A DNA stretch of 64,000 nucleotides, from NCBI RefSeq assembly GCF_900239935.1, contig NZ_LT965928.1, positions 990,197 through 1,054,196 of the forward strand. The letters run 5' to 3'. Origin of the DNA: Pseudoalteromonas carrageenovora IAM 12662 (lineage in GTDB: Bacteria > Pseudomonadota > Gammaproteobacteria > Enterobacterales > Alteromonadaceae). The position numbers were made by a program, and so were the translations under genes. Under the pieces are notes generated by a model. It did not search any database and was not told the origin of the DNA. It worked only from the letters and a program-made list of their open reading frames with translations. Below, one piece after another: positions 1 to 64,000 of the stretch. Numbering within the stretch: the first letter of the stretch is position 1; each line of letters starts with the position of its first letter.

Positions 1-1086
1 GTAGTATCGAGTTTATTATCAAAAGAGCTAAAACCAGCCTTTCTAGAAAAAACAAAAGCCGAGTACGTAAAAGTACGCGAGCAACAAGCGCGCAAAAAGC
101 CACGTTCAAAACCGGTTACTATACAGCGTGCCCGCGATAACGCAGCCAAGCTTGATTGGGATAACTACACACCACCAGTCCCTAAAAAGCTGGGCGTGAC
201 TGAGTTTAAAAATGTATCAATCGCCACGTTGCGTAAATATATAGATTGGACCCCATACTTTATGACGTGGTCAATCGCCGGTAAATACCCGCGCATAATG
301 GATGATGAAGTTGTTGGCGAGCAAGCACGTAGTTTATTTAAAGACGCTAACGACATGCTCGACGACCTTGAAAAAGTAGGCAGTTTACAGCCATTGGGTG
401 TAATTGGTTTATTCCCTGCAAACCGCGTGGGTGATGACATAGAAATTTACACCGACGAAACCCGCAAAGAGCTGTTAAACACCTCGTGCCATTTACGCCA
501 GCAAACTGAAAAAACCGACTTTGCTAACTATTGTTTGGCTGACTACATTGCGCCAAAAGGCACACCTGATTACTTTGGTGCGTTTGCAGTAACGGGCGGT
601 TTAGAAGAAGACGATTTAGCCAATGCGTTTGACGCACAGCAAGACGACTACAATAAAATAATGGTAAAAGCGGTTGCCGATAGGCTCGCAGAAGCCTTTG
701 CCGAATACCTGCACGAACAAGTGCGTAAAGAGTATTGGGGATATGCACCCGATGAAAACCTGGGTAACGATGAGCTAATTCGCGAAAACTACCAAGGTAT
801 TCGCCCAGCGCCAGGTTACCCTGCGTGCCCTGAGCATACTGAGAAAAAGAAAATTTGGCAGTTGCTCGATACCGAAAAACGCATTGGCATGCAGCTAACT
901 AGTTCGTACGCCATGTGGCCAGGGGCTGCGGTTTCGGGCTGGTATTTCTCACACCCAGAGGCAAAATATTACGCCGTAGCATCTATTCAAAAGGATCAGG
1001 TAGAAGATTACGCCAAGCGAACCAATATGACGCTCGAAGAGGCTGAAAGGTGGCTGTCGCCTAATTTGGGGTATGAGCCAGAGTAA
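1..1086 (+). CDS. metH: Cobalamin-dependent methionine synthase, C-terminal part (cut by window edge)
   Basis: The reading frame is open from base 1, so only the last 361 residues are here; the GTG at 196 is internal, not a start. From about residue 70 the product matches the S-adenosylmethionine-binding reactivation domain of MetH: the opening IDWTPYFMTW, the RPAPGYPACPEHTEK segment and the closing SHPEAKYYAVASIQKDQVEDYA are hallmarks. MetH transfers a methyl group from methyltetrahydrofolate to homocysteine through cobalamin in the cytoplasm; this domain reductively remethylates oxidised cobalamin using SAM. The homocysteine, folate and cobalamin domains would lie left of the window. A strong terminator follows 46 bases after the stop. 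Identification is certain; completeness cannot be judged. Confidence 0.97.
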   Translation, partial: VVSSLLSKELKPAFLEKTKAEYVKVREQQARKKPRSKPVTIQRARDNAAKLDWDNYTPPVPKKLGVTEFKNVSIATLRKYIDWTPYFMTWSIAGKYPRIMDDEVVGEQARSLFKDANDMLDDLEKVGSLQPLGVIGLFPANRVGDDIEIYTDETRKELLNTSCHLRQQTEKTDFANYCLADYIAPKGTPDYFGAFAVTGGLEEDDLANAFDAQQDDYNKIMVKAVADRLAEAFAEYLHEQVRKEYWGYAPDENLGNDELIRENYQGIRPAPGYPACPEHTEKKKIWQLLDTEKRIGMQLTSSYAMWPGAAVSGWYFSHPEAKYYAVASIQKDQVEDYAKRTNMTLEEAERWLSPNLGYEPE

Positions 1087-1131
1087 AAGAGCAGCGGTCA
1101 GTTTTTAGCTTTCAGCTATCAGTAAAACAAT

Positions 1132-1158
1132 AACGAGCCAAATTGGGCTCGTTTTTCT
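1132..1158 (+). terminator. Rho-independent terminator of metH
   Basis: AACGAGCC pairs with GGCTCGTT around a short AT-rich loop and is followed by a run of five T. It lies directly downstream of metH. Confidence 0.85.
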
Positions 1159-1249
1159 GTTTTAGGAACTCTTTTATTTACAAGTAGTTTATTTAGTGGA
1201 ATTATTGAGCAAAGTAATAAGCTGTTAAGTGCTAGACATGGAGAGTGAG

Positions 1250-2041
1250 ATGGACGAGGTTGTATCATTTGCCGATGAAAGTGGAATTTCGAAAGGATCA
1301 CCATGTTATACAATTGGAATCTTAAATGTTCCAAGTGGATATTTAGATAAATTTAATTTTAACATTGAGAAAATTTGCAAAGCGAGTGGGATCCAAGGTG
1401 AAATAAAGTGGGAAAAAGTAAGAAAAAGCTCAGGGCAAATCAATTTATGCTTAAATATTTTAAAATTTGTTCTAAGCAGCCCATGTACCTTTCATGCTAT
1501 TGCTGTATCAAAAGGTCCATATAAAAAGTGGCATAAAGATGAAGAAGCAGCTTTTTACACAACATATAATCAACTCCTCAATCAAAGTAGTAAAGGTTTA
1601 AATGCTAACTTTAAAGTATATATAGACCAGAAAAGTACTAAGTACCCTAAACAAGATGAAGTAATTCAAATTATTACTAATCATATGCTAGCTAAGTTGC
1701 CAACATCTTCAAAAATTGAGCTTGTATCAATGCAAAACTCTAAACTTCATTGGGGGTTGCAAGCCGTAGATGTATTAACTGGGGCAGTTAATACTGGATA
1801 CCTTTTATATTTCAACCCTAACTCTGATATGCAAATGGCAAAAAAGCTCGCTACTTTCCGAATGGCTGCAATTTTAGGTTGGGATCAATTAGCCTACGAC
1901 ACTAGGCCAAATAATATGTTCAATATCTGGCACTTTCCAATAGAAACTAGAGCTATTCCAGATACAAGGGACATAGTACCAAATTTTGCAATTCCAAATG
2001 TTGGCAGAGCAGAATATGAAGTTATAGCTGGCTCTAAATAA
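1250..2041 (+). CDS. DUF3800 domain protein
   Basis: This 263-residue cytoplasmic protein has the two DUF3800 signatures: FADESG near the N terminus and LHWGLQAVDVLTGAV near residue 180. The acidic residues of both motifs suggest an RNase H-like metal-dependent fold, but the biochemical role of the family is unknown. I chose ATG 1250 because GGAG at 1240-1243 sits six bases before it; GTG 1229 and ATG 1238 are alternatives in frame. Five of its six arginine codons are AGA or AGG, unlike metH upstream, which mostly uses CGT/CGC, so recent acquisition is likely. DUF3800 genes often sit in accessory regions. The next gene follows after nine bases. Confidence 0.85.
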   Translation: MDEVVSFADESGISKGSPCYTIGILNVPSGYLDKFNFNIEKICKASGIQGEIKWEKVRKSSGQINLCLNILKFVLSSPCTFHAIAVSKGPYKKWHKDEEAAFYTTYNQLLNQSSKGLNANFKVYIDQKSTKYPKQDEVIQIITNHMLAKLPTSSKIELVSMQNSKLHWGLQAVDVLTGAVNTGYLLYFNPNSDMQMAKKLATFRMAAILGWDQLAYDTRPNNMFNIWHFPIETRAIPDTRDIVPNFAIPNVGRAEYEVIAGSK

Positions 2042-2050
2042 AGGACTGCA

Positions 2051-2806
2051 ATGAAGTTTATAAACCACGTAGTGGTGTTATTATCCCTACTTTTCACATC
2101 AAACACATTTGCGCTTGAGCAAAAGTATCACGAGAGTGTTTTACCTGTTATTGCTGCTTTTAAAACGCAGGATAAAACTGCGATTGCTGCGCATATTCGC
2201 TACCCTCTAAAAAGGCAATATCCATTGCCTGACATTAAAAATGAAGCTGAGTTTATTAACCGCTTTGATGAAGTGTTTGACGATGAACTTGTTGCCGTTA
2301 TTGCCAGTTCAAACATTAATACTGATTGGGAGAAAGTAGGTTGGCGCGGTATTATGCTATATAACGGTGTTTTGTGGGTAGATACAGACGGCAAAATTAT
2401 AACTGTAAATACTCAAAATGTTACAGAGCGAGCATTTGCTGAACGATTAATTGAACACGATAAGCAATCTCTGCATTCAAGTGTTAATACTTTTAAAAAA
2501 CCAATACTCAATTGGAAAACGGCTAACTACCATATTCGCGTTGATGATCTAGACGATGGGAATTACCGTTATGCTGTATGGAGTATTGATAAAAAAATTA
2601 GCGAAAAGCCCGACATGATTTTATTAAACGGTGATATTACCTTTGAGGGTAGTGGCGGGAATCATAACTATACGTTTAAAAATGGACGTTACAGTTATGT
2701 GTTACAAGTAACCATTATTGGTTGTGATACATCACCGCCAGGCTGGCTTGAAGTTTACAAAGACGAACAACGGGTTTTATCTGAAGATGTTATAAGCGCT
2801 ATTTAA
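2051..2806 (+). CDS. Exported protein of unknown function
   Basis: The 251-residue product starts with a clear signal peptide (KF, hydrophobic core VVVLLSLLFTSN, cleavage likely after TFA near residue 21), so it should be periplasmic. Residues about 22-130 contain a stretch like those in small periplasmic proteins that combine 'YPLK'-type and 'WRGIMLYNGVLWVD' segments. The second half is a beta-rich region with a single cysteine. I do not recognise a named family for the whole. An AAGGA Shine-Dalgarno sits just upstream. Its arginine codons are mostly CGN, so it looks native although the DUF3800 gene ends only nine bases before it. Confidence 0.8.
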   Translation: MKFINHVVVLLSLLFTSNTFALEQKYHESVLPVIAAFKTQDKTAIAAHIRYPLKRQYPLPDIKNEAEFINRFDEVFDDELVAVIASSNINTDWEKVGWRGIMLYNGVLWVDTDGKIITVNTQNVTERAFAERLIEHDKQSLHSSVNTFKKPILNWKTANYHIRVDDLDDGNYRYAVWSIDKKISEKPDMILLNGDITFEGSGGNHNYTFKNGRYSYVLQVTIIGCDTSPPGWLEVYKDEQRVLSEDVISAI

Positions 2807-2980
2807 TTTAGTATTAGCAACTTACTTAATAATGAGTAATGTTTTTTAGTACCAAACGTTCTAGTAATTAGTATTATAATAAAATAGTTCTAAGTGGTAG
2901 GCTAAAAAGTAGTAAGTAAATTAAAACCGTCCACGCGCTGTAGGGAGTCGTCCTGTAAAGCGCTTTGCAAGGAGTCTAGT

Positions 2981-3478
2981 ATGATCACCCTTACCATTAA
3001 TGGTAATAAGCATGAGTTTTCTGGCGACCCGTCTACGCCCGTTTTGTGGTACCTGCGAGATGAATTAAATTTAACGGGCCCTAAATTTGGCTGTGGTATG
3101 GCGCAGTGTGGTGCGTGCACTATACATATAGATGGTGTAGCGCAGCGCTCATGTGTATTACCGGTATCGGCTGTAGTCGGGCGCAATATTACCTCTATTG
3201 AAGGGCTAAGCGAGCAGGGTGACCACCCCGTGCAAAAAGCGTGGGTTGAGCATAAAGTGCCGCAATGTGGATTTTGTCAGTGCGGACAAATTATGCAAGC
3301 GGCAAGCTTATTAGCAGCTAACCCCAACCCAACTGATGATGAAATAGTGAGCAATATGTCGGGCAATATTTGTCGTTGTGGTACATACCCACGTATTCAT
3401 AAAGCGATTAAATCGGCGGCTAAAACCATGGCGGGGGTTGAATATTTTGACCCCAATGAACAAGGGGAAGAGGTATGA
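2981..3478 (+). CDS. 2Fe-2S subunit of a xanthine oxidase-family molybdenum hydroxylase (IorA-like)
   Basis: This 165-residue ferredoxin-type subunit carries both iron-sulfur sites of the family. The plant-type cluster is bound by Cys38, Cys43, Cys46 and Cys58 (CGMAQCGAC pattern), and the second by Cys96, Cys99, Cys131 and Cys133 (CGFCQCGQ and CRCGTYPRI). It passes electrons from the molybdenum centre of its partner. There is no export signal; it would be carried to the periplasm with the Tat-targeted large subunit. AAGGAG at 2969-2974 fixes ATG 2981. The stop overlaps the start of the next gene by four bases (ATGA), so the two are translationally coupled. Confidence 0.95.
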
Positions 3479-5736
3479 AAAACGACAATACGTACTTTGA
3501 CCTAAACCGCCGCCAATTTTTAAAAACTAGCGCAATAGGCGCATTAGTATTAGGCACATATTTTGTAGGCAGTGCGCCAAGAGCGTTTGCCGGTGTGTTA
3601 GAGCAACCATCTGAGCAAGCAAAACGTGCTAACTTATTTATAGCTCTGCGCCCGGATGGCATGGTTGAAATAACCTGCCACCGCTCTGAAATGGGCCAAC
3701 AAATTCGTACAGCCATTGCCCAAATTGTGGCAGACGAAATGGAAGCCGCATGGGATAAAGTAGTTGTTATTCAAGGTAAGGGCGACCCTAAATACGGGGA
3801 TCAAAATACCGATGGATCGCGCAGTATTCGCTACAATATGCAGCGCCTGCGCGAAATGGGCGCAAGTGTACGGTACATGATGCAGCACGCGGCCGCTAAA
3901 TATTGGAAAGTTGAGCCGCAAACCTGTACAGCCAATCAACACGTGGTTACACACAGCTCAGGTAAATCGCTTACTTATAAAGATTTAATCGACTTAGCGC
4001 TTACAATAACGCCACCAGAAGTTGATAAGTTAACACTTAAAACACGCAAAGAATGGCGTTATATAAATACCGGTATGGCGCACATAGATTTAACCGATTT
4101 AGTAACCGGTAAAGCCACATTTGCTGCTGATGTTCGCGAGCCAAAAGCGCTGGTGGCTATTATTGAGCGCCCACCGGTAGTAGGTGGTGTGGTTAAATCG
4201 TTTGATGCCACCGCCGCTAAAGCAATTAATGGTGTAGTTGATGTTATTGAAATGCCTGTACCAAAAGGTGCGCCGCAATTTCAGCCAAAAGGCGGCATTG
4301 CTATTGTTGCTAAAAATACCTGGGCTGCATGGCAGGCGCGTAAAGCACTAAAAGTAGTGTGGGATGATGGTAAAAACGGCAATTATAATTCAGAGAACTT
4401 TAAAAAGTCGTTACTGCAAACAGTGAATGAGCCGCAAGCGCATGTACGCGAAATAGGCGATACCACCAACATATTGGCTAAATCGAGCAATAAGTTAGTA
4501 GCAGACTACTATGCGCCGCACCTAGCTCAAGCACCAATGGAACCACCTTGTGCTACGGCGATGTATCATAAAGACCGCGTAGATATTTGGGCTGCAACAC
4601 AAAACCCACAAGCTGATATGAAAACCGTAGCTGCGTTACTTGGTATGCAAGAGAGCCAAATTAACGTGCATGTCACCATGTTAGGTGGCGGTTTTGGGCG
4701 TAAATCAAAACCTGATTTTTCGGCAGAAGCTGCTTTTATTTCAATGAAAGTGGGTAAACCCATACGCGTACAATGGACGCGAGAGGATGATATTCAGAAC
4801 AGTTTTTATCATGCGGTATCGGCTCAACATATTGAAGCGTCACTCAATGAAAAAGGTAATATTGAGGCTTACTTACATCGCACGGCGTTTTCGCCAATTG
4901 TATCTACGTTTCAAGAAGGGGCAACGACGCCTGCAGGCTTTGAACTGCGCTTAGGCTTTACCGATAACCCTATAAACTCACCTAATCTAAAGCTAGAAAA
5001 TGGCGAAGCACCCGCCAAAACAAGAGTAGGCTGGATGCGCTCGGTATCAAATATTTTTCATGCTTTTGCTATTCAGTCATTTATTGCTGAAGCAGCGCAT
5101 AAAGCAGGGCGTGACCAAAAAGACTATTTACTCGAAACCATAGGCCCTGATCGCATATTAGATGTAACCGAGCAAAATGCGTCGTACGATAATTATGGCG
5201 GCGATAAAGATGTTTACCCATTAGATATTGGTAAGTTACGTCATGTTATTGAAAAAGTAGCTGAAATAAGTAAATGGGGCCGAAAGCTTCCAAAAGGTCG
5301 CGGGTTAGGTATTGCAGCACACCGTAGCTTTTTAACGTATGTGGCAACAGTGGTTGAGGTAGAGGTATCGGATACTGGTGATTTAAACGTGATTAAATCG
5401 TGGGTAGCTATTGATGCGGGTACGGTTGTAAACACCGATACCGTTAAAAACCAAACGCAAGGTGGCTCTATTTACGGTATTACCACTGCAATTAGCGATG
5501 GTATTACTTTTGATAAAGGCCGCGTACAGCAAAGTAATTTTCACGATTATCGCGTACCGCGTATGAGCGATTCCCCACTAGAGGTAGAAGTAGAAATAAT
5601 ACAAAGCGATGCACCACCTGCAGGTGTTGGGGAGCCCGCAACACCGGTTTATGCCCCTGCATTGTGTAATGCTATTTTTGCCGCTTGTGGTAAGCGCATT
5701 AGGCAACTGCCTATAGGTAACCAATTAAAAGCGTAA
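3475..5736 (+). CDS. Molybdopterin-binding subunit of a molybdenum hydroxylase (IorB-like), Tat-exported
   Basis: The 753-residue product begins with a twin-arginine signal (NRRQFLKTS, residues 11-19, then a hydrophobic stretch ending in AFA), so it folds with cofactor in the cytoplasm and is exported. The motif LGGGFGRKS around residue 400 and the C-terminal GVGEPATP with the candidate catalytic glutamate Glu720 are typical of the isoquinoline 1-oxidoreductase/aldehyde dehydrogenase branch. The enzyme would hydroxylate an N-heterocycle or oxidise an aldehyde using the 2Fe-2S partner encoded just upstream. No cytochrome c subunit and no XdhC-type maturation gene is adjacent, so the electron acceptor is unclear. 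Substrate cannot be deduced from sequence. Confidence 0.93.
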
Positions 5737-5764
5737 ATAAACGTACTTTTATTAAAACACTAAG

Positions 5765-5799
5765 CTATTAAACAAAAAAACCGCCAAATGGCGGTTTTA
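5765..5799. terminator. Bidirectional terminator, left copy of a 34-bp direct repeat
   Basis: CCGCC (5781-5785) pairs with GGCGG (5790-5794), flanked by seven A and four T, giving a hairpin able to end transcription from both sides. Bases 5765-5798 are identical to 7410-7443, in the same orientation. Confidence 0.85.
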
Positions 5800-5825
5800 T
5801 CCGTAAGTCTATGTATTTTAAAGAC

Positions 5826-6269
5826 TCATAAATTACATATTTTGCTCACTAAATTTGTATTGATCTGTTCAGGTTTAAAGGCATTAATATGTTTAGGTAT
5901 ATTGGCTTGAGTATATTCTAGAAGGACGTATTCATAAGATTGTGGCTCAATAACTTCCTCAAGTAGATAGTTCTGCTTAGACTTTTTACTGAATAATACT
6001 GAGTAATTTTTTAAATCTGTATGTCTTAATTGGCTGGCTCTATATACATGTAAAAACTCATTGTTTGCGATAACAAAACTATTGAGGATTGATGACCAGT
6101 CTGCATACCACTCAGAATCTTCAAATGGTGTATTTCCTATAATTATAATAGCTTTATCATTATTGTAGTCATCGCATAACTGTTTTTCTGAAGATGTTTG
6201 TTCAGCTGTTGCTACCCAAGCGCAGCCCATTATGCTAAAGGCAAAGCACCCTAATAGGATTTTTTTCAT
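5826..6269 (-). CDS. Small exported protein, possible immunity partner of the upstream M15 peptidase
   Basis: This 147-residue product has a signal sequence (MKKILLGCF, hydrophobic to residue 15). Cleavage could be by signal peptidase I after VATA (residue 22) or, less typically, at a lipobox-like SIMGC with Cys16. The mature part has cysteines 32 and 145 that could form a disulfide. No family is recognised. Its AGGA ribosome site overlaps the stop codon of the peptidase gene nine bases upstream, so the two are expected to be translated together. An exported small protein coupled to a peptidoglycan hydrolase fits a periplasmic immunity protein or inhibitor, but this is inference only. Confidence 0.75.
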   Translation of the reverse strand: MKKILLGCFAFSIMGCAWVATAEQTSSEKQLCDDYNNDKAIIIIGNTPFEDSEWYADWSSILNSFVIANNEFLHVYRASQLRHTDLKNYSVLFSKKSKQNYLLEEVIEPQSYEYVLLEYTQANIPKHINAFKPEQINTNLVSKICNL

Positions 6270-6278
6270 TTTAGTATC

Positions 6279-7178
6279 CTATATAAAAAGTGGAATCATC
6301 TGATTGTTTGAAATTGATGATTGGTTAAAAAAATGCTTGGCTTCATAGTCGAATGTTGAAGCTGAGAGCTGCTTATCGAAGTGAGGAGAATCCATCCTGG
6401 TAAAGTCGCCTCCCCATCGAAGCCCTCTTTTTTTCATTATATCAATAAATTTAACCGCTGAAGTCGTAGCACTTTTAGTTTTAAAGGCGGTTGAGTTGTT
6501 CCAATTAGAGCCATCAACAATATTTAAATCTAAAGCATGCCCAATATAATGTTGGCTGCGTTTTGCTGGCGTTACTACAGCGCCACTTGGAGAAATTCCA
6601 AGCTGTCTTATTGTCTGGTTTAAAACCAATTTTAAGCCTAGTTTTTTTGCTTCAATGTTCATTGCTTTTATCTCAGTAATTAAGGTAGCTGAAACTACAA
6701 ACTCACCTTTCAATACATTTTGGTTCGCAATTAATTTGAAGTTAGGATTAAGCTCTATATTAGTAAAAGTTGCTTCTCTTAACCTTAGCAAGTCACCTGT
6801 ACATCGAAAATTGCTAGCGGCCCAGATATTAAGCTCTCGACGAGTAGCTTTGTCAGTTTGCCCAGAGGTACTTCCTTTAAAAGTTGGCAGTTGATTAATA
6901 ACCCTTAAATTTTTTAATCGATACGGGGCCGATTTTGCGTTCCATTGGAATAACTTTAATGCGTGTGTAGTTTTTAAGCCAAAATCACCATCAATTTTTG
7001 ATTTATATGTTCCTAATTTATTAAGCAGTATTTGTAATTCGGATACAAAAGAGTGATTAGCTATGTGACTTTTTCCTTCCCAGATTTGTTTTTTGTCATT
7101 GTCTCCTCTTTGAAGAGAAAAGCCACCAAATAAATCCGTCACACCAGTTAAAGCTGACACTACAGCATTGTTATTCAT
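6279..7178 (-). CDS. Peptidoglycan-binding M15 family peptidase without signal peptide
   Basis: Residues about 40-80 form a peptidoglycan-binding type 1 domain (LQILLNKLGTYKSKIDGDFG, then ALKLFQWN). Residues about 185-275 form an M15 D-Ala-D-Ala carboxypeptidase / L-Ala-D-Glu endopeptidase domain: zinc ligands His210 and Asp217 in HYIGHALD, the RWGGDF segment at 254-259, and His266 in SPHF. Such enzymes cut peptide stems of the cell wall. The protein begins MNNNAVVSALTG with no signal peptide, as in phage endolysins and type VI secretion effectors. Arginines are largely AGA, AGG or CGA, unlike neighbours. The following gene encodes a coupled exported protein. An effector role is inferred; the domain call is firm. 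Confidence 0.88.
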   Translation of the reverse strand: MNNNAVVSALTGVTDLFGGFSLQRGDNDKKQIWEGKSHIANHSFVSELQILLNKLGTYKSKIDGDFGLKTTHALKLFQWNAKSAPYRLKNLRVINQLPTFKGSTSGQTDKATRRELNIWAASNFRCTGDLLRLREATFTNIELNPNFKLIANQNVLKGEFVVSATLITEIKAMNIEAKKLGLKLVLNQTIRQLGISPSGAVVTPAKRSQHYIGHALDLNIVDGSNWNNSTAFKTKSATTSAVKFIDIMKKRGLRWGGDFTRMDSPHFDKQLSASTFDYEAKHFFNQSSISNNQMIPLFI

Positions 7179-7305
7179 ATAAGTTCCTTTAAATTAATAG
7201 TTAACCGCACTTATTCCATCGCGATCGTTATATTAGCGATAAAAGAATATAACTAAAGATAAAAAATAGGAACAATATTTTTCGTTAAGTCATTATGGAT
7301 ACACC

Positions 7306-7329
7306 GTAAAATTGTAAAATTGTAAAATA
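7306..7329. repeat. Three tandem copies of an 8-bp repeat
   Basis: GTAAAATT, GTAAAATT and GTAAAATA follow one another upstream of the M15 peptidase gene, inside the terminator-bounded islet. The rest of 7179-7409 is AT-rich non-coding sequence that should hold the peptidase promoter on the minus strand. Confidence 0.7.
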
Positions 7330-7409
7330 GATAGTGTCAAAGCCGTAATTTAAACAAATAATTTTAAATTATTTAAGGAAAGCTTTATTCAATTTAATTT
7401 AGGTGGTTT

Positions 7410-7446
7410 CTATTAAACAAAAAAACCGCCAAATGGCGGTTTTTTT
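7410..7446. terminator. Terminator of the csbD-like gene, right copy of the 34-bp direct repeat
   Basis: Same hairpin as at 5765-5798: CCGCC/GGCGG with A and T runs. It ends the minus-strand CsbD-family gene 13 bases after its stop. The whole 34 bp match the left copy without a difference. Confidence 0.85.
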
Positions 7447-7458
7447 AGAAGTTAGCGA

Positions 7459-7656
7459 TTAGTGAGTTTTTTCAAACTCGTCTACTTCACGCTCTGCTTC
7501 TTCTTTAGATTTACCGTACTGCTGCTGGATTTTACCTACTAGCTCTGTACGGCTACCTTCAATTTTGTCTAAATCGTCGTCAGTAAGATCGCCCCATTTT
7601 TGTTGAGCCTTACCTTTAAGTTCGTTCCAATTACCTTTCATACGATCGCTGTTCAT
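7459..7656 (-). CDS. CsbD family stress response protein
   Basis: The 65-residue, highly charged product has the family pattern: MNSDRMKGNWNELKGKAQQKWGDLTDDDL then a GSRTELVGKIQQQYG core and an EAEREVDEF tail. CsbD-like proteins (YjbJ in E. coli) are abundant small cytoplasmic proteins induced by general stress; their molecular role is not settled. AAGGAG lies seven bases before the start. A plausible promoter is TTGGTA (7712-7717) and TATACT (7690-7695) with 16 bases between, read on the minus strand. The gene is monocistronic. Confidence 0.95.
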   Translation of the reverse strand: MNSDRMKGNWNELKGKAQQKWGDLTDDDLDKIEGSRTELVGKIQQQYGKSKEEAEREVDEFEKTH

Positions 7657-7689
7657 AAGTATCTCCTTACTTAGATTTAATTAACGTTC

Positions 7690-7717
7690 AGTATAAAAGG
7701 AGCAAAGCGTGTACCAA
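7690..7717 (-). promoter_or_regulatory. Putative promoter of the csbD-like gene
   Basis: On the minus strand TTGGTA (-35) and TATACT (-10) are separated by 16 bases and lie about 35 bases upstream of the start codon. Confidence 0.5.
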
Positions 7718-7933
7718 TCAGTTAAACTTTTTATTTTATGTTTATAATCATTGGTTTATATATTTAAGCGAGGCGTTACTTTTATTGCAACGCGTATGTT
7801 CTTAAAAAATGTACAGAGCGGTCTGTAATATTTTCGTAGGTTAATTTGCAACTTTGATATAGCTTAATGTAGGTTTTAAGTAGGAATACTATTCATAGGT
7901 ATTCTAAAATTATAAATAAGGAAGGAATACAGA

Positions 7934-8116
7934 ATGGAAAAAGTAAATTTATTAGTGATTTTATCATTTTTTTTCTTGTCGTCAGCAGTGTCGGCTTCAC
8001 CGCTCGTAAAACAATGGGCAGGGTCTGGAATGGATGCTGATAAGTATTTTTGTGAATATGGTGACGGTGAAGTAAAAGTTATATACGGTAATCAAAACTG
8101 CCCATTATCAAACTAA
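7934..8116 (+). CDS. Small exported protein of unknown function
   Basis: This 60-residue product has a convincing signal peptide (EKVNLLVILSFFFLSSAVSA, cleavage near residue 21). The 39-residue mature part includes two cysteines (residues about 39 and 56) that could form a disulfide. A GGAAGG ribosome site lies a few bases before the ATG, and a clear terminator follows the stop, so this is a real single-gene unit despite its size. No family is recognised. Confidence 0.7.
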   Translation: MEKVNLLVILSFFFLSSAVSASPLVKQWAGSGMDADKYFCEYGDGEVKVIYGNQNCPLSN

Positions 8117-8135
8117 TTTAATATATCAATTAACT

Positions 8136-8159
8136 ACCGCAGTATAGCTGCGGTTTTTG
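8136..8159 (+). terminator. Rho-independent terminator
   Basis: ACCGCAG (8136-8142) pairs with CTGCGGT (8148-8154), followed by five T, downstream of the small exported protein gene. Confidence 0.85.
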
Positions 8160-8195
8160 TTACAATGCACACAAAGCAATTTTGGGTAAATAGCA

Positions 8196-10622
8196 GTGCT
8201 GCCGGTTCAAAACATATATCAACAACTTGTAACTACATTACAAAGTAACCCTATAACGTTATTACAAGCACCGCCTGGTGCAGGTAAATCAACATGGCTG
8301 CCGCTACAGCTTATGCGCGACGGCCATTTTAAACGTATTGTAATGCTGGAGCCGCGCCGCTTAGCTGCACGCAATATTGCCAATTACTTAGCGCAGTGCC
8401 AAAACGAAAATGTGGGGCAAAGCGTTGGCCTTCGTGTACGCGGTGAAAGCAAAGTAAGTAGCAATACGCGCCTTGAAATAGTTACTGAGGGCATGCTTAC
8501 TCGCATGCTACAAAACGATCCAGAGCTTAGCGATATTGATTTACTGATATTTGATGAGTTTCATGAACGTTCAATTGCAGCTGATACCTCCCTGGCCTTT
8601 GCTTTAGAGACTCAAAGTGCACTGCGTGACGATTTAACCATACTACTTATGTCGGCCACCCTTGATACCGAACGCTATACGCAATTTTTTGATTGCCCCG
8701 TTATACAATCAAGTGGGCGAAGCTACCCCATAGACGAAGTATACATACCCATAAAAGATGAAAGCCGCTGGCTTGATGCTATTGCACCTTTAATAAAACA
8801 AGCACTAAACGAGCAAAGCGGCAGTGCGCTGGTGTTTTTACCTGGGCAATTTGAAATAGTAGGCGTACAACAGGCCCTTAATGATTTGCCAAGTAACTGC
8901 CTAGTTGCCATCTTATTTGGCGAGCAGGATAAAGCTAATCAGCAGGCGGCGATTGCTCCTGCGCCTGAGGGCATGCGCAAAGTTGTGCTTACCACCAATG
9001 TAGCCGAAACCAGCTTAACCATTGAGGGTATTCGCATTGTTATTGATAGCGGTAAACGCCGCGCGGCGAGTTATAACTTAAAAACAGGTGTAACGGAGCT
9101 TACAACACAAAGTATATCGCGCTCCTCTGCCGTGCAGCGTGCAGGGCGTGCAGGGCGAATAGAATCAGGTGTGGTGTACAGGCTTGGCTCTAAGCAAACC
9201 TTTGAGCGACGCAATAGCCACGATAACCCCGAAATACTCACCTCAGACATAAGCCAACTTATGCTTGAAGCAAAGCAGTGGGGCGCAAATATTAGCGAAC
9301 TCACCTTGCTTGATACGCCAACAGCGCAGCAATGCACACAAGCAATGAGCTTACTAACTATGCTTGAAGCCATCGACGGCAAAGGCAAGCTAACAAAGTT
9401 AGGCAGTAACATGCTGGGTTTTGGGGCGGATATTCGTTTAGCGCATATGCTTTTAAAAGCGCAAGCGCTTGAGGCAGAACTCCCTGGTATTTATCGCTTA
9501 GCACTTTATTTAGTGGCGCTGCTTGAGAGCCGAATAAACAGCGCCAACGAGCTAAGCTTAGCGCTACATAGCCAACAGCAAAGGCCACACCCAGTATTTA
9601 AACAGCAGTTAAAATACTGGCAAAGCCGTTTAAAAGTAACCGACAGTAACAGCGAGCTAAACACCGAGTATTTAGGTTTGCTGGTGGCATTAGCTTACCC
9701 CGATCGCATTGCAAAAAAACGCGGCAATGGCTACTTACTTGCCAATGGTGCGGGCGCTGATTTAAACACCGATTTCTGGCATAACGATGACTACCTTGCT
9801 ATTGCAAGCATGGGCGGCCATAAAGGCACGCGTATTTTTGCAGCCACCGCACTTAGCCCATTTGAGCTACAAGATTACTTACCGCATTTGTTTACTACGC
9901 TTACCCGCTGTGAGTTTGATGAAAAAACCGCGCGCTTTATCCATCAAGACGAAGTAAAGCTCGGCGCCATTACGCTTACAAGCCAACCAAGTAAGCAAAA
10001 GCTTGATAAAACCGAGCGCGCCAAAGCGTGGCTTAATTTATTTACTAAACAAGGCTTTGCATTATTTAATGAACAACCCGATGCGCAGCAATTATTAATA
10101 CGCATGAGTTTAGCCAGTCAGTTTATGCCAGATACGTTCCCGGCAATAAGCGAGCAGCAACTTATCGAAACAGCTGATGATTGGTTAGGCGTGTATTTAC
10201 AAGATATAAAAACGCTGGAGCAGCTTAAAAAGTTTAACTACTTTGAAGCACTGCAAAATTGTTTTGACTGGCCACAGCAAACAGCGTTAAAAGCGCTACT
10301 ACCACTTAGATTAACGGTACCTAGTGGCTCAAATATAAAAATTAATTACCAGCTAGATGGCCCCGCAAAGTTAAGCGTGCGCATGCAAGAAGTGTATGGT
10401 TTAACAAGTACGCCAATGCTTGCAAATGGCAACCTACCACTGCTTATGGAATTACTATCGCCAGGTAAGCGCTCATTACAACTTACGCAAGATCTAGCGC
10501 ACTTTTGGGCTAGTAGTTATCGCGATGTACAAAAAGAAATGAAGGGGCGTTACCCTAAACATTTTTGGCCAGATGACCCAGCCAACAGCGTGGCAACCAA
10601 TAGAGTCAAAAGCAAAATGTAG
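8196..10622 (+). CDS. hrpB: ATP-dependent RNA helicase HrpB
   Basis: The 808-residue protein is a full-length DEAH-type helicase. Walker A is PPGAGKST with Lys31, the Walker B box is DEFHER near residue 120, motif III is MSATLD, and QRAGRAGR near residue 308 is motif VI. The C-terminal half carries the HrpB-specific region ending in KEMKGRYPKHFWPDDP. HrpB is a cytoplasmic nucleic acid helicase of unknown physiological role in most gammaproteobacteria. The start is a GTG (MLPVQNIYQQL matches the family start) with GGGTAA upstream. It lies in the same direction as two small exported protein genes downstream. Confidence 0.95.
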   Translation: MLPVQNIYQQLVTTLQSNPITLLQAPPGAGKSTWLPLQLMRDGHFKRIVMLEPRRLAARNIANYLAQCQNENVGQSVGLRVRGESKVSSNTRLEIVTEGMLTRMLQNDPELSDIDLLIFDEFHERSIAADTSLAFALETQSALRDDLTILLMSATLDTERYTQFFDCPVIQSSGRSYPIDEVYIPIKDESRWLDAIAPLIKQALNEQSGSALVFLPGQFEIVGVQQALNDLPSNCLVAILFGEQDKANQQAAIAPAPEGMRKVVLTTNVAETSLTIEGIRIVIDSGKRRAASYNLKTGVTELTTQSISRSSAVQRAGRAGRIESGVVYRLGSKQTFERRNSHDNPEILTSDISQLMLEAKQWGANISELTLLDTPTAQQCTQAMSLLTMLEAIDGKGKLTKLGSNMLGFGADIRLAHMLLKAQALEAELPGIYRLALYLVALLESRINSANELSLALHSQQQRPHPVFKQQLKYWQSRLKVTDSNSELNTEYLGLLVALAYPDRIAKKRGNGYLLANGAGADLNTDFWHNDDYLAIASMGGHKGTRIFAATALSPFELQDYLPHLFTTLTRCEFDEKTARFIHQDEVKLGAITLTSQPSKQKLDKTERAKAWLNLFTKQGFALFNEQPDAQQLLIRMSLASQFMPDTFPAISEQQLIETADDWLGVYLQDIKTLEQLKKFNYFEALQNCFDWPQQTALKALLPLRLTVPSGSNIKINYQLDGPAKLSVRMQEVYGLTSTPMLANGNLPLLMELLSPGKRSLQLTQDLAHFWASSYRDVQKEMKGRYPKHFWPDDPANSVATNRVKSKM

Positions 10623-10710
10623 GTGTTAGTTATGAAACGTTATTTGTTTGATTATTGAACTTTCTAAGGTAATGTACCTATAAAACACTTTTAGCTACAG
10701 GGAATAGTCA

Positions 10711-11175
10711 ATGAGGTTAGTTTTAACATTAGGTTTGGTATTGGTTGCTACCTTTTCAGCCCAAGCCGAAGAGCCATTTGATTTAAAAGCATTTGCACAG
10801 CATTACTACAACACAATGGTTGCAACACAGGCACCCAACGCAGGCACTAAAGAGCTTGAAGCTTACCTTGCATTGTTAACGGATGATATTGGTAATCAGC
10901 ACATACCGTATCAGCTTGATGACTCTCGCACTGCCGATGGGAAAGAATTAATGCGCAAAGGCATGAGCTTTTACTTAGGCGCGCATACCCTGTATGAAAG
11001 TGAGCTACTCAATACTTTTATATTTAACGATAGCGGTTTTGCGATTCGTTATAAAAACCACGCTAAAGGCATTCACCCACAAAGTAAGCAGCCAATTGAG
11101 TATACCTCAGTAATGATGGAGGTGATCGAAATTGAAAACGCTAAAGTGGCGATGATCCGCAAGTATCACGAATAA
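10711..11175 (+). CDS. Exported SnoaL-like/NTF2-fold protein
   Basis: The 154-residue product has a signal peptide (MRLVLTLGLVLVATFSAQA, cleavage near residue 19). The mature part has the size and pattern of SnoaL-like NTF2-fold domains: an opening helix FAQHYYNTMV, ELEAYLALLTDDI, then beta strands ending in VAMIRKYHE. Such periplasmic proteins are ligand-binding or have unknown catalytic roles; nothing points to a specific substrate. A lipoprotein gene follows after 15 bases and is probably co-transcribed. Confidence 0.75.
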   Translation: MRLVLTLGLVLVATFSAQAEEPFDLKAFAQHYYNTMVATQAPNAGTKELEAYLALLTDDIGNQHIPYQLDDSRTADGKELMRKGMSFYLGAHTLYESELLNTFIFNDSGFAIRYKNHAKGIHPQSKQPIEYTSVMMEVIEIENAKVAMIRKYHE

Positions 11176-11190
11176 TAAATAAGGATATAT

Positions 11191-11535
11191 ATGAAACATT
11201 TACTTATCGCATTATCAATATTAATGCTTAGTGCATGCGTTAGCACAAAAAATGACTTTAGATTTGATGGCTCCACACCTGAGTCTACCCAAGCGGGGGT
11301 TACTAAAGTATTAAAAAAACTGAAACCTAAAGATTCTATGATTTTTATTGGGTCAATAATTGCTATTCAGTTTTCTGATGTGCAAAGCGCAGAAGATGTT
11401 GTTGGCGACCCAACAATGACTAATGAAATAAACTATTTTATTATCGGTAAAAAAATTGATGGCCTAAATTATTACGAAGTACTTGATTTAGCTAAGCGGT
11501 CACAAAATACATTTACTATTGTAGAAGCTCAGTAG
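11191..11535 (+). CDS. Small lipoprotein of unknown function
   Basis: This 114-residue product begins MKHLLIALSILMLSAC: a lipobox LSAC with lipidated Cys16. The mature domain has regular alternating strands and helices (GVTKVLKKLKPKDSMIFIGSI) and no cysteines. The start is supported by AAGGA upstream. It follows the SnoaL-like gene by 15 bases, suggesting a two-gene unit at the cell envelope. No family is recognised. Confidence 0.75.
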   Translation: MKHLLIALSILMLSACVSTKNDFRFDGSTPESTQAGVTKVLKKLKPKDSMIFIGSIIAIQFSDVQSAEDVVGDPTMTNEINYFIIGKKIDGLNYYEVLDLAKRSQNTFTIVEAQ

Positions 11536-11607
11536 GCTTAAAATGTGCGCCGATATTGTGATCTCATTGGCGCTATATAGACAATACTTATTAACTCACT
11601 TTATTAG

Positions 11608-11823
11608 TTAAACCTCTTTACCATCGTGTTGCTCGGCTAAATCATCAAGCTCAGCAGAGGTATAATCAAACCCACTCTCATCATACTCATAAGTTACTTT
11701 TACACTGTCGCCGCCGTTAAATAGGCGTGTTTTAACATCGCTTATGGGCCAGTCTTTTAGTACATGCACGAATCTGTTAGCAACTTGTGAAGATTCAAAA
11801 CGGTAGCGAATTTCTGTTTTCAT
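11608..11823 (-). CDS. Small acidic conserved hypothetical protein
   Basis: I start this at the internal ATG (MKTEIRYRFESSQVANRF), giving 71 residues; ten extra residues upstream (start 11853) look like read-through of the leader. The product is soluble, acidic at the C terminus (SAELDDLAEQHDGKEV) and has an RRM-like order of one helix between strands. No function is assigned. It is transcribed toward the SnoaL/lipoprotein pair and stands alone. Confidence 0.6.
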   Translation of the reverse strand: MKTEIRYRFESSQVANRFVHVLKDWPISDVKTRLFNGGDSVKVTYEYDESGFDYTSAELDDLAEQHDGKEV

Positions 11824-11992
11824 AAATAATAAGGCTCTGGCTATAAACCCCACTAAAACTGCATTGTTAATGGGGCGTTCATGATTCGGTTACAAAAAAT
11901 AAAGAGTCAAATTGTAAATTTTGTGTTTCAATAATTGCATTAAACTCGGTACAGCTTAACGTACTATAATTAACAAATAACGACGACTTTAC

Positions 11993-13900
11993 ATGCATTA
12001 TAAAATTTCTTTAATCGCAAGCTCAATATTTATACTTAGTGCTTGTGGTGGTTCAGGCTCAGATGATACGCCAACCATTAACGGAAATAAAATCCCAATT
12101 TTATCAGTTGCTGATATACCTAACGAAATAGCCAAAGGCCAAACCATTGAACTAAGTGCAACTGCCAGCGATAAAGATGGCACTATTAGCAGTGTTGTGT
12201 GGCAGCAAACCTCGGGTACTGTATTACTTAACGAACCCATAGAGGCTACAAGCGCAACAATTACTATTGAACCTGCACTTAGTTATAAGCCAATTAATTA
12301 TGCATTTAGCGTTACTGCAACCGATAACGAGGGGGCAACTAACACACAAGTAGTCTCTTTTACAGCGCGTAACAGTATGAGTGATTACAGTGCAGCAAGG
12401 TTGCTGCACCAAGGAAGCATGGGGCCAACACTTGCCGAAATACAAAGTGCAAAAGGTTTAAGTGAACAGCAATGGCTTGATAAGCAAATTGCATTACCAG
12501 TTAATTACCATCGCGATTATTTAGTTAAGTTAGATGGCGAAGACGACTTTAGATACATAAACCGTATTGATGCGTGGTGGAAAGGCGTTATGCAAAGCGA
12601 CGATCAGCTACGTCAACGTGTTGCCTTTGCACTAAGCGAAATATTAGTTGTTTCGGATGAAAATAGTGGTTTGTCCGCTCAGCCTGAGGGGATGATCACC
12701 TACTACGATTTATTACTAAAGCATGCCTTTGGTAATTACCGTGACTTACTTGAAGATGTAACGCTTTCACCTATTATGGGCACTTACCTTAGTCATTTAG
12801 GTAACGAAAAAGCCGACGAAGCACTTAATATTCGCCCTGATGAAAACTACGCACGCGAAGTAATGCAACTATTTACGATTGGGCTTGAAGAGTTAAACCT
12901 AGATGGCAGCGCTAAGCTTGATGCCCAAGGCAATACCATAGCAACGTATGGGCAAACACAAATAGAAGGTTTTGCACGTGTATTTACAGGTTGGACATTT
13001 GCAGGAAGCGAAACCTTTAAACGTAAAAGCCGCGATTATATTAATCCTATGCAGGCATTTAGCGAATATCACTCTAGTGAACAAAAAACCCTTTTAAATG
13101 ATGAAATTATCCCACAAGGCTATGGTCCTGAGGAATCGCTAAAAATAGCGCTCGATAATTTGTTTAATCACGATAATGTTGCACCATTTATTTCTAAGCA
13201 GCTAATTCAGCGGCTAATTACCTCTAACCCAACGCCACAGTATGTGGAGCGTGTGGCTAGTGTGTTTAACGATAACGGTGCAGGTGTGCGCGGCGACTTA
13301 AGTGCAGTTATAAAAGCAATATACTTAGATGATGAAGCTCGCCATTTTGGCTCAGTGTTAAGTTACCAAGGTAAAATTAAAGAGCCAATATTAAAAACCG
13401 TTCAATTTTGGCGAAATCTCGATGCTAAATCGTTAGAGGGGTATTACAAAACATGGAACTTAGTAGATAGCTATGGGCAAGGGCCATTGCAGTCTGCGTC
13501 GGTATTTAACTTTTTTAGACCTGATTACCAAACAGCTACTTTAAGAAGTGAAAGTTTAGTGGCGCCCGAGTTACAAATAGCAAATGATGCCACGCTTATT
13601 GGTACTATGAATGCTATTTTTTCAACCTTAGTGTGGAGCACTGCAGAGGCGCACAGCGATTTAAATTCAAGCCGAATTTATGTGTATATTCAAAACGATA
13701 TGAATTACTTGCAACAGCAAGGAATAAGTGAATTGTTAGCCCAGTACAATACCTTATATTTTGCAGGTTCTATGAGCGATAACACTCGCCAAGCTTTACT
13801 TGATCTAGATGCTTACTTTAATGAAGAGCAATACCGAGAGCGGGTATCGTATTTGTTATACATGATTGCTATTTCACCTGAATTTAACGTGCAGAATTAG
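11993..13900 (+). CDS. DUF1800 family lipoprotein with Ig-like N-terminal domain
   Basis: The 635-residue product is a lipoprotein (ILSAC, Cys18). Residues about 35-130 form a PKD/REJ-like beta domain (VWQQTSGTV, AFSVTATDNEGA). The remainder is a DUF1800 domain, starting at AARLLHQGSMGPT, with the conserved NYAREVMQLFTIGL and FARVFTGWTF segments. DUF1800 proteins are exported and almost always paired with a DUF1501 protein, as here nine bases downstream; their function is unknown. The pair likely acts at the outer membrane or periplasm. Confidence 0.92.
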   Translation: MHYKISLIASSIFILSACGGSGSDDTPTINGNKIPILSVADIPNEIAKGQTIELSATASDKDGTISSVVWQQTSGTVLLNEPIEATSATITIEPALSYKPINYAFSVTATDNEGATNTQVVSFTARNSMSDYSAARLLHQGSMGPTLAEIQSAKGLSEQQWLDKQIALPVNYHRDYLVKLDGEDDFRYINRIDAWWKGVMQSDDQLRQRVAFALSEILVVSDENSGLSAQPEGMITYYDLLLKHAFGNYRDLLEDVTLSPIMGTYLSHLGNEKADEALNIRPDENYAREVMQLFTIGLEELNLDGSAKLDAQGNTIATYGQTQIEGFARVFTGWTFAGSETFKRKSRDYINPMQAFSEYHSSEQKTLLNDEIIPQGYGPEESLKIALDNLFNHDNVAPFISKQLIQRLITSNPTPQYVERVASVFNDNGAGVRGDLSAVIKAIYLDDEARHFGSVLSYQGKIKEPILKTVQFWRNLDAKSLEGYYKTWNLVDSYGQGPLQSASVFNFFRPDYQTATLRSESLVAPELQIANDATLIGTMNAIFSTLVWSTAEAHSDLNSSRIYVYIQNDMNYLQQQGISELLAQYNTLYFAGSMSDNTRQALLDLDAYFNEEQYRERVSYLLYMIAISPEFNVQN

Positions 13901-13909
13901 GAGCGCATA

Positions 13910-15250
13910 ATGAGCATTAATAGAAGAGATTTTTTGTCGTTATGTTTAAAAGGCAGTGTGTCGGCGGCTGCTTTAACGAGCCTACAATTACAAGCATTAA
14001 CAGGTGCTACTAATGCTATTGAGTTAGGTGATTACAAGGCGCTCGTGTGTGTGTATTTATATGGTGGAAATGACTCATTAAATATGCTGGTACCGCTTGA
14101 GGGAGAGCAACGTAATCTGTACGAGCAAAGTAGACAAAACCTAGCTGTAGCGAGCCCAATTGAGCTGAGTATTAAAAACCAATTTGCAGGTGGAGTAGGT
14201 ATTCACCCATCGCTGGCGCCTATACAAAGTGTGTTTGAATCGCAAAATTTAGCCTTTGTAGGTGGCGTAGGTACTTTATTAACTCCAACGTCGCTAGATG
14301 ATTATAAAAACAAAGCAGTGCCACTTCCTCAGCATTTATTTTCGCACAATGACCAACAAGCATCGTGGATGTATGGCCGTGAAAGAGAGTCGCTAAACAC
14401 AGGCTGGGGCGCACGACTTTTAGAGCGCTTAGCTGTTCATGATGAATTTGCTGCTAATATTTCACTTGATGGCACAAATTTATGGCAAACAGGCACGAGT
14501 ACTAATGCGTTTGCACTTAACAAAAGTGGTATTAGTACTATTAATGCCTTTGGTGGATACCAGCCTCGTACTGAGCATGTAACGAGTATAATGAACCGTA
14601 TATTAGGTAATACTAACCATGTGCTAGGCACTGCCTACGCAAATGGTTTAAATAGTGCCATTAACAATACGCAAAGTATGAATAATGCATTAGAAGATGC
14701 ACCAGAGTTTATTACTTCATTTAGCGAAACCAGCTTTAGTGAGCAACTTGCAGCAGTGGCTAAAACAATCAGTGTTCAAGCTAAATTAAACACACAACGC
14801 CAAGTGTTTTTTGTGTCTATGGGCGGGTTTGATACGCATGATGATCAGTTAACAACACACCCAGCATTATTAAATACACTGGCTAGTGGCTTTAATGAAT
14901 TTAATAGCGCAATGAATGAGCTTGGTATGAGCGATAAGGTAACCACATTTACTATGTCGGATTTTGGTCGTACGCTCACTTCTAACGGAGATGGTACAGA
15001 CCACGGCTGGGCTGGGAATCAAATAGTGATGGGCGGGGCTGTAAAAGGACAAAATATTTACGGCGAGTTACTCACTCAACAACTTGATGGCCCACAAGAT
15101 ACGGGGGGCGGGCGTTTAATACCACAAGTAGCAAACGAGCAATACTTTGCAACGTTAGCGCAGTGGTTTGGCGTTCCTAGTTCTGAGCTTGTTGATATAT
15201 TTCCTAATTTAAGTAACTTTAATAACACAACGTTGGACTTTTTTGTGTAA
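13910..15250 (+). CDS. DUF1501 family protein, Tat-exported
   Basis: The 446-residue product carries a twin-arginine signal (NRRDFLSL, then a hydrophobic stretch through about residue 32). The DUF1501 core shows VCVYLYGGNDSLNMLVPL, GIHPSLAPI, FFVSMGGFDTHDDQ and DFGRTLTSNGDGTDHGW, resembling the metal sites of the alkaline phosphatase/sulfatase fold; the Asp/His residues of the last two motifs are candidate metal ligands. The protein folds before export, fitting a metalloenzyme. It is coupled to the DUF1800 lipoprotein gene. Substrate unknown. Confidence 0.92.
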   Translation: MSINRRDFLSLCLKGSVSAAALTSLQLQALTGATNAIELGDYKALVCVYLYGGNDSLNMLVPLEGEQRNLYEQSRQNLAVASPIELSIKNQFAGGVGIHPSLAPIQSVFESQNLAFVGGVGTLLTPTSLDDYKNKAVPLPQHLFSHNDQQASWMYGRERESLNTGWGARLLERLAVHDEFAANISLDGTNLWQTGTSTNAFALNKSGISTINAFGGYQPRTEHVTSIMNRILGNTNHVLGTAYANGLNSAINNTQSMNNALEDAPEFITSFSETSFSEQLAAVAKTISVQAKLNTQRQVFFVSMGGFDTHDDQLTTHPALLNTLASGFNEFNSAMNELGMSDKVTTFTMSDFGRTLTSNGDGTDHGWAGNQIVMGGAVKGQNIYGELLTQQLDGPQDTGGGRLIPQVANEQYFATLAQWFGVPSSELVDIFPNLSNFNNTTLDFFV

Positions 15251-15347
15251 TTGGTCGCTAATAGTAATCTAAACGCAGTGCTTGGCGGTATAGTGTACTC
15301 GTTAGATTATTTAAAATAAAAATTACACACAGTAAAGGAATCTTAAA

Positions 15348-16061
15348 ATGAAAGTTTTAGTGAGTTTAGTAAGCTTAATTGCGTTTTTGTTAGTTATATT
15401 GCCAGGGCCTTTATATAAGTTTGGACTTGTTGAGCTTGGCACTGCCTTTACCGGTTTTAGGTTTGGTGTGTACGCGGGTGGTGCCGCATTAGTGCTGCTA
15501 ATATTACAAGCTATATTTATGCGTAAAACGTTAACGCTAAGCAGTGGTTTAATTGCTTTTGTATTTTCTGCAGTCGCCATTGCAATGCCGCTTAATATGA
15601 TGAATAAAGCTAAAAGCGTACCTGCGATTCATGATATTTCGACAGACCTAGTTAATCCACCAAAGTTTGTAGCGGTTGCTCCACTTAGAGCCGATGCGCC
15701 TAACCCTATAGCTTATGCTGGCGAAGAAACGGCTGCGCAACAGCGTAAAGCGTACCCTGAGCTTAAAACACTGAACTTTGCACAATCAAAAGCTGATTTG
15801 CTAGCGGCAAGTGAGCAAGCAGTTAAAAACTTAGGTTTTGCTTTGGTTAATACAAACTCGGCAACGGGTATTGTAGAAGCTACCGATACAACTACTTGGT
15901 TTGGGTTTAAAGATGATGTGGTTATTCGTATTACAGATGATGCCGATCAGCGTTTTGTAGATATTCGCAGTAAATCGCGTGTTGGGCGTAGTGATTTAGG
16001 TAAAAATGCACAGCGTATTCATGCAATCATTGACGAAATAAATACCTTACTCGAAAAATAA
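15348..16061 (+). CDS. DUF1499 membrane protein
   Basis: The 237-residue product starts with two or three membrane segments (residues about 4-20, 38-57, 64-84). The C-terminal DUF1499 domain covers about residues 120-235 (YPELKTLNFAQSKADLLAASEQAVK, RFVDIRSKSRVGRSDLG). The family is widespread and uncharacterised. AAGGAA precedes the ATG by eight bases. A terminator follows, so it is its own unit. Confidence 0.88.
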   Translation: MKVLVSLVSLIAFLLVILPGPLYKFGLVELGTAFTGFRFGVYAGGAALVLLILQAIFMRKTLTLSSGLIAFVFSAVAIAMPLNMMNKAKSVPAIHDISTDLVNPPKFVAVAPLRADAPNPIAYAGEETAAQQRKAYPELKTLNFAQSKADLLAASEQAVKNLGFALVNTNSATGIVEATDTTTWFGFKDDVVIRITDDADQRFVDIRSKSRVGRSDLGKNAQRIHAIIDEINTLLEK

Positions 16062-16084
16062 AATAGCAGAGCGTATATAAATCA

Positions 16085-16112
16085 AAGCCCAACATTGTTG
16101 GGCTTTTTTTTG
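16085..16112 (+). terminator. Rho-independent terminator
   Basis: AGCCCAAC pairs with GTTGGGCT and is followed by a run of T, 23 bases after the DUF1499 gene. Confidence 0.9.
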
Positions 16113-16182
16113 GTCAGTTTAAATTCACGGCTTGTACGTTAATGTGAACTTGACTTAAATTTTTACAAACTATGGAGTTATT

Positions 16183-17229
16183 ATGAAAACAGTAGGATAT
16201 GCAGCAAAAAGCCAAGGTTCTGAACTGACAGAGTTTGCGTTTGAGCGCCGCGATTTACGCAATAACGATGTAGAAATTGAAATTTTATACTGCGGTGTGT
16301 GCCATTCAGATTTACACGCCGTACGAAATGATTGGGGCGGTAGTCGTTACCCACTTGTACCCGGACACGAAATTGTAGGTAAGGTTAAGTCGGTTGGAAG
16401 CGACGTTAAAAAATATAAGCAAGGCGACACCGTTGCGGTAGGGTGTATGGTTGACTCATGCCAAAGTTGCGATCAGTGCGATAACAATGAAGAGCAATTT
16501 TGCCGAGAAGGTATGGTAGCTACATACGCTGGTAAAGACAAAAAAACTGGCGATATGACCCAAGGCGGCTACTCAAAACATGTGGTTGTACGAGAAGAAT
16601 TTGTGCTGTCTGTACCAAAAAGCTTAGAGCTTTCGCGCGTCGCACCTCTATTATGTGCAGGTATTACTACGTATTCTCCTTTGCATAAGTGGGGCGTTAA
16701 AAAAGGTAGCCGTGTTGCTGTTATAGGTCTTGGTGGTTTAGGGCATATGGCAGTTAAAAATGCAGTAGCTATGGGCGCTACAGTAACTGTAATTGGCCGC
16801 AGTGAATCTAAAAAAGAAGATGCGGTAGAGCTAGGTGCACAACATTATTTAGTTTCAACAAACGATGATGAAATGAAAAAGTCGCAGTCTGCATTTGATG
16901 TAATTATAGATACAGTGCCAGTTAAGCACGATCTCTCTATTTACACTCCACTACTTGATATAGACGGTGCTCTAATTATTGTTGGTCAAATTGGCCCGGT
17001 TGAAGAGTTAAATACCGTACCATTATTAATGGGTCGTCGCCAAGTTGCTGGGTCGCTCATTGGTGGCATAGCAGAAACGCAGCAAATGCTTGATTTTTGT
17101 GGCGAGAATAACGTGCTACCAGAGTGTGAAATGATCAACATAGACGAAATTAATACAGCCTACGAACGTATGGAAAAATCGGATGTACGCTATCGGTTTG
17201 TCATTGATATGGAATCACTCAGTGCATAA
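16183..17229 (+). CDS. Zinc-dependent NAD(P) alcohol dehydrogenase (cinnamyl alcohol dehydrogenase group)
   Basis: This 348-residue medium-chain dehydrogenase has the catalytic zinc ligands Cys40 and His62 (CGVCHSDLH, PGHEIVG) and the structural zinc cysteines 93, 96, 99 and 107. The nucleotide fold has GLGGLGHMAVK near residue 178. The GVCHSDLHAVRNDWG opening and overall length match the CAD/YahK group of broad aldehyde reductases, which usually prefer NADPH. It would interconvert alcohols and aldehydes in the cytoplasm. It is monocistronic with its own terminator. Confidence 0.92.
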   Translation: MKTVGYAAKSQGSELTEFAFERRDLRNNDVEIEILYCGVCHSDLHAVRNDWGGSRYPLVPGHEIVGKVKSVGSDVKKYKQGDTVAVGCMVDSCQSCDQCDNNEEQFCREGMVATYAGKDKKTGDMTQGGYSKHVVVREEFVLSVPKSLELSRVAPLLCAGITTYSPLHKWGVKKGSRVAVIGLGGLGHMAVKNAVAMGATVTVIGRSESKKEDAVELGAQHYLVSTNDDEMKKSQSAFDVIIDTVPVKHDLSIYTPLLDIDGALIIVGQIGPVEELNTVPLLMGRRQVAGSLIGGIAETQQMLDFCGENNVLPECEMINIDEINTAYERMEKSDVRYRFVIDMESLSA

Positions 17230-17238
17230 TGTGTAACT

Positions 17239-17270
17239 AAAAAAGAGCCGCTACTTAGCGGCTCTTTTTA
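17239..17270. terminator. Bidirectional terminator between convergent genes
   Basis: A long perfect stem, AAAAGAGCCGCTA with TAGCGGCTCTTTT, sits between the dehydrogenase (+) and the MFS gene (-). Confidence 0.92.
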
Positions 17271-17300
17271 TGTTTGAGAGTGTCTTATTTTGAAATGTGT

Positions 17301-18503
17301 TTAGCACGTTTGTGCTACTTGCTGCTTTTTATTTAATTGTATGTAGCTTAATAGCCACATAAAAAACCCACCTATAAACAAAATAGCCGCTACATAACCT
17401 GTTTCGTTAGGCGCTGCACCTTGAGCAATAGCCATACCACCAACCCAAGGGCCAATCGCATTGGCAACATTAAATGCACATTGCACTAGCGCACCAATCA
17501 TAGCGTGGCCATCAGGTGATACATCCATTAATAATGATTGAATTAATGTGGCTAAACCTACACTACAGCCAATAAAAAATATTACGGCATAAAGCATCCA
17601 TATATTATGGCTTGCACTAACGTAGGCAAAAGCAAACACAATAGTGCATATAAGGGCAAAGCCCGTAGTTTTAATTGCTGATTTATCGGCGGCCTTACCT
17701 AATATGTAATTACCTAATGTACAGCCAATACCAAACATTACCATCGCGATAGATATAGTGTAAGGCGCTGTTTTAGTTACATCTAAGATAGTGTCGGCAA
17801 TGTAAGTATATATGCAAAAAACACCGCCAAAACCAATAATAACAATACCTAAAATTGACCAAACAAGTTTGTTTTTTAGCACGCCAAATTCGTTTAATAA
17901 GTTAGAAGGCTTAGCGTTATCAATATTAGGTACCACTTTATAAACAAAAATAAAGGCGATAAATGCTAAAACAGCAGCACCCGCTAAACAGTAGCGCCAG
18001 CTAAGGTTTTGCCCAACTAAAGTAACAATAGGCACACCGACTATTGTAGCGATAGTTAACCCCATAAATACCTTAGACATAAAGCTGGCACGTTTGCCTT
18101 GCGGTGCAATATCAGACGCTAGCAATATTGCAGTACCAAAGTAAGCTCCATGAGGTAAGCCACTTAAAAATCTAAAAATAACTAATTGTTCTAAAGAGGT
18201 CGCAAGGGCGCTTAAACCGTTAGATATACACATTAAGCTTAAAAATATTAGCAGTGCTTTTCGTTTACGCATATTAGCTGTAGTAAGCATTAAAATTGGA
18301 GCACCGATAACAACACCAATAGCGTAGGCACTAATAGCATAACCAGTTTGCGAAGGTGTAGAGCCAAACGTTTCGCTAATTAATGGCAGCATCGGCATCA
18401 TTGAAAATTCTGATAAGCCTAAAATAAATGTGCCTAATGCTAATACCACTAAAATAGCAGTTCGGTTTAATTGGCTCGGTGGCGACGTGACATCTGCGCT
18501 CAT
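17301..18503 (-). CDS. MFS transporter, DHA1/AraJ-type exporter
   Basis: Twelve hydrophobic segments and the loop 2-3 signature (LMLTTANMRKRKALLIF) mark a major facilitator of the AraJ/sugar-efflux or drug-exporter group. I start at the ATG giving MSADVTSPPSQ (400 residues), preceded by AAGGGAT; the longer frame from 18542 adds 13 residues with no ribosome site. It probably exports small organic molecules by proton antiport at the inner membrane. Substrate unknown. Confidence 0.9.
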   Translation of the reverse strand: MSADVTSPPSQLNRTAILVVLALGTFILGLSEFSMMPMLPLISETFGSTPSQTGYAISAYAIGVVIGAPILMLTTANMRKRKALLIFLSLMCISNGLSALATSLEQLVIFRFLSGLPHGAYFGTAILLASDIAPQGKRASFMSKVFMGLTIATIVGVPIVTLVGQNLSWRYCLAGAAVLAFIAFIFVYKVVPNIDNAKPSNLLNEFGVLKNKLVWSILGIVIIGFGGVFCIYTYIADTILDVTKTAPYTISIAMVMFGIGCTLGNYILGKAADKSAIKTTGFALICTIVFAFAYVSASHNIWMLYAVIFFIGCSVGLATLIQSLLMDVSPDGHAMIGALVQCAFNVANAIGPWVGGMAIAQGAAPNETGYVAAILFIGGFFMWLLSYIQLNKKQQVAQTC

Positions 18504-18855
18504 AAATGATCCCTTAGGTATAATTTTAAAATAGAACAGCACAGCAAACTTCGAATAGGGAAGTGCCGTGTATAAACTTAAATTTTGGTGTGAGAGTAGA
18601 TGTTCAGTGAGGTGGGTATTTTAATTTAAAAAGAGTATTGAGTCATGCATAAAGTTAATGGTTTTACAGGGTTTTTTAAATGTTAATTAGAATAAATAAC
18701 TGCCAATAATCTTAAAAGTAAAAAAACTATTTATAAAGCATGAAGCTATAAGAATTTTAAATATTAGGTTATCATCTATTTTAAGCCTATATTTACAATG
18801 TAGTTACATTTGCATGTCACTTTATTACTTTTAATTTATTTCTTAAGGTTTTTAC
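18504..18855. other. 352-base non-coding region between divergent genes
   Basis: AT-rich sequence that must hold the promoters of the MFS gene (-) and the chemoreceptor gene (+). I see no coding frame with a ribosome site, no strong hairpin and no repeat. Confidence 0.6.
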
Positions 18856-20154
18856 ATGTTTGGTATTTCTCAAAAGAATACAAAAATTGAAGAGCTGGAG
18901 CTTCAATTAATTCAAAAGCAATCGATCTTGTCAGCAATTAACAAGCACGTTGCATATATTGAATTTTCACCTGAAGGAATAATTTTAGACGCTAATAAAC
19001 TATTTTTAGAGACTATTGGTTATAGTAAAGAGCAGATTGTAGGTGAGCATCATAGAATGTTTTGTGAACCTGAATATGCAAACTCAAATGTATACAGTCA
19101 ATTTTGGCAGAACCTACAACAAGGTAAATCGACTTCCGGTTCTTTTTTACGTTTTAAAGCCAACGGCGATAAGCTTTGGTTAGAAGCCACATATTTTCCT
19201 GTAGAAGAAAATGGTGTTGTCACAAAGGTTATAAAAATAGCTTCAGATATTACTGCAAACTATATACAAAGGCAGGCGCAAGAAGCGATAGCAAAGGCAC
19301 TTGATAAAGCTTTAGCAACCATAGAATTTACGCCCGAAGGAAATATTATAACCGCCAATCAAAACTTTTTATCAACAATTGGCTACAGCTTAAAGGATAT
19401 TGTAGGGCAGCATCATAAGATGTTTTGTACCTCACTATTTTATGAGAAAAACCCACAGTTTTGGAACGAGCTAGCACAAGGTCAGTTTAAGTCTGGAAAA
19501 TTTAAACGCATTACCTCTGATGGTTCAGAAATTTGGCTAGAAGCAACCTATAACCCCATATTAGATAGCAAAGGTAATGTTGTTAAAATTATTAAGTTTG
19601 CGTCTGATATAACGGCCCGTATAAACGACAACACTGCAGTAAGTGATGCAGCAGCAATTGCACATGAGTCGGCAGTGGCAACGGTAGAAACGGCTAAGCA
19701 AGGCTCTGAAATACTACAAAGTGCCATTACTAACTCAGATGCAATTGTAAGCCAAGTGCTTAAGTCGGTAGATTTAATTAAAAACCTAAATGAGCAATCA
19801 GCGGTTATTGGCTCGATTGTATCGACCATTAGCAGTATTGCCGATCAAACCAATTTATTAGCACTTAATGCCGCCATTGAAGCGGCTCGCGCAGGTGAGT
19901 ATGGTAGGGGCTTTGCTGTGGTTGCAGACGAAGTAAGGCAGCTTGCAGCAAGTACAAGTAAATCAACTAACGAAATTGCGACTGTGGTTAAAAACAATCA
20001 AGAACTAACAAACGATATTTCTAAGCAGATTACCTCAGTGTCAGACTCGTCTGAACAAGGTAGAGAATTAATTTCTAATGTTTCTGAGGTGATTAAAGAA
20101 ATTGAGCGCGGTGCAGATGTTGTTTCGCAAACCGTAGCACAGCTTAATAGTTAG
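18856..20154 (+). CDS. Soluble methyl-accepting chemotaxis protein with two PAS domains
   Basis: The 432-residue protein has a short coiled N terminus ([10 protein letters not shown]), two tandem PAS domains (about residues 30-140 and 150-265, each with the HHxMFC motif followed by a W-rich strand and SDITA), and a receptor signalling domain with the hairpin tip [37 protein letters not shown]. No membrane segment is present, so it is cytoplasmic. PAS domains of this type often bind haem or FAD and sense redox or oxygen; the layout resembles the biofilm-dispersal regulator BdlA. It would feed CheA/CheW, not encoded here. Confidence 0.93.
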
Positions 20155-20173
20155 TTACACCTGGTTACTTAAC

Positions 20174-20200
20174 AAAGTGCGACATTATGTCGCGCTTTAA
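20174..20200 (+). terminator. Hairpin downstream of the chemoreceptor gene
   Basis: AAAGTGCGACAT pairs with ATGTCGCGCTTT (one G-T pair); only a short T run follows, so termination may be partial. Confidence 0.6.
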
Positions 20201-20216
20201 TAGCGCTTTCGCATTA

Positions 20217-20254
20217 TATAATTTATGCCATATATAACAGTGGCATAAATTATA
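20217..20254. promoter_or_regulatory. 14-bp inverted repeat just before the copper receptor start codon
   Basis: TATAATTTATGCCA (20217-20230) and TGGCATAAATTATA (20241-20254) are exact reverse complements around a 10-base spacer. The right arm ends one base before the ATG at 20256. It could be a dimeric repressor site over the promoter or an mRNA hairpin hiding the ribosome site. Confidence 0.65.
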
Positions 20255-20255
20255 A

Positions 20256-22391
20256 ATGAATCACAAAAAAAACATTCAATCTACTTATTTACTCTCTCCT
20301 TTAGCGCTACTAATTAGCGGCTTTTTATCGCCTACGGTGCTCGCTGATGATAACGACTTAGAAGTTATTGAAGTGCACGGGCATGCGCAAAATAAACATT
20401 TATCACTTGGCTCTTCAGAGTCATTACTTAGTAATTTAGGTGTTGATTTTTCTGCTGCGGGCGGGGTCTCTAACTTGCCAATTCTAAATGGTTTAATGGG
20501 CGACAGGGTAAAAGTACTTGTTGATGGCGCAGATGTAACAGCAGCGTGCGCCAATCATATGAACCCGCCTCTTTCTTACATATCTGCAAATCAAATAACG
20601 TCTTACAAGGTTGTTGCTGGAGTGTCACCAATAAGCGCAGGTGGCGATAACATTGCTGGTGTAATAAGCGTTAATTCTATTTCACCACAGTACGGCGAAA
20701 GTAGCGATTTAGCCTGGCACTCAGGTTATGTATCGGCAAAATACAGTAGTATTGATAATGGCCGAAAGCTAGGCGTGGGAGCACGTTTAGCAAGTGATAC
20801 GTTTAGTTTTAACTACCAAGGGTCGTTTAGCGATGCAGATAGTTATGAAAATGGTAACGGCGATGTAGTGCTTGACACATTGTACCGTGCTCAAAACCAC
20901 AGTTTAACCGCAGCTATGCGCGATGATAAACAGCAATTAGTTATAAAGCTTACACATCAAAAAATTCCCTACCAAGGGTTTGCAAATCAGTATATGGATA
21001 TGACTGATAACACCAGTTACGGCGCTATTGCCCAATATAAGCGCAGTTTTGAAAATAGCGAGTTTGAAGGGCAGGTTAACTGGCACAGCGTTAAACACGA
21101 AATGGGCTTTTTTAGTAAAGAAAAAACCGGCATGATGCCCATGGAAACAGACTCGCAAGATATAAGCACGCAGCTTAAATGGCATATTACGCTTGATAAA
21201 AATAGCTCACTATTGCTTGGTCAAGAATACTATAACTACCGCATTGATGATTGGTGGCCGGCTATTGAAGGCTCAACCATGATGGGGCCAAATGACTATG
21301 TAAACATCAATAATGGTAAGCGTGAGCGCATTGCCCTATTTGCAGAATATGAAAGCCAAATTAATAAAAAACTGTGGCTAAATACTGGAGTTAGGGTTGA
21401 GCGTGTCAATACGCAAGTTGATGAAGTACAGGCCTATAACGATGGCATGAGTATGATGGATATGGGCAATATGAGCTCAATGAGCACTGCTAATAATGCG
21501 ATGGCGGCAAATGACTTTAATAATGCCGATAGAAATAAAACGGACACCATTGTTGATGTTAATTTATTAGCTAATTACCAAATTACACTATATGACGAGC
21601 TGCAATTAGGCCTTGCTCGCAAAAACCGCGCACCCAATTTATATGAGCGCTACAGTTGGGGTGTAAGTAATATGGCCACCACTATGATTGGCTGGTACGG
21701 CGATGCAAATGGTTATATTGGTAACCCAGAGCTTGATGTAGAAACCGCAAATACCATTAGTGCAACATATTCAAAAACAGCTAAAGATGATGCTTGGCGT
21801 GTAAGTGCTAATGTGTGGTACACCGATGTAAACGACTACATTGACGCAAATATTGTACGTAGTTTTAATAGTTATGGGTTAGCAAACACATCACGTAATA
21901 TTTTGCAGTTTAGTAATGTTGACGCCACATTATATGGTGCCAAAATCGATGTAAGTAAGTCGCTTTATCAATCTAAGTCGTTTGGCGAATGGGTATTAAC
22001 AGCAAACGTTACAAGTACCCGTGGTAAGCGCGATGATACTAACCAGCCGCTATATCAAATTAAGCCATTGCATACAAAGCTAACATTAAGCCAGCAAATA
22101 GGATTATTTGAAAATGCGCTGTCGTGGGAGTGGGTAGATACAAAATCACGTGTTGACTTTAACCGCCTTGAAAGCCAAACGCACAGCTATAATTTAGTGA
22201 ATTTAAGCTCTAAAGCCACCTTTAATACACTAACGCTTAGTGCTGAAGTAACTAACTTATTTGATGAGTTTTACGAGTTGCCATTAGGGGGAGTAAGTAT
22301 TGCTGCACTAAAACAAGACAGTAGCACGGGGTTTACTCAATTAGCTGGGCAGGGGCGCTCATTTAATATCAGTGCAAGTTATGCTTTTTAG
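20256..22391 (+). CDS. Copper TonB-dependent receptor of the OprC/NosA type
   Basis: The 711-residue outer-membrane receptor has a signal peptide (residues 1-30), a TonB box region (LEVIEVHG), a plug domain and a beta-barrel ending in aromatic Phe. The plug shows CANHMNPP with Cys98 and Met102, and the barrel shows HEM with His281 and Met283: the CxxxM and HxM ligands that bind copper in Pseudomonas OprC. Methionine-rich stretches (GMSMMDMGNMSSM near 400, TGMMPME near 291) support a copper role. It would import copper into the periplasm, possibly for nitrous oxide reductase or cytochrome oxidase. A long inverted repeat precedes the start. Confidence 0.92.
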   Translation: MNHKKNIQSTYLLSPLALLISGFLSPTVLADDNDLEVIEVHGHAQNKHLSLGSSESLLSNLGVDFSAAGGVSNLPILNGLMGDRVKVLVDGADVTAACANHMNPPLSYISANQITSYKVVAGVSPISAGGDNIAGVISVNSISPQYGESSDLAWHSGYVSAKYSSIDNGRKLGVGARLASDTFSFNYQGSFSDADSYENGNGDVVLDTLYRAQNHSLTAAMRDDKQQLVIKLTHQKIPYQGFANQYMDMTDNTSYGAIAQYKRSFENSEFEGQVNWHSVKHEMGFFSKEKTGMMPMETDSQDISTQLKWHITLDKNSSLLLGQEYYNYRIDDWWPAIEGSTMMGPNDYVNINNGKRERIALFAEYESQINKKLWLNTGVRVERVNTQVDEVQAYNDGMSMMDMGNMSSMSTANNAMAANDFNNADRNKTDTIVDVNLLANYQITLYDELQLGLARKNRAPNLYERYSWGVSNMATTMIGWYGDANGYIGNPELDVETANTISATYSKTAKDDAWRVSANVWYTDVNDYIDANIVRSFNSYGLANTSRNILQFSNVDATLYGAKIDVSKSLYQSKSFGEWVLTANVTSTRGKRDDTNQPLYQIKPLHTKLTLSQQIGLFENALSWEWVDTKSRVDFNRLESQTHSYNLVNLSSKATFNTLTLSAEVTNLFDEFYELPLGGVSIAALKQDSSTGFTQLAGQGRSFNISASYAF

Positions 22392-22414
22392 GCACATATA
22401 ATAATTATTGAACA

Positions 22415-22443
22415 GTTAAGCCATCACTGTGTTGTGGCTTAAC
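22415..22443. terminator. Hairpin between convergent genes
   Basis: GTTAAGCCA pairs with TGGCTTAAC around 11 bases. It lies between the copper receptor (+) and the DUF2986-like gene (-); T runs are weak, so termination is probable but not certain. Confidence 0.5.
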
Positions 22444-22451
22444 GCTAAATA

Positions 22452-22625
22452 TTAATCAGTAGTCGTGCTTTGCTCATCGGCACAAGGAGATTGCTCGGCT
22501 TCTAAAGCTAACTTTTCGCGCTGTGCTTTAGATACATAAGCAGGTTTGCCGCTTTTATGTAATTTGGCATTAGCGCGTTTATCTTTCTTTTGAAATTTAG
22601 TGACGATTTTTTTACGACGGTTCAC
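22452..22625 (-). CDS. Small basic protein, DUF2986-like
   Basis: I start at GTG 22625, preceded by AAAGG, giving 57 residues (NRRKKIVTKFQKKDKRANAKLH, then KPAYVSKAQREKLALEAEQ). The longer frame to 22727 lacks a ribosome site. The lysine-rich N terminus and the KPAYVSKA segment resemble DUF2986, a short family in marine gammaproteobacteria with unknown role. It is probably nucleic-acid associated because of its charge, but this is a guess. Confidence 0.7.
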   Translation of the reverse strand: MNRRKKIVTKFQKKDKRANAKLHKSGKPAYVSKAQREKLALEAEQSPCADEQSTTTD

Positions 22626-22801
22626 AGCTAAAACCTTTAAGCTAAATAAATTTAAGTCGCGCATTATACTGCTATCTACACTAAACCCGCTATATAAATA
22701 TTTTACGCTTATAAGTTGTGAGTCCATCGCAAAGCACTGTTTGAAATGCTGTGTGGGCGCTATAATTAAAGCTCTTAGTTATTAATTAAATGGAATAAGT
22801 T

Positions 22802-24289
22802 TTGAAAAAGTTAGCTTTAGCCAGTGCTCTTTTATTTGCGTTTAGCGCGCATGCACAGTTACATAAAAATATTGATAGTGTTGCTGATTACGCTGTAAAC
22901 ACCTACCAAAATGCTCAAGTACATACGCTAACTAACTTAGTGGCTTTTCCTACAGTAAATAAAGACTCAATATCCGCACCACAAAACCCAGACTTTATTA
23001 ACTTTAAATCTGTATTAAAAATGAAAGCCGCAGAGCTTGGGTTTGATTACCAAGACCTAGGTTATACCGTGCTTATTGGTATGGGTAAACAAGCAGACAA
23101 AGTAACAGTAGTAACACACGGTGATGTTCAGCCAGCTAATGCGAGTAAGTGGAAGCAAAGCCCATTTATTATTGATACCTCAGAGCCTGGCAAATTAGTA
23201 GGGCGCGGTACCGAAGACGACAAAGGCGCCATAGCCACTGCGCTTTACGCCATGAAAGCAATTAAAGATAAAGGCATAGAGCTTGATAACCGCATAGAGC
23301 TGATGATTTACCTTGCCGAGGAGTCTGACTGGGGCCCTCTTACTGAATTTATGAAAACCTATGAGCAACCAAAGTATGCAGTAACCATTGATGCATCATA
23401 CCCCGTGGTTGTTGCTGAAAAAGGCTGGAGCTTAATTGCACCTACATTTAACGCTACTTCAAAACAAACTGGCGTCTATGTAAGTGATGTTGCTGGTGGG
23501 GCGTTTAAAAGCCAAATACCAGAAGATGCAAGCTTAGTACTTCACAATGCAAGCACTGCTGTAATTGATTCATTAAAAGCTAAAGCTAAAACGCTCAGTG
23601 AAGTTGAGTTTAATTTTGAAGAGCAAGGTAAAAGCTTAAAAATAACTGTTAAAGGCATGTCTGCGCATTCATCAGAGCCAGAGTCGGGCGTTAATGCTAT
23701 TGCACACTTGAGTGAGTTATTTAAAGACATCGCACTTGAAAATAATAGCGATGGCCAGCTTATAAAATTTGTAAACCAGTTAATTGGCTTAGATATTCAT
23801 GGTAAGCAATTTGGTAATATTGCCTACGAGCACGAATTTATGGGCCCAATGAGCGTAGCTCCTACTGTAATTGAACGCGATGGTAATGCACTAACATTAG
23901 CCATTAACGCCCGCCGCCCAGTTGGTAAAGATGAAAGCGTACTTAAACAACAAATAAATAGCGCTATCAATGAATGGGAAACTGCAAATAACGTAACGCT
24001 TACTAAAGTTGAAACCATTATTGGTACACCTATGCTGTTAGATAACGCACCACACGCACAAAAGCTGCTCGATATTTTTAAACATTTTACAGGTGACGAA
24101 CAAGCTGACTTTGTATCAATTGGCGGAGGCACTAACGCAAAACTATTTGATAATGCCGTATCGTTTGGCCCTTCAATGCCAGGCAAGCGTTATACAGGCC
24201 ACTCAGAGCATGAATTTATTACGCTTGAGCAATTGGAGCTTAATTTACGCATGTATACCGCGATGATGATTGAGCTAGGTAATATGTAA
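22802..24289 (+). CDS. Exported M20 family metallopeptidase (dipeptidase-like)
   Basis: The 495-residue product has a signal peptide (MKKLALASALLFAFSAHA) so it acts in the periplasm. The di-zinc site is visible: His106-x-Asp108 in THGDVQ, GTEDDKG with the bridging aspartate at 139/140, Glu173/Glu174 in LAEESDWGP, and a C-terminal His in TGHSEHEF. The arrangement matches the PepV/Sapep-like branch of M20 dipeptidases. It would hydrolyse dipeptides or modified amino acids. The start codon is TTG, with GGA seven bases upstream. A terminator follows. Confidence 0.92.
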   Translation: MKKLALASALLFAFSAHAQLHKNIDSVADYAVNTYQNAQVHTLTNLVAFPTVNKDSISAPQNPDFINFKSVLKMKAAELGFDYQDLGYTVLIGMGKQADKVTVVTHGDVQPANASKWKQSPFIIDTSEPGKLVGRGTEDDKGAIATALYAMKAIKDKGIELDNRIELMIYLAEESDWGPLTEFMKTYEQPKYAVTIDASYPVVVAEKGWSLIAPTFNATSKQTGVYVSDVAGGAFKSQIPEDASLVLHNASTAVIDSLKAKAKTLSEVEFNFEEQGKSLKITVKGMSAHSSEPESGVNAIAHLSELFKDIALENNSDGQLIKFVNQLIGLDIHGKQFGNIAYEHEFMGPMSVAPTVIERDGNALTLAINARRPVGKDESVLKQQINSAINEWETANNVTLTKVETIIGTPMLLDNAPHAQKLLDIFKHFTGDEQADFVSIGGGTNAKLFDNAVSFGPSMPGKRYTGHSEHEFITLEQLELNLRMYTAMMIELGNM

Positions 24290-24312
24290 GCTATAGATTT
24301 TTTAATATAAAG

Positions 24313-24357
24313 GCCGCCTTATTTAGCTGAAGTGAATCCAGCAAGGCGGCTTTTTTT
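24313..24357. terminator. Terminator between convergent genes
   Basis: GCCGCCTT (24313-24320) pairs with AAGGCGGC (24343-24350), followed by seven T on the plus strand. Confidence 0.85.
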
Positions 24358-24362
24358 GTTTA

Positions 24363-25148
24363 TTAAAACTGGGCTACAAAACTAAGGTTGTATATGTCAT
24401 AGTTATTTTTATCAGTGTAATTAGCGCTAAAATAGTAGCTATCGTTAATAAAGTATTTACCCTCAACAACTAAATCTGAGTCGCTTAAGCCAATACCCAC
24501 AGCTACATGTTTATTAAAGTAATAATTTGCCAGCACATTAAAGAAAGGGTCATCGCCAGCATCTAGGTAATCAATATTTATAGTAAAGTAGCTATCATCG
24601 TAAAGGTGAGCAAAGTAACGTGATGATAAGTCCCACGAGTCTATTTCATCATCAGTTTCAACCGTAAAGCCAATGTAATCGGTGTCATTAATTTGATGAT
24701 TATATTGCGCTTTAAATAGATAAACCGTATCACCATATTCATAATCTACCATGCGTGCAGATACCTTTAACGAATCAGCAAATAAGTAACCTAAACCAAG
24801 TGAGTAGGTATCAGTATCGCCAATATTAGGCAGCTCTATGGTTGCAAAAGCATTACCGTAAAAGCCTTCTCCAAATATTCCTTTTTGGCTATAACCATCT
24901 GAATTAAAGTAATTTAAGCCTATGTTACTATCTGTATCTAGGTAGCCATAATCATCCCACACGCCAGAGCTTTGTTGCTCTTCAAAATAATAATGCGTAG
25001 ATAATCCGTACACATTATCGCTGTAATAGCGTGAATCAATTTTTGCGTAGTTAATTGTATTAAACCATTGCTTTGACGCTGATTGTTCAGCGTTTACTGA
25101 TGCTGCACAGCTAAGTGCAAGCAAAGAGAGTGGCATTAAAAAGCGCAA
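24363..25148 (-). CDS. Putative outer-membrane porin-like beta-barrel
   Basis: The 261-residue protein has a signal peptide (residues 1-20, ending VNA). The rest is amphipathic beta strands rich in Tyr and Asp (YYSDNVYGLSTHYYF, YLFKAQYNHQI) and ends in Phe, as outer-membrane barrels do. It matches the 'putative porin' type found in Alteromonadales. About ten to twelve strands are expected. The transported solute is unknown. It is monocistronic. Confidence 0.85.
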   Translation of the reverse strand: MRFLMPLSLLALSCAASVNAEQSASKQWFNTINYAKIDSRYYSDNVYGLSTHYYFEEQQSSGVWDDYGYLDTDSNIGLNYFNSDGYSQKGIFGEGFYGNAFATIELPNIGDTDTYSLGLGYLFADSLKVSARMVDYEYGDTVYLFKAQYNHQINDTDYIGFTVETDDEIDSWDLSSRYFAHLYDDSYFTINIDYLDAGDDPFFNVLANYYFNKHVAVGIGLSDSDLVVEGKYFINDSYYFSANYTDKNNYDIYNLSFVAQF

Positions 25149-25260
25149 GTATCCCTTCTTATAATTGAGTAAACTTGTTACTAGAATGGGTGTTATATTA
25201 ATGCAGTTTTATAAGGCAATTAAATGATTGTAATAAAGTGTTTGCATATTGTAGGTTTTC

Positions 25261-26028
25261 CTAATTAAAAACGTAGGTTACCTCAGGCAAGTTTTCGAAG
25301 CTTGGTTTGGCAAATAAATACCCTTGCATAAGCTCAACACCTGCGTTTTTAAGCCATGTATATTCTTGTACTGTTTCAATGCCTTCAGCTAGTGCGGTTA
25401 TGTTTAAATCGCGAAACATATTTAAGCAATGAGTTACTATTAGTTGGCGTTTTTTGTCGTTGTTAATATCGCGTATGAGCGCCATATCCAGCTTGATAAT
25501 ATCTGTTTGAAAGTCAGCTAGTAGATTTAAACCAGAATAACCTGCACCAAAGTCATCAGTGGCGGTTTTAAATCCGAGAGACCGGTAGTAATCAACAACG
25601 CGTTTAATGTGTGCGGTGTCTTCTATTTTTTCTACTTCAGTAAATTCAAACATAATATTTTGAATAGGAAAGTTATACTTTTTTGCAGCTTCGAGTGTGG
25701 TGCGTATACATCGCTCAGGTTTATAAATAGCATTAGGTAAAAAGTTAATGCTTAGCATTGATGTTATGCCCAGCTTTGCGGCTAGTTGAATGGCTTTAAT
25801 ACGACAAAGCTGATCAAATGCATAGCGGTTGTCTTCATTCACTTTTGAAATAATTGAATAAGCAGACTCGCCATTTAAACCCCTAACCAATGCTTCATAG
25901 CCATAAATTAGGCGAGTTTTACAGTTTATAATCGGTTGAAAAGCCATAGAAAAATCAAATTCAAGATCGTTGGCGTCAGCACAATTACTACATGTCACTT
26001 TTTCACAATCTTTTGATTTTTCGATCAC
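25261..26028 (-). CDS. EAL domain cyclic-di-GMP phosphodiesterase with N-terminal cysteine cluster
   Basis: A stand-alone EAL domain of 255 residues. The catalytic residues are all present: Glu of YEALVRG, Asn of INFLPN, Glu of EFTEVE, the pair in TDDFGAGYSG, Lys of IKLDMAL, Glu of AEGIET and QGYLF. It should hydrolyse cyclic-di-GMP in the cytoplasm. Before the domain lie Cys8, Cys13 and Cys16 (C-x4-C-x2-C), unusual for the family; they could bind metal or sense redox state, perhaps with Cys48. There is no membrane segment and no neighbour in the operon. Confidence 0.93.
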   Translation of the reverse strand: MIEKSKDCEKVTCSNCADANDLEFDFSMAFQPIINCKTRLIYGYEALVRGLNGESAYSIISKVNEDNRYAFDQLCRIKAIQLAAKLGITSMLSINFLPNAIYKPERCIRTTLEAAKKYNFPIQNIMFEFTEVEKIEDTAHIKRVVDYYRSLGFKTATDDFGAGYSGLNLLADFQTDIIKLDMALIRDINNDKKRQLIVTHCLNMFRDLNITALAEGIETVQEYTWLKNAGVELMQGYLFAKPSFENLPEVTYVFN

Positions 26029-26245
26029 TTAGTTCATCCTCTGATGTTTATTTTTAAAGTTAGTTGAGGGTAGATCCTAACACAAATAGATTAAAGTATT
26101 AGCTTATATTTTTTTTAACGTAATAAGTGATTATTTATATGTGAGTAATATGATGACTAATGTCATGCTATTTAATGACATTTGGCAGGAGTTTGCATTT
26201 CGTTTTTATATAAAAATAGATTTATACATTAACAGGAGGATAAAC

Positions 26246-26428
26246 ATGAATACATCAACAACAATATTTCAAAGTTTTAAACAGTATGCAGTTGCTTTAG
26301 TGTTTTTAGGATTAATTAATTTAATTACATCACCAAACACCTTATGGGTGATTTGGCCCGCGCTTGGCATGGGGATCGCTTTATTATCTGAAGTCTTAGG
26401 TATAAGCAGCTCTAAAAAAGTATCTTGA
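26246..26428 (+). CDS. Small membrane protein with 2TM-domain-like pattern
   Basis: I start at ATG 26246, preceded by a perfect AGGAGGA, giving 60 residues; the frame upstream to 26141 has no ribosome site. There are two hydrophobic segments joined by SPNTLWVIWPALGMGI, which resembles the 2TM domain (WFxWPxxGWGIG) found alone or on signalling proteins. It should sit in the inner membrane. Function is unknown. Confidence 0.7.
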   Translation: MNTSTTIFQSFKQYAVALVFLGLINLITSPNTLWVIWPALGMGIALLSEVLGISSSKKVS

Positions 26429-26504
26429 TGATTAGTAAGCCAAGTAATAATTTACTTGGCTTTAATTTAATGTGCTTTATTTACAGTAATCTAAACCTAA
26501 ATAT

Positions 26505-26945
26505 TTAAAATGCTGATTGAAGTGTCACATCTAGTGATATTTCGGTATTTAAGAGTTTTGAAATAGGGCAGCTCTTTTTGGTTTGCTCGCATAAAGCTTG
26601 AAACTGCTCGTTTTGAATATCATCAATACGCGCTTTTACCTCAAGGGCAATATGCGTCACCGAAAAACCATCATCTACTTCATCAAGGCTTACAGTGGCT
26701 TTAGTATCAATTTTATCTGCGGTAAAGCCTGCATCACCTAATGCAAGTGAAAGCGCCATACTAAAACATGCACTGTGCGCTGCACCTACTAATTCTTCAG
26801 GGTTTGAGCCCGCCTCATCTTCAAAGCGGGTATTAAAACCATAAGGTTGTTTATTAAGCGCGCCACTTTGAGTTGATATGCTACCTTTGCCTGTTTTAAT
26901 GTCGCCAGACCATGTTGAACTTGCCGTTTTTTTAATCGTCATCAT
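26505..26945 (-). CDS. OsmC family peroxiredoxin
   Basis: The 146-residue product has the two redox cysteines of the family: Cys near residue 60 in GAAHSACFSMALS, and Cys in TKKSCPISKLL near residue 125. OsmC proteins reduce organic hydroperoxides in the cytoplasm. Two ATGs are adjacent; AAGGAG ends three bases before the first and six before the second, so translation may begin at 26942. It is a single-gene unit. Confidence 0.93.
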   Translation of the reverse strand: MMTIKKTASSTWSGDIKTGKGSISTQSGALNKQPYGFNTRFEDEAGSNPEELVGAAHSACFSMALSLALGDAGFTADKIDTKATVSLDEVDDGFSVTHIALEVKARIDDIQNEQFQALCEQTKKSCPISKLLNTEISLDVTLQSAF

Positions 26946-27066
26946 CTTCTCCTTGCTAGAGTGTAAGCTTTTCAGGTTATCTAAGCGTTATTTACAAAAT
27001 AAACTTATATAAAGCCTTAAAAGCACTAATTACTGATGATGTTGCAAAATAGGCGCCAGTTAATTG

Positions 27067-27207
27067 TTACCCCTGTTTATTTCGCTTACAGCGCTCTGAA
27101 CAGTAAATAACGTTATCCCAGTCGCGCTGCCATTTTTTACGCCACGTAAAAGGTTTATTACAAATAGGACACATTTTTTGAGGTAAGTTTAGTTTTTTGT
27201 GCGCCAT
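27067..27207 (-). CDS. DUF2256 family small zinc-finger-like protein
   Basis: This 46-residue protein starts [11 protein letters not shown] and carries CPIC at residues 13-16 and CSERC at 36-40, four cysteines that can bind one zinc, with the conserved [13 protein letters not shown] segment between them. This is the DUF2256 pattern. The family is often encoded next to cryptochrome/photolyase genes, as here: the start lies two bases after the stop of the photolyase gene, so it is translationally coupled. Function is unknown; a role with the photolyase is inferred from the coupling. It ends well before the OsmC gene. Confidence 0.88.
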
Positions 27208-27209
27208 GC

Positions 27210-28739
27210 TTACTTAGCCTTACTGTTATTTTTAGTATCCGTTTTACTTTTTGTTCGAGTAACTTTTTGAGTACCCCCAACGTGCTTTTTAAGAATTTTC
27301 CCTATGGCGCGTTTAACATCGGCTCGCTCACGGTATTGCCATAAGCGTTCGCGTGCTTCTTTTGAGGCTGCTGTTAAATCAAGCATGGGTTCGGGATAAT
27401 CCTCCCCTAATTTAAAGTCGTTAAAGAGTGCTTCCATTGGAGTTTGCTCCCAAGGCTGATGTAAATATTCAATAGGGAGTTTTTCAAGCTCTGGGCACCA
27501 CTTTTTAATAAACGAGCCTGTTGGGTCTTGATCTTCTGACTGCTTAATTGGGTTGTAGTGCCTAATGGTGTTAATGCCTGTTACCGAGGCTTGCATTTGA
27601 ATTTGCGGGTAGTGAATTCCGGGCTCAAAATCTAAAAAGTAATTAGCGAGCGGAAAGCTTGCTTGCTGCCAACTTATATTTAAATGATGGGTTACAAAGC
27701 TTACAAGCATGGCGCGCATTCTAAAGTTTATATAACCGGTGGCTTTTAAGCAGCGCATGCAAGCGTCAATAATGGGAATACCTGTTTGACCTTGCGCCCA
27801 GCGTTCAATATCGTTTTTAACATGTTCATCATCGCGATACGGAAATACGTGATAACCCGAATTAAGGGCTAAAAATTCCATAGAGCATTCGCTTTCAAAC
27901 TTTTGCATAAAGTGGCAGTGCCAATGCAAGCGCGATACAAACGCAGCAAGCGGGCGCTTCCAGCCTCTTTTATCGGGGTGCTTTGAGTGATATTCATCAA
28001 TTGCCATTTGATACACTTGCCTAAGGCTAATGTTCCCCCACGCTAAATAAGGCGAAAGCCGAGAGCAATGGGTTTGGCTTAAACTTGGGCTCGATATTCC
28101 TTTTTGATAACCTTTACCGCGCTCGGTAAAAAAGCTCTGCATTACTTGGCGTGCATGCAACGGGCCGCCTTGTTGAAAGCTGTCGTGATCTTGCGTGTAA
28201 GCGCTTGGCAGCTCAGGTGCTTGGTAGTTATTGAGGGTAATTGTTTTTATACTCTTCCAATTAGGAACAGCAATAGGTGCTTGCATTGTTTGCTGCCAGC
28301 GTTCATTCCAGTTATTACGATTTTTTTTGCCGCGAATAACCGCGCCTGTTTGCGACTCTTGCCAATTAATGTGGTTATGCTGGCACCATACTTTTATTGC
28401 CTTATCGCGCTCAAAGGTGTTGTTTAAGCCTATTTCTTGATGGCTAAAAATATTAACTATTTCAAACTGCGTCTTTATCGACTCAAGTAAATCGTTCATA
28501 TTTAAATTAAATATATAAACACAGGCGTTAAAACGCGCTAGCTGATTATTTAACTCAACTATCGATTGATACACAAAGCGCCAGTGCCGTTCATTGTAGT
28601 GTGCATCTTCGAGCAGTAATGGCTCAAAGTTATAAAATAACAGGGTCGGTAAGCCATTACTAAATGCATTTTTTAATGGTTGATGATCGCTAAGACGTAA
28701 ATCACGTTTAAACCACACGATGTTTATTTTTTCTTTCAT
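27210..28739 (-). CDS. phr: Cryptochrome/DNA photolyase family flavoprotein
   Basis: The 509-residue protein has the N-terminal photolyase fold ([18 protein letters not shown]) and the C-terminal FAD-binding helical domain ([56 protein letters not shown]). The last 20 residues are Lys/Thr-rich. It uses blue light and FAD, either to repair pyrimidine dimers or to signal. The TGYINFRMR segment differs from classical PhrB (TGWMHNRLRM), so it belongs to another branch of the family. A DUF2256 gene is coupled downstream. The palindrome AATACGTATT lies at 28786-28795, upstream of the start. Confidence 0.88.
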
Positions 28740-29184
28740 ACTGGCAATATTAAAACCGTGGCATTATAAATAATAGGACAAAACCAATACGTATTAAATG
28801 TAAAAGAAGACTAGTGTAAAAACGATTTTGATATAGGCAACTCATGTTAAGGTGATACTAAAATGAGTCGCCAATAAAAGAAGTATTATAAATAGGGAGA
28901 ATTACCGTGATACTTAAGCAATTTTGGCACTTGCAGTCATGTGAGAGTACACCTATTAAAGCTTCACCAATTGCAACTACTTCCATTATCTTTTCCTAAA
29001 ACTTGCGAGGGTATCGCTTTGTATGACGATACCCTCAGTTAGGGTAAAATTAAAAACGCTTACCAATAGTAAAGCTAAAGACACGAGATATGACAACGCG
29101 CGCATTAAATATAATTGATTGATCTGCTACCGTTTCACCTGAGTGAAACTTCCCTCTGATAAGTTTCCTGAGTTATTTAGGTTT
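28740..29184. other. Intergenic region with photolyase promoter and duplication remnant
   Basis: The left part (28740-28931) holds the photolyase promoter region on the minus strand with the palindrome AATACGTATT, plus a plus-strand promoter-like TATTATAAAT and AGGGAGA before a GTG at 28907 that looks like a cut gene start. From 28932 onward it is a degraded copy of the receptor/kinase junction listed separately. Confidence 0.6.
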
Positions 29185-29201
29185 TTAACATCGACACGAA
29201 G
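28932..29201 (-). pseudogene. Remnant copy of the TonB-receptor tail and sugar-kinase head
   Basis: These 270 bases match 30123-30393 with about 30 differences by eye and one 1-base gap. Read on the minus strand they contain the last ~50 codons of the receptor (29201 to 29052, frameshifted by the gap), the intergenic hairpin, and the first 18-19 codons of the kinase (ATG at 28986, MEVVAIGEALI). The kinase part stops abruptly at 28932. It records a partial tandem duplication of a unit of about 1.19 kb. Confidence 0.9.
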
Positions 29202-30177
29202 ATTTAAGGGTACTCGCCGAGATATCATGGTATGTAGGTAGGGCATCAAAGGCTCCAAACGTTGCTACTGTTTTGGCTCCGCATTTAGTAGCAAAGTCGA
29301 TAGCCTTTGAAACGTTAGTAAAGTTATTTGCCCAGTCAGTAAATTCTGTTTTATTACTCACTAGCGAAGATATTTGATATAAAAAACCACCTACAAACGC
29401 ATCGCCTGCAGCTGTGGTATCCACAACATATGCCTTAGGGCAAGGATAAGTACCACTAAATGAGCTAGATGAAAAAGTAATAGGCTCGCCACCATCGGTC
29501 ATTAAAACTAAAGCTACGCCACTATCTACCCAACTTCTAATAGTGGTATCAATATGCTCTATTCCATAAAGCGAGATCAGCTCATCTTTACTCGCTTTAA
29601 TAACATCAACTGTTTTAGCAACATCCTCAATAACAGATTTAGCTGTGAGTGGTTCATCCCAGAAGGCTGAACGAAAGTTAATGTCAAAGCATGTAACCGA
29701 GCCTGATTCTTTAAAGTGTTTTAGCGCATGTAAGGTTGTATTTAATACTAAAGGTTTTGCAAAAGAGCCTGAACAAAAACTCACAATTTTAGGTGTTGAA
29801 AATAAAGAGGGCTCTAAATCGGTTATTTGTAAATCGTAATGTGCAGCATCTTTATCGTAAAATTCAAATGTACGTTCACCGTTTTCATCCAACGATACGA
29901 ACGCGAGTGCCGTCTTCCCTTTTTTTGAAAAGCCAACATAAGATGTGTTTACATTATACATTTTGAGTGCATTTATTAAAAAGCGACCAAATTTATCATT
30001 GCCTACTTTACCAAGCAAATAACTTGAACCACCAAGCTTTGCTACGGCTACAGCAACATTAGCGGGTGCGCCTCCGGCAAACTGTGTGAAGTCTAGTTCG
30101 CTATTTGATGCCTTATTGTGCATGCAGTCATGTGAGAGTATATCTATTAAAGCTTCACCAATTGCAACTACTTCCAT
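29185..30177 (-). CDS. PfkB family sugar kinase (fructokinase-like)
   Basis: The 330-residue ribokinase-fold enzyme starts MEVVAIGEALIDIL, shows the substrate-site FAGGAPANVAVAVAKLGG near residue 33, and the ATP/catalytic motif DTTAAGDAFVGGFL near residue 250, where the Asp of AAGD is the base. It phosphorylates a hexose, probably fructose, after uptake. It lies 63 bases downstream of the TonB receptor in the same direction. Its last six residues and stop come from a fused copy of the receptor's 3' end, so the native C terminus was replaced; the core is intact and likely active. Confidence 0.92.
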   Translation of the reverse strand: MEVVAIGEALIDILSHDCMHNKASNSELDFTQFAGGAPANVAVAVAKLGGSSYLLGKVGNDKFGRFLINALKMYNVNTSYVGFSKKGKTALAFVSLDENGERTFEFYDKDAAHYDLQITDLEPSLFSTPKIVSFCSGSFAKPLVLNTTLHALKHFKESGSVTCFDINFRSAFWDEPLTAKSVIEDVAKTVDVIKASKDELISLYGIEHIDTTIRSWVDSGVALVLMTDGGEPITFSSSSFSGTYPCPKAYVVDTTAAGDAFVGGFLYQISSLVSNKTEFTDWANNFTNVSKAIDFATKCGAKTVATFGAFDALPTYHDISASTLKSSCRC

Positions 30178-30393
30178 TATATTTTCCTAAAAATTGCGAG
30201 GGTATCGCTTTGCATGACGATACCCTAGATTAGAGTAAAATTAAAAACGCTTACCAATAGTAAGGCTAAAGGTACGAGGTAAGACAACGCGCGCATTAAA
30301 TGTAGTTGCTTGACCTGCTACCGTTTCCCCTGCGCGAGGATCCCCCTCTGATAAGCCTTCTGAGTTATTTAGGTTTTTAACATCGGCACGAAG
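30123..30393. repeat. Parental copy of the duplicated receptor/kinase junction
   Basis: Direct repeat of 28932-29201, spaced by about 1.19 kb. It spans the first 18 kinase codons, the intergenic hairpin (GGGTATCG and CGATACCC at 30200-30226) and the last 50 codons of the receptor. Confidence 0.9.
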
Positions 30394-32829
30394 GTAATAA
30401 CCGTCTTCGTTTTCAAGGGATAAACCAAGGTTTAACATGCCATACATAGGCAGTTCTGCTGTGTTGGCGTCGTCGGCATAACGTTTACCGCTCCAAGAGT
30501 AGCTACCATGAATAGCTGCCATACCCCACGAAAAATCTTCAAACTGATAGCTACTAGTTAATTGGCCAAAGTGCTTAGGCACACGTACAGGTAAGTTGCC
30601 GTTTATATCAATAGAGGCAGAGCTTCCATTAGCATCCAAGTATTGCGCCGCTGGTGTGTTTACAAATTCGGGTGATTGGTACGTTGCAGATACACCAATG
30701 CGCCAGTCTTGGGTGATTTGCAGGTTAAATTCGGCTTCTACACCTAAGGTTTCTGTGTTTCTAAAGGCTTGACGTTGCACTACTTGACCATTTTCAACAG
30801 TAGGTACATTAAAGAATAAATCATCCGCAGCGGCGAAGTAACCGGTTACAAATGCTGCGACATCACCTTCGTTATATTTAATGCCCACCTCGGCCATTAC
30901 CGTTGAAGCTGGTTGTGTTTCGCGTCTCTCAGAGTTATTAAATTGATTAATTTCCTCTTGACTAGTTAGGTTGGTAATCGCCATGTATTTATCTACATCA
31001 GGCATACGAAAACCATCTGCATATCGAGTGAATACCGCTAAGTCGTCGTTAAATTTGTAGTTAGCTGCAATTGTCCATGCCATTTCGTTGTATTCAACAT
31101 CAAAGTTTCGGTAAGTCCCATCACCAAAGGGCAGGGTAATATTCCCATTGACGGTATCAGTATCGCTGGCAAAACTGTCAATTGTGTAATTAGCTTGGTT
31201 TTGCGCTTCCCCATCTGCTTTGAGGGTTTCGTACCTTAGGCCCAGATTAAACGACACATCTTCAAGATCGTATTCAAAGTCAGCAAAGGGCGCAAGGGTA
31301 TTTTCACTATAAACAATATCGGCAAAACCATGTGATCCAGCCTGAATACCTTTGTAAGTACCGCTGGCAATGTCAAGACCTTGTGCATCTGTAAATACAA
31401 CATCTAAGCGCTGCGGCAGGGGCTCTACTGATTGCAGAGTATTAATTCGATAGTCGGTAACATGGCCATTAATATTAGAGAAGAATAAGCCAAAATTAGC
31501 ATAAAGAGTCCCTTCGCCTACATCATCAAAGGTGTAGTTGAATCTGGTTTCGTTTTGAAAGTTATCGCCTTCAAAACGTCTATGCCAAAAGCCTGCGTTT
31601 ATTCCGTATCCATTGGTGTTGTAGGTATTTACGTTGCTTGAATCAGCCAATACAAAGCCGTTTCCTGCATCGCGTATATCGTAACTTGGGTTACCATCAA
31701 CCATGGCACCTGCAAGGACATCAGTATTTGCAGCATATATAGCTTGTGCTTTACTAGCTAACGATTCGGCGTTACCTACGTTAATGATGCCGGTAAAGGT
31801 TGTTAGCATATCGGTATAACGCATTTGATTTGAAAAGACTAAGTTTTCGTTGATTTCAATTTCGGTTGTATTGCCAAAGTAGGTCACATTAGCGTAGTTA
31901 CCATCTGCAATATCCAAATCAATGTCGCCGCTTGGGGCGTTATTAAGAGTTAATAAACGCGCACCTGCTGAGTTACCGGTGGTGCCATCTCTGATATCCA
32001 TCCCGCCTGGGATTGTTTTAGCATTGGTGGTTGAGCCTATTAATGGCTGAGGAATAAAAAAGAATGATCTATCGTTTTGTTTATTAAACTCAAAGCGGGT
32101 AAAGCCGCTGCCATCTTTAAAAAAGTGCTTAATATTACCATTAAGCTCACCACCTTGGTTAGCTGTATACCCCGGATCGCGTGCGGAGTCATCCTTGCGA
32201 TACCAAGCGCCAACAGCATAGGTTGTCTGATCGTCTATTGATCCGCTAACCCAACCTTGTCCACCTAGGCGGTTGTTGCTGTTGGTTTCAAAAAACACAT
32301 CACCTTGGGTATCATCGGAGCCTTCACGAGAAATAAAATTAATAAACCCAGCTGGCGCGCTACCAACAAAAATTGACGAGGCACCACCACGAATAGCTTC
32401 AACGCTGCCCACAAAATTAGACAAACGGGTAAAGCGATCATTTTGAGTAAATAAAATATCTTGATTATAAAACACGGTCATACCATCACGAAGTAGTGCT
32501 GTAAACTCTGTTTGCGTTGATAACGGAAAGCCTCGTGGGGCTACGTTGTTACCGGTTTCTCCACCGGTGTCTTCGGCATGAAAACCAGGAATACTTCGCA
32601 CTAATTCAGCAACACTGTGCGGAGCCAATTGCTCTAACTTTGCTTCGTTAAAGGTAGTTATTGCATTAGTTGATTCGATTTTCTCTTTTGGCCGAGATGT
32701 TCCCGTTACAATGATGCGCTCAAACCCTAAATCACTTTTTGCTACTTGTTGCTCTTGTGACAAGACGCTAGGGGATATGGATAGACCTACAGCGACTGCA
32801 ATTAGAGTCATTTTTGCTGATACTTTCAT
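30241..32829 (-). CDS. TonB-dependent receptor, likely for a sugar or oligosaccharide
   Basis: The 862-residue outer-membrane receptor has a signal peptide (residues 1-24), a TonB-box-like FERIIVTGT, a plug (ELVRSIPGFHAEDTGG, VEAIRGGASSIFVGSAPAGFINFISR) and a long barrel ending TFSLTIGKRF. Its neighbours, a PfkB kinase downstream, and a ROK repressor and FucP-type symporter upstream, make it the outer-membrane step of a hexose or hexoside uptake system; the substrate itself is not readable. Two copies of the palindrome ACAAATTTG lie at 32860-32868 and 32900-32908 in its promoter region. Confidence 0.93.
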   Translation of the reverse strand: MKVSAKMTLIAVAVGLSISPSVLSQEQQVAKSDLGFERIIVTGTSRPKEKIESTNAITTFNEAKLEQLAPHSVAELVRSIPGFHAEDTGGETGNNVAPRGFPLSTQTEFTALLRDGMTVFYNQDILFTQNDRFTRLSNFVGSVEAIRGGASSIFVGSAPAGFINFISREGSDDTQGDVFFETNSNNRLGGQGWVSGSIDDQTTYAVGAWYRKDDSARDPGYTANQGGELNGNIKHFFKDGSGFTRFEFNKQNDRSFFFIPQPLIGSTTNAKTIPGGMDIRDGTTGNSAGARLLTLNNAPSGDIDLDIADGNYANVTYFGNTTEIEINENLVFSNQMRYTDMLTTFTGIINVGNAESLASKAQAIYAANTDVLAGAMVDGNPSYDIRDAGNGFVLADSSNVNTYNTNGYGINAGFWHRRFEGDNFQNETRFNYTFDDVGEGTLYANFGLFFSNINGHVTDYRINTLQSVEPLPQRLDVVFTDAQGLDIASGTYKGIQAGSHGFADIVYSENTLAPFADFEYDLEDVSFNLGLRYETLKADGEAQNQANYTIDSFASDTDTVNGNITLPFGDGTYRNFDVEYNEMAWTIAANYKFNDDLAVFTRYADGFRMPDVDKYMAITNLTSQEEINQFNNSERRETQPASTVMAEVGIKYNEGDVAAFVTGYFAAADDLFFNVPTVENGQVVQRQAFRNTETLGVEAEFNLQITQDWRIGVSATYQSPEFVNTPAAQYLDANGSSASIDINGNLPVRVPKHFGQLTSSYQFEDFSWGMAAIHGSYSWSGKRYADDANTAELPMYGMLNLGLSLENEDGYYLRADVKNLNNSEGLSEGDPRAGETVAGQATTFNARVVLPRTFSLTIGKRF

Positions 32830-33018
32830 TTTTCTGTTCTCTCTTTGTTGTGTGTGTATACAAATTTGCGGTTTTATTAATCAAACATGTCAGTGTTATC
32901 AAATTTGTAAATAGAATGTAGAGAACTTAAAATAATAAATCAACTATTATTACTTATTATTTTTTGTACAGCTTTTTGATTGTTTAAGTGAATTTTTTAC
33001 CTCTGATAAAAAATAAAT

Positions 33019-33050
33019 AAGCAGCCAACGTTACCGATGGCTGCTTTTTA
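33019..33050. terminator. Terminator after the ROK repressor gene
   Basis: AAGCAGCC (33019-33026) pairs with GGCTGCTT (33039-33046), with T on the plus side and A/T-rich sequence on the minus side, between the repressor stop and the receptor promoter. Confidence 0.75.
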
Positions 33051-33063
33051 ACTTTAAAGTATA

Positions 33064-34278
33064 TTAGTGGTGTGAAAGGCTTGCGTGATCTTGAGAAAAG
33101 TTGATAAGTAACGGAAGGTTAGCGCAGCCTACTGATTGAGCCTTGGCGCCAATAGAGCCACTTTGTACTTCACAGCGATTAATACCGCGATGATCAGCCT
33201 GGCTCAATTTTAACTTTGTTGCCAAAACTATTTTTTCTCTGACATTGATAGGAATGGCGCCATCAATGACAATTGCCTCAAAATCAAAAATAGCTAAAGA
33301 ACACAATGCCGCGTAGGCGAGGCCATCTGCAACTTGGTCTATCCACTTATCGAGTACGGGGCCTAAGTCTCCCCAATACTCTTTTGAACTCCATAGTATG
33401 TCAGTATTGTAGCCATCACCTTTGAGCATTTTTTCGAGAATATACAGTGATGATTGCATAATAAGTTGTTGGGAGGTTAGTTGTCCTTCACTATTAAGCA
33501 TAGGCCTAGGTAATGAACCTATAGCGCCGGCATTACCTTTTTTACCAGTAAATAAGGTTTCGTTTATAACAACTCCACCACCAATAAAAGTACCAATAAA
33601 AATATATAAAAAATCGCTAAAACGAGCAGGATTACCAAAGCTTAATTCAGCTGAACAAGCAGCGGTATCATCATTACATACATACACGGGAAGATGTACA
33701 ATTTGATTTATTTTTTCTTTAAAATCAAAAGACTTCCATTCATTCAATACTGTTTTTGGAGCGCCGGCTTCTTCTGTCCAGTTCCAAATTTCGTAAGGGG
33801 TTGCAACACCCACACCTAAGATACGCTTGGCTAATTCGTCACTTAAGCTCATTTTAAGTACGCTGATCCCTTTCTCTAAAAAGGTTAGCAAGCTCTGTAC
33901 TGTGGGGTAAGCGCAGTTTTCGTGCAAAGTTGCGCGTATATTTCCTACTAAGTCAATCAAGGTTAAATCAAAACTGCGACGACCTACTTTTAAGCCAATT
34001 CCAAATGCACCATCTGGATTTAACGCAAATGGGATGGTTGGTTGGCCAACCTTACCACGCTGAGGGTCTTTCCGTATTAATAACGATTCGGCTTCTAAAC
34101 TATTGATAATTACTGTGACGGCCTGTGCTGAAAGCCCTGTTTTTTGTGCAATTTCAGCTTTTGGAGCACTACCGTGTTGGCGAATTAATGACATAATTCG
34201 GCGTTCATTATGAGCACGCAGGCCAGATTGGCTTCGGCCTTCTTGTAAAGAGAGTCGAGGGTTTTTAGATTTGATAAT
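33064..34278 (-). CDS. ROK family transcriptional regulator (apparent non-AUG start)
   Basis: The protein has an N-terminal winged helix (KAEIAQKTGLSAQAVTVIINSLEAESLL) and a ROK sugar-kinase-like domain (GIGLKVGRRSFDLTLIDL, GTFIGGGVVINETLFTGKKGNAGAIGSLP). The first ATG (34194) would cut the first helix; the frame upstream encodes GLRAHNERRIMSLIRQHG, the usual ROK start region, and is open to a TAG just above 34287. No ATG, GTG or TTG exists there; ATT at 34278, ATA at 34281 or ATC at 34275 follow an AGGTAGGA ribosome site. Coordinates assume ATT. It probably represses the kinase, receptor and divergent symporter in the absence of sugar. The cysteines of the usual ROK zinc motif are not evident. 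Confidence 0.85.
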   Translation of the reverse strand: MIKSKNPRLSLQEGRSQSGLRAHNERRIMSLIRQHGSAPKAEIAQKTGLSAQAVTVIINSLEAESLLIRKDPQRGKVGQPTIPFALNPDGAFGIGLKVGRRSFDLTLIDLVGNIRATLHENCAYPTVQSLLTFLEKGISVLKMSLSDELAKRILGVGVATPYEIWNWTEEAGAPKTVLNEWKSFDFKEKINQIVHLPVYVCNDDTAACSAELSFGNPARFSDFLYIFIGTFIGGGVVINETLFTGKKGNAGAIGSLPRPMLNSEGQLTSQQLIMQSSLYILEKMLKGDGYNTDILWSSKEYWGDLGPVLDKWIDQVADGLAYAALCSLAIFDFEAIVIDGAIPINVREKIVLATKLKLSQADHRGINRCEVQSGSIGAKAQSVGCANLPLLINFSQDHASLSHH

Positions 34279-34458
34279 TATTCCTACCTAGTTGTTATTA
34301 TCTTGAATAACCTGATTAATTGTACACCGAGTGTGTGTAATTGGCGACTATATTAGCTTTATTGCCGGGTTCATTTCTTATTATTAAATTTACGACAGAG
34401 TATAAATAAGTCACAGGAGGTCAATAAATAACTATAGTTGATTTATTGACGGAATGAT

Positions 34459-34474
34459 ATTTAACTGGTTAAAT
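34459..34474. promoter_or_regulatory. Candidate operator of the ROK regulator
   Basis: ATTTAAC and GTTAAAT form 7-bp inverted arms around TG, 34 bases before the symporter start, between the divergent repressor and symporter genes. Confidence 0.45.
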
Positions 34475-34507
34475 GCTTTACTTAACATTAACAACTGAGA
34501 CACGGCA

Positions 34508-35815
34508 ATGACCACACACACACACACACAAACACCTCTTGTCTCCAAGGAGATGGTGGTTCCCTTTATTTTACTTGTTCTGTGCTTTGCTGCATGGGGA
34601 GCTGCGGCAAACATGACTGATCCGCTAGTAAAAGTGTTTAGTAAAATTTTTACTATGTCGTCAGTGCAGTCTGCATTGGTACAATTTAGCTACTATGGAG
34701 CTTACTTTTGCCTAGCTATTCCGGCGGCATATATCAATAAACGCTTTTCGTATAAAACAGGTGTGTTAACCGGTTTAGGGATGGCTGCAATCGGAGCATT
34801 TTTGTTTTATCCCGCCAGCCAAGCAATGACTTATGGTTTTTTTTTAGTGGCTTTGTTTGTGTTAGCTGGAGGCTTATCTATTTTAGAGACATCAGCAAAC
34901 CCTTATGTAATGGGAATGGGCACCCAACAAGGTGCAACTCGCAGGTTGAATTTGGCGCAATCATTTAACCCTGTCGGTACTAACATTGGTGTTTTTTTAG
35001 CCGCTACCCTTATTTTACCAAAGCTCAATACAGCAACCTCTGGTGAGCGCACAAATATGAATAGTGAGCAATTAACTAGCATTATAAGCGCAGAACTTGA
35101 TGCAGTTATGGTGCCTTATGTTGGTATGGCTTGTGTGTTGGTTTTTATTTGGTTGGCAATTGCGTTTACTAAAACACCTAATTTTTGTAAGCAAAAAAAA
35201 GTCTCTAAGCATGTAGAATTTAGTGCAACGTTTAAGCGTTTGTTTAAAAATACCCATTACCGCTTTGGTGTTATCGCCCAGTTTTTTAATGTTGCGGCGC
35301 AAACTTGTGTATGGACATTTACCATCCAGTACGTAATGGAGGCACTCGATACAAATGAAGTTACTGGGGGAAGTATTTTACAATACAGTATGATCACCTT
35401 TTTAGTTTCTCGATTTGTAATGACCTGGCTTATGGGATTTATTCGTCCTGCCAAACTGTTAATGGCAACCTCTATTATTGCAATGCTGCTGTGTTTTTAT
35501 ATGGTGAAAATGCCAAATATAAGTGGCGTATGGGCGCTGGTAAGTATATCGGCTTGCTTGTCGTTAATGTTTCCAACTATTTACGCGATTTCACTACATG
35601 GGTTAGGCGATGATGCAAAACTAGGTGCTGCTGGTTTAGTAATGGCTATTTTAGGTGGAGCGATAGTTCCTGTATTCCAAGCTGTGTTTATTGATACATA
35701 CAGTGTCGCGTTTTCTTATGTTGTGCCTGCGGGGTGTTTTATTATTGTTGCAGCTTATGCTGCATTTGATTTAAAAACAAAAGTCAGAGTATTCAATAAT
35801 GTAGCGCCTTGCTAA
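34508..35815 (+). CDS. FucP family sugar:proton symporter
   Basis: The 435-residue, 12-segment membrane protein belongs to the FucP/GluP branch of the major facilitators: FAAWGAAANMTDPLVKVF in helix 1, SYYGAYFCLAIPAAYINKRFSYKTG in helix 2 and LAGGLSILETSANPYV in helix 4, the last being diagnostic. It imports a hexose (fucose, glucose, galactose, fructose or mannose in known members) with protons. It is divergent from the ROK gene. The coding sequence begins with a (CA)9 tract at 34513-34530 (Thr/His codons); a slip of one unit would shift the frame, so on/off switching is possible. Confidence 0.93.
   Translation: MTTHTHTQTPLVSKEMVVPFILLVLCFAAWGAAANMTDPLVKVFSKIFTMSSVQSALVQFSYYGAYFCLAIPAAYINKRFSYKTGVLTGLGMAAIGAFLFYPASQAMTYGFFLVALFVLAGGLSILETSANPYVMGMGTQQGATRRLNLAQSFNPVGTNIGVFLAATLILPKLNTATSGERTNMNSEQLTSIISAELDAVMVPYVGMACVLVFIWLAIAFTKTPNFCKQKKVSKHVEFSATFKRLFKNTHYRFGVIAQFFNVAAQTCVWTFTIQYVMEALDTNEVTGGSILQYSMITFLVSRFVMTWLMGFIRPAKLLMATSIIAMLLCFYMVKMPNISGVWALVSISACLSLMFPTIYAISLHGLGDDAKLGAAGLVMAILGGAIVPVFQAVFIDTYSVAFSYVVPAGCFIIVAAYAAFDLKTKVRVFNNVAPC
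34513..34530 (+). repeat. (CA)9 microsatellite within the symporter gene
   Basis: Nine CA units start five bases after the first base of the ATG. Change by one unit would put the gene out of frame. Confidence 0.9.
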
Positions 35816-35823
35816 ATGGATTG

Positions 35824-35851
35824 AAAACCGAGCCTGAAGGCTCGGTTTTAC
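35824..35851 (+). terminator. Rho-independent terminator
   Basis: AAAACCGAGCC pairs with GGCTCGGTTTT around TGAA, nine bases after the symporter stop. Confidence 0.93.
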
Positions 35852-35946
35852 TTTTTAACTTTTCTCATTTGTAAATCTTCTTTAACCCCAACCTTCATCG
35901 GATTAAGATATTAGGCATGTTGATATTCTTATTTAGTTGAAAAAAT

Positions 35947-36552
35947 ATGTTTTTAGATCTCACCGAAAATACCAACCAAAATGTTTACTCTTACTTAGTA
36001 GGCGGTATCAGCCCAAGGCCTATTGCATGGGTAAGTACATTAAATGAAGATGGAGTGGCAAACGTGGCGCCATATTCTTTTTTTACTGTAGCGAGCTGTA
36101 ACCCGCCAGTACTGAGTGTTACGCAGGTAAATCCTCGAGATAAAGCAATTAAAGATACTTTAGCGAATGTATTAGCTACTAAAGAGTGTGTAGTTAATAT
36201 TGTAAGCCATGCTCAGGTTGAAAAAATGAATCAAAGCTGCGCAAACTACGCCAGTGATGTGAGTGAATTTGATGCGGCTAATATTACTAAGGTAGCGAGT
36301 GAAATGGTTGCCGTCCCAAGTGTTGCCGATTCAAAAGTACGCTACGAATGTAAACTTAGAGAAGTGATTACATTTTCAAGCGAACCCGGTGGCGGACAAA
36401 TGATACTGTTAGATATTGTTGGTATTTGCGTTGAAGATGAAACATTGGTTGATGGCTATATAGATCCTACTAATTTAGATTCAGTAGGTCGTATGGGCGG
36501 AGATTATTACGCAACCACAAGAGATAAATTTGTTCTTAAACGTCCATCATAA
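35947..36552 (+). CDS. Flavin reductase family protein
   Basis: The 201-residue product has the flavin reductase-like fold: GGISPRPIAWVSTLNEDGVANVAPYSFF near residue 19, then NPPVLSVTQ and a C-terminal IDPTNLDSVGRMGGDYYAT. These bind FMN and reduce flavins or act as small oxidoreductases in the cytoplasm. Full-length for the family; no clear partner oxygenase is nearby. A hairpin overlaps its stop codon. Confidence 0.9.
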   Translation: MFLDLTENTNQNVYSYLVGGISPRPIAWVSTLNEDGVANVAPYSFFTVASCNPPVLSVTQVNPRDKAIKDTLANVLATKECVVNIVSHAQVEKMNQSCANYASDVSEFDAANITKVASEMVAVPSVADSKVRYECKLREVITFSSEPGGGQMILLDIVGICVEDETLVDGYIDPTNLDSVGRMGGDYYATTRDKFVLKRPS

Positions 36553-36562
36553 TATGGGCGTT
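36536..36562 (+). terminator. Terminator-like hairpin over the flavin reductase stop codon
   Basis: AAACGTCCAT pairs with ATGGGCGTTT (one G-T pair), then AATATTTT. Confidence 0.55.
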
Positions 36563-36645
36563 TAATATTTTATAATTTGTGCACATTGTTTGCACTTTTA
36601 CTTGTTAAGTTTATTTATTAAACGTAAATGTAAAAGGTTCAAATA

Positions 36646-38238
36646 GTGAAAGCGCTTTATAAGAAAAACACCTCAAACATCACCAAATTATTTGGCTTAA
36701 GTGCACTGTGTATTGCATTAACAGCATGTAATAGCGAATCAACAAATACAACCACAGACAGCGATACTGTTAGTAATAGTGTACCAAGCGTAGATGCGGG
36801 TATTGATCAAACAGTTTACGCAGGCGATACCGTTTATTTAAATGCAAGCATTGAAGACGATGACGACGTATCTGTCACTTGGTCGCAAACATCAGGTACC
36901 ACTGTTACGCTTACATCAAGTACAACATTAACGAGCGAATTTACAGCGCCAGAAGTACTAACTGATGAGTCGTTAGTGTTTGAATTAAGCGCTGACGATG
37001 GCGTAAACAGCGCTGTGATTGACACTGTTACAATTAACGTTGTTGCATCCTCTGTAGCTTTATCAAATACAGATGTAAAGCTTGCAAGTTGGATAATTAA
37101 CAACGATACAACGTCTACTTACATACAAAATAATGGTGCTGTGGTTGAAGATGTGCAGTCGGCCGAACTTGTTACTATTACACAAGAAAGCACAGATGTT
37201 GAATACATGTACGTGCAAACAACTGATATTCCAAAGTACGATATTACCCTCACACAAGAACAGGTTGATGCATTAAACAATCGCCCGCGCGCAACAAGCG
37301 ACTTTTATAATGGTGTAACCTCAGCTGTTGCTGGACAAACTGTTTTATTCGGTGAAGACATCGGTTATGTAAGTAGTACTCAATACTGTAACGATACAGG
37401 TGGCGCTGGTTATTGGCCGCCAGGGCCCAGTTGTCCTACAGAGCAAAGTGTAGAGGCCTATTTCCCGGTTACCCCTACTGATTTGTCAGGCACCGAAACA
37501 TGTGAAACAGGCTTAGGCACAGTTGGCTTAATGGTAAATGGTACCAGTATATTTAACTGGGGCGATGGTATGAGTTATGGTGATAATGTGTGGTATACGC
37601 TGGCTCCAATTGCAGAGCGATACGATGTAGATATATGTGGTGGGCATGCCGCAAATGGTGAATACCATCATCATTTTTACACAAGTTGCTTGGCTGGTTT
37701 ATTGGAAGATGATGGCGATGCACATTCTCCTATTTATGGTTTTGCTGCTGATGGCTATCCTCTTTATGGCCCTTACGAAAGTGATGGGCAACTTGCTGTG
37801 AGTGGCTGGGAAATACGTGACTATGGCGCTGCAACAAGCGAAGGAGGCTGTGGTAGTGAAGGTGAACGTAGCTGTATATTAGTTGACCAGTACGACATTA
37901 GCCAAGGCACTCAAGTAAGTGAAGCAGGCCCTGGTATAGGTGAAGAAGTAACGACACTTTCAGGGAACACTCTTAATGCTGATGATGGTTACTATTTTGA
38001 GGATTATTACTATGCACAAAAAACAGTAACAGGTGCTCAATTAGATGAGCATAACGGCCACGATACTAACGATGGTAAGGGTTATCACTACCATATAACA
38101 CTCACGCTAGACAGCGATGGTAAATTACAGCCTGCTTTCCCTTATCAAATAGGGCCGCGTTTTAAGGGGCAATTAGCCGATAATTCAATTGGTCGCTGTG
38201 ATACTGGCGAAACGATGGGGCCGCCGCCAGGCGTTTAA
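36646..38238 (+). CDS. YHYH domain lipoprotein
   Basis: The 530-residue product starts at GTG with AAAGG upstream and has a lipobox (LTAC near residue 28). An Ig-like beta domain (about residues 50-130, VTWSQTSGTTVTL) precedes the YHYH domain, whose named motif is clear: GEYHHHFYTSC with Tyr340-His343 and GYHYH with Tyr480-His483; PIYGFAADGYPLYGPY lies between. Clustered histidines suggest metal binding, but the family has no proven role. It heads an operon with a Met/His-rich exported protein, a histidine kinase and a response regulator, so its expression or ligand is probably tied to that sensor. Confidence 0.92.
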   Translation: MKALYKKNTSNITKLFGLSALCIALTACNSESTNTTTDSDTVSNSVPSVDAGIDQTVYAGDTVYLNASIEDDDDVSVTWSQTSGTTVTLTSSTTLTSEFTAPEVLTDESLVFELSADDGVNSAVIDTVTINVVASSVALSNTDVKLASWIINNDTTSTYIQNNGAVVEDVQSAELVTITQESTDVEYMYVQTTDIPKYDITLTQEQVDALNNRPRATSDFYNGVTSAVAGQTVLFGEDIGYVSSTQYCNDTGGAGYWPPGPSCPTEQSVEAYFPVTPTDLSGTETCETGLGTVGLMVNGTSIFNWGDGMSYGDNVWYTLAPIAERYDVDICGGHAANGEYHHHFYTSCLAGLLEDDGDAHSPIYGFAADGYPLYGPYESDGQLAVSGWEIRDYGAATSEGGCGSEGERSCILVDQYDISQGTQVSEAGPGIGEEVTTLSGNTLNADDGYYFEDYYYAQKTVTGAQLDEHNGHDTNDGKGYHYHITLTLDSDGKLQPAFPYQIGPRFKGQLADNSIGRCDTGETMGPPPGV

Positions 38239-38247
38239 GGAGTCGAT

Positions 38248-38778
38248 ATGCCTTATGTTCAATACGCATTGATCCTTATTTCTACTATGCTATTTAGCGT
38301 TAAGCTTTATGCGCAGCAGGAAATGATGGATCATAGTCATATGCCTATAGCTGTGCCAAATAATGCTCTTATACCGGCGCTGAGCCTTACGTTATTAAAA
38401 GATAGTATGTCGGGTTATAACTTAGTATTAAACACGCAGCGTTATGATTTATCTGTTCCGCCAGCTGATACAATGAGTATGCAACAAATGATGAGCGCAA
38501 CTACAAACCCAAGTAGTGGTTTTTTACAAGGGCATGCCCATCTGTATATCAATGGCGTTAAAATACAGCGAATATACGGACATGCATTGCATTTACCTGC
38601 TAACTTATTTAAAAGTGGCATAAATACCGTATCGGTTACTTTAAATAATCATGGTCATATGTATTGGACCGCCAAAGGCAAAAAAATAGTTGCTACGTTG
38701 TATGTTAACGATCAAACCAAAGAGTTTATAACATACCGATTTGAAAGCTTTCCCAGCAAGGTTGAAAACACGCATTAA
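38248..38778 (+). CDS. Exported Met/His-rich protein linked to the YHYH operon
   Basis: A 176-residue product with a signal peptide (residues 1-22, ending LYA), then a stretch rich in Met and His (EMMDHSHMPI, DTMSMQQMM), then a small beta domain with GHAHLYINGVKI, YGHALHLP and NNHGHMYWTAKGK. The histidine and methionine clusters fit periplasmic copper or silver binding, although iron or another metal cannot be excluded. AAGGAG lies nine bases after the YHYH stop. Its stop overlaps the kinase start by one base. No family name is recognised. Confidence 0.82.
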   Translation: MPYVQYALILISTMLFSVKLYAQQEMMDHSHMPIAVPNNALIPALSLTLLKDSMSGYNLVLNTQRYDLSVPPADTMSMQQMMSATTNPSSGFLQGHAHLYINGVKIQRIYGHALHLPANLFKSGINTVSVTLNNHGHMYWTAKGKKIVATLYVNDQTKEFITYRFESFPSKVENTH

Positions 38779-40232
38779 TGAAAATCCATAATAAACTTTT
38801 TTTAATATTATTTAGCTTTACTTTTAGCATTATTGCGGGGTTAGTTGTACTTATTCAGTACAGTATCGGCCAAGGTGTTATTGATTTTGTTAATGCAAAA
38901 GAACTAAAGGCACTAGAGCCACTTGCGGCGCAATTAGCAAAACAATATGAACGTAATGCTTCATGGAAAAAAATAATAGGAGACGATCAACGCTTCTTAA
39001 GACTGGTTGAGTCTCAACTCCAATCAAGCCAGTTTTTACCCAGTTTACCAGACATGCCTGCTAGGCAGTCTAACAGGGGAGAGCGAAGGCCTAGACCACC
39101 TCAGCATATGGGGCAAAGAGATCATCGCCCACCACCAGAGTATGCAGCGCATTACGTATTACTTGATAAGAATAAGCAGCGTATCTTTGGTAAGCTTTTT
39201 GACGACTTAAGATATATAAATACACCTGTTGTTTTAAATGGCGAAACAATCGCCTATTTAGGTGTATCAAAAAGAAAAAGCTTAGCGGATGGCTATGAAC
39301 TCGATTTTTTAAAGCAGCAAACTAATTACCTGTGGCTTATAGCACTTACTGCTGGGCTACTTACTTTATTGTTGTCTTTTTTATTATCGAGGCATTTAGT
39401 TGGCCCAGTAAAGCAGATTGCTAATGGCATGCACAAGCTTACTAAGGGGCAATACAGTACGAAGCTTTCGCTTGAGCGAAAAGACGAATTAGGCCAGCTT
39501 AGTGAAGACTTTAATACGCTTGCCTTTACGCTTGCCAAAGACGAGCAAGTACGTAAACGTTGGCTTGCTAATATTTCTCACGAACTTAGAACGCCAATGA
39601 GTATTTTACTTGGTGAGCTTGAAGCTATGTTACTAGGAATACGCGAACCAAATAATAAAAATATAAGTTCTGCGAACGACGAGGCGCTGCATTTAAAACG
39701 CTTAATTGACGATTTACATATGTTAAATAGTGCTGAGTTAGGTGGTATGCACTACACCAAACAACCAACTGATATTGGTTTATTATTAAATTCTATTGAG
39801 CAAAAATACCAAGTACTATTTGAGCAACATAAAATAAATTTTTATTTATTAAATAGCTCCAAGCATGCCATTGTTGAAGCAGATAAAACACGTATATTAC
39901 AGTTGCTTGATAATATTTTAATGAATGCAGTGCACTACGCACAGTGCTCAACTATCTCCTTAACTGCTCGTAATATGGAGATTAAAAACAAGCTTTATTT
40001 AGAAATGACGATAGAAGACAATGGCGTAGGGGTTGATAAAACGCACTTATCGCACTTATTTGAGTACTTATACCGCGTTGACAGCGCTCGAAATCGACAA
40101 GAAGGTGGCTCTGGTTTGGGCTTATCAATTTGCCAGCATATTGTTAAAGGCCATCAGGGTGAAATAGCGGCTGAAAAAGCAAGTTTAGGTGGTTTAGCGA
40201 TTATTATTCGCCTGCCTTTAGTAAAGGTTTAG
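38778..40232 (+). CDS. Two-component sensor histidine kinase
   Basis: The 484-residue membrane kinase has a segment at residues 7-28, a periplasmic sensor to about 183 with a Pro/Arg/His-rich insert (RPRPPQHMGQRDHRPPPEY), a second segment at 184-204, a HAMP linker, and a kinase core: His268 in the H box (ANISHELRTP), LLDNILMNAVHYA, EDNGVGVDKTHL and GGSGLGLSICQH. It should phosphorylate the response regulator encoded eight bases downstream. Family resembles BaeS. Its stimulus is unknown; the operon suggests a metal. Confidence 0.94.
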   Translation: MKIHNKLFLILFSFTFSIIAGLVVLIQYSIGQGVIDFVNAKELKALEPLAAQLAKQYERNASWKKIIGDDQRFLRLVESQLQSSQFLPSLPDMPARQSNRGERRPRPPQHMGQRDHRPPPEYAAHYVLLDKNKQRIFGKLFDDLRYINTPVVLNGETIAYLGVSKRKSLADGYELDFLKQQTNYLWLIALTAGLLTLLLSFLLSRHLVGPVKQIANGMHKLTKGQYSTKLSLERKDELGQLSEDFNTLAFTLAKDEQVRKRWLANISHELRTPMSILLGELEAMLLGIREPNNKNISSANDEALHLKRLIDDLHMLNSAELGGMHYTKQPTDIGLLLNSIEQKYQVLFEQHKINFYLLNSSKHAIVEADKTRILQLLDNILMNAVHYAQCSTISLTARNMEIKNKLYLEMTIEDNGVGVDKTHLSHLFEYLYRVDSARNRQEGGSGLGLSICQHIVKGHQGEIAAEKASLGGLAIIIRLPLVKV

Positions 40233-40240
40233 AGGACAGT

Positions 40241-40915
40241 ATGGAAGATCAAATACTTATTGTTGAAGATGAAATAAAGTTAGCACACTTAATGAGCGAC
40301 TTTTTAACAAGTCATCATTACGCAACACACATCATTAATCACGGTAATGAGGTGCTACCTTGGCTTGAGCACAACCGACCAAGCTTAATATTACTCGATA
40401 TAATGTTACCTGGGCAAAGTGGTATTGAGCTGTGTAAAGCGATAAGAAAGTTCTCTAATGTGCCTATTATTATGGTATCGGCAAAAGTAGAGGAAATAGA
40501 TCGTCTACTCGGCCTAGAATTAGGAGCCGATGACTATATATGCAAACCGTTTAGCTATGCTGAGCTGGTGGCGCGTGTAAAAGCTATTTTAAGGCGCTTA
40601 ACAAGCATTACAGATATTAGCTCATCAACAATGAAGCTAGATGAAAGTACTTACAGTGTTCAATACAAAGCAACCAGTATAGAGCTTACAAATTTTGAGT
40701 TTCAGTTATTTAAACCTTTATTTAATAACCCAAATCGTATTTTTTCGCGTGATAGCTTAATGGATACTATGTATGCAGACCAACGTATTGTGAGTCATCG
40801 AACTATAGACAGCCACATTAAAAAGTTACGCAAAAAGCTTGATGAAGTAACCCAAACCGACAGTGTGATTCAGTCGGTTTATGGGGTGGGGTATCGCTTT
40901 GTACATCCTCAATAG
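40241..40915 (+). CDS. OmpR-family response regulator
   Basis: The 224-residue protein has a receiver with phospho-acceptor Asp53 (LLDIMLPG), acidic Glu9/Asp10, Lys102 in CKPFSYAELV and a C-terminal winged helix (TNFEFQLFKPLF, SHRTIDSHIKKLRKKL, VYGVGYRF). It pairs with the adjacent kinase. It resembles BaeR. It most likely controls its own operon, but no conserved site is visible in the 93 bases before the YHYH gene. Confidence 0.94.
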   Translation: MEDQILIVEDEIKLAHLMSDFLTSHHYATHIINHGNEVLPWLEHNRPSLILLDIMLPGQSGIELCKAIRKFSNVPIIMVSAKVEEIDRLLGLELGADDYICKPFSYAELVARVKAILRRLTSITDISSSTMKLDESTYSVQYKATSIELTNFEFQLFKPLFNNPNRIFSRDSLMDTMYADQRIVSHRTIDSHIKKLRKKLDEVTQTDSVIQSVYGVGYRFVHPQ

Positions 40916-40932
40916 GTAAGTATTGGGTGTTT

Positions 40933-41787
40933 TTATTCTTCGTCAGCGTTTTTAATGCGCTCTAAACGGTCGAACTCTTCATATTCGGCCGCTTGAATTT
41001 CATCAAGAATAGCATCTACGTCAGCAGCTTCGGTGCTGTCTTCAAACTCACCGCTTAAGGTTGTATTTGGAGTTAGGCTTGCTTCTTCAAATAAAGCCCA
41101 CATTTCTTTAGCGTATTGCGTTTTTAATAAACTCGGCGCAAATTCACCGTAGTAACGGCGCATATTGTTTACATCGCGAGTAAACATAGCTTGAGCACTG
41201 TTATTAGCTGCAGCGTTGACGGCTTGAGGTAGGTCAATTATTACTGGACCATTAGTATCTACAAGCACATTAAACTCAGATAAGTCACCATGAATAATAC
41301 CCGTGCAGAGCATAAGTTTGATGTAGTGAATCATCATTTTATATTGCTCTATAGCTTGCTCTTGGGTAAGCGTTACATGACCTAATTGCGGAGCTACATC
41401 ACCATCTTCATCACACACAAGCTCCATTAACAGTACGCCATCAATACAATAATAAGTGTCGGGAACTCTTACGCCAGCTCGTGATAAACGTGAAAGGGCG
41501 TCTACCTCAGCATTTTGCCAAATCTCTTCTTCTAATTGACGGCCATAGCTTGAACGTTTACCCATTGCACGAGCTTGCCGTCCGCCTCTTACTTTGCGGC
41601 CTTCTTGATATTGGGCTGCTTTTTTAAAGCTACGCTTAACAGCATCTTTGTAAACTTTAGCGCAGCGAATTTCACCACTACTACGTACTACAAATACATC
41701 GGCTTCTTTACCACTCATTAAGCGGCTGATCACTTCGTCGATTAAACCATCATCAACAAGAGGTTGTAAGCGTTTAGGTATTTTCAC
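40933..41787 (-). CDS. RIO-type serine/threonine protein kinase
   Basis: The 284-residue kinase has the RIO layout: GKEADVFVVRSS with ATP-binding Lys44, a flexible basic loop KVRGGRQARAMGKRSSYGR, catalytic HGDLSEFN (His166, Asp168, Asn173) and the metal-binding Asp185 in IIDLPQAV. RIO kinases are atypical kinases linked to ribosome biogenesis in archaea and eukaryotes; bacterial members have unclear substrates. The C terminus is acidic (EEYEEFDRLERI). It stands alone and is convergent with the response regulator. Confidence 0.93.
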   Translation of the reverse strand: MKIPKRLQPLVDDGLIDEVISRLMSGKEADVFVVRSSGEIRCAKVYKDAVKRSFKKAAQYQEGRKVRGGRQARAMGKRSSYGRQLEEEIWQNAEVDALSRLSRAGVRVPDTYYCIDGVLLMELVCDEDGDVAPQLGHVTLTQEQAIEQYKMMIHYIKLMLCTGIIHGDLSEFNVLVDTNGPVIIDLPQAVNAAANNSAQAMFTRDVNNMRRYYGEFAPSLLKTQYAKEMWALFEEASLTPNTTLSGEFEDSTEAADVDAILDEIQAAEYEEFDRLERIKNADEE

Positions 41788-42038
41788 AGTTGTACTACTA
41801 GAAAAATTGGAAGGTTAAACATGTAATTTAAAGAGTCCTTAAATATTTGTAATGTGTATTAACAGTATACGCTAGCTGTTTTTATACTGTGCACAATAAC
41901 CGAAATTATGACTAAGGTAAAAATAACATGATAAAAACCGAGTTTATTTTCACTTCCTTATTGTTTGCACATTGTTTGCTATTTTCAAGCGTAATATATA
42001 AATACACCCTAATTAATATTTTACGCAAGGCTACCACT

Positions 42039-42314
42039 ATGAAAAATTTTTCAATCTTTGCAGCTGTTACATTATTATCAGTGGCTTTTTCTGCCAATGT
42101 GGCCGCTAGAGGCGGTGATAACCCACCACCTAAACCTGACTTTTCAAGCATAGATACAGATGGCGATGGTGTTATAAGCTTTGCTGAATTTAGTGAAAGC
42201 GCGCCACCACAAGGTGATGCGCAAACTATTTTCGATGAAATAGACGCTGATGGAAATGGCGAAATTAGCGAACAAGAATTAAGTGAACATAAGCCACCAC
42301 GTCGTAGTCGTTAA
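42039..42314 (+). CDS. Exported EF-hand calcium-binding protein
   Basis: I start at ATG 42039 (AAGG upstream), giving a 91-residue protein with signal peptide MKNFSIFAAVTLLSVAFSANVAA. Two EF loops follow: Asp39-Glu50 (DTDGDGVISFAE) and Asp69-Glu80 (DADGNGEISEQE), each with the correct acidic positions, so calcium binding in the periplasm is likely. The C terminus is PPRRSR. A coupled gene follows after 12 bases. The target is unknown. Confidence 0.88.
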   Translation: MKNFSIFAAVTLLSVAFSANVAARGGDNPPPKPDFSSIDTDGDGVISFAEFSESAPPQGDAQTIFDEIDADGNGEISEQELSEHKPPRRSR

Positions 42315-42326
42315 AGGAGATTTAAA

Positions 42327-42779
42327 ATGATCAACAGTATTGGTAGTTCATCGAGTTTTATGACTCAACAAAGTAGCCAAGTGAGTGCTTTAACCACTGA
42401 ACAAACTGACTTTGTAAAAGAAACACTTGCTGAGTTTGATCCAGAAAACTTAAGTGCAGAAGATGCGCAAAGTATTCAAGCTGCATTTGAAGAGCAAGGT
42501 ATTTCGCCTACAAAAGAGCTTGCCGATTTAATGAGTGAGCTTGAATTTGATGCTAAAAGCATTGGTGATGCAGGACGACCTGAAGGGCAACGCCCGCCGC
42601 CACCGCCACAAAACTCATTAGAGTCTGTTGATACTGACGAAGTAGTAAGTTACTTAGATGAGTTACTTACTGAATATTCAAGCCAGCTATCTGATGAAGA
42701 TAAAGAGTCTATCTTGTCTTCAGTACAAGAAAAATTTGGTTTAAGTGAAGGCGATTCATTGCTGAATGTAACTGCTTAG
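42327..42779 (+). CDS. Proline-rich helical protein of unknown function
   Basis: The 150-residue product has no signal peptide. Residues about 22-75 and 100-148 are helical and acidic, separated by a proline run (GRPEGQRPPPPPQ). The two halves look similar (LTTEQTDFVKETLAEFDPENLS and LSDEDKESILSSVQEKFGLSE), suggesting an internal repeat. AAAGGAG supports the start. It is coupled to the EF-hand gene, so it may act in the same calcium-linked process. No family recognised. Confidence 0.75.
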   Translation: MINSIGSSSSFMTQQSSQVSALTTEQTDFVKETLAEFDPENLSAEDAQSIQAAFEEQGISPTKELADLMSELEFDAKSIGDAGRPEGQRPPPPPQNSLESVDTDEVVSYLDELLTEYSSQLSDEDKESILSSVQEKFGLSEGDSLLNVTA

Positions 42780-42829
42780 GTGTTATAACTTGAGGTAAAG
42801 CTGACTGTTTATCCTTAGGTCTTAAGTCC

Positions 42830-42869
42830 AAAGCTCGGTTAATGTGTTTAACATTGCCGAGCTTTTTTT
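42830..42869 (+). terminator. Rho-independent terminator
   Basis: AAAGCTCGG pairs with CCGAGCTTT, followed by a T run, between the proline-rich gene (+) and the FG-GAP gene (-). Confidence 0.85.
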
Positions 42870-42887
42870 GTTGGCTTTTTAAAATGT

Positions 42888-44267
42888 TTAATTTAATTGT
42901 GTTTTGATTTTGCTGGTGCCATCTTTTTCTGTAAATTTAAATACAAAATCTTTTTTACCATCTTGGTTTATATCAACCAGCAAAATATCTTTATTATTTT
43001 TGGGAAGTGTTAATTTTAGTTTTTTACGTTTTTTATTAAGTAAAGAGTCTTGTTCTCCATAATAAATATGCAGTGTTTTTTTACTGTACTTGTACACAGC
43101 GTCTATTTGGCTATCGCCGTTTATATCTCCTAAATAGAGCGCTGGTGATGACTCACCTCCATTCATACCTACTTCCATTTCTAAATCGAGCTCTATGCCT
43201 GACTTACTTGCAAATGAGCCATCACTTTGCTGTTTGTATAAATTCATCTCTACATCAACATCTGTGCTACCACCGCCCATAGCCATTGATGCAATAGTGC
43301 CTAAACCAATATCTAAATCCATTTTTTGTAAATCAATTAAGCCATCGTTATTAAAGTCTGTTTTTAGCAATAACTCGCTCGGGCCCTGTGTTTCAAATAA
43401 GTTGATAGGCGTTGCGCTAAAGCCGCCTTCATTTCCTAAATATAAAGTATGGGCTATCTTAATGTCTAGTGAGTCCATACCTTGTGTTGGTTTAAATTGC
43501 CTAGTAGTAAAATCTAAAAGTCCATCGTTGTTTACATCTAAGAGCTGCTTAATTTTTCGCGTTTCGCCGTTACTTAGTTCGCCTAGTTCAATATTAAAAT
43601 TAATAGGGGTTAAGGCATCGGCATAACCTTGTGCATTCGCTAGCAATACATTAGCACCAAAGTCGCTTGCAAAAACTAAGTCGCTTACACCGTCTTTATT
43701 AAAATCAATAATAACGGGTTGGTTGTTTATATTAACCTCAAGAGCGAGCCCTTTTTCTGAAAATCGTCCATTATACTCAGCTGCTTGTTCAAATCTATTT
43801 GGCTTGAATGCTCCCTCATTATTTTGAATATACAAGGTACTACTAGTTAAGTCGGGAATTAAAATATCGCTAAGGCCATCATTATTGGCATCAAAAACAA
43901 AATTTATTTTTTCAAATTTATCTACTTTCAATTGGCTAATCACTGAACTGTAATTAAATAAAAGCTCAGCTTCTCCTGCTGTACTTTTATAAACACCGCT
44001 CTCAGTTAACACTAGCGCCTGTTTATCTGTTGTATTTGCAATAGTGGCTACATCAAAACCAAAAGCATTTTTAGGTAAAGTTAGCTCATGACTTTTTGAG
44101 GTTAGTAAATTAATTACCTCTAGTTGCTTTGACTCTTTGTTATAAGCGAATAGAGTGGGAGAATCGGTAGTGATCAATTCATCTGTTGTTTTTATTACCA
44201 TTGTTTGTGCAAAAACGCTTGCTGGTGTAAGTAAAATGGCGAGTGAGTAACAAAGAGGCTTTAGCAT
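42888..44267 (-). CDS. Exported FG-GAP/VCBS repeat protein
   Basis: I start at the ATG giving MLKPLCYSLAILLTPASVFAQ, a clear signal peptide, with AAAGGAT upstream; ten residues before it are unsupported. The 459-residue product has at least five calcium-binding FG-GAP loops: FNKDGVSDLVF, VNNDGLLDFTT, DFNNDGLIDLQ, DINGDSQIDAV and DINQDGKKDFV. These build a beta-propeller that binds ligands or surfaces, often outside the cell or in the periplasm. Function unknown. Confidence 0.88.
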   Translation of the reverse strand: MLKPLCYSLAILLTPASVFAQTMVIKTTDELITTDSPTLFAYNKESKQLEVINLLTSKSHELTLPKNAFGFDVATIANTTDKQALVLTESGVYKSTAGEAELLFNYSSVISQLKVDKFEKINFVFDANNDGLSDILIPDLTSSTLYIQNNEGAFKPNRFEQAAEYNGRFSEKGLALEVNINNQPVIIDFNKDGVSDLVFASDFGANVLLANAQGYADALTPINFNIELGELSNGETRKIKQLLDVNNDGLLDFTTRQFKPTQGMDSLDIKIAHTLYLGNEGGFSATPINLFETQGPSELLLKTDFNNDGLIDLQKMDLDIGLGTIASMAMGGGSTDVDVEMNLYKQQSDGSFASKSGIELDLEMEVGMNGGESSPALYLGDINGDSQIDAVYKYSKKTLHIYYGEQDSLLNKKRKKLKLTLPKNNKDILLVDINQDGKKDFVFKFTEKDGTSKIKTQLN

Positions 44268-44433
44268 GTTAAATCCTTTTACAAAAATTAGTACCACTAC
44301 AAATAAGTTAAACTGTAATGATTAAGATGCAATTAGACTACGCTATAAAAGGTTTCCTCAGTGTAAGTAATTGTAATAATTTGTTTAATGAAATGTGTTT
44401 ATAAGTAAGGGCTTGAGGCAGGATCTTAAAAAA

Positions 44434-46374
44434 CTAGCTACAGAGCTTATTTTGCTCATTTAAATATGAGTTTACAAATGCTTGCTCCATAGGCTTTGAA
44501 AAGTAGTAACCTTGTAAGTGAGATACGCCAATATCCGTAAGCGTATTGGATTGCTCTATTGTTTCTACGCCTTCTGCAACCACCATAAAATCGAGCGAAG
44601 AGGCCATCTGAACTATCGCATGAATAATGCTCAAACCACGTTTATCCATATTCTGAATAAAGCTTCTATCTATTTTTACTATATCTACACCTATATCTAA
44701 CATGCTAGAAAGCGATGAATACCCAGTGCCAAAATCATCAATTGAGATACAAAAACCTTGCTTTTGTAGTGCTTTTACAGCGGTTAAAAACGTGAGTTTG
44801 TCTTCTGCAAATACAGATTCAGTAATTTCAATATGTAAATTTTTAGGCTCTACGTCATAAATGTTTACTATATTAACAACTTTAGTCACAAATTCAGGGT
44901 CTTGGAGTTGAATGACTGATACATTGACACTCACTGCAATGTGAGGTTCTAAGTGGTTAAACTTTTGAGCCTGGACACATGCTTGCTCTATTACCCAAAG
45001 CCCTAGTTCGGTAATTAAACCGTATTGTTCCGCAATTGCTATAAACTCGTCGGGAAAAATATTTTCTCCATCAAGTTGCCAGCGTAATAGTGACTCAAAT
45101 GACGTAACTTTATTTGTTCTACTATCAACAATGGGTTGGAAAACGAGCCTTAAACTATTTTCTTTTATTGCACTCGCTAATCGGTAACTTAATAGGTTTT
45201 CTCGCTCTTGTTTGAGTTTAAGGGAGTCGTTATATATATTGACGCTACCTTTTGCTATGCGTTTTTGATGGTACATAGAAATATCAGCAGAACGAATTAA
45301 AGTATTGAGGCTATCGCCATGTTCAGGGTACTTAGCTATACCAATTGTTGCAGATACCCACTTTTGGTATTTGTATTTTTCATGTTCGGCACCAATGCTT
45401 TGAAGTACATTATTAGCAAATTCGACTAACTGTGGTGTATCTTGGTATTGAGTCAAAATTAAAAATTCATCTCCACCCCATCTGCATTTGTAGAGTTGCT
45501 GATCGCATACGTTACTAATTCTACGAGCGACTTCTTTTAAAACTTTATCACCTACTTTATGTCCTAAAGTATCATTTATTTGCTTAAACCCGTCTAAGTC
45601 TACAAATAATAAAGCAAATGGCTCGTCTGGGTTTTCGCATAAGCGCTTATTTGCATTTTTTAAAAATGCGGTTCTGTTTAAAAGATTTGTAAGTGGATCT
45701 GTGTTTGATAAACGATAGATTTCCTCTGTTCTTCGTTCTACTTTATCCTCCATTTCATCGAGTAATTCTCTATTTTGATTTTTTAACTTTATTGCGCTTT
45801 GTGTAAATGTGGCGGACTTATAAGATGAAGCTATCATGATAGCGGTAAAGGTTAATCCCAAAATACCTAAAACATAATTATAGTTATCATCAGACAGCGT
45901 TAATAAAAAAGAGTAGGGCGCTAATAAAATAAAGCTATAAAGCACGGCTGTAATTCTACTTCCAGATAACAAGTTGGCAGAGCCGCCAGCAAAAGCAGAT
46001 AAAATAGCAATGGTAGTTGTTATTTCTATGGTGGATGAGCTGCTATGAAACCAAAGTGCGTAACCGCACCATGAAATAGAAGTTAAAATACATCCAATTG
46101 AAAAACGCTTTAGGTAGTTATTTGCATAAAATAATGGGTTGCTTTTTTTATCCTTTAAGAACCAAATGACATCTATAGCGCGTGCGGCTAATATGGAAAT
46201 CATAATAGTTAGCCACACCCCTTTTTCATGAGATGTTTGTTGGTTGCTCAAATCAAACGCAAATACCAGTATAAAGCTTACAACAGTGGAAATAGCAATG
46301 CCTGAAATAGCATTAGAGTACAAAATTTTAACTGCTTCTCTACGTTCTTCACTATTTAAATTTCTATATGGCAC
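44434..46374 (-). CDS. Membrane GGDEF-EAL protein for cyclic-di-GMP turnover
   Basis: I start at GTG 46374 with AAGG eight bases upstream (MPYRNLNSEERREAV, 646 residues); the 20 residues before it have no good ribosome site. Six or so membrane segments fill residues about 20-190, a coiled linker follows, then GGDEF (RWGGDEFLIL) near 340 with no RxxD inhibitory site, then an EAL domain. The EAL motif reads ESL, but the Glu, the DDFGTGYSS pair, the Lys of VKIDRSF and QGYYF are kept. It may make, break or do both. It sits alone. Confidence 0.93.
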   Translation of the reverse strand: MPYRNLNSEERREAVKILYSNAISGIAISTVVSFILVFAFDLSNQQTSHEKGVWLTIMISILAARAIDVIWFLKDKKSNPLFYANNYLKRFSIGCILTSISWCGYALWFHSSSSTIEITTTIAILSAFAGGSANLLSGSRITAVLYSFILLAPYSFLLTLSDDNYNYVLGILGLTFTAIMIASSYKSATFTQSAIKLKNQNRELLDEMEDKVERRTEEIYRLSNTDPLTNLLNRTAFLKNANKRLCENPDEPFALLFVDLDGFKQINDTLGHKVGDKVLKEVARRISNVCDQQLYKCRWGGDEFLILTQYQDTPQLVEFANNVLQSIGAEHEKYKYQKWVSATIGIAKYPEHGDSLNTLIRSADISMYHQKRIAKGSVNIYNDSLKLKQERENLLSYRLASAIKENSLRLVFQPIVDSRTNKVTSFESLLRWQLDGENIFPDEFIAIAEQYGLITELGLWVIEQACVQAQKFNHLEPHIAVSVNVSVIQLQDPEFVTKVVNIVNIYDVEPKNLHIEITESVFAEDKLTFLTAVKALQKQGFCISIDDFGTGYSSLSSMLDIGVDIVKIDRSFIQNMDKRGLSIIHAIVQMASSLDFMVVAEGVETIEQSNTLTDIGVSHLQGYYFSKPMEQAFVNSYLNEQNKLCS

Positions 46375-46545
46375 TAAGTAAAACCTTATGCAAAAGCTAC
46401 GTTTATTAATATTGTAGCTTTGAAGAAAATACACCTTATTTTAGTGATAAAAATGTATTAAACACTTTTATTCGCAAGGTGCTAATTATTGGTATAAAAA
46501 TAAATATAGTTTATGAGCTTAAAAGAAAAAAGTGTCGTTAATAAA

Positions 46546-46577
46546 AAAGGCCCATAATAATTACTATGGGCCTTTAA
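46546..46577. terminator. Terminator of yghU
   Basis: AAAGGCCCATA pairs with TATGGGCCTTT, with A/T runs on both sides; it lies 25 bases past the yghU stop. Confidence 0.9.
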
Positions 46578-46601
46578 AAAATTGACTATACGATTTAGTT
46601 T

Positions 46602-47441
46602 TTAAAAGTCGCTATCGTTATGGCGCTCTGCCATTTGTTCTTCTTCAGGCCCCCAAACACGGTTTACACGGCGTCCGCGCTTAACAGCAGGACGCTGCGA
46701 TACTTGCTTAGCCCAGCGCATAACGTGCGTATACGAAGCTACATCTAAAAATTCGGCTGCATCGTAAAGATCCCCTAGTACTAGTGAGCCATACCATGGC
46801 CAAATTGCAATATCGGCAATTGAGTATTCCTCGCCTGCCATGTATTCGTTTTCGCTTAAATGGCGGTTTAGTACATCAAGTTGGCGTTTAACTTCCATAG
46901 TAAAACGGTCTATAGGGTATTGTATTTTATTCGGAGCATAACTATAAAAGTGGCCAAATCCGCCACCTAAATAGGGGGCAGATCCCATTTGCCAAAATAG
47001 CCAGTTACGACACTGCGTTTTAGCTTGTAAATCTTGTGGAATAAGTACATCAAATTTTTCAGCTAGGTATTGAAGTATTGAACCTGATTCAAAAATACGG
47101 GTAGGGGGCGTTGTTGAATGATCCATTAATGCTGGAATTTTTGAATTAGGGTTAATATCAACGAAGTCAGAACCAAACTGATCGCCTTCACTAATATTTA
47201 TTAAGTAGGCGTCGTAATCAGCATCGGTGCAGCCAAGCTGTAAAAGCTCTTCAAACATGATTGTTGCTTTTTGACCATTCGGTGTTGCTAATGAGTAAAG
47301 CTGAAATGCATGCTCACCAATTGGTAGGCTTTTGTCATGAGTTGCGCCTGCAATAGGGCGGTTAATATTTGCAAATTTACCGCCACTTTCACTTTCCCAC
47401 GTCCAAACTTTTGCTGGCGTGTATTCGTTATCGTTGCTCAT
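46602..47441 (-). CDS. yghU: Glutathione-dependent disulfide-bond oxidoreductase YghU
   Basis: The 279-residue product follows the YghU/nu-class glutathione transferase closely: KVWTWESESGGKFANINRPIAGATH at the start, LPIGEHAFQLYSLATPNGQK, NPNSKIPALMDH, and EEYSIADIAIWPWYG in the helical domain. YghU binds two glutathiones and reduces disulfides and organic hydroperoxides in the cytoplasm. Full length. It has its own terminator. Confidence 0.96.
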   Translation of the reverse strand: MSNDNEYTPAKVWTWESESGGKFANINRPIAGATHDKSLPIGEHAFQLYSLATPNGQKATIMFEELLQLGCTDADYDAYLINISEGDQFGSDFVDINPNSKIPALMDHSTTPPTRIFESGSILQYLAEKFDVLIPQDLQAKTQCRNWLFWQMGSAPYLGGGFGHFYSYAPNKIQYPIDRFTMEVKRQLDVLNRHLSENEYMAGEEYSIADIAIWPWYGSLVLGDLYDAAEFLDVASYTHVMRWAKQVSQRPAVKRGRRVNRVWGPEEEQMAERHNDSDF

Positions 47442-47514
47442 ATAAACCTCAATTGTTGAAAAATATTGACTGATAAATAATAAATAAGGGCAAAAGAGAG
47501 TAATTAAAGGGTGA

Positions 47515-48096
47515 CTAAACGCCCTTTAACCGATCTGATTTTGCTAACTTATAACCTAAAAAGAACCCGCTTAATGCACCAAATAAGTGGCTTTCAAACG
47601 AGACATGAAAGCGCTGTGGTAATACGCCCCAAATAAATCCGCTGTAAAGCACAGCAACTGCTATTGCAATTATAATAGATTTGAATGAGCGCCTAACTAC
47701 GCCGTAGCAAAGTATAAAGCCCCATAAACCATATATAACGCCGCTTAAACCAACATGAAAGCTACTACGGCCAAAAGCCCAAACTAAAAGGCCACCAACT
47801 AGTGCGGTAAATATAAACACGTTATAAAAGCGTTTTACGCTGTATTGGCAAATTAGCAAACTTAATACAATAAAGGGGATCATGTTACTTGCAAAGTGCC
47901 ACCAACTGCCGTGTAAAAATGGGGCGCATAAAATACCAATTAAGCCTTGAACGCTTCGGGGATAGATACCTAAACCATTTAATGTAATACCCGGTAAACT
48001 ATTAATTACCTGTAATATTAAGCAAATAAATACAATACTGAATATTGCAAAGCGTGTACTACTAATAAGTGAATACGATGAAGGCTTAGCGGCCAT
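47515..48096 (-). CDS. Rhomboid family intramembrane serine protease
   Basis: The 193-residue protein has six membrane segments and the rhomboid marks: HGSWWHFASN (His67 and Asn71), the nucleophile Ser118 in GLSGVIYG, and His170 in SHLFGALSGFFLGY as the catalytic dyad partner. Rhomboids cut membrane proteins in the bilayer. It is a single gene between yghU and the DJ-1/PfpI gene, same strand. Small and compact, without extra domains. Confidence 0.93.
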   Translation of the reverse strand: MAAKPSSYSLISSTRFAIFSIVFICLILQVINSLPGITLNGLGIYPRSVQGLIGILCAPFLHGSWWHFASNMIPFIVLSLLICQYSVKRFYNVFIFTALVGGLLVWAFGRSSFHVGLSGVIYGLWGFILCYGVVRRSFKSIIIAIAVAVLYSGFIWGVLPQRFHVSFESHLFGALSGFFLGYKLAKSDRLKGV

Positions 48097-48183
48097 TTAA
48101 ACGTCCTAGTGGAATTATTTTGTACCAGTATAGGAGTTAGGTTTAGCTATTAAAAGCGATTTAATGCCAGTGCTATAAAAGTA

Positions 48184-48210
48184 TAAGAGCGGTACTGATT
48201 TCCGCTCTTT
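48184..48210 (-). terminator. Hairpin after the DJ-1/PfpI gene
   Basis: AAGAGCGG pairs with CCGCTCTT around nine bases; T run is short on the minus strand. Confidence 0.55.
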
Positions 48211-48219
48211 AAAGTTTAA

Positions 48220-48903
48220 TTAACTAAGTTTAGCTAATAATTTTTTAGCGGCTTGTTCAGAGCTTGCTGGATTTTGACCTGTGATCACTAAGCCATCTTC
48301 AAGCGCTAATACACCCCAGTCGTCAGTTTTTTGATAATCGCCACCTTTTTTGATTAGCTCGTCTTCCACTAAAAATGGCACGATATCGGTAAGCTGCACT
48401 GCGGCTTCTTCTGAATTAGTAAAGCCTGTTACTTTTTTACCTGCAACTAAGGCATTGCCGTCTGCATCTTTAACATTTAAAAAAGCTGCACTAGCGTGAC
48501 ACACCGCTGCCACTGGTTTTTGTGATTTTACAAAGTCTTCGATAAGTGAAATTGAATCTGTGTTATCTACTAAATCCCAAAGCGGGCCGTGGCCGCCTGG
48601 GTAAAATACCGCGTCAAAGTCGCTCGCATTTACTTCACTTAGCACTTTAGTATTTGCCATTAGAGTTTGTGCCGCGCTGTCTGCATCGTAGCGCTTAGTT
48701 GCATCTGTTTCAAAATCAGCAAGTGTGCTTGTAGGGTCAATAGGTGGCTGACCGCCCGCAGGTGAAGCAAGTGTTACGTCTACGCCTGCATCTACAAATG
48801 CGTAGTAAGGGGCTGCAAATTCTTCTACCCAAAAACCTGTTTTTTCACCGGTGTTACCAAGCTCCGAATGTGACGTAAGTACCATAAGTATTTTTTTAGC
48901 CAT
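48220..48903 (-). CDS. DJ-1/PfpI type glutamine amidotransferase-like protein
   Basis: The 227-residue protein has the nucleophile elbow VCHASAAF with Cys135-His136, and the YPGGHGPLWDL loop. It matches the DJ-1/PfpI group related to HchA and ES1 (glyoxalase III or chaperone/deglycase roles reported for relatives). It would act on reactive carbonyls in the cytoplasm. The gene is divergent from a LysR regulator, a common layout in which the regulator controls its neighbour. Confidence 0.92.
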   Translation of the reverse strand: MAKKILMVLTSHSELGNTGEKTGFWVEEFAAPYYAFVDAGVDVTLASPAGGQPPIDPTSTLADFETDATKRYDADSAAQTLMANTKVLSEVNASDFDAVFYPGGHGPLWDLVDNTDSISLIEDFVKSQKPVAAVCHASAAFLNVKDADGNALVAGKKVTGFTNSEEAAVQLTDIVPFLVEDELIKKGGDYQKTDDWGVLALEDGLVITGQNPASSEQAAKKLLAKLS

Positions 48904-49072
48904 GACAATATTCCTTCGATTATTGAGTAAATTAATTAGGTTTGGTTTTCACCAAAGCGTTGTAAATACTATATGCACTTAAAAGACTTTAAACAACGAT
49001 GATAAATTCAACTTTATTGGTTTAATTATTGATACAATAATGGTATTGAATAGGCAAAAGCAGGGTTTTGTT

Positions 49073-49996
49073 ATGAAAGTGTCGTTTGAGCAACTTAAAA
49101 GTATGGTGGTGTTTGCACAAATAGTAGAGCAGGGTAGCTTAACAGCCGCAGCTAAACAGTTAGGCTTAACACGTGCTGTGGCAAGTTATCATTTAAAAAA
49201 ACTCGAAACACAGTTAGAAGTAACATTGCTTAACCGCTCAACCCGCACAATGGCGCTAACCGAAGCCGGCATCGCTTATTACGAGCGCTGTAGAGTGATC
49301 ACAGAGCAAGCCAATGCGGCTAATCAGCAAATAGAAAATATTAAAAGTGAACCGCAGGGCTTATTAAAAATTAGCTGCCCGGTTAATGTTGGTATGCAAT
49401 TAATAGTGCCCGCGATTAATACGTTTAAACGCCAATACCCTAAAATTGACATAGACTTACAGCTAAGCGATGACGTGGTCGATATTATTAAAAATGGCTT
49501 TGATTTTGCCATACGTGGTGTTGCGTTAAGTGACTCTAACTTACAAGCGACTAAATTAACCACAATGAGCACTTGCATATGTGGCTCCCCAGATTATTTT
49601 GAATATTTTGGTAAGCCTAATACCCCACAGGCGTTAGTTGCTCATAAATGGGTGGTTTATCAATTGGGCAGTAAAACATTAACCCTTCAAAAAGAGGGCA
49701 AAAAACACGAGATTACAATGCAAGGCGGCTTAAGCACTAACAATGCGGCGGCTCGTACTGCATTTGTAGAGGCAGGGCACGGGCTTGGCCGTATTCCGCT
49801 TTATGACGCGTGGCCTAAAGTACAAGCTGGGCTGCTAGAAATAATACTTGATGACTATAAAAGTAAAGATATAGAGCTTTATGGTGTGTTTCCGCCAGGG
49901 GCAGCAGGCTCTAAAAAACTTAGGCTGTTTATTGATTACTTAAAAGCGTATTTTGTAAAACAGCACACCGCGTTGGGCATGCTGAAAAGCGTTTAA
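49073..49996 (+). CDS. LysR family transcriptional regulator
   Basis: I start at ATG 49073 (AGGG upstream); 11 residues before it are unsupported. The 307-residue product has the LysR helix-turn-helix (VFAQIVEQGSLTAAAKQLGLTRAVASYHLKKLETQL) and a substrate-binding domain (GLLKISCPVNVGMQLI, GFDFAIRGVALSDSNL, GLGRIPLYDAWPKV). It probably regulates the divergent DJ-1/PfpI gene. Effector unknown. It is convergent with the dienelactone hydrolase gene. Confidence 0.93.
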   Translation: MKVSFEQLKSMVVFAQIVEQGSLTAAAKQLGLTRAVASYHLKKLETQLEVTLLNRSTRTMALTEAGIAYYERCRVITEQANAANQQIENIKSEPQGLLKISCPVNVGMQLIVPAINTFKRQYPKIDIDLQLSDDVVDIIKNGFDFAIRGVALSDSNLQATKLTTMSTCICGSPDYFEYFGKPNTPQALVAHKWVVYQLGSKTLTLQKEGKKHEITMQGGLSTNNAAARTAFVEAGHGLGRIPLYDAWPKVQAGLLEIILDDYKSKDIELYGVFPPGAAGSKKLRLFIDYLKAYFVKQHTALGMLKSV

Positions 49997-50007
49997 AAAG
50001 CTTTGTG

Positions 50008-50742
50008 TTAAAGCGTGCGGCTAAATAACGCAACAGCTTGCTGATACATAGTGATTGCAAGTGCTGCATCGTAGCGCTCGCCCTCATCACGCATAAACGC
50101 ATGCTGCGCGTTTACTTCTTGCCATTGGTAGTTAATATCCGTAGCTACACATTGTTGATAAATTTTGCTACGGCCTTCCTTGGGTACATGTGGGTCTTGT
50201 TTACCCCAAATAAAGTGTATTTCGCCTTGAATATCGGCCATGCGTTCAAATGAGTTATTTCCCGCTTGAGCAGGCAAGGTATCACTATGAATATCGGTTG
50301 CGTATAAGCAAAATGCGGCTTTTATATGTGGGTTTAACGCGGCTCTGTAAGCTAAATGCCCACCAATACATACACCCATAGCCCCAAGCGTACCTGTACA
50401 GTAATCTTGCTGTTTTACAAAGTCGATAAGCGCTTGTGTGTCGCTATCGTGGTGTTCAAGTGGCTTTTCCCACTTATCGGCATTGCCTTTATCTTTACCT
50501 GCATCGTCGTACGCAAGTACAGTGCCGATAGGGTTTAGCTCATGAAATACCTCAGGAACTAACACCACAAAACCATGGCTTGCTAAAATAGCGGCGCTGC
50601 GAGCAATTGGTGCTGTTTGCTGAAAAATTTCTGAGTAAAAAATAATAGCGGGGTATTGGCCCTGTGCTTGCGGGCGGTAAACGGTGGTTCGCATTAAACC
50701 AGTGGGTGTGTTTAGGTCGGTATTATGGTGTTGGACTATCAT
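50008..50742 (-). CDS. Dienelactone hydrolase family protein
   Basis: The 244-residue alpha/beta hydrolase carries the Cys/Asp/His triad of the family: Cys125 in GVCIGGHLA, Asp183 in WGKQDPHVP and His214 in AQHAFMRDEG. Relatives hydrolyse dienelactones in aromatic degradation or act as general carboxylesterases. The CIGG rather than SxGG nucleophile fits dienelactone hydrolases. Cytoplasmic. No aromatic catabolism genes are nearby, so substrate is open. Confidence 0.92.
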   Translation of the reverse strand: MIVQHHNTDLNTPTGLMRTTVYRPQAQGQYPAIIFYSEIFQQTAPIARSAAILASHGFVVLVPEVFHELNPIGTVLAYDDAGKDKGNADKWEKPLEHHDSDTQALIDFVKQQDYCTGTLGAMGVCIGGHLAYRAALNPHIKAAFCLYATDIHSDTLPAQAGNNSFERMADIQGEIHFIWGKQDPHVPKEGRSKIYQQCVATDINYQWQEVNAQHAFMRDEGERYDAALAITMYQQAVALFSRTL

Positions 50743-50818
50743 AAAGCGCTCAGTTAAATAATTAATAAGGTTATGGTAACTGAGCGCAAAAAAATAAACG
50801 ACTACTGATACTGGTTTT

Positions 50819-52150
50819 TTAAATGCTTGCTGGCATTTTATTACAACTAGCGTAATAACTTACCGTTGCTGGCCAATCAGAAAATATAGCCATAACGCCG
50901 ACATCTTGTGCCAGTACATCAACAACTGTCATCATATCGCCATCGTTATCTATTACATCCGCTATTGATTGATAGTAATAACCACCGCCTTCGTTAAGTG
51001 GTCCTGAGCGCTCAAGGCTCCATGCTATAAGTTCAAGGCCTGCGGCTTTTGCATTAATAGCATATTGAGAAGGCACAATATCATTATTGTTATTGATACT
51101 TAACATCATCCAAATAGGGGGCGCTAAAATTTTAACGCCATCGGTAACCAGTTCTTCCATACTTGGCTGCCACGTATCTGGGTTACTTGGATCAAATCCC
51201 GCTTCGCTGTCGCGCCCATCTAAATAAACACTTTGATTAGCAAAGTCGGGGTTGTTATTTATCCAGTATTTAACATCATCAAGATTAAATGATTGCGGAT
51301 AAACACGATTACTCGGTACATCTAATTGGGTGTATTCATCAAGCATTTTTTGAGCATATTGCTGCTGCGTCATGCCATCAAAAGGCATACTTACTTGCGG
51401 CGATTTAAGCTCCGGGGTCATTTTTACATCAAGCGCTTTAAACAATTCAATACTTTGCTTATGAGTCATTAAAGTACCGCTTGTGGCGTATAAATCTGTG
51501 CGCCAGCTGGGCGTGCCTTGCATGTATTCATCGACTGAAGTGGCTTGTGGATTAGCCCCATCCATTTTGCCTTCAAGCGTTAAAAACTCCGCTAAACTTA
51601 TATCACTGGTACAACATTTAGCTGAAGCCGGCGTGCCACTTGCTGAGTCTGCGGGTGTAAAAGGGGCGCTACATTTAGCAGCAAGTTCAGGAATGGCTAA
51701 AATATTAGTAGTGGTGTGTAAATCACATTGTGAATGGCGACACACTAGCTCTTTGTCGCTTGTAAATGTAACATCGCACTCAATAACACCCGCGCCCATT
51801 CGCGCGGCGGCAGTATAAGATTCTTTAGTGTGCTCTGGGTATTGCATAGGGGCGCCGCGATGCCCAATAGAAAAGTCGGTTTTATAAAAGGGGCCGTCTT
51901 TACACGATTCTAATTTAGTTTTTAAATCGCTCTGTGCCATATCATTAATAAGGTAATCGGCGCGAGTCCCTAATTGAATGTCTGGCGTATCGCCTTTTGC
52001 CACTTCAACAATAACAGGGGTAGGCACTTCGACAACTTCGACGATAGTGTTGGTAAAAACAACGTCTTTTTCGACTACTTTTACATCGTCGTCGCAACCG
52101 CTTAGAAGCGTAAGTGCTAAAGAGCTCATTATTAGGGTGAGATGTTTCAT
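50819..52150 (-). CDS. Glycerophosphodiester phosphodiesterase lipoprotein
   Basis: The 443-residue lipoprotein (LLSGC, Cys19) has the GDPD signature: His97-Arg98 in [15 protein letters not shown], Glu124/Asp126 in VIECDVTF, His139 in CRHSQC. A cysteine-containing insert ([20 protein letters not shown]) follows. It would hydrolyse glycerophosphodiesters to glycerol-3-phosphate and an alcohol in the periplasm, for lipid-headgroup scavenging. Confidence 0.94.
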
Positions 52151-52205
52151 GTTTGTTCCTTAACGTTATTTTCCTCAACCCTAACCAGATTTAATGACAA
52201 ATTAG

Positions 52206-53078
52206 CTACATTGATGTGACGTTCTGTTTATTTGTACCTATTTGATTAATTATTAGTGCTGCCAACATAATAGCCCCACCAATAGATAACCTTATAATGT
52301 CTGCATCTTTATTCCAAATGAGTACGTTAACTATAATTCCGGCTGGGATCAGCAAGTTATTCATTACCGCTAATGCACCAACGTTTACTTTGGTTGCCCC
52401 TTTATTCCATAAAAAGTAACCAAGGCCCGATGCAATAACGCCTAAGTAAATAAGTATGCCCCATTGAGTAGAAGTGCTTGGTAATTTGTTGGAATTACCA
52501 AATAACGCATAACATATTGTAGCCACAATAAGTGCGCCTATAAAAAACCAGCCAAACACGGTTTTATCATCAAGTTTATTATTTGCCATTAAACGCTTGT
52601 AAGTAACTTGCCCGGTCGCAAAGCTAAGGTTAGCGCCTTGAACGAGTAACAACCCCATAATGAAGTTACTATTTAGGTTTTCCCAGCGAATAGCCACAGC
52701 ACCTAGCACGGCTATTAAGGCGACTATAAAAAAGCGGGGGTTAAAGTGTTTGTTTAAGCCATCGTTTAAAAGTGTAATGTAAAGTGGCGTCATTACTGTA
52801 AATAGCAGTACTTCTGGCACGGTTAAATATAAAAACGAATGGTAGTAAAAGCTGTACATTACGCCTAGCTGCACCGCGCCTATTAGCATAAGTTTAAGTG
52901 CAACGGGTTTTGGGGTATTTTTGAGTTTTAAAAAAGGTAAAAAAATCAGTGTTGCCAACGCTATACGTATTAAAACGCTAAACCATGCGTCAACTTGGCC
53001 TGCTAAATACACACCAATTAAACTAAACGAAAACGCCCAAAGCAAAGTGACTGCAAATAAGTACTGCATAACCATCAT
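52206..53078 (-). CDS. EamA/DMT family transporter
   Basis: The 290-residue protein has ten hydrophobic segments in two EamA halves (residues about 1-140 and 145-285; VPEVLLFTVMTPLYITLLND, VNVGALAVMNNLLIPAGIIVN). These inner-membrane carriers export amino acids, metabolites or amines. The first Met is followed closely by another (MMVM), so the exact start may be up to three residues later. Confidence 0.9.
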   Translation of the reverse strand: MMVMQYLFAVTLLWAFSFSLIGVYLAGQVDAWFSVLIRIALATLIFLPFLKLKNTPKPVALKLMLIGAVQLGVMYSFYYHSFLYLTVPEVLLFTVMTPLYITLLNDGLNKHFNPRFFIVALIAVLGAVAIRWENLNSNFIMGLLLVQGANLSFATGQVTYKRLMANNKLDDKTVFGWFFIGALIVATICYALFGNSNKLPSTSTQWGILIYLGVIASGLGYFLWNKGATKVNVGALAVMNNLLIPAGIIVNVLIWNKDADIIRLSIGGAIMLAALIINQIGTNKQNVTSM

Positions 53079-53130
53079 CTGTTAAAAAATATTGAGTTAA
53101 GTTTATCTGTTATGCAGAGGGGTATAAACA

Positions 53131-53157
53131 ATAAAAGCCCGCAAGCGGGCTTTTATA
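53131..53157 (-). terminator. Terminator of the M3 peptidase gene
   Basis: AAAAGCCCGC pairs with GCGGGCTTTT around AA; it is 28 bases beyond the peptidase stop. Confidence 0.9.
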
Positions 53158-53184
53158 AAAAGTGAGCTTAATAAACTAAGTTAT

Positions 53185-55320
53185 TTACTCAACTAAACCA
53201 CGGCGCTTAAGTAGTGCGTCTGTAGTTGGTTTTTGGCCTCTAAACTCAATGTAGCTTTGCATTAAGTCGCGGCTATTACCTTTAGATAGGATTTCTTTAC
53301 GGAAGTTGTCACCGTTTTCACGCGTTAAACCACCATTGTTTTCCATATGCGCAAATGCATCGGCTGCAAATACTTCAGTCCAAAGGTAGGCGTAGTAACC
53401 CGCAGAGTAACCACCGGCAAAAGTATGGCTAAAGTAGTTTGACTTATAACGCGGTGGTACAGGGTAGTAATCAATACCGTGTGCTTTTAGCGCATCGCTT
53501 TCAAACTTTTGTACATCGCTGATTTTTTTATCTGAACCAAACGAGTGCCATTCCATATCAAGTAAAGCAGCGGCTAAATATTCAGTGGTACCAAAACCTT
53601 GGTTGAATTTTTGCGAAGCGAGTACTTTATCAAGTAATGCTTTAGGAATTGGCTCACCTGTTTTGTAGTGCTTAGCGTAGTTAGCAAGTACTGTAGGCTC
53701 AATCATCCAATCTTCGTGTGCTTGTGATGGAAACTCAACAAAGTCACGGGCTGTAGCTGTACCCGCTAGGCTTGGGTATTTAACGTCTGAGAATAAACCG
53801 TGCGCCGCATGACCAAACTCATGGAACATAGTAGACACTTCATCGAAGGTCATTAGCGTTGGCTCGCCTGCCGCCGGTTTAGGAATGTTTTGTGCGTTGT
53901 AAATTACAGGTTTAGTGCCTTTTAAGCCACTTTGGCTAACGTATGCACTCATCCATGCACCGCCACGCTTACCTTCACGTGCATATGGGTCCATATAAAA
54001 TAAACCAATTGCACTGCCGTCAGCGTTAAATACTTCGTAGGCTGTTACATCTTCGTGATAAACCGGCAAGTCTTTGCGCTCTTTAAATGTAATACCGTAA
54101 AGTTTATTCATCGCAAAGAATAAACCATCGTGAATTACAGAGTTCATTTCAAAGTATGGCTTAACTAGCGCAGGATCTAGGTCGTATTTTTCAGCACGTA
54201 CTTTTTCTGCATAAAAAGCCCAATCCCATGGTTTAAGCTCAAAGCTTTCGCCCGAATCGTTAATCACTTTTTGAATTGAAGCGGCTTCAATTTTAGCTTT
54301 TTCAACTGCTTTTGGTGCTAGGTCATCTAAAATGCCGTACACGTTATCCGTTGTTTGAGCCATACGCGAAGTCATTACATACGATGCCCAATCTTTAAAG
54401 CCTAGTAGTTCTGCTTTTTGAGCACGTAAGTTTGTTTCTTCAATAATAATTGGACCGTTGGTCTCGGCTGCACGGTTAGCTGATGCAGTAAAAATTTGCT
54501 CACGCAAGTCACGGTTTTCAAGGCTTGATAAAATTGGCTGCTGTGTTGTGTTCACTAAAGTGATCATGTAGCCGTCTTTGCCTGCTTTTTTAGCTGCGGC
54601 TGCAAGGCCTGCAATTTCACCTTCAGAAAGGCCTGCAAGTTTTGATTTATCTGTAACTACAATTACATCTTCTTTAAACGATTTTAAAATGTTTTGAGAA
54701 AACGCAGTAGAAAGCTCTGCAAGTTGCGAGTTGATTTCACGCATTTTTGCTTTTTCAGCGTCATTTAACTTTGCGCCGGCTTTTACAAATTGCTTGTAGT
54801 AAAAATCTACAAGGCGTTGATCTTCAGCGTTAAGCGAGTCTTTGTTGTCGTAAATAGTTTGTACGCGCTTAAATAATGCACCATTTAAGTAAATGTCATC
54901 AGAGTGAGCAGATAAAACCGGCGCCATTTTTTTACTTATACGCTGGTATTCATCATCTGAAATTAAACCAGAAAGGTTATAAAATGCAGCCGATACACGG
55001 TTTAGTAGCTCGCCAGACATTTCCATTTCAACTAATGTATTTTTAAAAGTTGCAGGAGCTGGGTTGTTGGCAATAGCTTGTACTTGTGCAGTATGCTGAG
55101 CAATACCAGCGTCAAAGCCGGCTTCGTAGTCTTTTGTACCAAACTTATCAAATTCTGGTGCCATGTACTGCAATGGGCTTGGTTTGAATAAAACATTGTT
55201 TGCGTTCATGTCTTGCACTTGTGCTGCGCTCTCTTTTGCCATGTCTTGAGGTTCGTTAGAAGAACAAGCCGATAGGATTAGGGCACTAGCAATAGTAGTG
55301 GCGATCAGGGTTTTACGCAT
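53185..55320 (-). CDS. M3 family zinc metallopeptidase, lipoprotein (peptidyl-dipeptidase Dcp-like)
   Basis: The 711-residue product is a lipoprotein (LSAC, Cys19) with the thimet-oligopeptidase core: zinc motif His500-Glu501-x-x-His504 (MFHEFGHAAHGLF), then the third ligand region and PPRYKSNYFSHTFAGGYSAGYYAYLWTEV. It resembles Dcp, which removes C-terminal dipeptides, but here is lipidated, so it degrades peptides in the envelope. A terminator closes the gene. Confidence 0.95.
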   Translation of the reverse strand: MRKTLIATTIASALILSACSSNEPQDMAKESAAQVQDMNANNVLFKPSPLQYMAPEFDKFGTKDYEAGFDAGIAQHTAQVQAIANNPAPATFKNTLVEMEMSGELLNRVSAAFYNLSGLISDDEYQRISKKMAPVLSAHSDDIYLNGALFKRVQTIYDNKDSLNAEDQRLVDFYYKQFVKAGAKLNDAEKAKMREINSQLAELSTAFSQNILKSFKEDVIVVTDKSKLAGLSEGEIAGLAAAAKKAGKDGYMITLVNTTQQPILSSLENRDLREQIFTASANRAAETNGPIIIEETNLRAQKAELLGFKDWASYVMTSRMAQTTDNVYGILDDLAPKAVEKAKIEAASIQKVINDSGESFELKPWDWAFYAEKVRAEKYDLDPALVKPYFEMNSVIHDGLFFAMNKLYGITFKERKDLPVYHEDVTAYEVFNADGSAIGLFYMDPYAREGKRGGAWMSAYVSQSGLKGTKPVIYNAQNIPKPAAGEPTLMTFDEVSTMFHEFGHAAHGLFSDVKYPSLAGTATARDFVEFPSQAHEDWMIEPTVLANYAKHYKTGEPIPKALLDKVLASQKFNQGFGTTEYLAAALLDMEWHSFGSDKKISDVQKFESDALKAHGIDYYPVPPRYKSNYFSHTFAGGYSAGYYAYLWTEVFAADAFAHMENNGGLTRENGDNFRKEILSKGNSRDLMQSYIEFRGQKPTTDALLKRRGLVE

Positions 55321-55469
55321 AATAACTCCATAAAAAGATTAGCCGAAATAGGCTTTGCGAGTCGAAAAACCTAGTTAACTTATCAAATTTGGGGGTTTAT
55401 ACAATAAAGTTTATCGGTATTAAGCGGGATTTGAACGCAAATTAGCTAATAATTAGTATTAAGGTAGGT

Positions 55470-55506
55470 AAAAGTAGCTCTAAAATTAAACGTAAGAGCT
55501 ACTTAA
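55470..55506 (-). terminator. Terminator of the small gene at 55.5-55.7 kb
   Basis: AAGTAGCTCT pairs with AGAGCTACTT; four T follow on the minus strand. Confidence 0.7.
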
Positions 55507-55533
55507 TTATACGATTATGTGTTTTGAATGCGG

Positions 55534-55740
55534 TTAATTATAACCAAGAACAAATTTTCTTTCTGAGCCAAAGCTATTAGATTGCTGTCCAAACTCTTTA
55601 TTAATAGTTGCTAGAGTTTGCTCTTGTTCGGCTAGCAAGCACAAAACTTTATTTCGGTAATCTAGGCTGCTTTCAAACAATTTTAAATCTACCTGCGGCT
55701 GCAAAGTAGCGAGTCTTTGATTTAAGGTAAGTTGTGTCAT
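55534..55740 (-). CDS. Small cytoplasmic protein of unknown function
   Basis: I start at the ATG giving MTQLTLNQRLATLQ, with GGAG seven bases upstream; the eight residues before it are unsupported. The 68-residue product is helical and ends VLGYN, with one cysteine. No family is recognised. It has its own terminator. Confidence 0.65.
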   Translation of the reverse strand: MTQLTLNQRLATLQPQVDLKLFESSLDYRNKVLCLLAEQEQTLATINKEFGQQSNSFGSERKFVLGYN

Positions 55741-55936
55741 ATGTGATCTCCAGTGCTTGTACACTATTTATATAGCACTCGGTGCAATAAAGAGTTAATA
55801 AATTGTTCATAAAATTCATATTGAACTTATTAACTTGGCGTTTTAGCTATATTATGCCTTGCTAAGCTTAGCGAAAACTGAACCACACTTATTTTTAGTG
55901 AACAAATAACAAACAAAAAAGATATTGGGAACACTT

Positions 55937-56797
55937 ATGACCCTCGAACAAATTAATCAATACTTAGCCTTTGTAATATTTACTTACAACGATGTGAATA
56001 TTACGGTAGCAAAAGTAATTCAAGTGCCACTTATATTGTTTGCTATGTGGTTTGTAGTCACACGTATTGGCAAGCTTATTAAAAAAACATTACTCGCTAA
56101 AAAAATAAGCCAAGACGCAGTGCATTTGTTTACTCGTATTTACTTTATTTTAAGTATCGCTATTTTAATTTTTACATCGCTTGAAGTGCTCAGCATCCCG
56201 CTTACGGCATTTGCTTTTGTATCCGGTGCAATTGCTATTGGTGTAGGTTTTGGTGCACAAAACATTATTAATAACTTTATCAGCGGTTGGATACTAATGT
56301 GGGAGCGCCCAATTCGCATTGGTGACTTTTTAGAAGTGGGAAACGCAAAAGGCGTAGTTGAAACTATTAATACGCGCTCTACACGTATTCGCCGAAACGA
56401 TGGTGTACATATGCTTATACCTAACTCTCAGCTTTTAGAAAACACAGTAACTAATTGGACACTAATAGATGGTAATGCACGCTCGTCGGTAAGCGTAGGT
56501 GTTGCCTATGGCTCAGATGTAGTGCTTGTTAAAAAACTCATTCAACAAGTGCTTGATGATCATGACGCTATTTTAGCTAATCCAAAGTCGTCGGTAATGT
56601 TTGATGACTTTGCCGATAGCTCTTTAGTGTTTAACGCCATTTTTTGGGTTTGTGCTGAGTCTGAAACCATGCTTAGAAAGGTACGCAGCGATATCCGCTT
56701 TAGCCTTTATGACGTATTTGAAAAGCACGATGTTGTAATTGCGTTTCCACAGCGTGATATTCATATAGACGGCGAAATTGCTTTTAAAAAGTCGTAG
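55937..56797 (+). CDS. Small-conductance mechanosensitive channel (MscS family)
   Basis: I start at ATG 55937, with GGGA upstream, rather than TTG 55925. The 286-residue protein has three membrane segments, the pore helix AFAFVSGAIAIGVGFGAQNIINNFISGW, and the MscS beta domain (IGDFLEVGNAKGVVETINTRSTRIRRNDGVHMLIPN). It relieves osmotic downshock by opening under membrane tension. It is a short, standard MscS with no extra N-terminal helices. Confidence 0.95.
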   Translation: MTLEQINQYLAFVIFTYNDVNITVAKVIQVPLILFAMWFVVTRIGKLIKKTLLAKKISQDAVHLFTRIYFILSIAILIFTSLEVLSIPLTAFAFVSGAIAIGVGFGAQNIINNFISGWILMWERPIRIGDFLEVGNAKGVVETINTRSTRIRRNDGVHMLIPNSQLLENTVTNWTLIDGNARSSVSVGVAYGSDVVLVKKLIQQVLDDHDAILANPKSSVMFDDFADSSLVFNAIFWVCAESETMLRKVRSDIRFSLYDVFEKHDVVIAFPQRDIHIDGEIAFKKS

Positions 56798-56804
56798 TTT
56801 TGAT

Positions 56805-56833
56805 AAAAAAGTCGCCTGCGGGTGGCTTTTTTT
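56805..56833 (+). terminator. Rho-independent terminator of mscS
   Basis: AAAAAAGTCGCC pairs with GGTGGCTTTTTT around TGCG, one G-T pair, eight bases after the stop. Confidence 0.9.
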
Positions 56834-57023
56834 ATGAGTAATTATGATGTTTCTATTTTGGGTTAATATGTAAAGTAATCCATTTTTCCTACTTTACTTC
56901 GCGATCTTCAATAAAGGACATATGTCCTCATTATTAGGTTTTTACATCTAAAAACAGATAAAAACGCATGTTTTTGTAGTTAAATGTTGCAAAAAAGTTT
57001 CTAATTTTACACATATTTATGCA

Positions 57024-57049
57024 GTAATATTATTACACAATGGTATAAT
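57024..57049 (+). promoter_or_regulatory. Promoter with overlapping palindrome for the third TonB receptor
   Basis: An extended -10, TGGTATAAT (57041-57049), is preceded by GTAATA-T-TATTAC (57024-57036), a 13-base palindrome at the -35 position, suitable for a repressor or activator. Confidence 0.45.
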
Positions 57050-57212
57050 ATTAACCGTTCGTTCAGCCTTATTACTCCGTTTTTGTACTCTCGGTGATGA
57101 GGTCCGCGCGCCATATAGCAAGACGCGAAAAATTGTACGAGCCCGCAATGAATACATTGCGCAACACAAAAAACCGTTGAACAAGAGTGCATACAAAAGG
57201 TTAATACCCGAC

Positions 57213-59489
57213 ATGAAATCATTAAAAAAAACTGCAATAGCGACCATTATTAATGCTGCTCTATTATCTGCTGCTGGCACATCCGTTTCGGCTTTCGCTG
57301 CTGAAGAAGATACCGCTAAAAAAAGCAATCAACTAGAAGTTATCCAAGTTACCGCTCGTAAACGTGTAGAAAATGCTCAAGAAGTACCTGTAGCAGTATC
57401 TGCATTACAAGGTGATAACTTAGATGCATACAGCTCAGCAGGTATGGATATTCGCTTTATGAGTGCGAAAATTCCAAGTCTTTCAATCGAATCTTCGTTT
57501 GGACGTTCTTTCCCTCGTTTTTATGTTCGTGGTCTGGGTAATACCGATTTCGATTTGAATGCTTCACAACCAGTTTCATTAGTTGTTGATGAAGTAGTTC
57601 AAGAAAATGCTATTTTAAAAGGTTTCCCGGTATTTGATGTAGAACGCGTAGAAGTATTACGTGGTCCTCAAGGTACATTGTTTGGCCGTAACACGCCGGC
57701 TGGCCTAGTTAAATTTGATACTGCTAAACCTAGTCAAGAATTTGAAGGTTACGGTGCTGTCTCTTACGGTAGTCGTGGCGCTGTAGATACAGAAGGTGCT
57801 GTAGGTGGCGCATTAACAGATCGTTTATCTGCACGTGTTTCATTACTGTGGCAAGACAAAGACGATTACATCGATAACCAAGCGCCTGGTTTTGAAGCTA
57901 AAGATGAACAGGGCGGCTACACAGAAAAAGCAGCGCGTATTCAGTTTTTATACGAAGGCGATGACTTTACTGCACTACTAAACTATCACACACGTGATTT
58001 AGACGGCTCACCAATTGCGTTTCGTGCAAACGTTATTGAAGCCGGTTCAAATGACTTAGTAGACAACTACGAACACGATGTTGTTTATCAAGATGCTGCT
58101 TCACGTTCAACACAACAAGTAGAATCTGAAGGCGCAAGCTTAAAGCTTGAGTGGGATATTAGCGATGAGTACACGCTAACTTCTATTTCAGGTTGGGAAA
58201 GTGCAGAAATTTACTCTCGTGCAGATATTGACGGTGGTTACGGCGGCTATACAATAGATGATGTTGCAGTTGATATGGGGCCTGGTGTTATTCCTTTTTC
58301 TTCAGAAAGTGCTGATGGGATCCCAGATCACGATCAGTTAACTCAAGAGTTACGCCTTGCAAGTAACTTTAGTGGTGATTTTAACTACCAAGTTGGTCTT
58401 TTTTACTTTGATGAAGAGCTAACAATTGAAAACTTTAGTTATGACACGGCGAACAATGGTGCTTTAAATGGCTACGTTCAGCAGCAGCAAGATACAACTG
58501 CATGGGCTATTTTCGGCTCTGTAGATTATGTTTTTTCAGATAAGCTAAAAGTAACTGCGGGTCTGCGTTACTCTGATGATGAAAAAGATTTCTCGGCAGA
58601 CCGTACACTCAGTCCACTTAGCGTATTTGGCGTTGGTCCTTTATTCATAGAAAAAGAAGTTAGCGACAGCCATGTAAGCTGGGACTTATCTGCAAACTAC
58701 AAAGTAAACGAAGATGTAAACTGGTATAGCCGTGTTGCAAATACATTCCGTGCACCTAGCTTACAGGGTCGTATTTTGTTTGGTGATGACGTAACAACTG
58801 CTGATTCAGAAACAGTGACTTCATTTGAAACAGGTATTAAGTCAGATGTACTTGACGGTCAAGGCCGTGTAAATGCAACTGTATTTTACTACACAATGGA
58901 TGACCAACAGCTTACAGCTGTAGGTGGTGGTGCTAACTTTAACCGCTTAGTTAATGCTGATAAAACTACAGGTTATGGTTTTGAGCTAGATACTGAGTGG
59001 GTATTAAGCGATGAGTTTAATGCAACATTCAACTTAAGCTACAACAAAACTGAAATTAAAGATAATGATTTAGCTGTGGCTGTTTGTGCACAATGTACAG
59101 TTAATGACCCTATTAACAGTGCAGGCTTAGCGGTACTTGATGGTAACAGCTTACCGCATGCTCCAGAGTGGATTTCTAACTTTACGCTTCGTTACAACAA
59201 AGAGCTTGCTGAAGGTAATTTCTTTGCATTAGGTGATATTTCTTACCGTAGCGAAATTAACATGTTCTTATATGAGTCTGTTGAGTTTGAAGGTAAAGCA
59301 TTAACCGAAGTAGGTTTACGCGCAGGTTATGAGTGGGCTGAAGGTGACTACGAGTACCAAGTATCTGCTTTTGTTCGTAACTTATTTGATGAGCAGCAAG
59401 TAATCGGCGCAGTAGATTTCAATAACAATACGGGTATTGTTAATGAAGAGCGTTACATTGGTGCAGAATTTAAAGTTAACTTTTTCTAA
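57213..59489 (+). CDS. TonB-dependent receptor
   Basis: I start at ATG 57213 (MKSLKKTAIATIINAALLSAAGTSVSAFA is a normal signal peptide); a TTG at 57177 adds 12 unlikely residues. The 758-residue receptor has a TonB box (LEVIQVTARKR), a plug (SLVVDEVVQENAILKGFPVFDVERVEVLRGPQGTLFGRNTPAGL) and a barrel ending in Phe. Many siderophore and vitamin receptors share this RGPQGTLFGRNT start. It is in its own unit, with a promoter and terminator, so there are no neighbours that tell the substrate. Confidence 0.94.
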   Translation: MKSLKKTAIATIINAALLSAAGTSVSAFAAEEDTAKKSNQLEVIQVTARKRVENAQEVPVAVSALQGDNLDAYSSAGMDIRFMSAKIPSLSIESSFGRSFPRFYVRGLGNTDFDLNASQPVSLVVDEVVQENAILKGFPVFDVERVEVLRGPQGTLFGRNTPAGLVKFDTAKPSQEFEGYGAVSYGSRGAVDTEGAVGGALTDRLSARVSLLWQDKDDYIDNQAPGFEAKDEQGGYTEKAARIQFLYEGDDFTALLNYHTRDLDGSPIAFRANVIEAGSNDLVDNYEHDVVYQDAASRSTQQVESEGASLKLEWDISDEYTLTSISGWESAEIYSRADIDGGYGGYTIDDVAVDMGPGVIPFSSESADGIPDHDQLTQELRLASNFSGDFNYQVGLFYFDEELTIENFSYDTANNGALNGYVQQQQDTTAWAIFGSVDYVFSDKLKVTAGLRYSDDEKDFSADRTLSPLSVFGVGPLFIEKEVSDSHVSWDLSANYKVNEDVNWYSRVANTFRAPSLQGRILFGDDVTTADSETVTSFETGIKSDVLDGQGRVNATVFYYTMDDQQLTAVGGGANFNRLVNADKTTGYGFELDTEWVLSDEFNATFNLSYNKTEIKDNDLAVAVCAQCTVNDPINSAGLAVLDGNSLPHAPEWISNFTLRYNKELAEGNFFALGDISYRSEINMFLYESVEFEGKALTEVGLRAGYEWAEGDYEYQVSAFVRNLFDEQQVIGAVDFNNNTGIVNEERYIGAEFKVNFF

Positions 59490-59507
59490 AATTAACTTAA
59501 ATTAATT

Positions 59508-59535
59508 TTAAAAGCCTGCCTTGTGCAGGCTTTTA
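59508..59535 (+). terminator. Rho-independent terminator
   Basis: AAAAGCCTGC pairs with GCAGGCTTTT, downstream of the receptor gene. Confidence 0.9.
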
Positions 59536-59587
59536 TGTTTTTATAAAGCTGGTAAAGTAGCGTTAATTAATTTAAAGAGATAAAAAA

Positions 59588-59884
59588 ATGGCTGGATTTT
59601 GGAATTATCGTGTAATTTTTTGTGAAGCAACGAAAGACGAAGCAGCACAATATCAAATACACGAAGTAGAATATAACCTAAACGGTAAAGTGACCAACTG
59701 GTCTGAGACAGGTGCGGCTCCTTTTGGTACAACGCTTGATGAGTTAAAAGATGATTCTATGCGTTTAAACACAGCGTTTGAAAAGCCTGTACTTAAAGTT
59801 GTTCGCAAAACTCGTGGTTACGAGCTAGTTGATATTGAAACCGGTGAAGAAGCATTTGCTGAGCCTCCAGCAGGCTTAACATAG
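59588..59884 (+). CDS. Small conserved hypothetical protein
   Basis: The 98-residue soluble product (MAGFWNYRVIFCE, HEVEYNLNGKVTNWSETGAAPFG, LDELKDDSMRLNTAFEKPVLKV) has a compact beta-alpha order with one cysteine and no signal peptide. AAGAGA precedes the ATG. The family is unnamed to me. It has its own terminator after it. Confidence 0.75.
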   Translation: MAGFWNYRVIFCEATKDEAAQYQIHEVEYNLNGKVTNWSETGAAPFGTTLDELKDDSMRLNTAFEKPVLKVVRKTRGYELVDIETGEEAFAEPPAGLT

Positions 59885-59892
59885 TAATACAC

Positions 59893-59916
59893 AAAAGGCG
59901 CCTAGGCGCCTTTTTT
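59893..59916 (+). terminator. Rho-independent terminator
   Basis: AAAAGGCGCC pairs with GGCGCCTTTT, followed by T, between the small gene and the HAD pseudogene. Confidence 0.93.
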
Positions 59917-59940
59917 AACGCTAAAATTTAAGGAGTGAGA

Positions 59941-60597
59941 ATGAGCTTAAACGCAGTATTATTTGATATGGATGGCACATTAGTAGATTCAGAAAGCATG
60001 CACTTTGTGTGCTGGAGTCAATTATTAGCGCCTTACAACATACGTTATAGTGAGGATGAGTTTTGCCAGCGATTTTCAGGGCGACCAACGCTTGAGGCCG
60101 CTATTGATATCAAAAATGAAAACAACTTATCAGTAAGTGCACAGTTTTTAGCAGACGAAAAGTACCGTTTATTTGGTGAGTACGTAAAAAGTAATTTACC
60201 TCCTATTATGCCTTTTGCTGAGTAAACACTGAAAGCCGTTAAAAAAAGCGGTTTAAAAATGGCATTGGTTACAGGCAGTGCGCGCAGCGAAGCCATGCCT
60301 ATATTAAAAGGGCTGGGCTTTTATGAGCTATTTGATACTGTGGTTACTAAAGATGATGTAACTAACCCAAAGCCAGCAGGGGATCCTTACCTTTTAGCGC
60401 TTAAACATATTGATGTAGCGCCAGAGCATGCGATTGCTGTTGAAGATACCTTTACCGGTGTATGCGCTGCAAATAATGCACACGTTCATGTTGTTGCGAT
60501 TGCAAATCACCATACGGTTGATCATGACTTTAGCAAAGCGACTTATCGCATGAAAAATTTAGGTGAGTTTTGGCAGTGGGTGCAATCTCAACTATAG
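59941..60597 (+). pseudogene. HAD family phosphatase interrupted by one in-frame TAA
   Basis: Two open frames in the same phase (59941-60225, 60259-60597) join across a TAA at 60223-60225 to make a full HAD phosphatase of the beta-phosphoglucomutase/phosphatase type. The first holds FDMDGTLVDSE with nucleophile and acid-base Asp residues; the second holds the Thr of VTGSARS, the KPAGDPYL lysine segment and AVEDTFTGV. The codon before TAA is GAG and the frame resumes in TLKAVKKSG, so a single GAA-to-TAA type change explains it. The enzyme is likely inactive unless the stop is read through or is a sequencing error. AAGGAG precedes ATG 59941. Confidence 0.88.
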
Positions 60598-60630
60598 TTT
60601 AAGCCTTATTTACTTTGCAGGGATGCAGTA

Positions 60631-61473
60631 ATGGCTTTTATAAAGTACCTTTTAATTTTATTAAGTGTTGTGTTTACACACGCTATTTATGCGCTTCAGC
60701 CAGATGTGCTTTTAGCAAAAGTATATGACGAGTCTAAACATGGCAATATTGAAAATTACTTAGTCAGTGAAAAATTTGACGGTGTAAGAGCAATATGGAC
60801 CGGTGATAAGTTTGTAACTCGCAAAGGAAATGCTATTAATGCACCTAGTTGGTTTACTGAAGCATTGCCACAGGTTTGGCTTGATGGAGAACTTTGGATA
60901 AAGCGTAATAATTTTGCACGTGTAAGCGGTATCGTAAGAACCAAAATACCTAATAACCACGACTGGCAGAGCGTTGCGTATCAAGTATTTGATATGCCAG
61001 ATCCGAGCATTCCTTTTAGCACTCGCTATCAAAATTACAGTCAATTAGTTGAGAAGCTTAATTTACCTCATATTAAAGCGGTTAAACAACATAGCTTTAA
61101 TAGTCTTCAATCATTAACTAGCTATTTTAAAGGCTTAACCACACAAGGTGCAGAAGGGGTTATGCTTCATCTTGCAAGTGCTAAGTATAAAAGCGGACGC
61201 TCTGATGCACTATTAAAGTTAAAGCCTTACCTAGACGCTGAGGCTGTTGTAATTGAGCATTTACCTGGTAAAGGAAAGTATCAAGGTATGCTTGGCGCTA
61301 TAAAAGTAAAAACATCAGACGGACAAGAATTTAAAATAGGTACTGGTTTTAGCGACGTGCAGCGTAAAAGTCCGCCTTTAATAGGCAGTACAGTGACGTA
61401 CCGATACCATGGCCTAACAAAAAATGGTTTACCACGCTTTGCGAGCTTTTTAAGAGTTAGAGAGCCTTTATAG
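60631..61473 (+). CDS. Periplasmic ATP-dependent DNA ligase (Lig E-like)
   Basis: The 280-residue protein has a signal peptide (MAFIKYLLILLSVVFTHAIYA) and the nucleotidyltransferase core: Lys48 in SEKFDGVRA (motif I), ARVSGIVRTK, AEGVMLH (motif IV) and LKLKPY (motif V), plus an OB domain ending LPRFASFLRVREP. It lacks extra DNA-binding domains, as in Lig E enzymes, which seal nicks outside the cytoplasm and have been linked to competence or biofilm DNA in relatives. Its reaction needs ATP, so the exported location is puzzling. Confidence 0.93.
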   Translation: MAFIKYLLILLSVVFTHAIYALQPDVLLAKVYDESKHGNIENYLVSEKFDGVRAIWTGDKFVTRKGNAINAPSWFTEALPQVWLDGELWIKRNNFARVSGIVRTKIPNNHDWQSVAYQVFDMPDPSIPFSTRYQNYSQLVEKLNLPHIKAVKQHSFNSLQSLTSYFKGLTTQGAEGVMLHLASAKYKSGRSDALLKLKPYLDAEAVVIEHLPGKGKYQGMLGAIKVKTSDGQEFKIGTGFSDVQRKSPPLIGSTVTYRYHGLTKNGLPRFASFLRVREPL

Positions 61474-61535
61474 CGTTTATAATTATTATAAAGTGTGCTA
61501 AATTGCGCGGCCTTTTTGGTAATGTGTGGTGAAGT

Positions 61536-62900
61536 ATGTTTGTAGGTTTTGATTACGGTAGTTCTAATTGTGCTATGGGTGTTATGGACGAAGGTCAGGT
61601 TCAATTAGTACCGTTAGAGCAAGGAAAACATTACTTACCTTCTACGCTTTACACTCATCACAGCGCTTTGGTTGTTGATTTTGTTGCTAAGCACATACAT
61701 GGTACAGCCCATGAGCACGACTTTTTAACGCAGCGCCAAGCATTATTAAATACACTACCTCGTATTAAATCAGATCTTGATTTACAACCTTCGGACGAAA
61801 CGCTTTTTATTGGCCGTGAAGCCATTAGTGAGTATGTACAGTTTCCTGAGGAAGGCTATTTTGTTAAGTCCCCTAAGTCATTTTTTGGCGCAACGGGCCT
61901 CAAACAAGGTCAAATTAATTTTTTTGAAGACATTGCAACCGCAATGATTTTAAAAATTAAACAGCGTGCAGAGCTCTCTTTAGGTAAAACGCTTACTCAA
62001 ACTGTTATTGGGCGTCCTGTTAACTTTCAGGCCGTTGGCGGTGAGCAATCGAACCAGCAAGCTGTTGGTATTTTAGATCGAGCAGCAAAACGCGCAGGCT
62101 TTAAAGATGTTGAGTTTTTATATGAGCCACTGGCTGCTGGAATCGATTACGAAAGTGATTTGAACCAAGATCAAAAGGTATTAGTTATTGATATAGGCGG
62201 CGGTACAAGCGATTGCTCGTTTGTACAAATGGGGCCTAGTTTTAGAGGTAAGAGTGAGCGCGATAGCGACTTTTTAGCCCACAGTGGTAAACGCGTTGGC
62301 GGAAACGATTTAGATATAGCGCTGAGCTTTCATGGCTTAATGCCATTACTTGGTTTAGGGAGTACGTTTAAATCGGGCCTCCCTTTGCCTAATCAACCAT
62401 TTTGGCAAGCGTGTAAAATTAATGATGTAAATTTACAGAGCCAATTTTATAGCGAAAATCATTACCGAGAATTAAGCGCCCAATTACGTGATGTAAGTGC
62501 ACCAGCGCTCTATAAACGTTTAATGCATTTACAGCAAAACAAGCAGGGGCATCAACTTGTACAGCAAGGTGAGGCGGCTAAAATTGCGCTTTCGTCTGCA
62601 GATGCTTTTGATTGTGATCTAAGCTTTTTAGATAGTGGCCTTAATAAAAATTTATCGGTCAGCGATTTAGCAGTTGCTGTAGAAAGTAGTATTAGCCAAA
62701 TAGTAACTTTAGCAAAACAAGCAATTACTGATGCAGCAACAACACCAGATGTTATTTACTTAACAGGTGGCAGCGCACAATCGCCCTTAATTAAAGCGGC
62801 GCTAAGTGAACACTTAGGTGATATAAAAATGGTGAACGGGGATCACTTTGGTAGTGTTACAGCCGGCCTAACTAAATGGGCCAGCATGCTTTATAAGTAG
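61536..62900 (+). CDS. yegD: Hsp70-like chaperone YegD
   Basis: The 454-residue protein has the actin-fold ATPase of Hsp70: FVGFDYGSSNCAMGVM (phosphate 1), VIGRPVNFQAVGG, YEPLAAGIDYE, VIDIGGGTSDCSF (phosphate 2) and LTGGSAQSPLIKAAL (adenosine). It lacks the peptide-binding C-terminal domain, as YegD does. Strong match to E. coli YegD throughout. Client proteins are unknown. The start follows a TGTGTGG-containing region with a weak ribosome site. Confidence 0.95.
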   Translation: MFVGFDYGSSNCAMGVMDEGQVQLVPLEQGKHYLPSTLYTHHSALVVDFVAKHIHGTAHEHDFLTQRQALLNTLPRIKSDLDLQPSDETLFIGREAISEYVQFPEEGYFVKSPKSFFGATGLKQGQINFFEDIATAMILKIKQRAELSLGKTLTQTVIGRPVNFQAVGGEQSNQQAVGILDRAAKRAGFKDVEFLYEPLAAGIDYESDLNQDQKVLVIDIGGGTSDCSFVQMGPSFRGKSERDSDFLAHSGKRVGGNDLDIALSFHGLMPLLGLGSTFKSGLPLPNQPFWQACKINDVNLQSQFYSENHYRELSAQLRDVSAPALYKRLMHLQQNKQGHQLVQQGEAAKIALSSADAFDCDLSFLDSGLNKNLSVSDLAVAVESSISQIVTLAKQAITDAATTPDVIYLTGGSAQSPLIKAALSEHLGDIKMVNGDHFGSVTAGLTKWASMLYK

Positions 62901-62913
62901 CTTAAAAGAGTAT

Positions 62914-63378
62914 TTAAAGACTGATTTGTCGGGTTGCGAGGTATTTTTCGTAATCTGGCAATGTACGCTCAAGTTCAGTATCCATTAGTGGTGAACTTAA
63001 TAGCATATCTGCACTTACTTCATTACACGCCACCGGAATATTCCAGACAGCCGCTAAACGTAGCAGTGCCTTGACATCTGGGTCATGTGGTTGCGATGCC
63101 AACGGATCCCAAAAAAACACTAATACATGAATTTCATGCTCAGCGATTTTTGCACCTAACTGTTGATCCCCACCCATTGGGCCACTTAATAGCTGAATTA
63201 CATCAAGCCCGGTGGTTTTTTCAATCAAATGTCCTGTAGTACCTGTGCCATAAAGAGTGTGTTTGCTAAGAGCGTTTTTGTGCTTTTCGCACCATAGTTT
63301 TAATGCGGCTTTTTTACCGTCATGGGCAACTAAGGCAATATTTTTATTTGCTGGTAACGACTGTGTTTTTTGTTCCAT
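62914..63378 (-). CDS. mgsA: Methylglyoxal synthase
   Basis: The 154-residue enzyme turns dihydroxyacetone phosphate into methylglyoxal and phosphate, a glycolytic bypass. Key features are [11 protein letters not shown] near the N terminus, TGTTG at residues 45-49, the catalytic Asp71 in [10 protein letters not shown] and His98 in [14 protein letters not shown]. It is full length for the family. It is convergent with yegD, 13 bases away. Cytoplasmic. Confidence 0.96.
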
Positions 63379-63420
63379 GCTGCATCTTATTATTAGTTAA
63401 GCAATACTAATTATTTGTAA

Positions 63421-64000
63421 TTAATATAATAAATTTATGGCAAGCGCAATAAACACTATACCGGAGACTCTATCAATCCAAAGCTGACTGTTTGGGTGAT
63501 TCCTAAAAAACTGGGCAATTTTATCGCCAAAATAAATATACGTGCAGTCAATCGGAAAAGCAAAAATAGGATAGAGCAAACCAAAAAAAGCGAGCTGAAA
63601 AGTAGCTGATGATAAAGTTGGATCTACAAATTGGGGTATAAACGCAATAAAAAACAATGCAACTTTAGGGTTTAACACTTCGGTCATCATGGCCTGAAAC
63701 ATCACGTTAGATTTTTTACTTGTACTAATGTGTGGTTTTTCTTTGCCAGCGCAGTCGGTTGTGGAAGTAGTGCGCTTTAATGTGTCCTTGATCATCATAA
63801 ACCCTAAATAACATAAGTAAGCAGCACCAGCATATTGCACCGCGCTATAGGCCGTGGCTGAGGCTTTTAACACTGCGCTTAAACCAATCACGGCAAAAAA
63901 GGTATGTACAACCCCACCTAAAGCAAAGCCAAAAGCACTTTGCATACCGGCCGCTCTGCCATTGGCAAAAGTTTGTGCCATCAAAAATGCATTTGATGGC
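63421..64000 (-). CDS. LysE family exporter, cut by the right window edge
   Basis: The frame is open to the edge: before the TTG at 63984 it reads PSNAFLMAQTFANGRAAGM, which matches the conserved PGPN-FLM entry of LysE transporters, so the true start lies outside the window and TTG 63984 is internal. The visible 190 or so residues have about five membrane segments and the NPKVALFFIAFIPQFVDP motif. LysE/RhtB carriers export amino acids or related metabolites. Substrate unknown. Confidence 0.92.
   Translation of the reverse strand, partial: PSNAFLMAQTFANGRAAGMQSAFGFALGGVVHTFFAVIGLSAVLKASATAYSAVQYAGAAYLCYLGFMMIKDTLKRTTSTTDCAGKEKPHISTSKKSNVMFQAMMTEVLNPKVALFFIAFIPQFVDPTLSSATFQLAFFGLLYPIFAFPIDCTYIYFGDKIAQFFRNHPNSQLWIDRVSGIVFIALAINLLY

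Follow-up and report, generated by a model that had tools for sequence, protein, structure and literature searches.

The 1,611-bp islet at positions 5799-7409 of the window (the whole 64,000-nucleotide stretch of Pseudoalteromonas carrageenovora IAM 12662 analyzed here) was gained at a hotspot for insertions, between two conserved, convergent genes, and is bounded on each side by a copy of the same 34-bp sequence. The left neighbor is an iorB-like molybdopterin oxidoreductase gene (3475-5736, + strand; ORF list, Pfam, and genus comparison) and the right one codes for a CsbD-like protein (7459-7656, - strand; PF05532, E = 1.6e-20), which adjoins iorB in relatives with an empty site. The proposal that we favor, with modest confidence, is that the gap is a hotspot of the minimal mobile element type at which cargo docks at the convergent terminator, the present cargo most likely being a type VI secretion system (T6SS) effector and its immunity protein.

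The two 34-mers (5765-5798 and 7410-7443, both on the + strand) are exactly identical and in the same orientation, as the first-pass annotation had stated, with starts 1,645 bp apart. They were the only copies in the window when up to three mismatches were allowed, and none appeared in 100 shuffles. We also scanned for exact direct repeats of at least 16 bp, separated by 0.1 to 10 kb. The scan covered the window, an 80-kb stretch of each of five relatives, five shorter loci from relatives, and 34 kb on the second contig of this genome. Within the window, the only repeats longer than 16 bp were the 34-bp pair and one tandem duplication at 28.9 to 30.4 kb, while the stretches from relatives and from the second contig contained none. 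A chance repeat was rejected, the pair being far above the background of both shuffles and repeat scan.

On folding, both copies gave the same hairpin, with a T-tract after it whichever strand was read (on the + strand, -13.7 and -16.2 kcal/mol, z-scores of -4.83 and -4.29), in agreement with the claim that each is a terminator, though in a simple consensus scan of 5700-7700 the left copy alone, on the - strand, was called terminator-like (two found versus 1.6 expected). The left hairpin (5777-5798) would be the shared terminator of iorB (+ strand) and the islet operon (- strand), and the right one (7419-7446) that of csbD (- strand). The hairpin class AAAACCGCCN{3,5}GGCGGTTTT occurs six times in the 4.58-Mb genome, two of them at the islet (control, zero), with the same loop, on either strand, in four of the six members. 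It is also rare across the genus, at 0 to 6 per genome among the matches listed. A genome-wide repeat was rejected on these counts, and the terminator is not the common sequence that would have spoken against an islet.

The islet has two ORFs, both on the - strand, and a GC content of 33.1% versus 39.4% for the window. AGA, AGG, or CGA encode 13 of the 15 arginines of the two genes, which bears out the codon bias initially noticed. A promoter-like site (TTGACA-18-TACAAT, 7311-7340, - strand) precedes the first gene; it is a consensus match only (11/12), and the promoter scan found seven sites versus 7.0 expected, with no excess over chance. This first gene (6279-7178, - strand) codes for a 299-aa M15 peptidase with a peptidoglycan-binding domain (PF13539, E = 7.6e-13; PF01471, E = 5.3e-8), for which we propose an antibacterial effector role. 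Its structure model had a pLDDT of 89.6 and endolysin Ply500 as best PDB match, the catalytic residues H209, D216, D262, and H265, zinc ligands among them, were invariant across 34 aligned sequences, and no signal peptide was evident by eye. Among the 36 homologues found, the closest (96%) is a record named MULTISPECIES Pseudoalteromonas, so further strains of the genus carry the protein, followed by one from Agarivorans (64%) and others at ca. 50% or less. No full-length relative occurred in the 107 further genomes of the genus (1 of 108 including this genome), where G049 gave a match of 45 residues; such a relative was found in 1 of 395 family genomes, and a profile search of the order recovered it in 3 of 394, plus two partial matches. 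We rejected an origin of the cargo from a phage or plasmid, since 50,697 phage and 72,556 plasmid records gave no match and a scan of viral contigs confirmed no relative, and also a defense system (no PADLOC match).

The second gene (5826-6269, - strand) encodes a 147-aa partner, with five homologues, among them P0039 at 86%, that we propose as an immunity protein. Its N terminus resembles a lipoprotein signal with a lipobox-like start, read by eye. It had no Pfam family, and its model (pLDDT of 77) gave no PDB match at an E value of 0.001 or better; the best hit, a weak one, was a thioredoxin-like fold, which says nothing on immunity. In two further genomes (G587 and G582) a small gene comes directly after the M15 gene, and its product has 45% and 27% identity, respectively, with the partner. 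The two genes were adjacent in all three genomes examined, which belong to three families and have unrelated neighboring genes. The G587 pair sits behind a hairpin that is unrelated, with no duplicated terminator seen by eye, which counts against the docking proposal. Adjoining the pair in G582 (locus L168, 7031-7695), one gene shows up as two short ORFs and is possibly broken.

Judged by gene content and distribution, the two genes probably code for a T6SS effector and the matching immunity protein: an M15 peptidase that would be delivered to other bacteria, and a small, secreted-looking protein that would guard the producer. In a comparison based on five genomes, the sheath gene VipB was present in all three carriers of the pair (this genome, G000, together with G582 and G587) and absent in the two non-carriers tested (G037 and G097). 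The cluster of this genome includes TssM, VipA, VipB, TssF, Hcp, VgrG, DotU, and a Rhs nuclease gene; it sits on another contig, far from the islet pair. That cluster (loci L169 and L170, contig 2, 262 to 296 kb) has two adjacent VipB-like genes, and its Rhs protein ends in a nonspecific endonuclease domain. An M15 peptidase with LysM has been reported as a T6SS effector of Neisseria in the excerpt of PMC10210955. As far as the excerpts describe them, this effector and Tae17 of Acinetobacter (PMC11796386) resemble the islet pair in combining peptidoglycan-binding and hydrolase domains with an immunity gene alongside; the candidate pair differs in standing alone, distant from the T6SS cluster. 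A cell wall housekeeping or lytic, endolysin-like function is a possible but rather doubtful reading of the same two genes. Endolysins, too, can have M15 and PG_binding_1 domains, and the Ply500 fold match points the same way; against this stand the lack of relatives in the phage, plasmid, and viral-contig searches, the partner gene that accompanies the M15 gene in three families, and the sheath genes of all three carriers.

Turning to the site, a close iorB was found in 16 genomes of the genus; 12 of these lack the islet, and in them iorB and csbD converge on one terminator with no scar, the single-terminator state that had been predicted as the one without the islet. Retention of the two genes and of both terminators by every relative, which would have refuted the islet, was not seen. 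The match to the empty-site alleles (best 4 of 12) extends over 31 bp at the left repeat copy and 52 bp at the right one, the 34-mer having three bases (CTA) beyond the 31 bp in common. The left flank has about ten additional bases upstream relative to the empty alleles, which are from other species.

A different cargo at the same site, also anticipated in the first-pass annotation, was found in H71, where a 4.7-kb gene with PKD repeats lies between two hairpins in the same gap. Pfam assigned PKD families to one half of its product and none to the other; relatives (45% and 35%) occurred in two of the 108 genus genomes besides H71, and a search for the donor of this cargo among those 108 gave only such distant relatives. 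The H71 hairpins are hybrids with 11 bp in common. The left one is native through CCGCCA and foreign afterwards (loop ATAA), the insert supplying its own 3' arm and T-tract (GGCGGTTTTTT), and the right one is native from AAAAACCGCC onward. Such an arrangement would result if two terminators had recombined by a single crossover within the 5' arm, or by two crossovers with a doubly terminated donor. These hybrid hairpins are the only direct sign that the terminator may serve as a recombination point. Altogether, the same hairpin has received two different cargoes and one insertion sequence (IS) in 16 genomes.

The sequence of events that we propose would begin with foreign DNA carrying a complete gene or operon entering the single terminator between iorB and csbD. 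Recombination would use the short homology common to terminators (the A-tract, the CCGCC/GGCGG arms, and the T-tract), presumably by general recombination, e.g., after DNA uptake, rather than by a dedicated enzyme, and would leave a terminator on both sides of the cargo. By analogy with H71, we infer that the 34-bp duplication also originated by a crossover through the terminator in this genome. The two terminators would keep iorB, csbD, and the cargo transcriptionally separate, so such insertions should be cheap. The 34-bp identity counts against the proposal, being longer than the 11 bp of H71; given this difference, and with empty alleles compared from other species only, the two events may differ. 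Stretches of 11 bp are short for RecA-type recombination. The initial reading of an insertion that uses or duplicates a terminator stands as regards the gain of the islet, while the junctions of this genome do not decide between the terminator as a recombination site and its duplication by some other repair.

Break repair is an unlikely route to the same junctions: the palindrome would be cut or would stall replication, foreign DNA would be captured, and end processing would copy the 34 bp without homology to a donor. The strength of the palindrome on folding fits such an origin, as does a repeat that spans the hairpin together with native sequence to its left, but the 3' arm and T-tract that the H71 insert brought along would be unexpected for homology-free capture.

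Quite improbable, in our view, is a non-autonomous cassette inserted by a hairpin-recognizing integrase or transposase acting in trans, the repeat being an att core or target duplication. No mobility gene was found in the islet with the ORF list and Pfam scan, which agrees with the earlier claim that it has no recombinase of its own, and the Pfam scan gave no integrase. An enzyme in trans is consistent with an identical 34-bp core whose flanks differ on both sides, with the three insertions at one hairpin, and with an IS4-family element of the genus that targets terminator hairpins. However, the islet ends have no terminal inverted repeats, only the hairpins themselves pairing across the islet, and a repeat of 11 bp in H71 versus 34 bp here leaves no fixed core. 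For the islet as a transposon or IS, the lack of end inverted repeats and of a target duplication of fixed length led to rejection. The IS4-family element (1,435 bp) inserts in the loop of rho-independent terminator hairpins, as seen in all six copies with both ends placed among nine examined (L012, 8298-8379, in G079; L198, L199, L200, L201, L202, and L204 in G087). Its 8- to 9-bp loop duplications fit neither islet.

A long shot is that terminator hairpins are portable docking sites, at which a recombination activity, possibly a hairpin-recognizing enzyme in trans, would insert whole terminated genes into resident terminators, as cassettes that can swap or excise via the duplicated hairpin, integron-like without attC; if true, every neighbor would retain its own terminator after each insertion. 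Last, that the islet is ancestral and was lost by most relatives is highly implausible, because even if precise deletion between 34-bp direct repeats is possible and the empty sites have no scar, the single full-length M15 gene in the genus and family genomes would require many independent losses, and this rarity, the low GC, and the rare arginine codons make a gain simpler.

Outside the islet, the window has other variable places. Close by, at 7836-8151, a small insertion of 316 bp takes the place of ca. 50 bp in relatives; it includes a 60-aa ORF (7934-8116) as well as a hairpin of its own (ACCGC..GCGGT). The region at 10632-11886 is variable, with up to ca. 7 kb more in relatives, and 28733-35941 is a 7.2-kb insertion versus 84 to 190 bp in five relatives, inside which lies the tandem duplication (28932-30385, spacing ca. 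1.19 kb). In the 64 kb compared with five relatives, by 17 hand-picked indel comparisons and the repeat scan, no other insertion with duplicated terminators was found, so we do not claim the process as general. Were it general, terminators would be docking points as well as insulation, and effector/immunity cassettes gained in this way could be recognized from the simple signature of a duplicated terminator. As a candidate antibacterial pair present in three families of bacteria, the cargo is also of interest in itself.

Accessory genes are frequent between convergent genes, and their route of entry without a recombinase is seldom visible. Group IIC introns adjoin terminators and are like the islet in having the terminator as target, but the islet has no intron or reverse transcriptase by ORF list and Pfam. 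Palindrome-targeting ISs, such as the REP-targeting ones that include IS4-family members (excerpt of PMC1525189), likewise make a hairpin an insertion hotspot. In Neisseria, inverted pairs of the DNA uptake sequence serve as terminators according to the excerpt of PMC10210955, a similar tie between terminator hairpins and gene exchange; the hairpin at the iorB-csbD site differs in belonging to a rare class and is not known to contain an uptake sequence. A search of open-licence papers with strict terms found no description of terminator-borne cassettes, of recombination at terminators, or of terminator-targeting ISs. The minimal mobile element of Saunders and Snyder reportedly moves by homologous recombination via conserved neighboring genes. 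The first-pass annotation knew of no described element of this kind, but the Neisseria minimal mobile element (Saunders and Snyder 2002), as defined in the excerpt of PMC3898611, fits in large part, since it too is a gap between two conserved genes holding strain-specific whole-gene cassettes with no mobility genes. At the iorB-csbD site, these features are the flanks conserved in 12 of 16 genomes and a content that is the M15 pair here, the PKD-repeat gene in H71, and nothing in 12. The definition in that excerpt admits solely homologous recombination, which may apply at this site too; the H71 junctions are hybrid hairpins with 11 bp in common. A difference is that at our site the duplicated terminator holds the junctions. 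We file the site as a variant of the minimal mobile element in which the terminator, and not the neighboring genes, marks the junctions. Among 16 genomes, one hairpin has taken three different insertions, and terminators are hybrid or duplicated at two of these, which suggests that a terminator can be a junction; the terminator itself as junction is what is new here.
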